From Siniperca chuatsi (taxonomy: Eukaryota > Chordata > Actinopteri > Centrarchiformes > Sinipercidae): a stretch of DNA of 64,000 nt. The notes below the pieces were generated by a model. It ran no database searches. It was not told where the DNA came from and saw only the letters and a program-made list of their open reading frames with translations. Positions 1 to 64,000 of this stretch are shown here, piece after piece. The stretch lies in assembly GCF_020085105.1 (NCBI RefSeq), contig NC_058062.1, positions 4,862,945 through 4,926,944 of the forward strand, in the 5' to 3' direction. Position 1 is the first letter of the stretch. Every line of letters starts with the position of its first letter. The position numbers and the translations under genes were made by a program.

Positions 1-1093
1 TTACTGTTCTGTCTTTCAACTGATGTGTGCATCAGAGCATTCAATGCAATATAACACATCATCCACAGAGAAATGTGTGGAGGCAATTCAAGACCAAACA
101 GAGACAAGACAAAATCCATTATGGCCTGAAATTAGTCCAGTTTCAAAGGACAGAATCATCAGTATAATTAGGAACTGAGACTACAAAGAGACAACAAACA
201 ACTGAAGCCACACTTTTGGAGGACACACATGATACTGCTCACTGAGTCAGAGAAATGACATCAACACATAAATCATGACAACAAAATGTTGCCATCCCAA
301 ATTGTTGAAATGCCATAAAACACACCAGCACAAGACAAAGACACCACCTGACTCAGACAGCATCAATGTGGGACAAAGACAACTGATAAACAAAGCTTAG
401 TAAAACACTGATTAGACATGGAAGTAGAAACCTACAGAACCAGAACCAGAACTGCAACCAGAATAAGGTAATAGATTCACAACATTTCATGGCTCACAGT
501 AACTTCATGTCTCCCAAAGAGCAAATTAAGTGTGTGTGAATAATTTGTTTTGATGCTCAAATAAATAAATTAGCAAAGTTCTAGGTAAGATTCTGCAAAA
601 AATGATAACAAGCTTAATGGAGCAAAATACAGCTTTCACAATTATCAGAGTATCACCTTAAGCTTTTTATTATCGAGTTGTTAGCGTGTATTTAGTTTGA
701 TTAACATATTTTCCAGTGGCCCTTTGAGCTCTTGTTAACCACAGCACACCAAGTACTGCACACACATCAACTCTGATTAGCTCTGATTAACGCTCAGATT
801 GAAACTGTGGTAAGAAGAGCTGGGGAACTCATGCAACATGCAACACAGATGAAACACTGATAGACAAACACAGTCAGACAGCAGCATGTGAATCTCCCCT
901 GTGCACACAAAATAAAACAGCTGATAATATTACAGTAGATAGATTTCATGCAAACAAAAGCCAGCATTAACGCGACATCAGTGAATCACACGACACCAAT
1001 TTCACAGAAGTTACAGACAAATACAACACAGGACAAAGACAGACACAGACTAACAAACACAAAGATCACAGGTTGCTGTGGTGAAGATTTTAC
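1..1093. other. Intron of the elastin gene at the window's left edge
   Basis: AT-rich sequence with no exon that I can support on either strand. The elastin gene read from the minus strand must continue to the left of the window, so this stretch is treated as its intron. No recognisable repeat was found. Confidence 0.5.
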
Positions 1094-4000
1094 CAGGTTT
1101 TTGTTCCTTAGCCCTCTGTCCAGTGGGATACCCAAGTCCAATTCCTGATGATAGCAGATAGGGGAACTGTAATTTATTTCACTCAACTGACAAGAGACAC
1201 CCAAGCCAACACCCAGGCCAGACAGGCCTACAGCCTTGTTTTCAAAGACGAGCATCTCTATAACGGTGGAGGCGATGATAAAATAATATATTAAAGAAAG
1301 ATGTTGGACATTGTTGCAAGACTACCCAGCTACCTTAGAATGTGTTAATAAACAATCTGATTGTCACATTTTCTTTTTTACAATCAAATAAACCTGATTT
1401 TATCCATGACTGATAGCATAAGTGTGTGTTTGTGGCAAGAGCGATGGGACATAGGGACACAGAAAATACCCTCCAGCATACAAATCTGAGCTGAATGGAG
1501 GACGTAATGGGGTTATGAGTTAAGACCTGATTCATCACTTACCTGGTCGGGCTCCAGGATAGCCAATGCCAGCTAAAGCCCCATATCCTGGCAAGAAAAC
1601 AAAGAGCCAAGTTCAGAGGACATGGAGCAAATCTGTAAATCTGACAAGCACTCTGATTACCTCACTCGTGCCCTGGGTTTTTCTCTGTTTTACAAGGACA
1701 CTTAATTTATTTGCTGAGATGCAATCTGCTCCATATATCATGTTCACAGACAATGACAGAGAGCCACTTAGTTGAGATTTATCAAACAAACAAGCATAGG
1801 GTTTACAGAGAGTGTAATTCATTGTGTATACTCTCGTTTGGGCAAACAACATAAGGAAACCGTGGAATAAAGCACATAATTACTTACCTGGCAGAGTGCC
1901 AAGGCCAGCACCATAAACTGGAAAGACACAAAAACACAGAGTTAATTTTTATTTACAAAGATTTCTACTGTTGAAACCAAACTGTTTATGTAAGATTTGT
2001 CTCCATCCTTGCCTTCTTCTTTTTCCCTAAGACATCACACAGACTGCTTTTTGACAATTAACTGCTTCAGTGTAATGTCAATAACAGTTTCTGCCAAAAT
2101 CTGCATGCAGCACAGACAAGATTATGGCTACTAGGGGTGAACACGACTTATGGGAGGCTACACTGTGTTTCCTAAAGCCCCAGAAAACAAGCAACAATCA
2201 AACTTTAAGTTAGGGAAAAACATACTTAGTTATTATTTAGGAAGAGTTTAACACATGTTGCTAAACTCTGATTGGTGCACAGACATGCGTGACTTCCCCT
2301 TTTCCCACCTGAGACCTGTCCACTTCAACCAGGTGAGAAAAGCACAGACAAAAACAGAGATGCAAAAATCTCTTATGTGAAATGACCGAAACCAAAATCA
2401 CCACAATCATTACAGCTGGCAGATTTTCAAATAGCAGTGAGTCAGGCTTTTACCTGCAGGTGCTGGACTGTCAATGAAATGTTCTTTATCAAGCTAACAG
2501 TGTGTTCTATAAATGTGTGGTATGGTCTATACATTTATCCAATAGGTACATTTATCTAAGACTTTCCCTCATGCATCTTACCACGTTTCCCTCCCTGGCC
2601 CAAACCCAGTCCCAGTCCATTTGGAAGTCCAGCCCCCAAAGCCATTCCTGTGCCCAGACTGGCACCTGCAATCACAAGAAAGACATGGTCAAAAATGTGT
2701 CGTATTTTAATAAACATGTTTCATTATCTAAATAGAGCAAATCAGTAATCTACAACAGAAGTCAAGGGAAGATGATAAAAGGCTGTAGGCTGTGAGTGTT
2801 TGATGAGCGGTTATATTGATGTACCATAGGCTCCCTGGGTTCCATATCCACCTTGCTTCAAACCTGCTCTACCTCCTAATCCAAGAGCTCTGTATTCTCC
2901 TGTGAAAAAAGAACGCGTTTCACATTGAACAGCAGAGTCTGCCAAGAAGTATCATCATTCAGACTTTAGATACACAGATTGTTTCTGTGCATCAGGACTG
3001 GAGGGAGGATTCTTTCACTTGGTCTCATTAAACTTCAAGAAAGATTTGTTCCTAAGACAACTTACCGACACCAAGCTGAGCCCCTGGATAACGTCCAACT
3101 AAGATTTTTTTTTAAAAGAATAAATGAAAACATTACTCATCTGTGGTAAACGTAATGTACAGTAAAACAATGCTGTGTGCAGAAAGTTAAACATAAAGTC
3201 AAACATACTTCCAGTCTTCATTGCTTTGCTGCCATATCGGCTCCCCAGTGCTCCAAGAGCACCTGCAACTGTAGAAAAAGAAACAGTTGATGATTTTATT
3301 ATGCCATTTAATGTCCATCAGCTGTGTATTTGTCCTAACTTGAAGCAAGAAATATGCATTTCACTTACATTCATTATATAGATTATGCGTCATGGCAAAC
3401 TAAAGTGATAACTAACATTTAACGTGAACCCTCAGGACATTTTAAAAGATGTCTGATACATAACTAATTTCACATCTGTAAATGCTACAACATCCAGGTA
3501 CATGTTACCTACAGTACACCTGTATATGATGGAGTATGTTGTAAATTTGATGTTAACACAAATATTACATGTGGACATGTGGTACTCTTTAATTGTTCTC
3601 CTGACTTATCTGTAAATCTAATGATTTGCACAGCAAACAATGCATATACTAGAGCTGCAACGATTAAAAATCGATTAGTTGTCAAATATTAAATTAATCG
3701 CCAACTATTTTAAAAATCGATTAATCGTTTAATGTCCAAATTCTCTGATTTCAGCTTTTCAAATGCAAATATTTTCTGGTTTTGTTAGTCCTCTATGACA
3801 GTACACTGAATATCTTTGGATTGTGGACAAACCAAGACATTTGAGGACGTCACCTTGGGCTTTGGGAAACAGTGATCAACATTTTTTTACCATTTGCTGA
3901 CATTTTATGGACCAAACAACTAATCGATTAATCAAGAAAATGATCGACAGATTAATCGATAGCAAAAATAATCATTAGTTGCAGCTCTGATATCCACAAA

Positions 4001-6102
4001 GCTATAAATCAGTCAGCGAAGGTGCTAATCATTTGGCATCATTTGTACTTTAGTCATTAGTTAACCATGTGGTGTAATTGGTTGTTAATGCATGCTAATA
4101 AAACCACTGACCTCCCGGTTTTACTCCAATGCCAACACCTGACAAAAAACAATAAAACAGACAAAAGTAGAGACAGGAGTTAATAATATTATGACGTCTT
4201 GGTCTGTGGCTACAAACTAAAAAAAAATTAGGTATTGCATACAATCTAGCCTAGCTAGTCTCGCTAATGTTCAAAGCTAACAATGCTAATCCAAAGTTGG
4301 CTAGTTAGCAGCCAGCTGACCTTCAAAAGTCATAAATTACATTGTCATGAAGGGGGAAAACAAATATACATGCTTGAAGAAGTTAAAAACATATAAAAAC
4401 TTTGTGACATACCTCTGGCTGGCAGCGCTCTCCCCCAGGATACACTTTCAGGTCGAACCCCTGAAAAATTTAATACACAATATCATTGTACCATTAGTGG
4501 CAATTTGTTCTTTTAATTTATCAAAAGGACCTAAATTTATTATGTGAAATTATTCAAAATGGCTCATGCAGTATACAATAGACCAAAAGACATGCTTGCT
4601 ATTTTACAGTAAAAAAAAACTAAAAAGTACAAAAAAATGTTTTAACAATTGCCAAACTACAGACATAATAAACAGATCAGTACAAATACACGTTAACCCT
4701 GCATCCACAATATGGAAATGATGACAATAATGCATAATGAAGCATGAATGGCCATACAACACAGTGTGAACAAACAATGTGCAGGAGTGCACAAAACTGA
4801 ATTTCTACAGACTTGTTTAAAGAGGTCTTTTAGATTTATAGTATTTATTTGCCTTCAAAAATAATAGATTTTTTTTTTGCTGCAGGAGCAGTTTGGAGTT
4901 ATGTTACAGTGATTATTTTCTCTTTTAAGCAAAGATGTGCTGGCTTGATGGTTTGATGGAGTGTCAGTAATTTTTTGATTAACTTTACTTTCACACCTTT
5001 ACCTTTACCTACTTAAATACTACTCCCAATAAGGTAAGTACTTTGAGAGACATGTAGATGACAATACTACTTAGTATCACAAATGCCACTATAGTGTTTC
5101 ATGAATACTGCAACCTGACTGGGCAACAGGAGGAGAGAGGAACAGATATCCACTGATGGAAATAGAGGATGAGACTAAATGGAGCGACTGTGTGGAGCCT
5201 GTTAGTTCATGTCACGATTGGTCGTCAGATTTTACCTGCCTCTGCCACCTTTTCATCACCTCCTTTGATTCAAAGAAATTAGATAATATAAACTGCAGTG
5301 ACTTGGCGGGATTACTGATGGTGGAGCCAACGTCCAGTACTTTTTTCTCCCTAAATCTCACAGACATGATATTTAACAAGTAAGTGAGAGTGAGTCACTG
5401 GAGATGCTGATTCATCAGGTGAAATCCTACTGCTTTTGACAAATGTAAACTCTTTGATAAAGTGACTTTGTCACTCAAAATAACAACAACACATCAACTT
5501 ATCACATCAACAACAGCCATAACTTACTAATTGTGTAAATACAACTATGGCAATGAAAATTTAACAAAAATTATTGCAAGTTTGTGCAGAAAGAACCAGT
5601 CTGTGCTTTACATGTTGATATGGTCAAAAGTGTTGTCATTTTTTTTTGTTCAGTTTTGTAGCAATATTATCTTTTATAACCTTATGATTAGATATTTTCC
5701 AACCAATAAGCTAAAGGTGCACAGTATCAATCAAATCAGATAAATCTGATCATTTTAAGTGATTATACATAATACTTTTACTAATTATCATGAGATGGCA
5801 GCAGAGGTATTAAAGAGAAATAAGATGTTTTTCAACAACAGCGCAGGAAATAAAAATGATCCTGATCATAGTCTTTGTGCTGACATGGTGTTTAAGACAA
5901 GCTGAAAAATGACTAAATCTGTTAAAATAATAATCTCAAATTTGACAAAAACTGAAGAAAATTGTCTATAAAACTGTGATCTTGCTATACAACCAGTGCT
6001 CTGTCTTTACTTATGTAATCCCTTGTTTTTCTTACCGCCTTGCAGAGTTTGCTGAGCCAGCCAGAGAACCAGTGAGGTCTGGAGTAGAGCTTGAACCAGC
6101 AT
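1094..6102 (-). CDS. eln: Elastin (tropoelastin), N-terminal half, gene continues off the left edge
   Basis: Elastin is the secreted monomer of elastic fibres, cross-linked through lysines by lysyl oxidases. The first coding exon (6102..6036) encodes a signal peptide, starting MLVQALLQTSLVLWLAQQ. Further exons on the minus strand are 4460..4413, 4138..4112, 3262..3209, 3098..3066, 2899..2825, 2665..2582, 1917..1888, 1587..1543, 1227..1201 (weak donor, tentative) and 1144..1094. Every exon after the first is a multiple of three and all junctions are phase 1, splitting a Gly codon in most cases. This cassette design is typical of elastin. Peptides are hydrophobic and Gly-rich, such as GVGIGVKPGG and GYGALAGIGYPGARPG. 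Lysine pairs such as KAMK in 3262..3209 resemble cross-linking motifs. Teleosts have two elastins (elna, elnb) and I cannot tell which this is. The exon at 4460..4413 is poorer in Gly and less typical. Confidence 0.8.
3651..3988. mobile_element. MITE-like element, AGAGCTGCAA family, full-length copy
   Basis: The element begins agagctgcaacgatt and ends in the inverted form gttgcagctct, with internal repeats of atcgattaatcg. It has no coding capacity and lies in an elastin intron. It resembles a short non-autonomous DNA element that is abundant in teleosts. Five further copies or fragments of this family lie in the window near 24.3, 31.5, 34.2, 40.7 and 44.7 kb. The superfamily is not certain. 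Confidence 0.75.
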
Positions 6103-6215
6103 GATGGAGGAGACCAGGTACAAAACACTGAGCAGCACTGATAGAGAGCAGAGAGACCAACTGATGAACAGATGAACTGATGGATGGATGCTTAAAGTAC
6201 GACTACCTCTGATGT

Positions 6216-6224
6216 CTTATATAT
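6216..6224 (-). promoter_or_regulatory. Probable TATA box of elastin
   Basis: On the minus strand this reads ATATATAAG, about 115 bp upstream of the elastin start codon at 6102. That leaves room for a short 5'UTR of about 80-90 bases. The position relative to the signal-peptide exon is the main support; no transcript start was seen. Confidence 0.45.
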
Positions 6225-6739
6225 GGTGTTCTCTTTGATACACTCCCACTGCCCAGTCCTGCCCTCTGCGCACACACTCTGGTCTGATTGGGCAAAGCCA
6301 AAGGCCCATTTTGGTCCATTTCCATTAGCTGAGAATTCACACACACAAGGAAACTGAGATTTCGTAGTTTCTCCTGCACGTCAAAATTCACACCCTCTCT
6401 TAACCATCTCCTTGCTTGGCATGTTGCACCCAGGTTATATGAGATTTGTCAGATTTGAGCTAAAGGTTTATTGTAGCATCATTTGCATTTTTCTGAAAGC
6501 ATAAGTCAGAAACTAACTATCTGATAATTTATCATGCACTATGATTGACTGCTCTACTGGGTATAGATGCAATGCTTTCTGCCAAAGTCACAAGTGTAGA
6601 GAAGGAAATAAAAATAACAAAGCAACTGGGTTCCCTTCAGTAGACTAAGAGCCAGAGAGCAATGTCTTCTCTGTGAATGCGGAGCTAAAGAGCAAACGCC
6701 CAGTATGTCTGTCTGCTGTCTGACTTTTCTGTCACTTAC
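6225..6739. other. Elastin upstream flank, no gene seen
   Basis: No coding exon or clear repeat was found. It probably carries elastin promoter sequence next to the TATA box, but no specific factor site stood out. Confidence 0.4.
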
Positions 6740-7255
6740 TCAAGAGTCAAGGATTCAGGATTCAATGGATTATTTGTCATATACACAAATAACATGTGTG
6801 TTGAAATTCAATGAGGCGTGCACCAAATTTATATATACAGTATATTTAAAAATGGGAAATGTACATATGTTCTAAGTACAAATATGCAATGTCAGGATTC
6901 AATGAGGACAATGTGCCAGATAAGGCAGAGGATGCACGCAGGTCAGTGGACAGAGTTGACCATCCTGTTGGTGTAAGGAAAGAAGCTTTTTCTTAGTCTC
7001 TCTGTGTTGGCCTTGTGGCCTGAGCGCAGTGGTAGTCTGTTGCTGGGGTGGTGAGGATGCTTCATAATCTTAATAGCTCTGGTTCTGCACCTTCTTGTGT
7101 ACAAGTCCTGCGCAGTGGGGACTGTCAATCTGATGGTATGCTCTGCTGAGTTCACCACTCTCTTTAAGGCTCTATGGTCTGGCAGAGTCACCAGTTGGTG
7201 ATGCACCCTATTAGGATGCTTTCCACCGAACCACAGTAGAGGGTCTTAAACACAC
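6740..7255 (-). mobile_element. Non-LTR retrotransposon (LINE) 3' fragment
   Basis: On the minus strand, 7206..6943 encodes a peptide running from LVTLPDHRALKRVVNSAEHTI to RLRKSFFPYTNRMVNSVH. It resembles the C-terminal end of fish CR1/L2/Rex-type reverse transcriptases. The region beyond it (6740-6940) has the look of the short LINE 3'UTR. Only the tail is present, the usual result of 5'-truncated insertion. The clade is not certain. Confidence 0.6.
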
Positions 7256-9767
7256 GCAACAGTGTTTTCTCCATAATTATTCTCCATAATTCTTGTCAGG
7301 ATGGAAAAGCATCAGGAACAGCAGTTAGCAGCTCCATAAAGCAAGATGACGTCCTGCACATGATCTCACACACACAGAGACACACTTACACACGCAGAAA
7401 CACGCAACAGTCTCACAGATGTACTCATAATGCAAATACACTGTCCAATAATAAACTTGTGCAAAATGAAAATGGAGACAGAAAAATTTGATTTAATTAG
7501 ATTTTTTGTAGAAAATTAGGTTTTGACAGATGGGGTGAACTCAACCCTCCTAAAAACAAACTCGCCTGTGTCAAAGACTGCTAACAACAGACCTGTTTTT
7601 CTTGGGTAATAGAGTAAACATTACACCTTCTAAAAACAAGAAGGGAAAAAGAATGAGAGCAAGCAAACATAATTTGTTTAAGTAACGTAAACATCCTGGT
7701 AAAAAAAAAGGACACTAAAAACTGCAAAGTACACATTACATCCTTTTTGTGTTCATGTTTGTATGTGTGTGTTGGGGGGGGGGGCAAGCACTGTACAATT
7801 TAGTGAAAAACATGCAACAATAAATGTTTAATGTGGAAACATACACACACACACACACTATACTGCTGTAGAAATAGCCCTCAACGCTGCCATCTCAAGG
7901 AGTTTCCATGGTTTTCTACAGAAGAGCATTGTAATCTCACTTAAAACAGGCAACATAGGTTGTGACTACAGTCTGTTGAGACTGTGTACAAGAAGCATTA
8001 GCCCATGGTGGTATCAACACCAAGCTCCAGGATCATCCTCATATTATATAGTGTTGGGAGGTCCCTTGTATAACCGCCAATTCTTAATGTAATGTTTAAG
8101 TTTATGTCTTAACCTCAGGCACGGCAGCGCTCAATGCAAACGTCTGACTGGAGAACCACATATGATGGTTATGCTTTGAAAGAAGCCAGTTGTTGTTTTT
8201 GCCACCTGAGGAAAACTGATGTCATATGTGCAGACCACCACATCGTCTTCCCTGGTGGTACTGAGCATAAGACAATAACATAACCCACGTCTGACTCATG
8301 ACTCCTTCACCCATGATTCACCTCTAAACATTTATCTGTCTGCATGTTTAAGAGGTCCCTATTTAAAAAAGCAACCAGATCCATAAGGAGAGTGTACATT
8401 TTTCAAGACAATATGTCAAAGCTTTGCAAAGAGGAGCTGATTGTTGTCAGAGGTGATGCAGGCTGTGTTGGCTCATTCACCAGAGAACAGCATGAGAACA
8501 GGGAACAGGAGAGCAGTGTCTGTGGAGGCACATCTGGATGGCAGTTTCACTGTGGTCTGTCATATTAGAAACATTATGTGCCCCGATGTATACATACAAA
8601 TTACCTTCTGTGTGTGTTCGTGTGCTGTCCTTATGTGTCCTTTAAGGACGAAAAAAGGTGAAAAAATCTCTTAAGTAAGGAGATTTGGATCTTATCCAAC
8701 GGGATGGTTAATGGCATGTTGGTTGAGGGTAAAGGATAGACTCAGGATTATGTTTAGGCTCGTCAGATTTACCAAACAGGTAAAAACATTTTTTGGAGGT
8801 TGACTTAATAACTTCATATATCTTCATAAAGTTGACCACTTAATTCCCAACAAAGATGTAACATTTTCAACTGTACCGGCCCCTGGTCAGTGTTTTTCAA
8901 CAGTCATTTTTGCAACAGAACAGAAAAGTACATAGTGACTTACAATGAATGCTGATATACATACATTTGCTCTACTTCCATGTTTAATCTGTAGCAAATA
9001 TACTCATGTGCAAATTTACCCTGGTATCCTGCTTCCTATAAAATACCCAGTGTGTGCATCAACAAAACAACAATCAAATTTATTATACAGCTCAATACAG
9101 CTCACCAGTTGATGCAATATGTACCAAAATGTTCATAGTGAAGGCATAAACACAGACGCAGCATGACAGGAGCTCAGTCAAAAACTGTGTGCCTCTATAA
9201 CAAAGCAGCAACACCTTTACCTGATTACATTAACTTCCTCAATTAAGTCTGTCAATTACCTCAAATACAGATGCTCCACTTGGTGGTAAATACAAATAAA
9301 CACAAACACAACACAAAATGGCTGTAAGGGGCAGTTTCATTGGGAGGTTTGAAATCTGCATAATCTCAACTGAATCTCCAAACACTAAACACTTTCATGA
9401 AATCAGAGAAAATGAACAGCTTCACATTGGTGAAGTGAACAGCCTGGTAAAATAAACATCTTCACTGGCAAAATGAAAACTTTCACTCTTGAGAAAAGAA
9501 CTCCAAAATAACTTTAGTCTTGAATTTTTTCTTAGCCCGGGGACTGGAACAGTGGTGTTTATTAGTGGTTTTATGATCTTCTTCTTCCAGCTTGTAAGAC
9601 ACTGTGGCCCACCTCCAGGGGGCTTAATATTAATGTTCAGCTCCATGTAGCGTGTACACATTAGGGGAAGAACACAAAGACCTACAGAGTGATGGTGCTG
9701 GCACACTCTTCATGCAGGTGTTTCGCCTGAACCTGCATCTGACTGGGCAGTTTAGCTCAGAGCTGAT
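7256..9767. other. Gene-free stretch with simple repeats
   Basis: No exon chain, RNA gene or clear transposon boundary was found. It holds a G run near 7774-7783 and a short CA repeat near 7845-7858. Short open frames here lack domain content and splice context. Confidence 0.5.
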
Positions 9768-10246
9768 GTGAAAAATTACAATAAATCAGCCTCCCAGCCA
9801 AAATTAAAAATAGATATTTTTCCTCTTACCTGTAGTGCTATTTATCCATCTAGATTGTTTTGGTGTGAGTTGCAGAGTTTTGGAGATATCAGCCGTAGAG
9901 ATGTCTGCATTTTTCTAATAAAATGGGTCTATATGGAACTCGGCTTGTGGTGCTCAAAGTGCCAAAAAAATGCATTTGAATAACTTAAGAGCAATGTCTG
10001 TTTCCAGAAATCATGAGTTACTCAAGATAATCCACAGATTTGTTGTTTGTTGTTTCATGTAGGAACTATCGGTAGAAAGAAAATAGTTCCTACATGAAAC
10101 TGCTCACAACAAATCTGTGGATTATCTTGAGTTACCAAAAACTCCAAAACTGCTGCTCACACCAAAACAATCTAGATGGATAAATAGCACTACAGGTGAA
10201 AGAAAAAATATATATTTTTAATTTGGGGGTGAACTGTCCCTTTAAG
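9768..10246. mobile_element. Fold-back MITE with long inverted arms
   Basis: The outer arms pair roughly 9790-9880 with 10139-10240; for example, ctatttatccatctagattg on the left recurs as its reverse complement on the right. Inner arms 10017-10068 and 10084-10135 are almost perfect reverse complements around a short spacer. The right end reads tgaactgtccctttaag, a terminal sequence I recognise from common percomorph repeats. The left terminus is eroded. It has no coding capacity. Confidence 0.75.
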
Positions 10247-12544
10247 ACTGAAGTCAGCTGGAAGAGTTTGAAAGAGGACTGAGAGAGTACAGCAAACCAG
10301 CTGGCCTACCAAACTCATCAAATCATTTTTATGATACAGTATCTTTTCCCAGAGGTCAGACAGAGAGGCAACTGTTAGGTCTATTTAAGGATAAAGCTGG
10401 TCTGTATTACCTTCTTAAAAATTATATCAACAAAACCCATGAAAAGAAAATAACTAATAAATAAATTATCTGTAATCAAAATATCGCAAAATAAGTTTTT
10501 ATGCTTGACTGAGGTGGAAAAGTTGGTGTATTGTTAAAAGCAAAATGTGACAAAATGCAATGGAAACAGACTTAGCGAATCAATCATGATGTACATGAAG
10601 CATGTGACTTAAACGGCATCGACATGTTATAATGTTTTAAGTTGATATGGCAAACTTGTTTGCAAACAGTTTACATATCCAGAATGCCAACTCTACCAAC
10701 TCCTGAGTGAAATATCTGGTTCTTTAGCTGCCAAATGCTCCAGTATGTAACGTTAACTGTGTCTGTCTGTTGTTAGGTGCGGGGCGGTAGTGTGCAGTGG
10801 GTTTATAGAGCCTTTCGCTGATACCAGGCCTGCGGCTTCAGAAAACTACGCTATAAGAATAGTGAGAGTGAACTGTCCCTGTTCCCCCGTCAATGTGTTT
10901 CCCCTACCTTAACCTGACCCCCACCTTTTCCCTAACCCTAACCACAGGGGGCACTACTGGAAACACTATACTAATGGGAGGGGAACACTATCTGATGTGG
11001 AACAGACTTCGACACAACACCGTAAAACCAAAACAATGAGCTGAAAGATGCTATAAAACTCTGTGGCGCTGTGAGGAACCGCAGAGTCCAGTCATGTGAC
11101 CCGTTGTTAATATAAACATTTTAAACTTTAAACTGGCTTCCACTAACTATTAATGCACAGCCACTAGCAGCCAGTCAGTGGTACTGTGCATTTCCACTGG
11201 CATGTTGAATTGAAAAAATAAATAAATAAATACTCTGACCTAGTTGTATAAAACTTGTCAGCGGTACTTGAGCAAAGTGTCCAGCTTACTTGCTGTGTCA
11301 GACTGTAAGTAAACATCCACACTGCAGACAAAAGACACTGAACTCTTTTTTCCACCCCCTGTCTGCACGGGACCTGCTGATGTGATGCACAGTGTATGGA
11401 AGTTTCCACTGTAGAGTAATGCTGGCCCTCGCATCGCTCCAAATCCCCTGCTGTCTCAGTCCGACTGGGACAATATTGATGGTGGATTCTGACTCCTCAT
11501 CATGGTTTGTTCAAGTGTTTGCACCCAGTTACCCTACAGGCCAGTCCCAGTCTCACTCACTCACAATTAGAGACATCATTCTACTGTTATACACATTTCA
11601 TACCAGCACATTCTCAAGATACTTTCCATTATATATTTATTGTACAATCCTACTTTGCAGTAATAAGAATTAGATAGCAGCATCCGTGTAGTAATTTAAA
11701 GCCATAGTTTAAAATCAGTTCAGTCGTGGAAATGAAACTGCAAGGCAAAGTTCAGCATTAGAATATTTTTATGTTTTTCAGCCTGGTTTGCTTTTTCAAA
11801 ACTACATAAAACATCCTGAAATTATCTGCATGAAGATCAAAAAAGGTCCAAAACAGTATTACTTCAATAAAGAGCTGAGATTTGAGCTGCTCTGAGGTGA
11901 CGGCAGAAATATGGTAGCTAAGTGCCCAGAAAAGAGAGAGACACACAGATTTACAAGGGAAAGACGGGACAGGCTGCTTTCACCTCTGTCCAACATCACA
12001 CGGACTTACTGCATTGCACACAATCCGCAGTTGTCTTTCTCTTGGCATGAAGGACACACAGACAGGGGTGTGTGGGTGTTAAGGGATGTTGTGGAGAGTC
12101 AACCCACCTGAGCTCAGTTTACACATCTTTTTTATTTGCAAAACACACTTTACCATACTTCATGACGTAAACCCCACACGCTTTATATTAATAATTTGTT
12201 TAAGTGGTGTCAAACTGGTAATACAGTCAGAAATAATAATTGTGTAATACTTTTGGAAAATATAGAATCTAAATTTGTGTTTGCTTTATGATGTTGGAGA
12301 TCATAGTTTTTTTTTAATTTACACATCATTCAGTGTTTGTCTGTCTGTCCTGTGCACTTTGCTGTGTTGAGTCTGTGGTGTTTCCTCCGGCTGCTGTGTG
12401 TGTACAAACTCCACACCCACAGGTGGAAATGGTGTACTTCATCAGGTTCGGGTAGAAAACCTTTTGAATCTGTTCTTCCTGTATGTGACTGTCCATCATC
12501 CTGGCAACAAAAACGCTGCTGTGTTCAGTAATGGAGAGACACTC
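10247..12544. other. Gene-free stretch
   Basis: No gene supported. Around 10780-10990 there is GC-richer sequence that looks like an old repeat fragment, including a short ccctaaccctaacc. The open frames between 11164 and 12562 overlap on both strands and carry no recognisable domain. Confidence 0.45.
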
Positions 12545-12850
12545 TCCTGCTAACGTCAACATGCTAACATGGTAACAATGATAATGCTAACATGCTGATG
12601 TTTCGCAGGTGTAAACTAACATTTGATTAACATTATCAAGTGTAGCTAAGGCTGACATGATTGTCATTTGTTTTGCAGTAATTTGGTAATAATCCACAGT
12701 GTTAAACAAATAAACATTTTGACCTGATGATGGCGCTCAAGGAAAAGTTAAGCTAAGTTAAGTCATTACGATTCATGATCTGGGGAGCATTAATGTGTGT
12801 ACCAGATTTTACAGCAAACCATCCAATCGACCTTTTCAGACTACATCTCA
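12545..12850. repeat. Dispersed teleost repeat, copy 1 (degenerate)
   Basis: Starts with alternating catgctaacatg units and continues with a conserved block around gacctgatgatggcgctcaa and accatccaatcg. The same block recurs at 13005-13185, 18715-18890 and 50455-50790. No coding capacity; the family class is unknown to me. Confidence 0.6.
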
Positions 12851-13004
12851 ACAATCCTTACTATCACTTACTTGTGTCTCATTTCTTTTAAATAAATCTC
12901 TAAGCACTTGTACTGTAGCACTGAACATGCTTGTAGTTATTTGTTTGAAATGTGCCAAATAAATGTAGTGTAATAATAATGAATTAATCAAGACATTTCA
13001 CTTA

Positions 13005-13185
13005 AAAACAAAAATGTCAACCTTGTGGTGGTCCTAGAGGAAAAGTCAAGCGATCAACAAAGTCATTAGGATTCAGCCTCTGGGGACCATGAATGTACAA
13101 AATTGTATCTCAATCTGTCCAGTAGCTGTTGAGATATTTCAGTCTGCATCAAAGTGCTGGACCGACTGACAGACCAACATTGCCA
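13005..13185. repeat. Dispersed teleost repeat, copy 2
   Basis: Shares with the other copies the order: gtggtcctagaggaaaagtc, then catgaatgt, then gttgagatatttcagtctg, then accgactgacagacc. It sits directly against the LINE tail that starts near 13191. Confidence 0.65.
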
Positions 13186-13190
13186 CCCGC

Positions 13191-13985
13191 TTGCATAGAT
13201 AGATAGATACTTTATTGATCCCGAGGGAAATGTAGGCATCCAGTAGCTTATACGACACATACAAAACATCAATACCAAGAATATAATAATATTAATAACT
13301 TTGATTTATATAGCGCCTTTCAAGGGACCCAAGGACGCTTTACACAAAAAGGGGGAGATAATGTTAAAGACCATAGGCCTTAGAGAGTAGGTGAGCTTTG
13401 AGGAGGTTTTTAAAGATGCCTGGAGAAGGAAGTGAAGTGAACTACTACGGGGAGCTGTCACTATATGCTAACAGAGGTAGTGCAAATGTAAGGTGATTAA
13501 AAAGTAAAAAAACAGTGCAAGAATAATGATTACTGTGGATAATATAAAATACAAATTGAAGATAAATATATAAACAAATACAAATGCAAATTGTGCATAA
13601 GACTGACATAGCCAGTAACTGTCAGTCCAGCAGCCTAATGACAGAATGCAGGTGAGTATTCAATTTCTCCCCGTCACCGCTGGGAGGAGTTGTATGGCCG
13701 TATGGCCTGGGAGACAAAATACTTCCTCAGTCTCTGTTGAGCAGGACTGAGACAGCAGTCTGCCACTGAATATACCCCTCTGCCTAACGAATGTGCTGTG
13801 CAGAGGGTGGCGGGCATTGTCCATGATGGACAACAGTTTATTTAGGGTCCTTCTCTCTGCCACTGACATAAGGGAATCCAGTTCCGTGCCAACCACAGAG
13901 CCATCTCTCCTCACCAGCCTGTCCAGACCCCCAGCCTCCAGCGTCCCTCTTCTTAATGCTGCCTCCACAACACACCAGGCTTTAA
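13191..13985 (-). mobile_element. Non-LTR retrotransposon (LINE) 3' end with a nested repeat
   Basis: The minus-strand frame 13968..13660 encodes a reverse-transcriptase C-terminal tail, with the segment RTLNKLLSIMDNARHPLHST. The 3' end at 13199-13226 reads, on the minus strand, ccctcgggatcaataaagta followed by TATC units, a tail typical of a fish LINE family. Near 13281-13450 another dispersed repeat (gatttatatagcgcctttca) interrupts the 3'UTR, so it inserted later. The LINE is 5'-truncated. Confidence 0.7.
13281..13450. repeat. Short dispersed repeat nested in a LINE tail
   Basis: Contains gatttatatagcgcctttca and aaggacgctttacac, a block I recognise as common in fish intergenic DNA. Its boundaries are approximate. 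It lies between the LINE coding tail and the LINE 3' terminus, which makes it the younger insertion. Confidence 0.55.
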
Positions 13986-15325
13986 AACAATAGAAATATT
14001 ACATAGACTTAATTGGGTTTGGAAACTTCTATATTCCATACATCTCATTTGTCATTTCTAATTGAATTATTTCTCACAGATACATGTTAAAGTTAGGTTC
14101 CGCCTTATATAGGCTATGCCTGTAAAAGCTGGCAATGAAGCCATGATCTTAATAACATGTCTGCAGGTTGGAGGGACTGGATCTTTGGCCTCTCCAGCTC
14201 CAGCAGCACACCTGCAGGACATGCAGACCTCCATGTGTCTATCTGCCAGCACATGTCTGTGCACGGAGTCTTCAAACTGAGATGGTGTTTAACTTCTGCC
14301 CACAATAACACAAGTGCTAGACATTCAGACTGGCTGCTTGCATGACTGGCTGACATCACTGCTGGCTCTGGCTGCTGTTTGCACTGCAGCCTGAAGCTGC
14401 CCAGACAGAGACGACAAAGGCATTACTACTAGTGTGCAAATCAAGAATTAACATTCAACTGAGGGGAGAATACAGTACAAAAATAATTTAAATTTAAATA
14501 AAACTTTTTCCAAACCATAAAGGCTGCATTTTGTATCTCATTAAATTTTTTGACTTTTCAAAGTTGTGAAATGGACTTTGCTCTTTCAAATTTAAAACAT
14601 AAATGAAGTTAATCAGCCAAAATCCAAATGTATGACAACTTTTATTTTAAAGATTAAACAGTCACTTCAGCAGTCCAAACTAGTGAACTATAACCAAGAG
14701 GAAGGAACCCCACTGCTGAAGTGAGCCTGTATAACACAAATGACCAAAGGACAGGAGTCTTGATGGAGTGTTTAAGGACAGTGTACTCACAGCAACACTA
14801 CCCCACTTTGTGGACAGTCTATCTTAAGGGTAAAGAAAATGACAGCATTTTTGATTTTTTAACTATGAATACAGTCTCTTTTACATGTTTTTTTTTTCAA
14901 AGGTCACAATTCTGGATTCTGGATTACCAAACAAATCTAGTCAACACTGAAGCAAAGGCTGGATGGACCAAACTAAATGTGAAGTAATTAAAAGACTGGA
15001 ATTAGACTTCACTTATCAATCATTATGGGACTTAGCCCATACAGTACCCCAAGCCTGTTCAGCTTGTATGATTTCATGTCTTATACACATGCTTTCAAGC
15101 TTTTCCTGTCCCCACTGAACTAGCAAATGAAATCCCATGTAACTAAAACACTTGGTTTATATACAATTTTATTTAAGATTTGTGTTGTTTATTCACCTCT
15201 AGGTTTACCAAAAATGTTCATATAATTCAAAGTCATCATGGCTCGGGGCAGCAGTGTAATGGCACAGGCCTCTTTAAGAAAAGAAATAGATCTGCTCAAT
15301 TTCTCATTAAGTTTCTAATACTTAT

Positions 15326-15370
<45 letters not shown>

Positions 15371-15757
15371 GTTATAATGACACATTTTCTTCTTCTGTGA
15401 CCAACTAACAAGATACTTTTCCTGTTAAAACAACATATACCAACAAACTATTTCTAACTACAACAAGATACCTTGGTATGATGTTATTATATGTATGGAA
15501 ACGGTTAGGTGTTGTTACATATAGCAGCCAAAGAGGCCTCTACACTATTTACAATTAAAAATATAACTTTTATTTAAGTAAACATTTTTGCACGAGTTGC
15601 ATATACCCACAGGATTTACCTGGGCCTCAATGGCTTAAATATTTCCCTTCAGGATATCAGTGTTCATCTAATCTCGAGGTAACACAGACCAAAAAGGACT
15701 TACAATAATATGTGATTAATAAATTAAAAAAATGTGAATAAACTGGAAATTATTCTG
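13986..15757. other. Gene-free stretch with an (AT)n tract
   Basis: A run of alternating AT lies at about 15329-15364. A 13-bp inverted repeat pairs 14662-14673 with 14713-14724. No exon is supported; this is distal upstream flank of cox6a2. Confidence 0.5.
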
Positions 15758-16196
15758 CACCTGTGACCCACAACTGAGCCACAGGTGCTTTCAGTGAACG
15801 ACTGGCTTTCAGTACTGCTCTCCAACTGAAACCAAAAATGAAAGTTAACATGCTGATTATGTCAAAAACCTGAAAGGCCTTCATTAATGTGGGCCATTAA
15901 TGAGGAAGAATCAGCCCTTATTTCAGCCTTTGTAATGTAGAATGAATGTCCTCTGCAGCACCAACACACCTCCTCCCCCACCCTCTTCGTCACATATCAG
16001 CCCGCCTTTGCACTTGCCCAAATATAAACTAAGTTTCTTGGCGCAGGGACAGATTGAAATGGGGAGGAGTCTGACATACTAAGTTCAGATCAGGACAGAC
16101 TGAAGGACAAACAAGCAGGAAGAAGGAGAAAATTAAGTGAGCACCGGGTTCACCAGAAAAATAAGAGGATAATAAATATTGCCTGCTTGAAGAATA
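15758..16196 (+). promoter_or_regulatory. Putative cox6a2 promoter and non-coding first exon
   Basis: A TATA-like aatataaa lies near 16020-16027. A sequence ending at 16196 is followed by gtaagt, a good splice donor, so a non-coding exon of roughly 16045-16196 is likely. Upstream are two E-boxes of the CAGGTG/CACCTG type, at 15758-15763 and 15782-15787, 24 bp apart. Such E-boxes are bound by myogenic bHLH factors, which fits a muscle isoform, but the link is inferred. Confidence 0.4.
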
Positions 16197-16560
16197 GTAA
16201 GTTTCCACCAAATTTTCTTATATTTTAATTACAGTAGGGTTACCACAACTCTTGATTCACAGCAACACTAGTAGGCCCAGCCTCAACTGCCTGCTGTTTT
16301 ATGGATAGTGCTTGTTTGTAGAGGGTTATATGACATTTCTTCTACAAATTACTTTATATATGAGAAATATATGATGTTTAAATGGCTGTGTAGAGGTTCT
16401 CTTTAGTTGACTTGTCATTATTTCAACATTGGTCTGTTGTTTGTTTTGCTCCTTTGACATTACAATAAATAGAAGAAAAAACTTGGATCATTCATTTCTT
16501 AAACTTTTTTTTCTGGTGCAAAATATACTGCAAAATGTTTCTCCCTCTCCACTTTTATAG

Positions 16561-17548
16561 ATGTCTCTATCTCCAGCTGCCTTGGCCGCTCGTCGGGTGT
16601 TGGCTGCTGCGTCACATTCAAGCCATGAGGGTGGAGGTCAGTGTGTCTTTACTGTCCCTCTCAACCAACTACAACCAAAATGCATCGAAGCCTCCAGATT
16701 CAGAGCTTCTGCATGCAACTGCACCTCTGGGTCACATATAGTTGGAGCCTTTTGTTGAACATTAACTGAAATGTCTGCAGAGCTGGCAGATGTCCTGCAC
16801 ATTACTGCTCTTTGGCAAATCATCAGGAATTATATCGTATTATTGATATGGACTCTGTAGAGAGACAGCTGCTATTATTTATTTTTTCATTGTCCCCATC
16901 AGAATCAGAAATACTTTTTTGATCCCCGAGGGGAAAGTGCACCCAGACAGGAATAAAACCACTTTGTGTATTACAATGTGTGCATTTCTTTTGTTTTATT
17001 CAGAGTAGTGCTCAATTTAATCAACCCTCAAGACTTGTATCTAAAAATGTGTTTTTACATCTCATTATCTAGACCTTGTTCTAGTATTTGTGATAAGTGT
17101 TACAGCAGCATGCACTGCCATCACATGCTCTATTTAGTGCTTCAGTCATGTCCTTTCACTGGTTGTGTTTTCCACAGCGAGGACCTGGAAGATACTGACC
17201 ATTGTGTTGGCCATCCCTGGTGTTGGTGTCTGCATGGCCAACGCCTACATGAAGATGCAGGCGCACTCGCACTCGCAGCCAGAATTTGTGCCATATCCTC
17301 ATCTGCGTATCCGCACCAAGGTGAGTCTCAAACTGCCTGCACCCATATACTCTCTCAACTCTCAGCAGGGTTTACATAACACCATGGCATGGGATGAATA
17401 CCAATGGTTAATCCCCATGTTGTTGCCTTCACTCGTGTGTTTATATGTTTCCTTCCAGAAATTTCCCTGGGGTGATGGAAACCACTCTCTGTTCCACAAC
17501 CCTCACACCAATCCTCTGCCTGAGGGTTTCGAGAGCTCCCATCACTGA
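16561..17548 (+). CDS. cox6a2: Cytochrome c oxidase subunit 6A2, mitochondrial
   Basis: This nuclear-encoded accessory subunit of respiratory complex IV sits in the inner mitochondrial membrane. Coding exons are 16561-16636, 17178-17320 and 17459-17548, giving about 102 residues, the usual length. Exon 1 encodes a presequence rich in Ala and Arg ([18 protein letters not shown]). Exon 2 carries the single membrane helix ([20 protein letters not shown]) and the conserved [10 protein letters not shown]. Exon 3 carries the family signature [13 protein letters not shown], then [10 protein letters not shown] chose the ATG at 16561 because it opens the presequence in frame; a few bases upstream is an intron acceptor region. 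The isoform call, muscle type 6A2 rather than 6A1, rests mainly on the position beside armc5 and rusf1, which matches human 16p11.2. Confidence 0.9.
16938..17090 (+). repeat. Direct duplicate of a cox6a2 3'UTR segment, intron 1 copy
   Basis: This stretch, starting gtgcacccagacaggaataa, is nearly identical to 17644-17818 in the same orientation. The two differ by a few substitutions and a small indel. The intron copy follows a LINE-tail fragment (tttttgatccccgagggga) at about 16899-16930. Confidence 0.8.
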
Positions 17549-17643
17549 GAGCATCAGTCATATTTCTCAGCTGTGTTTCCAGTCAGCAGTGTGCTTGGCT
17601 TAATTATACTGGCCGAGTGGGCAAGCCGCACCGCCACAAAGCG

Positions 17644-17818
17644 GTGCACCCAGACAGGAATAAAACCACTTTGTGTATTACAATGAGTGCATTTCTTTTG
17701 TTTAATTCAGAGTAGTGCTCAATTTAATCAACCCTCAAGACTTGTATCAAAATGTGTTTTTGAGACAAGTGTTTTTACATTTCATTATCTAGATCTTGTT
17801 CTAGTATCAGTGTCTAGT
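17644..17818 (+). repeat. Direct duplicate, 3'UTR copy carrying the cox6a2 poly(A) signal
   Basis: Partner of 16938-17090. It lies about 95 bp after the cox6a2 stop codon and contains AATAAA at 17659-17664, the best candidate poly(A) signal of the gene. The intron copy holds the same hexamer. Confidence 0.75.
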
Positions 17819-18518
17819 GTCTTTTTATATATAACCACTAGGGGTCGTCAAAGTCGGAATTGTTCAAATACTGCACATACAGGCTTTAAAAAATTAAAAG
17901 AAGGCTGGCAATAGTCTATGTGTTTGTAAATGTCAAAAAAATCCCATGAAAAGACCAAAACCAACAATGAATTGATCCTACTAATAGGTATCGTCTGTGA
18001 AGCCAAAGCCTAATACTGTATGTCTTATTCCCCTGTGTAATAGAGCTCCACTGTGTCCAAAAACACAGAAATGAGCCACATTGTTGCACTGGGTGACATG
18101 TTCCTGCATTACCATTACACACACTGTAGTTTATTTTGACTCAGTCCCACATACACCGTCCTGCTGCCCCAAATACTCACTAGAGCACCAAATGTGTATT
18201 AATCAGCCGCTGAATATAGTCCTCAACAAATGCACTGTTTTGTCCTGTTTGAGTGATGGTTGCTAAAATCTACAGTGATCAGCTGTGATGTTTGGCTCTT
18301 TTTGAAAAATTGAATTATATATTCACGATCTATTTTTAAAGATTGTTGTCTTCAATAGCAATCAGTGGGCTTGGGACTGACAGCCATAAACAAGAGTACT
18401 GTATTGAGAGACGGACTAACACACTGTTGCCTTTGGTCTTTCATGCAATTAGTTGACAATAAGAAACATACAGAACATTGCCAGCCCCAGCCTTATCCTT
18501 TAAAATGCTAACATTTAC
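17819..18518. other. cox6a2 downstream flank, no gene seen
   Basis: No exon, RNA gene or clear repeat boundary was found between the duplicated 3'UTR block and the SINE. Confidence 0.45.
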
Positions 18519-18692
18519 AGGGCACCCTGGTAGCTCACCTGGTAGAGCGCACGCCCCAAGTACCTTACCGCAGCGGCCAGGTTTGAATCCAGCCCGTGGT
18601 CCTTTGCTGCATGTCATCCCCCCTCCCTCTCCCACATTTCCTGTCTCTCTTCAGCTGTTCTTATCAAATAAAGGCAAAAGGCCAAAAAAATA
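18519..18692 (+). mobile_element. tRNA-derived SINE
   Basis: The 5' part is tRNA-like, with an A-box-like tagctcacctggtagagc and a B-box-like ggtttgaatcc. It ends in a pyrimidine-rich body and an A-rich tail with aataaaggcaaaa. The tRNA-like fold is poor and the body is unrelated to tRNA, so this is a SINE and not a tRNA gene. Its tail matches a SINE type widespread in percomorph fish. Confidence 0.75.
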
Positions 18693-18714
18693 ATCTAAAC
18701 TGGAAAACTCGACT

Positions 18715-18890
18715 TGTAGGTGGCACTAAATGAAAAGTCAGGGGATCACCAAAGTCATTATGATTCATCCTCTGGAGACCACGAATACCTACCAAATTTA
18801 TTGGCAATCCAACCAATAGCTGTTTCACCCTCTGTTGTAGAACTGAAATAATATAACCGACTGACTAAAGCCACACGGTCAAATTACTGT
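18715..18890. repeat. Dispersed teleost repeat, copy 3
   Basis: Shares the block aggggatcaccaaagtcatt, then gattcatcctctgg, then caatccaaccaatagctg with the copies near 12.6, 13.0 and 50.6 kb. Follows the SINE directly. Confidence 0.6.
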
Positions 18891-19534
18891 GGCCATACTG
18901 TAAACCCACACTCCAACAACAAGAAACTGAAAGCAAAGTAAGTTCCAACAATATATTCAGTGGCATAAATTAATATGGGACAGTTGGAATCTATACACTG
19001 TATATCTACCAATCTATTATCTCTATGTACAAAATAAACAACTGGTTCCTAAACCAACCTTGATAATTCCAGTACTTCCAGCTAAATGACATTTTATCAA
19101 ATGCATTGTGGACATTTGCGAAGAGCTTTTCCAAAAAAAAAAAAAAAACTAAACTAAACAAAATTCACAATACAAATGTCATTCGAAGTTAATCCAACAA
19201 TAAATTATAATACAATTATGTCATGCTGGGACGGGCTACAGTTTATATCAGATTACATCAAAACTAAATAGAAATGTATGCTTCCAGTTTATGAAAATAA
19301 ATCAACAGTCAGTTCTGTCAGTGCTGAAGAAATTCATACAGCATGTTTTTCAGGTAATCGTGCTGTTGTTGAAACCTGCACTTGTACTTTCCAGACTTTC
19401 GATAAAAGTAATACAATGATAATACAATGGCAACGTTTCTAGAAGCTTATAACAAGCCCATAGTTGACTCTCACTTAATCTGTGCCTTCTGAATTCATGC
19501 CACCAATCACTCCACTCAATATTACCCTGCTTGC

Positions 19535-22500
19535 TCAGCTGAGAGCTACTGTGGCCAAACGTAGTAGATCCTGTTTCAGAGTCTCTGTACAGTCAGACTC
19601 TCTGGCAAGTCTGCGAAGGCAATCCCCAGCAAGGGAGGAGGACAAGAAGGGCCGAGGACAGTCCTGGCAGCCCAGCAGCAAAGACAGGCAGGCCCGACCC
19701 AGTGCTGGGTAGCTGTATCGCTGGGAAAACCAGTATACCTGGGGGAGGAGAGCAGCCAAGGCCCCACCTCCTGCACTGGCTTCTGAGGAAGAAAGGGAGT
19801 CCTGAGCAGCTGATTTCAGAAGCTGTGCTGAACTTTTCATCAAGTTCTTTGGTCTTAACCTGAACTCTTCTGGATTAAGTGATTTGTCCACCACTGACGC
19901 ACAGCTTGATTTGGAAACTGGAGTGAAACTTTGGATGGTCTTATGATCAGAAGTTGTATTAAGTCCTCTGCTGTCCTTTCGAACAGTTGCAGCGAAAAAG
20001 GTTTTATTACTGTCTGTCTGGTGTAAGGAACCGTTTGGTTTCTTCGTCTGTCCTGGTAAATTTTCTGTTTGGATTTCAAAACCAGTCAACTCTAACTCAG
20101 ATGTTCGATTAGCCAGTTTCTCCTCAGCAGACTCGAGGCCTTCTTGGTCCGTTTGAGATGCAGCCTTTTCAGCGTTGTCCTCTGTGGGAGCTGATGCAGC
20201 TCGACTAGCAGCCTTGGTGGAGCAGGACAGGAGAAGAGACACGCAGAGATCCTCCAACTCTTTCTGCAGCTCAGTCACCAAAAATCTGCACGCTCCAATC
20301 ATCATCTCACCTAAAGCGGTCTTCTGGAAAGCAAAGTCTTCTGTTGAGTGATCCTCTGTCTCTTTTTGGCAGATCCCCAGTCCTTCAAGGACCAATGTGT
20401 CCAGGATCTGACACTGTCCTCTCCTCTCTCCTACATCACTTTCCCTTGTTGTTTCTGTGTCCTTGGTGAGGCGACATCCATGCAGGTAATGCAGCACTGG
20501 TAGCAGCATACCTGTGCTGACATCTTTAATGCGGATGGCTTCCTCCGCATTACCCTGAGCTTCTCCAAATCCGCCTCTCAACAGAGTCCAAAAGTATTCA
20601 GAGCCGACTCCGTCTGTCCCCTCAACCCTGGCCACAGCCTCCCTGTTGGCGGGGACCTGAGTCCCGTCATCCAGCAGCAAGAGGAGGTCAAACTTCGAGA
20701 CTGCATAAGGACAGATGTCAGCCAAGCGAGGCTTTTTCGAGGGAGGGGGTGAAACTCTGTCAATTTTACTGACTGACTGTGTTGCAACTGGATTTAGATG
20801 TTTTTTGTCAAGCTCCATTTTTATGCCACCCATCAGGGTAGACAGGCATCCAATCAGGAGAGAGAAGTACAGCGAGTGGAGCTGAGAAGTCAGGCCTGAA
20901 TGCGGTGAATTTAACCAATCAGAAAGCCATCGCCCACATTCAGTGGGGTGGTCTTCATCCACTTCATCGTCATCGCAACCAAGGGGCTGCAGAGCCAAGA
21001 GCAGCCCACCGCTGTCCAGAAGAAGTTTCTTCAACAGGGACTTGTTGCTGTTGGAGAAAAAGAGGGTTTGTAAAGCTCATATATGGTCATTATTCTGGAT
21101 CATCTTTGTAATACCGTAAGTAAATACAAAACCATTAAATGAGTGCATGGTAAATGCAAAACCATTCACTAAACTGCATGTAAAAAATTCTGGAAATAAT
21201 GTTTTTATCAATAATCAGTGTTGTAAAGTAGTTTTTTTATCAGAATTCAAATCAATTTTATTTATATAGTGCCAATTCATAACAGAAGTTATCTCATTGC
21301 TCTTTTCCTATAGAGCAGGTCTAGACCGTACTCTTTATATTATTCACAGAGACCCAACAAATCCCACCATGAGAATGCCCACTTTCTCTCCAGAATAGCA
21401 CACCAACAAATACAATTTTTAAGATCACTAACACTAAACTGATGACAGAAAAGTGCATTTTATGGCATTAAAGTTATTACATGTAAGATTCTGATGATTA
21501 CTGAGCTCATATTCATATAGATCTACTACTCACCTGCTGATTAATGGCAGAGACAGTGCACAGTTCATCTTGTCAGACTCAGAGCCTGACAGCATCACAT
21601 GGGCAAGAACCCCAGAGCCATATCCAGACTCACACTGGACACGCAGATTATTAAGAAGAGCAAGACCTACAGAGACAGTCAGTGCACAGTGCATTATAAA
21701 CTGCTCTTGTATGAAATAAAATAATGATTGCATGAGTATTATTTATGTCAGAAGTTCCAATGCACCCAATCCGTATCAGCCCTGATAATGACCTTATTAA
21801 GAGTATCGAGCATCAGCCAGATGTGACTGATCCACATGAAATATTTAAGATTTATTTGTTAATGTCATTATGAAATTCAGTGTTTTCACTGTCAGTTACA
21901 TTCACTCAGTCACGGCGGGCCGCTGAATCTGTTCCACACAGTCAGATATACAAATTTTAAATTTGGGAAAACGGGAGCACTGGTATCAGATCGGTTGATG
22001 TTAATGTCAGATAGGCTGAGTTGAGTATCAGGACCTGGATACCTCAACTCAGAGGAATTAAATGTATTGATTTAACCAATAATACTACTAACAATACAAC
22101 ATTAATTAAAATGAATGAATGAATTATCTATAACTTTTATAAGGCAATGAGCAACTGTAGATTGTGTTATCACAGCAATTTTATTACTGATGTCGCAAAG
22201 GTCTTACCAAGTTGTTTAACTTTGGCTTTCACTCGGTCCGTCTGTCTCCCCTTTCCCTCAAATCCTCCCCCTCTCTGGCAGAGATGGTGTCGAATCAGTG
22301 CGACCGAGCCAGTTCGGACCAGCGCCTGCAAACAGTTTGGGTTGCAGCTCAGCCGGCAAAGCATACGGAGGCACCTGCTGCTGGGGTCCTGGTGCTGGGT
22401 GAGGTAGTAGAGCAAGCCAGACATGACGCCTGAGCTAACCAGAGCAGCACTTGGGTCGGTGGCGTGGGAGAAGCGTGACAGCAGCAGTAGGATGGGTGAC

Positions 22501-25287
22501 TCGGGAGTCCAGGGTTCAGGGTGGTAGGGGTGGTGGTAAGCCATCGGGCGGGGCACAGAGGGAGGGGTATCAAGAGTGACTTTAGTCAAACAAGCTGCTG
22601 AATGAGCACGCTGCCTCCTTCTGTGAGGGGATGAGAACTTTGATGGAGAGACTGGTGTTTGGGTTGTTTTAGTGGGAGAGGAGATAGTGGAGGAACTGGG
22701 CTGGGTTTGGGGTGTGAGCGCACCGGAAGGTTGAGGACTAGAGGGAGGTGGATCAGTGTTTTTCCATGAGGATGACGGTTGGGGCTGGGCCGAAGAGGAC
22801 ACAGGGGAAGGCTGAGCTGCTTTTTTAGAAGAAGTGGAAGAGGCAGTAGGATTGGGTGGAGAAGAGTTTTTAAGAGAGGAAAGGGAATCAGGGTTTGGGG
22901 AGGAGGTTTGAGGGGATGAAGACGGTGGGATCTGAAGACCCCCCCATTCCCCTTCAACACCAGAGGAATCCAGCAGGTCCCCCTCTGAAGAGATCAGTCC
23001 CTCAGACAACAACCAGGACCTGAAGAAAGAGCAATAAGCATGTAGATAAACAGAAAATAGTAGAATAAAATAATTCACAGGGAAAATAGATAAACCTGTG
23101 CTTCATTTTCCATACCTGAGACTCAAAAAGCTTGATGAACATAGACCTTGCTCCCTACCAGATTCCTCCTTCTTGTAGCCCTCAGGAGGAGGAAAGTCAA
23201 AGGAGTCAAAACATGAAGAGGGCAGGAGCTCAGGAGACATGCTGGAGGAGAGGCTTACATCCATCTTCTCAGCAGATGGTTCCTCGCCTCTGGTGAGCTC
23301 AACTAGTCGTGCAACAAGCAGAGGGACCAGCCCTAGCTCTTGCAATTGCTCCATAGCAGATTCATCAAAAACAAAGTCTACACAGGCCAGGATGGCTAGT
23401 CGGGAAAGGGGATGACTCTGATGGGCAGCCAAAAAGCCAATGAGCACCTCCAGTCCACAACTCTCCTTCACCTTAGCCCGGTTGACCGCCTCCTTGCAGC
23501 ACAAGCACAGCGCCTTGAGGAAGACTCCAGACCTCAGTGGGTCCCTCTTGACCTCCTCAGCAAACTTCTGAATGACCCCCAGTGATCCCACGAGAGGGCG
23601 CAGGCAGCCTTGGGAGCACATGTTGGCCAGGGTTTTCAGTGCCAGCTCCTCAAAAGGTTTACCTGACTCACCCGACGCCATGACACTGAGCTGAGCGAGG
23701 ACTCCGGAACGGGACACCTCCCTGGCACATTCAACACCACAGCCCCGGGTCAGCTCGTGGAGGGTCCTGAGCGCCGCCCGCCTCAGCGCCTGGGGATATT
23801 CTGGAGCAATTAGAGGTGCAAGAGCAGATATGGTCCCTTGGGTGAGCAGTGACAGGCGGTTAGAGGGCGTATCTGAGAGGTAGAGGAGAGCCCGAGCAGC
23901 CGACTGAGCACACTCCAGTTTAGGACAGGGGTCTTTGAGTGGAGCAGCAGTGGGGAGGACTGGCTAGAAGGAAGAGACACACAAAGGAGGAGAAGAGGAA
24001 CACCACCTGTGTGTGTGTGTGGGGAGTATGGTTTTTAATCTTAGAACAAATAATATATCTCCACAAAAACATTTCACAGACCATATTAACAGTTTCTGCA
24101 AGCATTTTCATAACTATGTTTCTCTGGCTCTGGAAATGTGAATAGACATTTAAAATTTTAGGCACATGTGACCTCTGGACTTAAATCTTATGAAGAGATA
24201 ACAACACAATTGGACCTCTTGACATGTTTCTGTACATATGTTCCTTCTATCCACCGATAAGGAATGGTAACAATGAACAGCTGGATGTAGGGCTGCAAGA
24301 AATGATTATTTTCATTATCGATTAATCTGACGATTATTTTCTCAATGAAAAATTTGGTCCATAAAACACCAGAAAACTGTGAGAATTACTCCATACGTGA
24401 TTACTCTTTCAAACCAACGGGTAATCGATATTAAAATAATTATTATTATAATTTCCCCTCAAGTAGCATTCAAGCTCAACTTCATCTGATTTTGAAGGCT
24501 GAATAGTGCCAGCTATAAATTATGCAGTGAGACACACTGACATTTCAGACTTACCAGAAGAGTGGATGAGTGCAGAGCTCTCTGGATCCATGGCCAAGTT
24601 TCCCAAAGCCCGGGCTGCTCTGTTCTGGACCGTGTCCAGGGCCATATTTCTCTTCAGGATCTCCACTGAGACAGTCAAGAATTTGTTTCAAGATTACATG
24701 CCATTAATTGTGAAATAGTTTATAAAGGTCATCATTCTAAGATCAAATTCCTCATAAGACTGTAAAATACCACTTACCTACAATATTTATTCCATCAAGC
24801 TTACGAACCTATAGCAGAAGACATTTTAAATTTTAATGGGTGGTTAAATAAATACGAGCGTTCAATACATTCTCTATTATTCCTTTTATCTCACCTCTAT
24901 ACGTGTCTCCAGCTCAGTGCAGCAGTTTGCCAGGATGCTCAGAGCCAGGTCCAGGGTTTTCCTGGAGCATTGTGGGTGTTTGAGCAGGCCCAGCAGGGGC
25001 TGGAGACCACCTTGAGTTCTGAATCTGGCAATGCCAGCCTTGTCACCCTTGATGTGCTGCGTCCGGATAGCTACCAGAGCTCGCCACTGAGAGACTCTGG
25101 ACCTCTTGTCCATTTCTCTGCCACCGCCTGAGTCAGCCTTGCCATGCCCGTGATGTTCAGCTCCTGATCCAGGTTTGGAGAGGTGTGCCAAGCACCAGGT
25201 CAAAGACGACTCTGGTGATGATGGGTGCCCTTCTCTGGAGGGTGCTCGAGATTGTTTCCAGTCACTTTGAACAGGTGATGCAGCCAT
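19535..25287 (-). CDS. armc5: Armadillo repeat-containing protein 5 (CUL3 adaptor)
   Basis: In mammals ARMC5 is a CUL3 substrate adaptor that targets RNA polymerase II subunit RPB1, and it is a tumour suppressor of the adrenal cortex. Coding exons on the minus strand are 25287..24895, 24808..24778, 24665..24555, 23959..23116, 23019..22208, 21666..21534 and 21047..19535. They keep one frame and give 1278 residues, longer than the human protein of about 935. The armadillo region covers about residues 70-460, with family segments such as SRKTLDLALSILANCCTE and NRAARALGNLAM. A Ser/Pro-rich linker follows, then SWLLSEGL and a second helical block. The BTB domain begins near residue 890 (SKFDLLLLLDDGTQVPA). 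It contains an acidic, Ser-rich insertion of over 100 residues, absent from human, which accounts for much of the extra length. The start ATG at 25287 lies in exon 1 and fits the family. The gene shares its upstream region with the + strand gene at 26237. Confidence 0.93.
21243..21365. repeat. Dispersed repeat fragment in armc5 intron 6
   Basis: The block aatcaattttatttatatag through gagcaggtctagacc is a sequence I recognise as a very common teleost dispersed repeat. It has no coding capacity. Boundaries are approximate. Confidence 0.5.
24289..24440. mobile_element. MITE-like element, AGAGCTGCAA family, degenerate copy
   Basis: Begins agggctgcaagaaatgatta, contains attatcgattaatctgacga and tttggtccataaaacacc, and ends near taatcgatattaaaat. 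It is about half the length of the 3651-3988 copy. Lies in armc5 intron 3. Confidence 0.6.
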
Positions 25288-26236
25288 GGTCCCTCTGCCT
25301 GGCAGGCTACAGGTTCAATTATCTTAATTTTCCTCCTCTCAGTTTAGACAGATATTAAACACACCGTGGAGTATCACTGGGCGCTTCCAGTGAAATACTA
25401 AGAAATTAAATAACATGTCCTTTCGCTTTAAATTGTTAGCTTGTTTGCTCAACTGGTGAATGTGTGTTCGTAATGAGTCAATTCATATTTTTTCAAAGTT
25501 TCCGCAAAAATAACATTGTGGTGTGGTCAGAAAACTACAGATACCGTGAAAAAGGAAAGTTGTACCACCTGACGCCGAACTCGCTGACGGGAAATGGAGT
25601 TCCAACAGCTTCGGTCCACTCCCTAAAAACAGGCCTACATCGTGAGAAGGCCGAACAAACGTTATTCTACGTAATGGACGTTTATTTGCTCAGTGTAACA
25701 CATTTTTGCACATCAAATGACGAATTAAAGCTCTACTTGATCAATGTTTTGTTACCACTGGCCGAATAATTTTTGTGAAACAAAATCCAATCGTCTGTGT
25801 TAGCCGCTAACGCCATCTTTAGCCAAACAACAAAACAGGGGCGGTTGAGGGAGGGAGCAGGGACTGAAGAGGTGGGTCGGTAAGATATATGCTGGGACTT
25901 GTAGTTCAAATTTCGCTGGCCTTCACTTCCTCTAGTGCAGTTTCCCTCTTAAAAAAACTACATTCCCCTTGAGAGTAAAAAATGTAGCTTGCATTAAATA
26001 AGTCGCAGCGTTTAGGGATTGTAGTTTAGTTGGTACACCAGAAAACTCAAAAGCCCATTGGTACTAACCAAGACGGACTACACTTCCCGAGCTGTCAAGT
26101 GACGTTGTTATAATCATCGTTTTACTCGATGCGAGAAAATGCATCGGTGCCTCGGAGAGGTTGTTAAATTCCACGATAGATACACCGCTAATTTAATAAA
26201 AGCCAACTTTGACTGTAATTGTAATGTTTTAACAAC
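25288..26236. promoter_or_regulatory. Shared upstream region between armc5 (-) and the trihelix gene (+)
   Basis: The start codons of two divergent genes are 949 bp apart, with no other gene between. The sequence has elevated CpG near 25550-25620 and 26090-26160. No TATA box was obvious for either gene, which would suit a housekeeping bidirectional promoter, but the transcript starts are not known. Confidence 0.45.
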
Positions 26237-27225
26237 ATGGAGGTAATCGAGACAATTGTTATACAAAGTAGTGAAGTGGAAGGAAAGGAAACGGTCGTGT
26301 CCAGTGTGGACACCGATAAAACCAAAGCAGGTTAGTACACGCAGCCTGAAGTTAAACAGGTTTCATTCTGTCATCGCATGAAGCGCGGAGGGCCTGATGA
26401 GTGCGCAGTTTCTGCCTATCGCAGCGACTTTGGTCGTAATTCATACAATGTGAGTTACGTTAATGAGAATTGTATGTCGTCTGGTAACTTATGACTTCGT
26501 GTTTCAATCAGACAAGCTGTGTCACATAAGATTAATAAACATTAAAAACAGGCAAGAGGTTCAGAGCAAGGTCATAATTTATCAACCAATGTCATGATAC
26601 ACCTTTGTTTTCTTCTGTAGAATTTATATGGACTCTGCAGGCTACATGGCACCTTGTCAACACTCGACTTGAAATGGACCAGGCTTTTGACCAGCCAGTA
26701 TGCAAGAAAAAGAAACTTTGGGAGATGGTGGCGGAGAAAGTGAATGCCAAACTGAGGGAGTCAGAGGTCACTGATGTCACCGTGAAGGCCTACGAGTGTG
26801 ACCTCAAGTGGAGAAACATGCTGGCCACCTACAGGAAGAATGCTGAGAGGGCCAAGAGGCTTGGGGCGGCCAGCGTCCACTGGGAGTTCTTCAAGGCCAT
26901 GCACGAGGTTCTGGGTAAGAGCAGGGAGGAGATCGAAGCCCAGCGGAGGGCCAAGCTCAGTGGGACGAGAGTGGGCAAGGCCATAGCCAACAAGAGGTTT
27001 ACCCCTATTCTCCCTACACCTCCTGCAACGGCTGCTCCCTGCTCTGCCCGGCCTCCACAGGACGTCCTACAGCTGTACATGGAGCTGCAAGAGAGGAAGA
27101 TGAACATGTGGGCCCAGCAGAAAGCCCTGGAGGAGAGGAAGATAGAGGCCATTAACAACCTGGCCCAGGCCATCTCCAGCCTGGCTCAGAAGAACAGCAC
27201 AGAGATGTTAAAGGATGGACATTAG
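26237..27225 (+). CDS. Myb/SANT-like (trihelix) DNA-binding protein
   Basis: Two coding exons, 26237-26330 and 26621-27225, give 232 residues. Exon 1 encodes an acidic leader (MEVIETIVIQSSEVEGKE). Exon 2 starts with the trihelix domain at about residues 32-125. The helix-1 Trp is in FIWTLQATWHLV, helix 2 is KKLWEMVAEKV and helix 3 is CDLKWRNMLATYRKNAERAK. This resembles Myb_DNA-bind_4 domains of vertebrate MSANTD- and ZSCAN20-type proteins. The C-terminus is a predicted coiled coil rich in Glu, Gln and Lys (about residues 175-232). Poly(A) signals lie at about 27985-28005. Proteins of this class serve as the DNA-binding partner of the nuclease in Harbinger transposons, and a Harbinger-derived nuclease gene ends 1.9 kb downstream on the other strand. 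I do not recognise a named gene. A nuclear role in DNA binding is inferred. Confidence 0.85.
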
Positions 27226-29108
27226 GCTAGAAGAGACGGGAAGTGGATCTGAACTTCCCCGTGTGGTGTTTGCTCTTACCAAAAACTTTTATGATACTGC
27301 ACGAGGAAAACTCTTCGAGTGTGTTTTCAGTATGCACATTTGTACTGTTACAGTTTTAAGAATAGTTTGGCCAGTCTGTATTCTGTAGCGCTGAACAGCA
27401 GAAAGAGAGAATTTCAGAATGAATGAAAATACAGCAGTTCAGGAAACGGGACATATATACGAGACACAGACTGACATATCATACCCTGGGCAACTCTTGT
27501 TTGTACTGCAAGCAGATTACATGTCCTTTTCTGCTGATGTCCCTTTGGGTGTAATCATCACTTATTTTTATACCATAAGAGAGGAGTGAATTATGGTTGG
27601 CTGATGTTGGAGAGTAAGAAAAACAAAAATATTACTCACAAATAAGATTAATGCAGGCATTCCTATCATCACTACACCAGTTATATTGATATCATATGTC
27701 AACAACCTATGCAAGAGTACAAGATGATATTTTTCATGTGGGCCCCATTAACCGATAAAATGAAGTATTCATGAACAAGCTAACAGAAATGATCAATGAT
27801 TATTGTCATTGCTCAAGAGAAGTCACATTTTTCAGTGAAAACAATACACATATTTATACTGATAATTATTATTCTTAAGCAGTTTCACTAACAGTATTCA
27901 TAGACACACTTGTACTCTTAATGTATTAATAATATGCACTATGTTATCAGACAGTATGAACAACTTCACCATGTAATGTGTTCCAATAAACAGTCCTGCA
28001 ATAAATACTACCTTTGTGAATGTTTTGTTCACCTCTGGTTACACATTTGGCGGTGGACAAAGAATTAGAAACACTGCCATCTCTCTTGACTGTTTCATTG
28101 TCAAAGTTTTACCGGACATATTGTTAAGGTATCGTGTCTACCTTGACGCTGGAGCCTGGCAGAGCCAGAATTATGAACGCTCACTGCCCCACAGTGGGGA
28201 ACTGCAAACACTACATTTTTTTGCTGCTTTTTTAATATCAGTATAATCAATATTAATATCTATGTACAACTCATTATTAGTGTGATTATTACAGATAACG
28301 ACAGTAACATAAGTAGTGCCGATAACGGTATTAACAGACAGTTGTTTAAAATAGTTTTTCTTTGGTCTGGAGATTAACCTGGCAATGTTCATACAGTCAT
28401 CACTCTCAAAATAAATATGAGTGATCAAACTGAATACAGAAAAGATGTATATTCTTTATTCATTGCCCAATGATTTACTTCATTTGTCCTTTTCTGTCAA
28501 ACCGTCACATGTTCCTTTTGGCCCTCCACAGTTTCTAAGAGCCTGGATGGAAATCTCACTTGACATAAATCATTACTCTTTTCAGTGGATGTTATTTATG
28601 TTCCTTACCAGTATGCTGCTATTTACAGGTTTTATTGGCTGTGACATGTACTTCCACTCTGATGAAGAGGAACACTGGAAATACACTAGCATATACATTT
28701 CTGATTAACGATAGTGTAAGTCTAATTCCAGAATAAAGCTTATGTCCATGTCAGAAAAAAACAGTCAATAAGTCTATTTTGTGTGTTTATTTTTATTTTC
28801 TATGTGTAAAATGTAAAACAGGAGGAGAAACTGTTCTAGAAAAATGCAAACTCTTCCTCCAATATCATCATTTGTCATCCCCATTATGGTAAACAACAGT
28901 AATAACTATGCATTACCCAGCTTTACTGTGAAAAACTGTTAATTCACACTGTAAATGCTTTAACAGCAAACCTATCCCTGTTTTCTGATAGTATTAATGA
29001 GTGTTATGTGTGCAGACAGACCCAGATAGTAGAGATTCTGTTCAAATAAACCTTTATATTACAGAACTGTTCATTTACATCTATGAGCAGAAGTTTTCCA
29101 ACATCACA
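27226..29108. other. 3' flanks between two convergent genes
   Basis: Holds the 3'UTR of the trihelix gene to about 28.0 kb, with AATAAA at 27985, and presumably the 3'UTR of the Harbinger-derived gene from the right. No terminal inverted repeats of a Harbinger element were seen here. The open frames at 28016-28708 lack domain content. Confidence 0.45.
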
Positions 29109-31192
29109 TCATGTGCTTCCAGAACAAAAGTTTTTAAACAACAAATCTGAGATGGCGTCACGTCTGTGTACACCCTCGTCATCTACCTCGCCCTCTCGGG
29201 TTATGGCTTCCTCTTTCTCAACTTCTCCTTGAAGCACTTGCCCCATGTCTGAAAACACATTGTGCAACACACAGGCAGTCAGCACAACAGCTCTGGCTCG
29301 ATCATAGTTTCCAATATCCAGATACCTGAGCCTTTGAAATCTGGCTCTCAGGTTGGCCAGAGCCTGATCCAGGATGTGAAAATGCTCCTCCAGCGTCTTG
29401 TTGAAGAGCTCCTCTCTTGGTCCATGACTTCCTGGGTATGGAGTTAAAATCTGAGCAGTGAGCGGGTAGCCGGCTCTGGCCACCAGGCAGGAGCCAGAGG
29501 GCATCAGTTCAGGATGCTGTTTGAGTTTGTCTCTCAGAGCGCTGCCTCTGTCCACGTCTGATCCTTTACTGATCCTGCAGTGTAGGAACCGGCCCTTATG
29601 GTCGCATATGAGCTGAAGGTTTAGCCAGGAGTCGGGATGGGCCTCCTTCTTCATCCTCTTCACCTCAGGCACTGTGCTCTCCACATCATGTTTACCTATT
29701 GGCAGGCGGATAGGGATGCGGGTGTGTCCCAACACTCCCAGGACCCGAGGGACACCTTGATGCTGCTCCTCCTGCTCCTTCACTGCACTGGAGAGCGGGA
29801 AAAGGGCCTCTACAGCCTCACTGCCTGAGGAATATAGAGGAAATACCCCCACCATAAGCATTTTCAAGCATTTTTTTTTTACACTCAAATCAATGATAAC
29901 ATTGCACTGATCATCCAACAAATCAACCCACCGACTGGCCATCTGATGAGCGTCTCTTCCAGCATGTTGATGTGCTCACAGAAAGAAAAGAAGATCCTGT
30001 GGATGTTTCCTTTCTCCAAGTGGAAGCGTCGGGACACAGAGCGGTAGCTGACGCGCTCAGAGAGCAGAGTGAGGGACAGCAGGACAGTGTGGGACAGGGA
30101 TAAGCGAGCCCGTCCAGCCATTCGAGCCCTGGATTTGGAGCTTTGAAGCAGGTCTGCGATGTGCTGATGAGAGGGGGGACAATGATGTTACAGTAGCCAA
30201 CATCAGTCAGTCAGGAGATTCAACAGGTATTTCATGTGAAATTGATCGTAATCGTATCACAATGTGATCATAACCATGGTGAAAATAGTGACAAATGATG
30301 ACTCTCAAAGAGTGTATCTCACAGGTCTGACAGCAGAAAAAAATATTTATCATATTTATCTAAAAATATTATTATTGGTTGGATTATTTATTCAGAACAA
30401 GGAACAGCTAGCGAACATTGGCCGAATGCAGAAAATGTTAACATTTGGTCTGAAGTGGAACAAAAAAGGGAATTTATGTAAGTTGATGAAATGTGTATGT
30501 ACGTGTTTATGTATGTGCAGGTATTTGTATATGTATATACTGCAGGTACCACAGGTCTAACCTTGGGAGGGATTTTGTTTTCTGCCTGTATGTGTATTCA
30601 TTGTGTTTAAACTCTCCCCCCTTTCACAGTCATTCTTAAAATGTCGTTGCTATGGGTTAAGTGAAAATTGTTGCCTTGGGTTTGAGATTATTTCACTTAT
30701 TTCAAGCGCAGTTTCACTTGGCAAAATAAGGTGAATATATCAGTACAAAGAAAAACACTCGTGAATAAGTGTTTATGTGCACTGCGGATAAGTCTATATC
30801 TTACCCTTCTTAAACTTATTTTAAGAAGGGTAACAGTCTCAGGTAACAGTTAGTAGACCAGATCACAAGAGACACCTGACTGATACCTTGACTGCAGCAG
30901 TGTCTACAGGATCCTTCGGTCCTCGGGGATCTGGTGAGTCCTCCACTGGGGGACTGGATGTTCTCGTCTGTAAAACTTGGGGCTGCACATTATCTTGACT
31001 CTGCATTAACTGTACGTATATAGCAGGAGGAGGCTGAGTTTTGAGTTTTGCTATCAGGTCAGCCTCCAAGATCTCCTCCACCGACTGGTCCAGCCGCTGC
31101 TCCAGCTCGCCCGAAGACAGCGGCTGCCAGTCCCGTTCCACCATGTCCAGCACGGCTCTGCCCGCCGATAAAACATACTCACTGACGTCCAT
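29109..31192 (-). CDS. Harbinger (PIF) transposase-derived protein, HARBI1-like, catalytic residues lost
   Basis: Three coding exons, 31192..30887, 30163..29932 and 29824..29109, keep one frame and give 417 residues. Residues 1-102 form a unique acidic leader (MDVSEYVLSAGRAVLDMVER) that I do not recognise. Exon 2 carries the helix-turn-helix found upstream of Harbinger nucleases (VSYRSVSRRFHLEKGNIHRI). Exon 3 carries the DDE_Tnp_4-type core, with the family landmarks GVPRVLGVLGHTRIPI, DSWLNLQLICDHKGRFL, AGYPLTAQILTPYP and the end helix AVVLTACVLHNVF. Against HARBI1 and active Harbinger nucleases, the three catalytic acidic positions read Gly212, Arg296 and Asp332. The first two are non-acidic and the third is a Glu-to-Asp change. 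The frame is open throughout, so this looks like a domesticated host gene with no nuclease activity. It may still bind DNA or a Myb-like partner, as HARBI1 does with NAIF1. Confidence 0.87.
30801..30833. other. Perfect 14-bp hairpin in intron 1 of the Harbinger-derived gene
   Basis: Arms 30801-30814 (ttacccttcttaaa) and 30820-30833 are exact reverse complements around a 5-base loop. No function is evident. Confidence 0.5.
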
Positions 31193-31474
31193 TTGTCTTG
31201 GTGATCGATAGTCTATGTTCGCATACCAGACGGCATAATTTCTCCATACATTGAGCAGTTAATCAAGTTATTTGTAGCTGCATAGACTGGAATCGCGTAT
31301 TATCGTTGCTAGCAAAATGCTCAGCTAGCCTGCTAGCTAACGTACGCTGCCTTCAAGTGCTGTCGGAAAGATCGCACGAGCAACAAGCACAACTTGTGTC
31401 AACATTTGCAAAGTGGTAACATTTTATTTTACGTACGTTAAAGAATCCGTTTTCCACTTTATAAATATTGAGGT
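31193..31474. promoter_or_regulatory. Upstream region of the Harbinger-derived gene
   Basis: Sequence preceding the start codon at 31192 on the minus strand, with several CpG dinucleotides and short gctagc repeats near 31310-31340. No TATA box was found. Promoter assignment is by position only. Confidence 0.3.
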
Positions 31475-31760
31475 TGGAGCTGAAACATTTCGTCGATTAA
31501 TCAATTATTCGACCGACAGAAAATTAATAATTTATCAAGCAAAAATGCCAAACACCCTCTGGTTTCAGCCTCTCAAATTCGAGGATGTGATGCTTCTGTG
31601 TTTTACATGATTGTAAATTTAATACCGTTTGGTTTTGAAATGTTGGTCAGACAAAATAAGCAATTTGAAAACGTCGACTTGGGTTCTGGGATATTGTGAT
31701 GGGCATTTATTACCATTTTATTGGCCAAACTCTTAATTGAGTGAGAAAACAATTAACAAA
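31475..31760. mobile_element. MITE-like element, AGAGCTGCAA family, degenerate copy
   Basis: Starts ggagctgaaacatttcgtcg, followed by attaatcaattattcgaccg. It shares the central block about a question of phase tcgacttgggttctgggata with the 3651-3988 element. The right terminus is eroded. Confidence 0.55.
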
Positions 31761-33518
31761 ATAATCTTTAATTAATATATTTAGTTGTTGTCCTAATTGA
31801 GTTACTTTCTTTGCACATATTGCTGACTATTTTTTCTAGTTCTCCTAATACAAGCTGATACATACTAGCACAACACAACCACAAATGTAAAGGTCACCCT
31901 AGTGATAGTACAAGCCACCCCATGTGATTGTGCAGGTATGTATCCATTTTTAAAAAGATCTCAAATGGCAGTCATTGCCCCTCATCAGTCTGCCATTACC
32001 TTCTGTACTAGCTTATGTTCTTGTATGACTCTTAAATTAACACAAAACTATACGAGATATCAGCTGCTGTTTATTAATGTAATGCTAAATCAATAATTGA
32101 TTGTATTCCACCAACTGCAGAGTGCACAAAATTCATAATATCTACAAAATCAATATAGTGTTGTAATGTTTACTATAAACTACACAAGTATACAAAAACA
32201 CCACAGTGCACAGGGGTGAAAAACAGTTGTTTTAATGTTAAATCAGTTACAAGTGCAACTTTGATCACGTCCCACTATTTAACAGCCTCAAATTGCAAAT
32301 GCAGTAATGTCATCAATTTCATTCAACACCCCCAGGTCGGAATATACTTTCCTGTTGTAACTAATGGAGGATTTTTGTTTTTAAATTGTAGTTTTCCAGG
32401 TCATGAGACCCAGTGTTATACTTTAATTTGACGTTTTGATGTGCAGAGGAGTTCATTTCTAATTCACCTTTAATTTTAGGAAAACGTGTATTAAGGTATT
32501 AATGGTGTATAATACAACACAAGTTGCAGCATGAACTAAACCCAATTGGGTAGTGGTACTGGGATAATGGAGAGTTATAACTCATTACATGACAAACTAC
32601 CTGTTTAACTTGAAACAGTTTATGTTTACAACTCATCAGTATCTCCAAGATGTCATGAGCTACAAACAAACATTGGAGAGGAAAGTTGGTTAGTCCTCAC
32701 CTTTGTAAGTAAAGTAAAAAAACAAAAAAAACAATTAAAAGTCAATAATCACTATTAATTATCAGTTGCTGCTATGGTTGTCAGTCATTTCATTTTCAAC
32801 ACCAGGTCCACGCCAGCGTTACTTGTGTTGTAGATACCCACAACTTCTTTGAGCAGCTACAGTATGAAAAGTACTACTGATAAGTACCAAGAAATGTTCA
32901 CCTTAATGCCAGATCTTCTGCCAACATGTCAATCTATTTTATTTCTGGTTCATATTGTTCAAAAGTCTTTGAAATACAGATAGTAACTTAGAAATTCACA
33001 AACTCCTAGCTATTGTCGTAACACATATCCAGGCCAAAGACCAAAACAATGTTAAATCCTAGTAATATAGTTTAATAAAGAAACACACAAACATAAAAGC
33101 CTAAAAATGTCACACCTTATCAACTCCCACCTTTAAGCCATCAAAATAGGCAGCAATAACTTTACCCCAAATAAAGACTAGAATGAATTAAATACGAGGT
33201 ACAATTCTTTATGTTCAGCCTTTACCAATCCCATGGATGACTGACAGTGTCGTGACAAGTCCGTCAGGTATCTCTGAAGGGTCTTGTGTGAAATTATCAA
33301 TTTATCTAGCATGCGTTCACCGATTTCAGGACAAATGAACCACTTTGAAGCACCTCCCTTCAAATTTACAACAAGGGGAATCCATGTTTGTAATTGTTTA
33401 TGCCCAGCTGAAGATCTGTTGTCGGCAAGTAAAACTCACCCGCTGAGACATTACTTCCCAAAATTCAACCCCTCCCTCCGACCCCCTGTGCGTCCCTCTT
33501 GTTTACCCGCCCACTCCC
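31761..33518. other. Gene-free stretch downstream of elob
   Basis: AT-rich sequence. The last few hundred bases next to 33519 probably include the elob 3'UTR; ATTAAA and similar hexamers occur on the minus strand but none is clearly the signal. No other gene or repeat is supported. Confidence 0.4.
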
Positions 33519-35893
33519 TCACTGTACAGCCTGCTCGTTGGCTGTGCTGCCCGAGTCCTGGGGCTTCATGACGTCAGGGAGCTCTGGGGGAGTGGAGAAA
33601 GACTCGATCCTCAGCTGCTCAAATGAATCATCTGAGAGAACGACAGAGAGAGAAAGTGAAAAGACAAAGAAAGAATATACATAACACAAAGTAAATCAGA
33701 GCAGAAAAATCAGAGCTACTAACGTTCAAAACAACCTGCTCAGCTCAGACTGAGCTAAGAGTGGCTTGAAATAAAACAAGTGAATGAATGTTGCCACGAC
33801 TCTGAAAATGGTCTAATATGGGGCTGAATGAAAGGGTGAACTACTTACCACTCAGACGGAAAGCTAATCCCACCGTGGCTGGGGCCTGAGGTCGGGCTGT
33901 TTGATTTGTGAAACCACAATTTCCAAGAGTTTGACCATCGTTAAGCATTACGTCATCCTGGGGAAGAACATTTAAAAAAGTAGTGTAGACTCAGCTGTTC
34001 ATTCACTACATTTTTATTTTTCACGTTACACAGTGCACATTATCAGCCTCTCATTAACTTAGTGAACCTAACAAATCAACGTACTTCATCACATTCATGA
34101 AAAATCATATTAGAATCCAATATACAGCAGTCCTGCTCATTGATTTGTAACGTTGCACTCTTAAGTCTAATACAACCAGATATATTAAAGAGATAACTAA
34201 CTCAAACGATATTAGGACTGCAACTAACAATTATTTTTCCAGATTAATCTTGTTGATCGGAGAAAATTCTGGACTGAAAGATGGTAATTTACCTTAAAAA
34301 GCCTCTGATCTTCAGGTGGCCTCTTTAAAATACCTTCCACAATGCGCTTCAGTTCATAGACTGTGGTAGACTCTTTGGCATCTGTGAAGATGGTCGTCTT
34401 GTGACGTCGGATCATTAGAAACACGTCCTGAAATGAGATCAAGTGACAGAGGAAAGAGTGGAAATGAGACACCGATGACTCCCAAGAATATTCACATCAG
34501 AAAAACTTCATTGTTGATGCTCTTTTCTCAAACATGAAGCTGTAAACCCCCGGAGGCACAACTCATTCATGTTGTGGTCTTTTAATCAGGTTCTTCCAAA
34601 GCTAGAAAAACAACCAAGATATGTAAGTAAGATATGCTGCATCTATAACACTCTGTTGTCTATTTCAAACCCATAAGCTCCACTAAGGAATAAAGATAAT
34701 TTAAGTGTAAATTCAAATAATTCATAATCTACCCATTACTGGCCATCTCTATGGTAAAACCTCCAGAAAGTGCCTGTTGCCATCAGCAGATGGAAGCTTT
34801 ATCATTTGCAAATATTGATCAATTGAAGCAAAAGCATAGGGGTAATGTACAACATATTGTGGATGAGTTTTGATCAAAACTCGTACAGTATACTGAGCCA
34901 CCACACAAAAGGATGCTCAAGCAAAGCCCTGACACTGAGTTCTTGATGAATTTCATTGATGCAGTCTGAATATCTGATGATAATGCAGACGAGCAATATG
35001 ACAGATGTAAAGACTCCTTAAACTCGTTATTGGATCAATTTTGGATGCAGATACAGTTTCTTGTTTATGTACTTCAACTGCCTGCACTATCCAGGTTATA
35101 ACTCTAGAGGTTGAGCTGTGTGACAGCAGTTGTGGCGAAGCTGGCAGTAACAGGTTTGGTGTGTTCAACTAGTTGATAAGTCGGGTAAGGTTTATTTAAA
35201 AACCCAGCTCTACACCATAACGCCACACGAAGGCGTTTAAAGACCCACGGTGCGGCAGCTGCTAGCTAGCGTCATGACGAGCTATCTTAGCTGTGGCTAC
35301 TAAGGTTCAATCAACTGTTAGCTGAAGTAGCTACCTCAACAAACTGGGAATGGAAATTATATGCCCCCGAGCTACCATTTACTAAAACACACATTCTGTT
35401 GGAACCTGCCTAATGTTAAAATATCTTCATCGTTAACACCATCCGAGTAATTTAATCAAGATTATAACGTTAGCCGAGCTACAGCAGCAACTGACAACTT
35501 TAGCTAGTTAGCTTCTTTACGGCTAGCTAGCCATTTGATCAAAAGCAAAGTTTGTTGGTTGAGCTGTCACTTATCCAAAACAATGTTAATTTCTATACCC
35601 TTTTGTCTGGACCCTTCACCGCTAACCTTGCGATCGACTTGAGCATTATAATGCAATGTCTCGCTAGCGTGAGCTAGTGTGTTGACGTTAACCAACGTAG
35701 GGGAGCTAACGTTAACCCACGATAGCAAGGGTTAGCTAAACAAAGGCATCAGCTTTTGGATGATCGCTTTTTGTGACAAGCTTGGTTCAGATACTGACAG
35801 CACACATGTTAACGCTCAGGGAAAGACTTGATGACTAACTAAAGTAAGGTTTAGTCAACATGTTAAGCTGTATCTGTTTTCCTCACTCACCAT
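33519..35893 (-). CDS. elob: Elongin B (with an apparent one-base frameshift in exon 3)
   Basis: Elongin B is a ubiquitin-like protein that pairs with elongin C. Together they link BC-box receptors such as VHL and SOCS proteins to CUL2 or CUL5 ligases, and they form part of the elongin elongation factor. Exons on the minus strand are 35893..35891 (the ATG alone), 34427..34293, 33958..33849 and 33631..33519. Exon 2 encodes [20 protein letters not shown] and onward, almost identical to human. Exon 3 runs [19 protein letters not shown] in frame. The expected [15 protein letters not shown] then continues only in the next frame, because a run of four T at 33900-33903 (AAAA on the coding strand) is one base longer than the family expects. 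Exon 4 ([15 protein letters not shown] to stop) also needs the shifted frame. Without the extra base the product would be 119 residues, against 118 in human. Such strict conservation on both sides points to a homopolymer sequencing error rather than a dead gene. Confidence 0.9.
34214..34264. mobile_element. Fragment of the AGAGCTGCAA MITE-like family
   Basis: Reads aggactgcaactaacaatta followed by ttccagattaatcttgttga. Only one terminus remains. Lies in elob intron 2, just after exon 2 on the minus strand. Confidence 0.5.
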
Positions 35894-37324
35894 TTCTTGC
35901 GGTTGATCTCGCACAGAAAAAAAAGCACCTCCACTGCACAGCGACAACTGTGAGCTCACAGCAGCACCAAGACAGCCACAGCTGCAACTCCAAGATCAAC
36001 CAGCAGGTGGCGCACCTGAACTTCCTTCTTCTTTTAATGGCGAATTGCAACCGGGTGGAGCCATGGGCGGAGCATTATCGCCACCAACTGTAGAATTTGC
36101 ATATTTAGGACAAACAAAGATGACAGGAGTATTTAGGAGGATTTATTTGGTTCAGTATGTTCCAGTCTAATCCTACTTTTTAAACACTCTTCTTTCCTAC
36201 TTTTCTCAAGTAATCATCCCACTCCTACATCTGAATCCCATGTTTGAATCTGAAATTCACAAATTAGGGGACCTAAGTGGGTTACACAGTTGTAAGTTGC
36301 AGCTCAATACTCCATCACCATTCAACAAAAAATGTATTTTGGTTTCTCATGGAGCTTCGTCCCTTTGTACAGTTCTGTAGGATCAAAGCCCTTTTAACAG
36401 CACTGAACAGAGCCTCTACATCAGACCAACTATAAACCTTCATGTCTTCCTCCCTGGTGAAACAAACAGGTGTTTCTTTTCACTGGCTGCTTCTTTTATG
36501 TGGCAGGACTTATTTCCTTCCTCTCAGCCTGATAGCAGCTGTCACCACAGTGAGTGGGACAGCTGAACTGACAGCAGCCAAGACATACAAATCAAGCCAG
36601 GTACCACGAGCTGTGTAAGATCAGGGTTTGTTTTTTCTGTTAGGGTGTTTATGACGTGGCTTGGTTGGCTGATCAGCGGTTGCTACAAAAAATGTGATAC
36701 AGAAAAAGGTTTAAAAAAAAAAAAAAAAAAAAACCTAAAACCTTACACACATACGCAGACACACTTGTCATACTATTTTTAAATTGTTGGGGTTTTTTAA
36801 TCGTTTGATGCATTGTAGAAAACTTGTCGCCTGACACAAGCTCCTGAAACTCTGCTGTTGTTCTGTTTGACGCATTTTGTATGAAAGATTTCAAATAACT
36901 GTAGTAGTTTTTACCACAAGACTGTAATCTGTAAACAAAGCGGCTCCAGCTTGTCTTTGCATAACTTGAAATTGCCTTTGCAAATGCAACTCAGGCATAA
37001 CAGATAGTATTTACAAATGATCGCATCTAACGTGTTAACGCATTAAAATAGTTCAAAACAAGTCATGGTGCTGACAATATGTACTGCTGACAAATTACTT
37101 CATTTTGAAAGCACATTGATTATGCAGGAGTATTTTTGTAGTCTCATTTTGCATATTGCATGCGTAATCAATGCAATTCTTATTTAAAGCGTGTTTATTG
37201 ACGTCTTACATTTTATAGGGATAAAACAATAACAAACAATCAGGCACAGCAGCCTTAAATTTGCCAACTCAAACTTTCTAAACTGTTGGCCATGTTGGAC
37301 TGTAAAAGACCTCTATTTAGTTTG
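35894..37324. other. Upstream of elob and 3' flank of the integrase-derived gene
   Basis: Includes the elob 5'UTR and promoter next to 35894. Also holds an A run near 36713-36733. A minus-strand AATAAA (plus-strand tttatt near 37341) may end the integrase-derived transcript. No further gene is supported between 36.1 and 37.3 kb. Confidence 0.4.
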
Positions 37325-37972
37325 TCAATGCATTTAGCATTTTTATTACAATTCATTGTAGTACAATGTTAACAAAAAATAATAAAACATTACATCCAAA
37401 AATATGATACAAGACTGAAAATGGCCTTCTACTAAGATGATGAACAAAAAATGGGTAAAAGTGAAAATAAACTTTGAATTGAACAGGTTGAAAATTACAC
37501 TGAGTCCTTGGGAGAGTGGAGGACGCTGTAGAAATCTGCACTTTCATCTGAGATGCCTGTCCAGTCAACAAAGTCCTCATCCTGGTCAAACTATCAGGGT
37601 TACCACGTTCCCACTGTGGCCATGAAGTCCAGATGAATTTCAGCATGTTTCCATGACAATCCTTATCAAAAGTCAAAGCACTTCCATGGCCAAAAAATAC
37701 TCCAAGCTCTGTTTTATTTCCACATCAATTGACCTGAAAAATAATAATAATAAGTGAGAAAAGTTGTTACTATTAAGTGACCTGTTTGTAAAATTCCCTA
37801 ATATTCTCAAACTTCTCTGAGATTGTTTTCAAATTCAGTAACTTTCTCTTTCTTGAAAACACCTCATGAAAATGCCAAGATATTCCACAAATTCCATGAC
37901 CCCAGAAAAATGAAGAATATTATATTAAAGTATTGTATGTACAAAAATATATTAAACTCACCAAATAAACTT

Positions 37973-40900
37973 CTATCTAACCACGAAAGCACTCTCTCGG
38001 ATCTTGGAATAAGAATACTGTGGAACAGAGAGGCAAGAACACAATAGTCACTTTACAGTATATAGAAACTCATCAAAACTCAAAAGGTTCAAAACCTCCA
38101 CTTACATTCAGTCCTCTGGGGGATTGGACAGGCTCCAGTCCCTTACAGCAGAGCATTGAAAAGGGCCTTTCCTTAGTCTTTGAATGCTCTTTGAAACACA
38201 GACTGAAAACCTTGGCAGGCAGGTAGACATCCCAATCAGCTGCATGCTCCTCTATTAGATCACTTACCATCCTGTTGGGGAGCGGCAATTAGAAAAGCTA
38301 AAACATTAACAGGCAGGCATGGTGAGAGAATTTTTCAGTTCCAGGAGTGTCCTTACAGTATTTATCAGTTTAAAAGGAAAAATTCACAGGATACACTTGT
38401 GCACTGCTGAGCGGAGCTACAATACCAGTTGTGTACGAACACTTGACCTCTGAGCCCATTTCTCTGCTCTGGCTAACTGGCCAACATCACATCAATTTGG
38501 AGCTGGGATCAAAGCAATACTGATACAGTAATATGAGAATAAATAGTGTCTGGGATGTTTCACATTTGCAGTTGTGATATAGCTTAAATGTGTCTTTTCC
38601 TGGTCTTGACAGTTACATGATACAATTTTCAGCTATGGGATGGAAATGCCTCTGTGTGGGCCATAATGTCCACATTACAAATAATTATTTTAGTCTCTTT
38701 GATCTGACAAGAACGTCTCAATTTGAAAAACATCAGAACAAAAAAGATGAGATTGGCATGAGATGGAGAATAACAATCACCTCAAAGCGCGCATTTTACC
38801 GCAGTATAATGTGATAGTAAAATATTGTGCAAAATGTTACAAATAGCAATAAATACCAAATCTGTACAGACCTGTCAATCAGCTGCTGTGTGATCAAATC
38901 TGCAGTGCCAGTCTGCTGATGATAGACGACAAGAGCGATGGTGACCTTCAGCTGATCTTTCAGTTCTCTGTTGATCTAGCATGGGGATACATTCACACAG
39001 TGTATCTATGTGAGACACTGGCTGATTAGGACACAATATTACACCAATACTTTATTATAAAACAAAATGTGCACTGTGTAGCGAGCTTAAGTCCCACCCC
39101 AACTCCTTGCTAGCGTCTGTCCCACTAGCATCTGGGTGGAATTTATCATAGAAGGTTTCTTTCTTCAGTCTTTCTGAAAAGCTGAAACTTATTCCTGTGT
39201 TTTTATGTACATATTCTAAGCTACATGGGAGTCTTCTATTATACTGGATAGTCAAATCCAAGCACATGGTTATTTTAACCAAGATAAAATGACAATTATT
39301 TTGTTAGCATTCAACAACAACAAATCTTATGCTGCATTCACATCATATGGGATCGATGACAATATAGCACTATATCCATTCAATTTGGTTTTAAATGAAC
39401 CTTCAATGGCAGACTTTGGCTGTTGTGAGGCATCTTTGTTAGTTTGGTTTTCTATATGTCGGATTACAACTTGGATGTTGATGTGAAAACTATTTATAAG
39501 TCAAAAACGGGTAATTACGATAACTCCTTAAGCTTTCTATAATAATGTGAGCAGTTCAATCACCAGTGCGCTCACCTTGTGGACTATGTCATGAGGCAGT
39601 CTGGAGAGGATTCTGAGCGGGTATCCAAAGTGGGCGATGATGTCCACGATGTGCTTCGCCACATGTGAAGGGAGGCACGACTGCATAGGCACAGCTTCCA
39701 CCCACTTGGAGTGGTAGTCTGTCACAGTCAAAATGTATTTGTGTCCGTTCACTGTTTGGGGCAGCGGTCCTCTGACATCCAGACCAAGCCACTGCCACGG
39801 CTCTTTCACCTGCCATCACAATATTATATCATGCAATAATACAATGTGACTGCAGTAATAATCCCAACCACTTTAGTTTGTTGCAATAAATTCAGGTAAT
39901 GATGTTGTAACTTACCTCTATCACGTTTTCAGGATCTTCACATTCTGTCTGAAAATTACAGAAGAGCACGTCATAATATAGAAGTCATAAAAGACAAAAT
40001 ATTAAAGGTTTAAAATCATGACGACTACTTACACTCACATTATCATCTGGAGCCCACTGAATATCCTGTCGGTGAATGTGAAAAATTACACATAGACAAA
40101 TTGGTTATAAATATTAAATAACAATAATGAAGGTAAACATCTGGCAACAAAAGGCTTGTCATATCATAACTGCCATAATTTATGCTAAAAATAAACAAAA
40201 ACAATGACGTCACTAAGTTACCAAGGCATAATTAGTAATAAGTAATAGATAATACCTCTTACCCGTGGTACACAGTAATCTCCATGGAAGAAATGTGGAA
40301 ATGACTCGATCTTCATCAGCCCTTCATCTACTATAATCCTCCATTTGTCAGACTTTTTTGGGTCTTTGTCTCTGAACATAAAACCAGAAGAGGTCAACAC
40401 ATTATAAAGAGGAAACAATCCAAATGGGTACGAACTTAATACAATACAGGAACTTAGGTTAAAGCTTTTGCTGATTTGTCTGAAAGTGTGAAACTGTTAC
40501 CTCCTCACAGTTTCTAATGCAGAAAATCCCAAAAATGTGTGAATTAATCCAATATCATTACAACCTCTAGTATACTTGTAGTAGAGGATCACAACTAAGT
40601 TACTATATAAATGTGTAAAAATGCACAATTATAAAGGGCATTTTTAAACTACTTTCAGACATAGACTGTAGACAAAACCATTAAATCGGGAGAATAATTG
40701 GCAGATTAATTGATAATGAAAATAATCATGACTTGCAACCCTTATTTATACATCTCCTCCTGGCTACTGATGCAGATAATTATACAAATGCAAGAAAGTC
40801 ACAAAGGTTCTGGAAGGGAGTGCAATAAATTCAATCTAGTAGCTGGGTAACGGTCTCACTGTAGCAGCCCTAAAGAAACTGGTTAGTCAGAAGATAACTG

Positions 40901-41300
40901 CCCTCTCTCTCCTAAATCCTGTTTTCTTTTGTCTCGGGGCTTGTAAAATTAAGCTTGCAGGCATGAAACTGAATACACAAACATATATAACAAAGTTTAA
41001 AGGCAGAAGCCTACACACTGTAACATTAAGATTACAGGTACATAACTGTATTTCCAAGCAAATCTCTTTCATTTATATAATATGAGCGACAGTAGAATCA
41101 TGCACTGAAACTGAATTGACAGTAGACTTATGTATTTACGTCCACATATTTGTGTGGTCGATAAGAGAGCTTTCTGATTCGCTGCACACCGGATGGCCCG
41201 CTTCAACAGGTGACAGCGGCGTGCACGCCTACCTCGACCACATGGCCCATGCCAACACAAACAGGTCGAGGGAGATCGATGGGACCGAGAAGTGATGCAT
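37973..41300 (-). CDS. Integrase-derived host gene (GIN/Ginger-like)
   Basis: Eight coding exons on the minus strand, 41300..41233, 40371..40263, 40065..40039, 39948..39916, 39809..39576, 38975..38872, 38271..38106 and 38017..37973, keep one frame from ATG to TAG. They give up to 261 residues. A second in-frame ATG at 41243 is an alternative start. The fifth exon opens the integrase core (EPWQWLGLDVRGPLPQTVNG, then ILTVTDYHSKWVEAVP). The next two carry the later core blocks (VVYHQQTG, then HAADWDVYLPAKVF). The first exons (to about residue 79) do not show the usual zinc-binding HHCC domain. The stop lies just before a further donor, so a non-coding last exon starting near 37735 is likely. It looks whole and spliced like a host gene. 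It resembles vertebrate GIN1/GIN2, known from integrase-bearing GIN (Ginger) transposons. Which of these it is, and its function, are not clear from the sequence. Confidence 0.75.
40680..40742. mobile_element. Fragment of the AGAGCTGCAA MITE-like family
   Basis: Contains aattggcagattaattgata followed by aaaataatcatgacttgcaa, matching the terminal part of the 3651-3988 element. Lies in intron 1 of the integrase-derived gene. Confidence 0.5.
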
Positions 41301-41636
41301 GTAATTCAGACTTGCGTAAAATCATATCGTGAGCATTACTGTCCATGCTGACAGTTATTTGTCAACTAGGAAAGCTACTACGGTTTTATCCTGCAGGCCG
41401 ACATTGTTGTTTGTTTTGTCAGCTGACAACTGCGTGGTTGCCGCCGCTGGCTGACAGAGTGCACTCCATTTAAACTGTTTTCCCGGCCTTTGCAGGTGCA
41501 CGGAAATGGAGCGGACCCTGTGCACGAGTGGAGGGTGATCAAAGCTAACAAACCGCATGCTGCGCACACGCATCTCGTTTTCAGATCGCCTGCCAAAACG
41601 CTCTGAATAATTATAAGACAAACATATCGGTAAGAA
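41301..41636. promoter_or_regulatory. Compact divergent promoter between the integrase-derived and MADF genes
   Basis: Only 336 bp separate the start codons of two genes on opposite strands, 41300 (-) and 41637 (+). The sequence is GC-richer than its surroundings around 41440-41590 and has no clear TATA box. Shared regulation is likely from the spacing. Confidence 0.5.
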
Positions 41637-43505
41637 ATGTCCGTCTGGAAAGAAGAAACCGAGGATCAGCTGGTCAGCATGGTCCAAGAGAGGCCGGCTC
41701 TGTACGACATTACAGAGAAACTTTATGCCAACCGAGTGAAGAAAACAGAACTGTGGCGGGAGATAGAAAATAAACTCGGGATATCAGGTGAGATTATCTT
41801 CTCAAGCACTGACCCGCATTGTGGCTGCGAGGAGTGCGCGCCACGGGCTGCCGTGCTGCTTCGCCAGCCGGTGTAGCATAGCTGCTCCCCTTTACAGAGC
41901 TAGCAAGCTTGTGCTAACGTAAACAAACAAACGGGGCTAACCCCTTCATAATGCAGTATGTGACATGATTTGAACATGCTACTTGGCTTCACATCTGGCT
42001 GTGACTTCCAGAGAAGGAGCTCAAGAAGAGGTGGGAGTCTCTACGGACGCAGTACACTCGGTACAAGAAATGTGCAGATCCAGGGAGCCGTGGAGCGATA
42101 ACGACCGGGAGGCAGCAATGGATCCTGACCCGTCTGCAGTTTTTAGAGCCCCACAGAAAAAGGAAGGAGGCCGCTTCCAACCTTGAACTCAGGGTACGTG
42201 GACTGTTTTATTTACCGAGCAGTAAAACCACAGTTAACTGCTGCGTTGTCGCCATTTTCCAGAAGCCTGTGTACCTGTTTGTGTCTATTCAGCATGGCCG
42301 GATTACCCTGTTTAGGAGCCCTTGGCAAAAAAATAAATAAAAATGCTGTTTGGCTCATGTTGCCTCCAAGTTCCCATCAAGTACATCATAGATTGTGGTT
42401 ATATAAAATTAGACCCAGAAACCAACCAGCACTCCTATACTGGAATACTACCTGGCCCCAGGTTTTCTGTTTGTCAGTTAGTTTGTGGTAATTTGATGAA
42501 ACACAACTCTGTTGAGGAAACGGCACCACATGAACACAGCACAAACTAAAATGATAAAGATGTAGGACCTAGATTCTGACATAGGGCCCGTTTACAAGAC
42601 AGGGCCACAAGATTACGTAATAATGCAGGATGCAGTTGATATTGTCATGTAATGATGCAACTTCCCAAACAAATTTGCATATAACACAAAAAGCAAGTGA
42701 CACAGTGAACCCTGGACGTTTGGAGCTGGTAATCAAGCCTTGCTTTTCAGCATCAGAGTTAGTCAAGTTGCAACGTGTTGACTATTAATGGCACGCTCCC
42801 ATTATCTTCCACAGTGTCTTTTTTTGTTGTGGTTTCTAAATCACATATTTTTTTGTTGTCAAAACTTGTCTACGCCATGTAGGAAGCTCAGTTCACACCA
42901 GACCTTGACGGACATTTTAAAAACACTTTATTGTGTTCCTTGATGTGATTTTTTTTTGTTTTCTTCTACAGGAAACTTCAGCTGCTGGTTCTGATTCAAC
43001 CTCAGATGGCATCAGCTACATCAAAACTGAGGTGCCATCCAGCCCGCTCTGCAGTGAGACCCAATGCAGCACCCCTACATATGAGGCCTGCATGTCTGAA
43101 CAAGAGATAAAGCCATGCACTCCCTTTGAGGAGTCCAGCATCTCTGAAGCAGAGTACACACCCAGACTTCTCAGAGAGGAGCCTTGGCCAAGCACCTCCA
43201 GAGAATCCAGGCCTCTGGCAAAACGCAGCAAGAAACAGCTGGAGGAGTCCACTAGTGAGGAGTCAACAAACTTATTACGCGTCATCAGTAAAACCCTGGA
43301 GACTTTGGCTACTAGGGATGACCGCAATGATGACGTCTCAGCGTACTGCAAAAATCTTGAAAGCAAAATGAGGAAGTTGCCACAGCACATACTCCCACAT
43401 TTCCAGCATGAAGTGGACACTCTTCTCTACAGATACCTAATTCTTACTTCTTATAATCATACAGGTCAAACATCAGGGTCTCACTGTTCTCAGCATCAAA
43501 TGTGA
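41637..43505 (+). CDS. MADF-BESS-like DNA-binding protein
   Basis: Three coding exons, 41637-41787, 42012-42193 and 42972-43505, keep one frame and give 288 residues. Residues 1-105 form a MADF-type Myb/SANT domain. Its landmarks are EDQLVSMVQERPALYDI, the helix KKTELWREIENKLGIS, then KELKKRWESLRTQYTRYKK and WILTRLQFLEPH. The middle is Ser/Thr-rich and acidic, including a KTE motif that could be a SUMO site. The C-terminus (NLESKMRKLPQHILPHFQHE) resembles the BESS-like end of teleost MADF proteins. A poly(A) signal AATAAA lies near 43662. MADF proteins are usually transcriptional regulators, and MADF-type proteins are also the second gene of PIF/Harbinger transposons. I do not recognise a named orthologue. 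It is divergent to the integrase-derived gene and convergent to the THAP gene. Confidence 0.85.
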
Positions 43506-43707
43506 TGCAGAGGTCAGTGAAGTATATTAAGGTTACCACTGATGCATCATTTTTTACTTTTTTCCTGTTACATTTTTGGATTATATGTGTTGATTTATTA
43601 ACTGGGGAAAAAAATGTACACAAACCTTGCTAAGACATAATGGTAGTAAAGCAAGTATACAATAAAAACAGTGGTGCGTTAAAACTTCCCTGTCTATAGG
43701 CACATAC

Positions 43708-45211
43708 CCAGCAGGCTCTTCTTCTGGGTGGCTGGGCTCTTTGTTCTGGACGCTTCGCTTTGCTGTGGCAGGAGCTGGACTCGTCTGTGAGGCTTTAACA
43801 CCAGGTGGCTGGGTTCACAATACAGGGAAACAACACATACTGCGTTTGAAGTTTGAAGACGTTTGTACTGATTGTGGTTGTAAGCAGTTAGTATAATGAC
43901 TCGACTGTGCTAAAGTGAAGAACAGTTTGAATAAAGACCAAATTTATGTTAATCTACTTTTTCAACCCCAATCCATGAAAGCTTGAGCAAACAATGTTTT
44001 GTAAGGACCAACAAGCTTGCTAAAATGACCACAAATGACAACTGAAACACAGAATTTTAACAGTTAAATGTCAATATAGTATGCCCTCACCTTGTATTTC
44101 TTACTTCTTGGGTTGATGGAAGCCTACATCAGGGGGATAGTGACAGTAATTGCATGAGATCTTTATTTTAGAGGATTATCGGAAACAAATGAAGATGATT
44201 TTTTTTAAAATTAAGCATTGGCCTATAAAAGGGTTTAGGGTTTTATTGTCTTGTTCTGAAACTACTTTTTTCACTCAATGACGCTGAGTAACTACATACA
44301 AACCTTTCTTTTCTGTGTGTCGTCAGGGGATGAAAATATGGTGGGAACTGCATTTTCTTTAAGTTTCACACATTTGCCTGTTCGGTCAATGTATTGTTCC
44401 TCAAAATGATTGATGCACAGCACAGAGAAGCGAGATGGGGTCCAGTCCTTCCACTTCATGTTGATAAGCCATTTCTTGAGTTTTCGGGGATTGTACAAGG
44501 GAAACCTGTAGTAGCAGACAAGTCATTAAAACAGTCCTAACACTAATGTGTGCAAATCTTTCCTGTGTGAAGGAAACACAACATTGAACTCCATTTAAAA
44601 GTCAGTAACTTTGGGTATTAGCTCTCATTGGCAAAATTCAACTTTTGCACTCCATGTAGCCAGAAAGAGACTGGATTACAGGGCTGCAAACAGATTTTCA
44701 TTATCGATTAACCTGCCGATAATTTTCACAATAAAATCTAACCTTAGGAAAACAGTGGAAAATCTTTTGTCTGACAAACAGTCCATAACCCAAAGATATT
44801 TAGTTTATAATGATAAACAGCAAATGCGAAGCTAAAACTAGGCAATGTTTGGTGTTGTTGCTTGAAAAATTACTTAAAACGATGAATCGATTTTCAAAAT
44901 AGGTGCCATTAATTTTCTGTCGATCGATTAATCTAACTTGTTTCAGCTCTACTCAATATAGTTAGCTTGAGTGTCTTTGAAATATGGCTTTTCTTACATT
45001 ACCAGTTATGTTAGATAAAACGTTACGACGAGCTGGAAAAAGAAAGAAATGGCTAATGTGAATCAAGTTGATGTTTATATTAGCTAGCTTGACCATCCAC
45101 AAATCAAGCTATTCCCTGCTTTCGAGTGCCAGTTGTTAATACTCACTTAAAAAACTTCACATCTGAATCGCTGGAGTTTTCGCAGTGGTAGGCACATTTA
45201 TATCTTCCCAT
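43708..45211 (-). CDS. THAP-domain protein, C-terminus not resolved
   Basis: Exons on the minus strand are 45211..45147, 44505..44304, 44123..44091 and 43808 to about 43708. The first two encode a complete THAP zinc finger of about 85 residues: C2CH ligands in KCAYHCEN and LCINHFEE, FPLYNPRKLKKW between them, and the closing AVPTIF motif. THAP domains bind DNA and are shared with P-element transposases. After AVPTIF the protein is short and basic, with no visible coiled coil. The last exon may splice at a donor at 43707 or read through to a stop nearer 43.6 kb. I could not find a further exon, so the C-terminus is open. The paralogue (THAP1, 2, 5 and so on) cannot be assigned. Confidence 0.8.
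44679..44952. mobile_element. MITE-like element, AGAGCTGCAA family
   Basis: Begins cagggctgcaaacagatttt, contains attatcgattaacctgccga and gtcgatcgattaatctaact, and ends in cagctct. Both termini are recognisable. Lies in intron 1 of the THAP gene. Confidence 0.65.
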
Positions 45212-45912
45212 TTAGTACACAATTTTGTTCAATTTGCGACTAGACAAACTGATTTTGTTGCCAGAGTTGTTTGAGTGTCCAGTCAAGGTAGCAATAATAC
45301 AACTTCAACATCCGGTCAAAACTTGAAAATAATCTCTTGACATTTGTGAACGCTTTTGGAGTAACAAGCCGTAGCCGAAATCTTACAATAATTCGGCAGA
45401 ATATAGAGTATATTTTTGCTTGTCTTGTATCAAACCCTGTTGACGTAAATATTCAACATTTGTTAATTATATCTACTGGTCATAAATACTTATTTTCTGA
45501 TATTACCCTACAAAATTTAGCTAACTTGACGCAACTGTTTCATCACCGGATGTTTCTTCTTCTTCGTGGGTGTTTTAATTTCACATAAATGCCCTACAGC
45601 GCCCCTTTATGGATAAACGATAGAAGGACAGTCAGTCGTATTTTATTTGCATGACACATTTGTAAACAGGCAAATGCAATGTCTTTTACAAATAAGAGTA
45701 AATAATAAATTAATAACATTTGCTCACTGACTCTCCAGCGTTGAATCTTAATATACCTGTACAAATATAGATTTTCTTCTCTATTTATATCATACCACTT
45801 GAGATTTGAACACAAAACGAGTCAAACAAGGAATACTTCAAAATGTCACTGTTTAATTAACATTAAAAAATGCGATATAAACAATGCGAAATGGCTGCAG
45901 ATGTCTCACAGT

Positions 45913-48900
45913 TCAGTTGCTTTTTGATTTCCACTCGACCCTCCACTCATCCCAGTCCAGTAGAGTTCGTTTTATGTCCCATCCTGCAGCTTCCACACCT
46001 GGAAATTATATTAGCAAAATCATGTTTCTATTGGTAAAAATACACAAGATAAAAAGGATGATTTGTAGGTTAAAACAGTTTTGTGTGTGCTCACCTTTGA
46101 GAAATGGATTGAAAATTGTGTCCATCAGCTTGTGACTCTCATGCACCATTTCCCAGTGACCTTTAAAAAAAAGTGTGTATTGTGTAAAGCAGAGAAAGCA
46201 CCTCTGTTATTGTAAAGTAAAGACATGAATGGAGATAAAGGCTCACTCTGCTGTTGTTGTGTAGGAGGTTGTCTGGAAGTTGAAGGGCACAACTTGCTGC
46301 TGAGCCACACAGCTTGGCACATCGCTCTGATTTCATCATGTACTGATGCTTCTGGTCCCAAACAAACACATACACAGCCTAAGAGGAAAACAGCTGAGTT
46401 TAAAAAAACATTCAAAGTGTGTTATGTGGCTCAACAACACACTGTTGTTCTGTGGAGGAAGATGACATACCATTTCGTACTCCTAATAGGTAAGACATGT
46501 TGTTTTTCTTCAAAGCCAAATTCAGTTCCTCTGGGCTACCAAATAAGCAAACTAATATTAAACTGTGTTGAACTTTTATTGTGTGTTATTTTTCATCATA
46601 TAAGCAACAAAAAAAGGTATATGAAATTACCTTTGTACAACCTCCTGTAGCCTCACTCCAAGTTTGATTGGCACCGTTTTCCTAAACTCTGTAAAAAACA
46701 GAAGAAGCCATAATTTTGAATGCACAGAATTAACATATTACAACTGTGTCTCAACGCTGCTACTATTGGATACAGAAAATAGTCCAAAAAATTCATGATT
46801 TTTACCCAAGAAAACTGGTTCTCTCCAATTGGCCTCTGGTGGACTCAAGATCCGTCTGTCTCTCAGGTACTGCTGCAGTACGATCGAAAGCCGCGCCTCG
46901 TTGAAGGTTTCCATGACAACCGAACGCACAGCCTTGTAGTTGGCAAAGAGGTGGAGGACGGTGAAGAGGAAGAAGAGGCTGAGAGTCAGTCTGAGGGACA
47001 GAAAGAGAGCAGGGAATGGAGGTAAATGACGTAAAAGACATGACAGACTCTTCAAATAAGTCCCTGTGTAAGATCATTATGGTCATTTATATACGTTCTA
47101 TGTAACAACACTTACACTGGATTATCAGTGACGAGGGGAATGAGTACTAAACTGATCAGCAGTCCAGCCAGATTCACTAAAGTTTCCTGTGGGAAATAAA
47201 AGGCATGACAATGAGAATTAAATTCCTTATTTGCAGCACACTGCCCCATCAGAAACTTTGTTTTGATGATTTCTATAAGGAGTTGTTATCAATTTAAACT
47301 GAAACCTACAGTGCAAACAACTGTTCGTAGGCCTTTTTTAATGAAGACATGTCACAGTAGGAAAAGCGCAGGTGTAAATAATAAAATGAATGATGGCTGA
47401 ATTCCATTTAGCTGCTTCAGTTTCAAGGTCCTGGTATTGAGCATGCTGGCTCGTGGTCACTGTCATGGCTTACTGGGACACTTGAATAGAACAACATTAA
47501 TGTTATTAGTAACAAATGTTGCTTTTCCTACAATGACAAGTCAAAATATCTGCTGTGAAAAAGGCCTATTGTACTTCTTCATGTATTTGGTTATACACTT
47601 ATAATACACTTATAATTATCATTAATAATTTACAACTTTTCTCTGGTATAATTAAAATAGAAGACCACATGAATGGGTACGGGACGTAGACCTCTGCGCC
47701 ACAACTTTGCACAATGTTATTTATCACACTGTTCACCGTGGTTTGCTTCAAACAGCCTGACAAAAACAAAAGTTATCGGTCACGAAAAATCCAATAAAAT
47801 ACCTGACTGCCATCTTTGGCAGAGATGTCAGCCATGTTGTCTCTGCGAGCCTGATGAACAGTCAGAGCAGCTCTGGTCGCACCGCCTGCCACTCCAACAA
47901 TGGACTGAAGAAAATAAAAACACACATAATAGCACCAAGTAAGCTTATATTTATCAATCAATCAATCAATCAATACCTAGCAGCCCTAAAACTTTGAGTT
48001 TAAGTGTTTAGTAGGTCAACAACAGAATGTTCTGATAATCAATCAATAGCATCTTTACAAATGCTAAGTTTGATTGCTTGTCTCCATTTCATATCAAAGT
48101 TTCAAATAGTGTTAATAATGAATGAATGAAGTGAAATGAAACAGCCATGCAGTCTGATTATCAGGCTACAAAGTTTAGGCCAGTGGTTCCTGGCCTTTTT
48201 GGCTTGTGACCCCTTAAAATGAAGCAGTGTCTACTTGCGGCTCCTCGTCACAGGTTGCAAACGTCACTCGGTGGTGGCCTCTTCGACCAAAGACTGGTTT
48301 TGCCTTCTCAGATTATTTTATTAGAATTTATTTAGGCTTTGCTCATAAATTAAAAAACACTGACAGATAAACAAAATATTTTTTTTCTGCTTTCTAATTC
48401 TGTAAACTCACATCCTCTAAGATTTATCTTGCGGCCCTGTGGAGGAGTCCCGACCCCCGTGTCGGGAACCACTAGTTTAAGCCTCTCTCTCAGGCCTCTG
48501 GTTTGTTACGATTGGCATTTGTCCTTAATTTAAATATTTTATAGACTAAAATGAAAATGTGTTGATAATTGGATCAATAATTTTTTTTTAATTACATAAT
48601 ACATAAGTTGAGCTTAACTCTGGGAAAATATACAGTTCTAAACTCAAAAGTTCACTTACTTAGTTTCTTATTTATCTTCAGGAATAGCAAATTGAGTGAA
48701 CTTTGAGTTTTTTACCTTGAATATCCCTGCAGTACACACAATCAGGGTGAAGCAAACAGGAAAGTATGGAGCCAATATTTCCATGAACATGGCAATGTCG
48801 TTGAGAACGTCAGCAAAAAGTCTGGTAAAAAATTAAAAGACAGAACTTAGTACATCGAATGGGTTCATGTTAATGACTAGACTAAGAATTTAGTGCCTGT

Positions 48901-49729
48901 ACACCATGCATACCTCCATTTTTTGGCCTCAGAGTCCAGTTTACTCCTGGAACAAAGACAGAAAAACTGATCATAAAGAGGAATTTCCATCAGTCAAAAG
49001 AGGAGCACAAATAGAGGGGAAAAACTGGATAAAAGCTCCCAGAACTTTTACTGGACTGAAAAAAGACACAAAAATGAGCCTACCCTTTCCGCCAAGCGAA
49101 GAGGATTCTTCCCAACATGCCAGTTCCATCTGCAGGGAAAAACATTGGTTTACAAGTTGCACTCACCATGCAAGTAATGAAAATGTATGGTATATTTTAA
49201 GGGATCACCTCTTAGTAACCAGGTGACTGTGGCCGCAGCTACTGTTGCCTCTTGGTTTCCAACACCGACACCTTTGAGAGAGGCCTGAGTGGCTAGAGTC
49301 CCTGACAGAGAGCTGGAGAAAGCCTGAGAGAGAGAGAAGAGTGTGGATGGAGAGTTTCAATCTGAGGGTGATGGTGATGATCTCAATAGTGTTGGTGTAT
49401 CATTTATTGTACCTGCACAGTATCCCAAAGCTGGTACTGCAGGTAATCGTTACTGACACTCTCTGGATAGCCTTGAGGCAGAAAGACACTCTGAAAAAAC
49501 ATGTTAAAAAGTGAGGCTGAGGGGGAGTGTATGAACAGTCAATGCATCTACATGGAAACACTGTCATGTAAATCCTTACTTTAAAAACTCCAACAATAGA
49601 GTTTCCTCTTGATCCACCTTCACTCCCATCTCTTCTCCTCTCCATCACCCCGTCCTTTCCAAAATACTTCCAGCACTCTGCACTGCCATATCTCTCTGTG
49701 GCCAAAACCACACCTCTAGCTGTCTCCAT
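45913..49729 (-). CDS. rusf1: RUS family member 1
   Basis: RUSF1 (human C16orf58) is a poorly understood membrane-associated protein with a RUS (DUF647) domain, related to plant ROOT UVB SENSITIVE proteins. Fourteen coding exons on the minus strand keep one frame and give 430 residues: 49729..49580, 49490..49413, 49323..49209, 49129..49084, 48946..48914, 48821..48716, 47904..47803, 47186..47116, 46990..46806, 46688..46631, 46535..46471, 46378..46247, 46160..46095 and 45998..45913. The core (about residues 51-240) holds VFLPQGYPESVSNDYLQYQL, then TGMLGRILFAWRKGSKLD, LFADVLNDIAMFMEILAP and VAGGATRAALTVHQARRDNM, all close to the human protein. Two hydrophobic stretches follow (LISLVLIPLV, SLFFLFTVLHLF). 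The C-terminus (GWDIKRTLLDWDEWRVEW) also matches the family. Length is close to human. Confidence 0.95.
48181..48474. mobile_element. hAT-type MITE with 8-bp target duplication
   Basis: Termini are cagtggttcctggcc and the inverted form gtcgggaaccacta. The flanks gtttaggc (48173-48180) and gtttaagc (48475-48482) match at seven of eight positions, as expected of a hAT-type 8-bp target duplication. There is no coding capacity. Lies in a rusf1 intron between 47904 and 48716. Confidence 0.75.
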
Positions 49730-50454
49730 TTAGGTTGTTAGGAGCGAATAACAATGTGAAGCTGACTAAACTAACAAACGCAATAAAACTGCAGTCTGAT
49801 ATGCATCGGAATTTATTTAATTAAAGTCCATTTTGGCTTAGTATACCATAAAACTGGACACAGCCTACGTGTCGTCCTCTCCTGTCGTGCTTTTCTTTGT
49901 AGCACTTCCGTGTTTTCTTTCCGCCTCACAGTTTGGGGACTCCTCATTGGTTGATTGGGAGTTTAAGGCGGAGCTTCGATAAACACGCCAACAAATCCCC
50001 AATAAATGGAGAGAGAGAGAGAGAGAGAGAGACGCACTGATAATAGGATTACTACTCCTATAATTAAGTTTATTGTACAAGAAACTATGGCCTTCAATGG
50101 CTACACCTACCAAACTACAGATATTTATAGAAATATTATGGTAATAAATTAGAAAAAACGACCATTATTCAACAGAGCATTATTGCCATTGTGTTTTCCA
50201 ACAAAATCGCAGCTGTTTTCAATCAGGTGCCAAGTCAATCAGAGATGTAAAACAACAGTATAAAAGTATAGTAGACTATAAAGATAACAATATAAAAGTA
50301 CCAAAATACACATACAAGTAAGGGAGAGGAAGAAGCGCCAGGTCACAGATTGAGTAAAACAGAAAAAGTAAAATTAAAATAAATAAAAACACAAAAATCA
50401 AAATCAAAAATACTAAAATATAAGTACAGAAATAGAAATAAACTAGGCAGGTAT
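49730..50454. other. rusf1 upstream flank with a (GA)n tract
   Basis: Likely rusf1 promoter close to 49730, by position. A GA repeat covers about 50009-50032. No other gene is supported. Confidence 0.4.
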
Positions 50455-50790
50455 AATGTTTACCATCTTAGTTTAGCATGCTAGCATACTAACATTTGCT
50501 AATCAGCACACTAAGTACAGGCGAGACTGATGGGGATGTCATTAATTTTTCAAGTATTTGGTCATAAACCAGTATAAGTATTGTACAAATTGAAATGTTG
50601 ACCTGATGGTGGCGCTATATGACATATAGGGGATCACCAAACTGATTACAATTCATCCTTTGGGCACCATGAATGTTTGAACCAAATTTCACAGCAATCC
50701 ATCCAATAGTTATTGTGATATTTCAGTCTGGACCAAAGTGTTGGACCAACTGATATTACCATCCCTGCAGGGCCATGCTGCCACCATTGC
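50455..50790. repeat. Dispersed teleost repeat, copy 4 (longest)
   Basis: Starts with tagcatgctagcatactaac and continues through gttgacctgatggtggcgct, ggggatcaccaaactgatta, caatccatccaatagttatt and gatatttcagtctggaccaa. The same order occurs in the copies near 12.6-13.2 kb and 18.8 kb. No open frame or terminal repeat is visible. Confidence 0.7.
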
Positions 50791-53019
50791 TTAAAATACC
50801 GTTATATACAATGAATACCGTGCCTGTGGTGTGTGCAGGTGTACTCAGGTGAGCAAATGTACTAGCTCTTGCACTTCATCTCTTTGCATGTTACACAGTT
50901 GTTATATTACAAACAAATTAAACTGTACTGTCCGTAAAGAACAGGCCAGGAGAGTGGGATGTGATAAGGAGGGTCACAGTTTTTGAGTTATGAGTATTGG
51001 TCATTTAGATGATGTGCCTGGGCAAGAAGCTGTTCCTGAACCTGGACGTGTGAATAAGGATGTTCCTGCTGGAAGATCAAAAAGATGATTGTTGGCATGA
51101 GTCAAGGGCCTGCTGTGATGATGTTTGTGACCTTCTCTGAGCATCTTGTTGTTTGTTTGGGCCAATGCATTTAGATCAGAAATCTATCCACACTTGCTTT
51201 GACCAGTCCTAGTAACTGAGAACGACCAAACATTATTATTACTCTGAAGCAGTACCAGCAATTTACTGATGCAAGACAAGGCCAGTTTGTCGTTATTTAG
51301 AGACAACACTAAATGGATCAAGATCCCAATTCGCTGTGGTTTGAAATGTACCCACAGTTAAAAAACACATTTTGTGAATAGAACTTTGTACTTGTGGTTC
51401 CCTGGGTGTCAATTCCCCCTGTTCTACTTTCTTAAAACACAGAGGAATGCACCTGACAGGATGTGATGCAGACACTGGGTCTGTTGAGCAACAACGATTG
51501 GATGGAAAAGCCACAGCAGCCACACAGCTCTCATGCTCTTTTTTATCATGAGGAAAGATCCAGCTGTCTTTGAGGCTGGTAGAGTGTACAGCGAGTGGCG
51601 TCAGCTCTGAAAAAATGCAGTCACGTAGTCATTAATCGCTGAGTTAAGGGGGAGTGAATATTTCTTATCTCTGGATCATAGAGCAGACCCAAAAGAAGAG
51701 TGTATGTTTCCAAAGTGATATAAAGATGCAGTGATTGAGCAAAAAGCTAATGAGGTGTTGAATGAAAGACAAAAACATACGATCTGTTAACTCTTCCAAG
51801 ATCAATTTAACAGTGAGGCAGGAATCTGTGACTGTTTCACCCCAAGACGAGACAAGTGCTGACACACCTTTCCCAAGTCCTCAGGAATGTTGTGTGGGAA
51901 ACAAGAGAGGAAAGGTCGTACTGTCATGCTGTGCAGTATTTGAATCTGTGACAAATGAAGGAGAGAGGAAGCCTAACCTGCAAATACAAGGAATAGAATA
52001 TGAGAACTAATGTAACCGAGTGAACAAAGGGTTTGTATGTGTGGGAGGGCAAGAAAAGAAGGAAGGAGCCTGCACAGTAAATGGGCGTGGAAGTTTCACA
52101 CTGAGTTTCACTCCTAGCTCTCAGTCCTTTCATTTAACAACTTATATGGCACTGGGATTTCACAGGAACAAGTCGGCATTGGCGCTGTTGTCTGTCGGAC
52201 TCCTACTACAATGACAGCAGTGGTGTTTGGATGACGACGTGTGGAAATCTTCACTGAAACTTTCATATCTAAAGGAAGAAACTTCATGCGGCAGCTGTCA
52301 CCATAAACTGGAATTTTGTTTAGGATACAATACACCTGCCCACCATCTCATTAAGACTGTAAATAACACACTGGACAAACAAAGAAGGTTTGTACTTTAA
52401 AGTAAGAATTTAACCCTTGAATGAGGTTTAATTGTGTTTAAAGTATCTGGTCAATTTTATATTCACTGTCTTTATTCAAGTTGTGCCTTTTTGTCCTTGA
52501 GAACCAACTTTAAGATTTTCTTTTCAGCTGTGTATAATTACAGAACAGAAACTCTAACTCACATTTAGTAATCCACACTTTTACATTTGAGGACACAGAC
52601 CAGAATCATTAAGTTTCTCGCTACAAATGATTCACAGGCTTGTGCTACATTATATTACATGAACTATTATTAACTCAGTCCAACTCTCTGCTGACACATT
52701 TTTTCAAGTGACAAACACACATGGCATGCAGGTGTCCCACTCTTTGATCAAATCAGAGATTAGATAAATTATATTTTGTTTTCATTTTGCCATGACAACG
52801 GTGCCTGCCAAGCGGGAGGTTTCAACATTTTTAAAGTGTGATCATACAAGTTTTTCAAGCTTTTTTGTTGTTGTATAGTTAACAGCTGCACCCCATGTTA
52901 CGCCATTCAAAGAGTACTTTCTGTTTCATGCTGGAAATACCCAGTCCAGAGAAATTCCCATGCAAGAACATATTGTCTGAATGTTTTGAAGAACATGTTT
53001 AGACTTGTAAGGGACATTT

Positions 53020-53055
<36 letters not shown>

Positions 53056-54052
53056 TTTTTAATTCTGTCTGTCCCAGTTCTGTTGGCAACAGGTCAAACT
53101 GCTCAGTGTAAACTCATCAAACCTTATAAACTACAAAGTAAACACAGGTCACAATAGCAACTTGGGAACACATTCTTCTGTTTTAGCACAAATTAAAGCA
53201 GCAACAAGCACCACCTGGGCAATCTTAAGTGACAGCATTTTTCACAAGGACATGATTGGAGATAATGAAAACCCTTAATATTCCCTTTGGGCCATGTTGG
53301 CACCTGAATTATACTTTGACTGATTCTGGCGTGTTATCATTATTAGTCCAAAAAACAGGTGGGCAAGGTTTAAGAGGGGCTCAAATTTTAGTCTTACTAC
53401 AGAGGGACATTTTAAATATGTATACACCTTAACAAAACCATGGGAACTGTGGGAGTTTTGTTATTTTATGTACAGTCACAAAAAATAGTTCTTGTATCAG
53501 TGTTTTGGCAGAATGCATGCAGGATAATACCAGTCTTGTACAGCGTTATTCAGGTTTAGTAATGGAGGGAGACTCTGACATTGTGTAGTTAAATGGAGGT
53601 GACGTCAGCAATCAGGTTATTATTTTCAGAATGTAAGCAGGAACATGAATAGAACAGAAAAGATCAAATGCAACCCGTGTAGATAGATAAAATAACTCTG
53701 AGGTCATCTGTCCCATTGTGCCGGAACAATATTCTGAAAAGACCATACGCAAGTTCCTAAGTACATACCCAAGTACACTTGTAACATTAAAGTATAAATA
53801 TAACTAATAATAATAATAATAATATAGGCTAAGTGTTTACCTAGGCAGGGTTTGGCCTTACATAAAGGGTGAAACAAACAATTCTATCAGGTGTGAACAA
53901 AGTTAAAACCATAAAGCAGCCACTCAGACAAATCATACAATTGTTCTTTGCTTTTCAGCAAATTTAGTTAAAGTTTAGTAGCTAAGTGGTTTTAGTAATT
54001 ATGACATTACTCAGCTAAACCTTTCTTAAACATGCTGTTATGTTTTGCAGAA
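50791..54052. other. Intergenic region before tmem265
   Basis: No coding exon supported. A (TAA)n tract lies at about 53021-53054 and a shorter one near 53805-53823. A non-coding first exon of tmem265 is expected here because the coding exon begins right after an acceptor at 54050; one candidate ends near 52387, but this is weak. Confidence 0.4.
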
Positions 54053-55660
54053 ATGTCTAATTCACCTCAGACACATGTAACGATGGATGAAGTGGTCCCA
54101 CTGAATACCATTCCAGGGTCAGGTGACACACAAAATAATAACACTTGCAATCAAGTAATCAGCTGCACTGGACGTGGTGCTGCCTCCTGCTGCGGTGACA
54201 AGAACCACAGGAAACTAGCCATCTGCAGCATCATCTGTGGGATCTCCTGCATTGGAATCAAGGCTCTGATCAATTCAGTCAAGGTATTTTATCGTCTGGT
54301 TCTTTGGGGGACAGTAACACAAGGGGAAATACTTTGTACTAAAAAGACTGCATCTGCATTTTAAGATATGAACTTGATATTCACTTAATTTGTCTAACGC
54401 AGACTGCTGAAGCCTCATATGAACTTGTATGTGTTTTTATATACAAGTTCATATGAGGCTATGTAGATTTACACAGAATGAGGACTGTGGATTTTGTCCT
54501 CCACTTCACTTACATTGAAATAAGGAAGGATATCTGTATGGCCAGAGACAACAGAGTGAACAGATTCAATCTACACTATTTCAGAGAAAGTCTACTTTTC
54601 GAAGACAGAGTTTCATGACAGTTATAATTTTATAAAGGATGTTGTTTGTACCTGCCTAATGTTGTGTTTGGGCTCCTGGAGACCCCAGGCTCTCTTTAAC
54701 ACCACTAAACACACACTTATCATTGTTTTATCGCCTTGAGCCTTCATGACTTTTCCTTTTTTTATGAGAATTGCTTAGAAACATGATTTTGAACTGATTA
54801 CATGTTTCAAAAGCTGCCACAGGAAATCAGTACTTCAGCTGTAAAACATGGTTAAATACAATGGATTGCCATTGTGTTTTGTATCTGTGATCTGTGTTGA
54901 CAGGTCTTTTTCCGCCGCACTACTCCTTCCAAATCCCCAAAAGAGTCTAAGTTAGACCTCTCTGTGGTGTAATTGACCCCAAACAGTAGTAACACCACTC
55001 TGTAGATTAACATACTGTACTTTTCTTTGTCTGTGAATGACTTTTAGGCAAATAAAAGGAATATGTTTGTTCCTGCATAGCCTGTATAATATATTAAACA
55101 TGAAACATTGTAATGACACCAAATAAGGACATGTTTCATGGCCATTTCTGTATTTTGTGACCTAATGTGCAAGCACAATTTGTGACAGAGTAAAGATTAC
55201 CCCTTCAATACTTTTCTACATATTAGGTTTTAATAAGATCAGAAGAGAATATTTAAAAAATGGTGGATTTTGCAGTTATTATTTTTACACATGCAGCAGT
55301 GAGGTCTGTGGGACCCCAAGCAATGACAAAGTAAAGCCAGTTTCAACAAAATACAAGGAGTAAAGAGAGTCCTTTAAAATCACTAGACTAAATGAGAAAC
55401 TAGATTATTGCTTATTTTCAGTGATATTAGTTTCAATATGTATTTATATATTGCTTTTTCTGATTTAACCCTTGGTTGAAAATATCGTCTTGTCCTTACT
55501 TCAACAGGCTGAGAAGACGACAGATCCAGAGATAGCTGCGATGTTTTCACGACGGGCAAGAAAATTTGGCATCATCTCCATCGTGACATGGGTTGCCATT
55601 CTGGCTTTAATTCCCATACTAATGGCACTAATCTCATATCTTTTCACTCTGAAAGACTGA
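54053..55660 (+). CDS. tmem265: Transmembrane protein 265
   Basis: Two coding exons, 54053-54283 and 55508-55660, join in phase 0 and give 127 residues (human 108). The N-terminus is polar and Cys-containing. Membrane helix 1 lies at about residues 57-74 (LAICSIICGISCIGIKALI). The cytoplasmic loop holds FSRRARKFGIISIV, and helix 2 is VAILALIPILMALISYLF. This two-helix layout with a basic ARK loop matches human TMEM265 and the CD225/dispanin superfamily. The acceptor tttgcag just before the ATG implies an upstream non-coding exon. Position between rusf1 and prr14 agrees with human 16p11.2, where these genes are also close. Function is not established. Confidence 0.85.
54411..54460. other. Perfect 20-bp inverted repeat in the tmem265 intron
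   Basis: Arms 54411-54430 (agcctcatatgaacttgtat) and 54441-54460 are exact reverse complements around a 10-base loop. The transcript would form a strong hairpin. It is short for a microRNA precursor and no transposon context was seen. Confidence 0.6.
54904..54972 (+). CDS. Possible alternative last exon of tmem265
   Basis: After a good acceptor (ttgacag) the sequence opens in the phase 0 needed to follow the 54283 donor. It encodes VFFRRTTPSKSPKESKLDLS and two more residues, then TAA. AATAAA follows at 55051-55056. Use of this exon would give a 99-residue protein with the first membrane helix only and a basic, Ser-rich tail. There is no transcript evidence in the sequence itself. Confidence 0.4.
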   Translation, partial: VFFRRTTPSKSPKESKLDLSVV

Positions 55661-56426
55661 TCAACTTTGATAAACCTCTACAGAAGATAAACAGTGGAGT
55701 GGCTCTTCTCATTTGGATTTTTATGGGGACAGACAGCAGACAGTACAACGCTGTTTATCAAATACTAAAAACCATGAAGATTGGTAGTTACACAAAACAG
55801 AAAAAGACTGCTTTAGTCTTTCTTGTGCTGATAAAACAACTGCTTACCCAGTTTACACTTTTCTACTTGCTCTTAACCATTTACATTTTTTACACAAAGA
55901 ACTTTTACATGTTTTTTTTATATACACCATGATATTTATTTTAACAATATATGAACAAAATCTAAATGACCATATAAAATCCAGCATTAACTATAGTTTG
56001 AGACGTGACACATATACATTATATATTAAAGATTACAATTGTCATTCCCCAGTAAGGACCCAATCCTTATTTTTGCACCTTAAGTTCCATTACAATTTAA
56101 CATACTCATTCTTAGATACTGTATAAATTTGCAGATAACACAAAAGTTAATGAATTACTCAATCTGACAAGTAGTAACATAAACTTGTTCAAGGATTGGG
56201 TCTGTACTGGAAATAAAATGGCATGGCAGTGCTTCTTCAGAACATTATGATATCCTGCTCTTGTTGCCAACATTATCTTGGCATTATTGCATTGTTACCA
56301 TATTAGCTTTATTAATGTCAAATGTATCAATAAGTTGTGCTTGTCTACAAACATATAAACAGATACAATTTAATAATAAAATGACAAATGTGTGTGCTGA
56401 GTTCCTTGAAGCATTTTAACATGCCC

Positions 56427-56432
<6 letters not shown>
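55661..56432. other. tmem265 3'UTR and flank
   Basis: AT-rich sequence with several AATAAA hexamers on the plus strand (for example near 56211 and 56374) that could end tmem265 transcripts. No other gene supported. Confidence 0.5.

Positions 56433-56471
<39 letters not shown>
56433..56471. repeat. Run of about 39 A
   Basis: Uninterrupted A homopolymer just left of the MITE that starts near 56512. It could be a retroposon tail, but no body was recognised upstream. Confidence 0.8.
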
Positions 56472-56473
<2 letters not shown>

Positions 56474-56511
56474 CAGCAACTTTTACAAATATGCCTATAA
56501 AACACCTATTT

Positions 56512-56889
56512 AGCGATCCAGTGTGTAACATTTAGGAGGAGCTATTGGCAGAAATGGAATATAATATTTATTAGTATGTTTTCATTAGTGTATAATCACT
56601 CGAAAATAAGAGTCGGTGTGTTTTCGTTACCTTAGAATAAGCCGTTTTTATCTACAGAGGGAGCGGCTCCCCTTCCACGGAGGTCGCCATGTTGCACCGC
56701 CATGTTTCTACAGTAGCCCAGAACGAACAAACCAATCACTGGGTCTAGATAGGGCCTTTTGCAATTTTCGCGGCCACCATAGTTTCTCCTACACGCTTGG
56801 AAGGGGAGAAAGAGGCGAGCGGTATTCAAATGGTTGCAAAGTGCAATTTCACCGCTAGATGCCACTAAATCCTACACACTGGACCTTTA
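56512..56889. mobile_element. MITE with CCAGTGTGTA termini
   Basis: The left end reads gatccagtgtgtaacattta, and the right end is its inverted counterpart, taaatcctacacactggacc. Internal sequence includes gtttctacagtagcccagaa and accgctagatgccactaaat. I recognise this as a common non-coding teleost element of about 370 bp. Open frames inside it on both strands are by-products. Confidence 0.8.
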
Positions 56890-58062
56890 AACAGAAAATC
56901 TTACAGTTAAGGCAACCTCATAAAAATATGTCCCCCCCCAAAAAAACAAACAACAAAAAAAAGAAAAAAAACATATACATAGGCAGTTTATCAAGAAGTT
57001 AGATTTGTAATACAAATATAGACACCACAAAACAATCCAGAGAGAACCACAGGTAATAAAAAGCCAACTAGCAGTGGAATCTGGACACCTCCACTTGATT
57101 AGAAATGCTCTCTGGAGTGCCGTCTTGTTTCCAAGTTATATTTTCTACAACAAAAACCTATTCAGCCATAAAATTACAAACAACTAATTGACAGGGTCTG
57201 TCCTGAGCTGAGTAAACTGATTTAAACGGTGCATGCTGCTTAACGACACACCTGACCGTACATAAAATTAGTGGACAGAAACTTGTTGGTTGTGAAACTG
57301 GTTGCAGCAAATACAAATCTCTTGCTGGCATTTTTAAAAGCTATATTCAGCATTTAATTTAAAAAAAAATAGCTGCCTTTATAAAATAACTTACAATGAC
57401 GCTGCAAGGTCACTACTACTTGTGTAATACATACATGTTTTCTTTCAAACAAGACAGCGCAAAAGAAATCAGATGCATTCTGCATTGTCATTTTTGAAAA
57501 GAAAGTCATTGTAACAAAACGGCATCATCACTCACCCAAGGAGGTTGTGCAGATTTGTAATACTCTGGGTAAGTCTGAGATTTTAGAAACTTAAGATATA
57601 ACGAAAATGCTATGATACTGTAACAAGTGTTTAAATCAAGGATGTCAACGTTTGCCATTAGACAGTTTCACTGATCGCAGATGGAAAGTGGTGGGGGGAA
57701 TAATGGACGACAGAGGTTTGAGTGAAGTAATGACAAATAAGTGACTTACTGTATAATGCATTTAACCACTATGTTTATAACCAACTTCTATGAGGCAACA
57801 CACTTATGGTGCTATAGTGCCTTATTCTTCACCTTGCAGGCTACACATGCTACAGAACGAACATGTAATTCTTCAATAATAACTTGTCACCACAACAACT
57901 ATACACTGATTGTGCAGACAAACAGTAAAAAATAAAGAGCTGGAAGACTCATATGTGAATCTTCATGTTGAAAACACATTAGAAATAGTCACATAAACAG
58001 TATTATCTCTTGCAGTGCTTTTTAATGGCTGCCAAACAATCAACATTTAAAAAAGGCATCTG
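56890..58062. other. Gene-free stretch and prr14 3'UTR
   Basis: No coding exon supported. The part next to 58063 should be prr14 3'UTR; on the minus strand an ATTAAA near 58020 is a possible poly(A) signal. A homopolymer-rich C/A stretch covers 56930-56972. Confidence 0.45.

Positions 58063-64000
<5,938 letters not shown>

Follow-up and report, generated by a model that had tools for sequence, protein, structure and literature searches.

Five genes from transposon-related families clustered between ARMC5 and RUSF1 in Siniperca chuatsi

Gene content of the ARMC5-RUSF1 interval

We analyzed a window of 64,000 nucleotides from Siniperca chuatsi (contig NC_058062.1, positions 4,862,945 to 4,926,944), and all coordinates below are those of the window. 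Five multi-exon genes lie between ARMC5 and RUSF1 within 19 kb (26237..45211): a trihelix gene, a Harbinger-nuclease-derived gene, a GIN2-type integrase gene, a MADF gene, and a THAP gene. The models, spliced by hand, encode proteins of 232, 417, 261, 288, and 134 aa, respectively, and each has GT-AG at all internal junctions and a single open frame; two ends, the first integrase exon and the final THAP exon, are guessed. Four of the proteins exceeded their Pfam cut-offs (Myb_DNA-bind_4, 2.5e-11; DDE_Tnp_4, 2.4e-11; MADF, 2.3e-17; THAP, 3.3e-16) and the integrase was recognized by residue marks, so that all five genes of the initial annotation were recovered at their positions. Among random pieces drawn from stretches of the window taken as noncoding, 15 of 20,000 pieces of 300 bases and 0 of 20,000 pieces of 600 bases were stop-free in one frame.

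The proposal that only ELOB interrupts the cluster also held. This ordinary gene is represented by a 45-aa exon piece on the minus strand (open frame 34224..34496), and its identification rests on the best PDB match, Elongin-B (8.4e-23), as the Pfam ubiquitin match (0.0027) was under its cut-off. Pfam domains in the flanks correspond to ARMC5 (5.8e-54), a COX6A gene (5.6e-09), and a RUSF1-type domain (7.4e-12). The human interval presumably holds TGFB1I1 and SLC5A2 instead. Searching 25301-46000 with one six-frame pattern for the LIM motif, which bears on TGFB1I1, gave no match; tgfb1i1 has been reported to be missing from both zebrafish and gar, with a single gene in other teleosts (PMC5091871). 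We found no open-access paper describing the ARMC5-RUSF1 gene order in a teleost.

The MADF gene is encoded on the plus strand (exons 41637-41787, 42012-42193, and 42972-43505; 41637..43505). It had been described as MADF-BESS-like, of which the MADF part stands, while BESS was not reported by Pfam at E <= 1, with weak matches filtered. The THAP gene lies on the minus strand (43578..45211), with exons 45211-45147, 44505-44304, 44123-44091, and 43808-43708, followed by a short terminal exon that is guessed (43601-43578). Its product carries the C2CH residues (C6, C10, C52, and H55) and AVPTIF at position 74, and matched THAP1 in the PDB (1e-12). It thus resembles THAP1-like proteins at the level of the THAP family, with only 134 aa modelled and the last exon uncertain. 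The MADF and THAP genes each represent a distinct family of DNA-binding proteins.

Concentration and copy number in the genome

No second full copy of any of the five genes was present among the candidates scored in the 719-Mb genome. The trihelix protein had no other match (4 of 4 candidates scored), the Harbinger-type protein had four other weak matches with 25-34% identity (29 of 29), and the THAP gene had eight other THAP rows with 32-38% identity (29 of 29); for the integrase, 146 of 302 candidates were scored. The MADF gene had three other matches (39 of 39), the best with 67% identity over 63 residues on C3. Decayed pieces of relatives were located on C4 and C3. The C3 candidate (C3:31421143) was rejected as a second MADF locus, since it consists of an exon-2-like piece only and the other four proteins were unmatched in the 29.7 kb examined; comparison of the window gene with this piece gave an omega of 0.51 over 60 codons, which is not informative.

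The window contains the only 20-kb stretch with at least four of the five families among the matches listed, compared with a maximum of three families per stretch in 2,000 null draws. This null is crude and flatters the co-occurrence, because the families were picked for their presence in the window. The five genes are thus members of already known kinds that are unusually concentrated. A single multi-gene transposon carrying all five was rejected: the five families have no relationship to one another, the cluster encloses ELOB, and nowhere else did more than three families occur together among the matches listed. Among open-access papers, judged mostly by title or abstract, we found no report of such a cluster or of a linked vertebrate pair.

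The initial annotation had linked all five genes to transposons and co-option. The link to transposons is real, and the missing second copies, the open frames, and the lost active-site residues fit co-option. However, THAP and MADF domains are common in this genome (100 and 38 domain rows, respectively, at E <= 0.001, counting exons or pieces rather than genes), and therefore these two genes need not be insertions at this place. Their abundance favors an alternative in which the five are old host genes, differing in age, whose only connection with transposons is the domain families they have in common, so that the interval would be an old gene neighborhood rather than a record of insertions. 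The age of GIN2, which is reported to have arisen before cartilaginous and bony fish diverged, points the same way, but the GIN2 locus given there is OGFOD2-ABCB9 and not ARMC5-RUSF1 (PMC3424704). Considering in addition that other genes are presumed to occupy the human interval, we regard this alternative as unlikely.

A GIN2-type integrase gene outside the published GIN2 locus

The integrase gene is located on the minus strand (37973..41300), and its model comprises eight exons: 41300-41233 (guessed), 40371-40263, 40065-40039, 39948-39916, 39809-39576, 38975-38872, 38271-38106, and 38017-37973. The match to the integrase core profile (rve; 0.0053) scored 17.4 bits, below the cut-off of 32.6, and the assignment therefore rests on residue marks. 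GIN2 is reported to keep the first D with a D at +20, to lack the second D with a D at +4, to show a change of E to D with an E at +16, and to have eight coding exons (PMC3424704). All four published GIN2 residue marks were found in the window integrase, which shares the D with its D at +20, the absent second D with its D at +4, and the E-to-D change with its E at +16; the exon number of the model, with its first exon a guess, would be compatible with that of GIN2. The triad positions read D90, R149, and D183, and the triad is thus not intact. The standard HHCC spacing (H-x3-H ... C-x2-C) was not seen by eye in the 261-aa model, whose 5' end is uncertain. Unlike in GIN2, the flanking genes are ELOB and the MADF gene rather than OGFOD2 and ABCB9. 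Because of this location, we refer to the gene as GIN2-type and not as a gin2 orthologue; its occurrence outside the OGFOD2-ABCB9 interval would mean a move, a duplication, or a repeated domestication.

The published gene order at the GIN2 locus includes VPS37B (PMC3424704). A search for VPS37 with Mod_r (PF07200) returned eight rows, on C3, C5, and C14, and none of 81 integrase matches fell within 3 Mb of them, a weak negative result with 146 of 302 candidates scored. A match at C4:2324193 was rejected as the true gin2, since it consists of two pieces in repeat-rich DNA and neither OGFOD2 nor ABCB9 was recognized by eye in 19.8 kb. The integrase matches at 26.35 Mb of C18, 1.42 Mb of C7, and 7.91 Mb of C10 were of retroelement type by eye. 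Another integrase match, at 22.93 Mb of C20, extended over 82 residues.

Another possibility is that part of the cluster is made up of relics in decay or of mispredicted genes, with the integrase and the short THAP gene as the main candidates. The sub-threshold Pfam score of the integrase, its lack of a visible HHCC spacing of the standard type, the guessed exons of both genes, and the third-position GC of the THAP gene (0.48, the lowest of the five) would all agree with this reading. On the other hand, the seven consecutive integrase junctions are consistent in phase and free of stops, and the C2CH and AVPTIF features of the THAP protein are complete. Furthermore, in 80 codons compared between the integrase and its decayed relative on C4, 38.8 of 51.5 synonymous sites and 62.2 of 188.5 nonsynonymous sites differed, a synonymous excess (Fisher, 7e-8 on rounded counts) that weakly suggests, from within a single genome, selection on the integrase. 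Relics or mispredictions thus appear improbable. A comparable case is Imagin, an integrase-like gene derived from Ginger1 in crustaceans, which is reported to be single-copy and multi-exon and to have lost its DDE residues (PMC12863088). The window integrase is likewise multi-exon, single-copy among the scored candidates, and without an intact triad, although Imagin belongs to the Ginger1 lineage and represents a separate domestication.

The trihelix and Harbinger-derived genes and the origin of the cluster

The trihelix gene is encoded on the plus strand by two exons (26237-26330 and 26621-27225; 26237..27225). Myb_DNA-bind_4 was its best Pfam domain and MADF the second (2.2e-05, also above cut-off), and the PDB search matched the plant GT-1 trihelix (E 0.0064). 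No relatives were found in viral contigs, and NCBIfam gave nothing above cut-off for the trihelix or integrase proteins. The Harbinger-nuclease-derived gene lies on the minus strand (exons 31192-30887, 30163-29932, and 29824-29109; 29109..31192). Its DDE_Tnp_4 match scored 43.9 bits against a cut-off of 24.8 and covers only profile positions 29-158. When the protein was aligned with transposases encoded elsewhere in this genome, all three catalytic columns were changed (G212, R296, and D332), whereas an element on C10 retains D, D, and E. Because these residues are lost, we consider the gene to be derived from a Harbinger nuclease rather than to encode a working one.

The two genes are arranged tail-to-tail. 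The same order characterizes the C7 lineage, defined as transposases with at least 33% identity to the C7 protein, which consists of old, mostly broken elements: all seven loci with a Myb_DNA-bind_4 row within 5 kb showed a convergent pair. In contrast, the pairs of ordinary Harbingers, which are more distant (25-27% identity to the C7 protein), were divergent at all three loci. Start-to-start distances of the convergent pairs ranged from 442 to 3,008 bases; the 2,630 bases of the window pair fall within this range and are not diagnostic. Ten short imperfect inverted pairs were detected in 25300-33500, none of which framed the genes convincingly, and loss of terminal inverted repeats and target-site duplications is expected in an old domesticated copy.

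Based on these sequence comparisons, the likeliest origin of the trihelix and Harbinger-derived genes would be the two genes of one co-domesticated element. The run of separate insertions, considered as one possibility in the initial annotation, is consequently not the best reading. Under that proposal, both genes and the others would have arrived independently in an insertion-tolerant locus, and their tail-to-tail order would be a coincidence. It is compatible with a five-sequence tree, in which the Harbinger-derived protein forms a long branch between two element lineages, with the presence of other such families in the cluster, and with the trihelix protein, whose similarity to the C7 trihelix was not significant (E 0.97 or worse); its match to the Myb protein encoded by the C10 element, which has the divergent order, was slightly better but also weak (E 0.013). 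Also against a single-element origin, the Harbinger-derived protein was absent among the matches listed with the C7 protein as query. Nevertheless, partner type and order agree with all seven C7-lineage loci, and the density of five families well exceeds the crude null, so that independent arrival seems possible yet clearly less probable than an origin of the pair from one element. Taken as a whole, a cluster of host genes from transposon-type proteins, with a pair from one old Harbinger-like element, a GIN2-type integrase, and separate MADF and THAP genes, is the best explanation, and we give it about an even chance.

In this preferred explanation, an old Harbinger-like element of a lineage with tail-to-tail genes would have given rise to the pair, with both genes retained jointly once the active site of the nuclease was gone. 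The trihelix protein may bind DNA and bring the inactive nuclease-like protein into complexes of chromatin or transcription, where it would serve as a scaffold. HARBI1 and NAIF1, the known vertebrate pair of a Harbinger-derived nuclease and a Myb-like partner, are unlinked in human. This DDE_Tnp_4 protein and its Myb/SANT-like partner have been proposed to act as such a pair (PMC8616336). The window pair is likened to them by protein type rather than orthology, as it also combines a DDE_Tnp_4 and a Myb/SANT-like protein, but its genes are adjacent and convergent and its triad is lost. The two window proteins may interact and function in the nucleus.

Insects provide documented cases in which a single insertion gave rise to both domesticated Harbinger proteins: the PIF transposase and MADF pairs DPLG7-DPM7, APLG-APM, and LPLG2-LPM2, often located side by side (PMC9710019). 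These pairs differ from ours in lineage and in their partner, called MADF, whereas the window trihelix protein matches Myb_DNA-bind_4 best and MADF second. A bolder version of the explanation combines a vertebrate pair co-domesticated from one insertion, still adjacent and with a dead nuclease, with a moved or duplicated GIN2-type gene and, together with MADF and THAP, a working set of chromatin regulators kept as a cluster; we hold it only tentatively and consider it rather doubtful. If true, a still-linked pair would make it possible to date, at one locus, the succession of events, the disappearance of catalytic activity, and the maintenance of the partnership. The concentration of five families within 19 kb, which has no equal among the matches listed, also makes it testable whether some loci favor co-option.

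Functionally, the cluster may encode DNA-guided, catalytically dead chromatin factors, with the integrase, MADF, and THAP proteins acting as separate DNA-bound regulators. A teleost MADF gene is again involved in the case of ADF-1L of miiuy croaker, a Harbinger-derived gene whose product is reported to recruit KAT2B and regulate its own gene and the adjacent one (PMC11893794). The comparison is one of family rather than orthology, and ADF-1L, unlike the window gene, adjoins a 7SL gene.

Composition and density of the gene cluster

The genome, apparently that of a ray-finned fish, spans 719 Mb in 65 contigs, and the window is part of contig C21. Pfam searches supported the flanking ARMC5 gene (5.8e-54) and RUSF1-type gene (7.4e-12), as well as a COX6A gene (5.6e-09). 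Between ARMC5 and RUSF1, we hand-spliced five gene models: a trihelix gene (26237..27225, + strand), a Harbinger-derived gene (29109..31192, - strand), an integrase gene (37973..41300, - strand), a MADF gene (41637..43505, + strand), and a THAP gene (43578..45211, - strand). In each model, all internal junctions were GT-AG and the joined frame was open, and the domains of four of the five exceeded the Pfam cut-off, the exception being the integrase core, which scored 17.4 bits where 32.6 would be needed. The five multi-exon genes proposed in the initial annotation were borne out, as was its placement of elob inside the cluster, where a single 45-residue exon piece matched ELOB in the PDB. ARMC5 and the trihelix gene are divergent, the trihelix and Harbinger-derived genes convergent, the integrase and MADF genes divergent, and the MADF and THAP genes convergent.

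To place this density against chance, we used the matches listed for DDE_Tnp_4 (150 of 153), Myb_DNA-bind_4 (49), MADF (38), and THAP (100), together with three hand-picked GIN-type places. Among the matches listed, four or five families occurred within 20 kb only at the window locus; one other place, C21:4.296 Mb, held three. A crude null of 2,000 draws scattered the points at random over 40% of 24 equally sized contigs; the highest number of families reached was three in 53 draws, two in 1,936, and one in 11. These values are to be read knowing that the families were picked after the cluster was seen, that rows are exons or pieces, and that only the best candidates were scored.

Copy number was assessed genome-wide at E <= 0.001. 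With all candidates scored, the trihelix search returned two rows, both from the window gene, and the Harbinger-type search seven, namely three window exons and four weak rows at 25-34% identity; MADF gave six rows and THAP 11, three of each in the window. The integrase search, with 146 of 302 candidates scored, gave at least 81 rows, five of them in the window, and most of the others showed 22-31% identity.

Origin of the trihelix and Harbinger-derived genes

When the window Harbinger protein was aligned with transposases from this genome, its catalytic columns held G212, R296, and D332; a Harbinger-type element on contig C10 has D, D, and E there. Transposase and Myb genes occur in both convergent and divergent arrangements in this genome. 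Drawing on 90 transposase-side and 49 Myb_DNA-bind_4 rows, we considered transposase rows that had a Myb_DNA-bind_4 row no more than 5 kb away. Those with at least 33% identity to a transposase on contig C7 were convergent with it at 7/7 loci, and those at 25-27% identity to the C7 protein were divergent at 3/3. At six of the seven convergent loci, a matched row was interrupted by one or more stop codons, as expected of old element copies; the C7 locus carried none.

In the window, too, the Harbinger-derived gene converges on a trihelix gene of the Myb_DNA-bind_4 type, and the two genes likely derive from a single element. Several observations weigh against a single-element origin. The window Harbinger protein formed a long branch between the two element lineages in a five-sequence tree and was absent from the matches listed for the C7-protein query. 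For the window trihelix, the best E-value against the C7 trihelix was only 0.97, compared with 0.013 against the Myb protein belonging to the divergent element on C10. Moreover, because start spacing in convergent pairs ranges from 442 to 3,008 bases, the 2,630 bases of the window pair say little.

Family knowledge suggests that the trihelix protein would most likely bind DNA and that the catalytically dead nuclease-like protein would serve as a scaffold. A partnership of this kind has been proposed for HARBI1 with NAIF1, whose function is termed unknown in a review (PMC8616336).

The C7 locus (C7:24679609-24682943; L035 and L067) contains a stop-free 352-codon DDE_Tnp_4 frame with Q in the E column, convergent with a Myb_DNA-bind_4 trihelix (3.7e-16). 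Since its nearest relatives, at 33-46% identity, are mostly broken, this may be another co-opted pair. The C10 element (C10:10066800-10068500; L036) retains D, D, and E and has a divergent Myb_DNA-bind_5 frame, both frames being stop-free.

A GIN2-type integrase gene

A published study of GIN2 (PMC3424704) reports eight coding exons, a retained HHCC finger, and a site flanked by OGFOD2 and ABCB9 in vertebrates, fish included. According to that study, most species keep the first D, followed by an aspartate some 20 residues further along; the second D is missing, with an aspartate four residues away; and in fish E is replaced by D, with a glutamate 16 residues away. Set against integrases of the same genome, the window integrase shows all of these residue marks (D90 with D at +20, R149 with D at +4, D183 with E at +16), and its model has eight exons, the first being a guess. 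However, it does not lie between OGFOD2 and ABCB9, and no HHCC finger was seen in the model with its guessed first exon. By its residue marks, we classify the gene as GIN2-type, although it occupies another locus and lacks a visible finger; it may have moved, been duplicated, or been separately domesticated.

The non-window integrase rows inspected read as retroelement-type, except for a GIN-like gene at C21 4.296 Mb and a decayed relative on contig C4 (63% identity over 35 residues, 42% over 45). Over 80 codons, differences between the window and C4 integrases fell on 38.8 of the 51.5 synonymous sites and on 62.2 of the 188.5 nonsynonymous ones (Fisher 7e-8, rounded counts). This synonymous excess points to protein-level constraint on the integrase over at least part of the history shared with the C4 relative, as far as 80 codons can indicate.

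The GIN-like multi-exon gene (rve, 1.2e-10) lies beside an rpl27-like gene at C21:4291000-4302000 (locus L029, row 4301213), 0.6 Mb from the window. The same region contains a DDE_Tnp_4 match (5.3e-28) together with an open frame for a THAP domain (8e-19), so that a THAP element of the ISL2EU type may adjoin the GIN-like gene.

The MADF and THAP genes

Both genes contain their defining DNA-binding domain (Pfam), and the THAP gene carries the complete THAP motif set. The initial annotation had described a MADF-BESS-like gene; its MADF part was recovered, and BESS was not reported by the Pfam search. Each gene could be an ordinary family member rather than a new insertion.

A croaker MADF protein is described in PMC11893794 as recruiting KAT2B and regulating its own and a neighbouring gene, and a similar local regulatory role is possible for the window MADF gene. 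Because the predicted start codons of the divergent integrase and MADF genes are only 336 bases apart, they possibly share a promoter.

Elsewhere in the window, a 510-codon open frame runs up to the window edge (62469-63998, - strand); Pfam assigned it no domain at E <= 0.01. Same-family groups were also observed on other contigs: three MADF matches lie on one strand within 11 kb at C18:24017460-24028090, and two tight one-strand Myb_DNA-bind_4 groups, of seven rows at C23:11480064-11487628 and four at C23:11740150-11743243, represent a tandem trihelix family.
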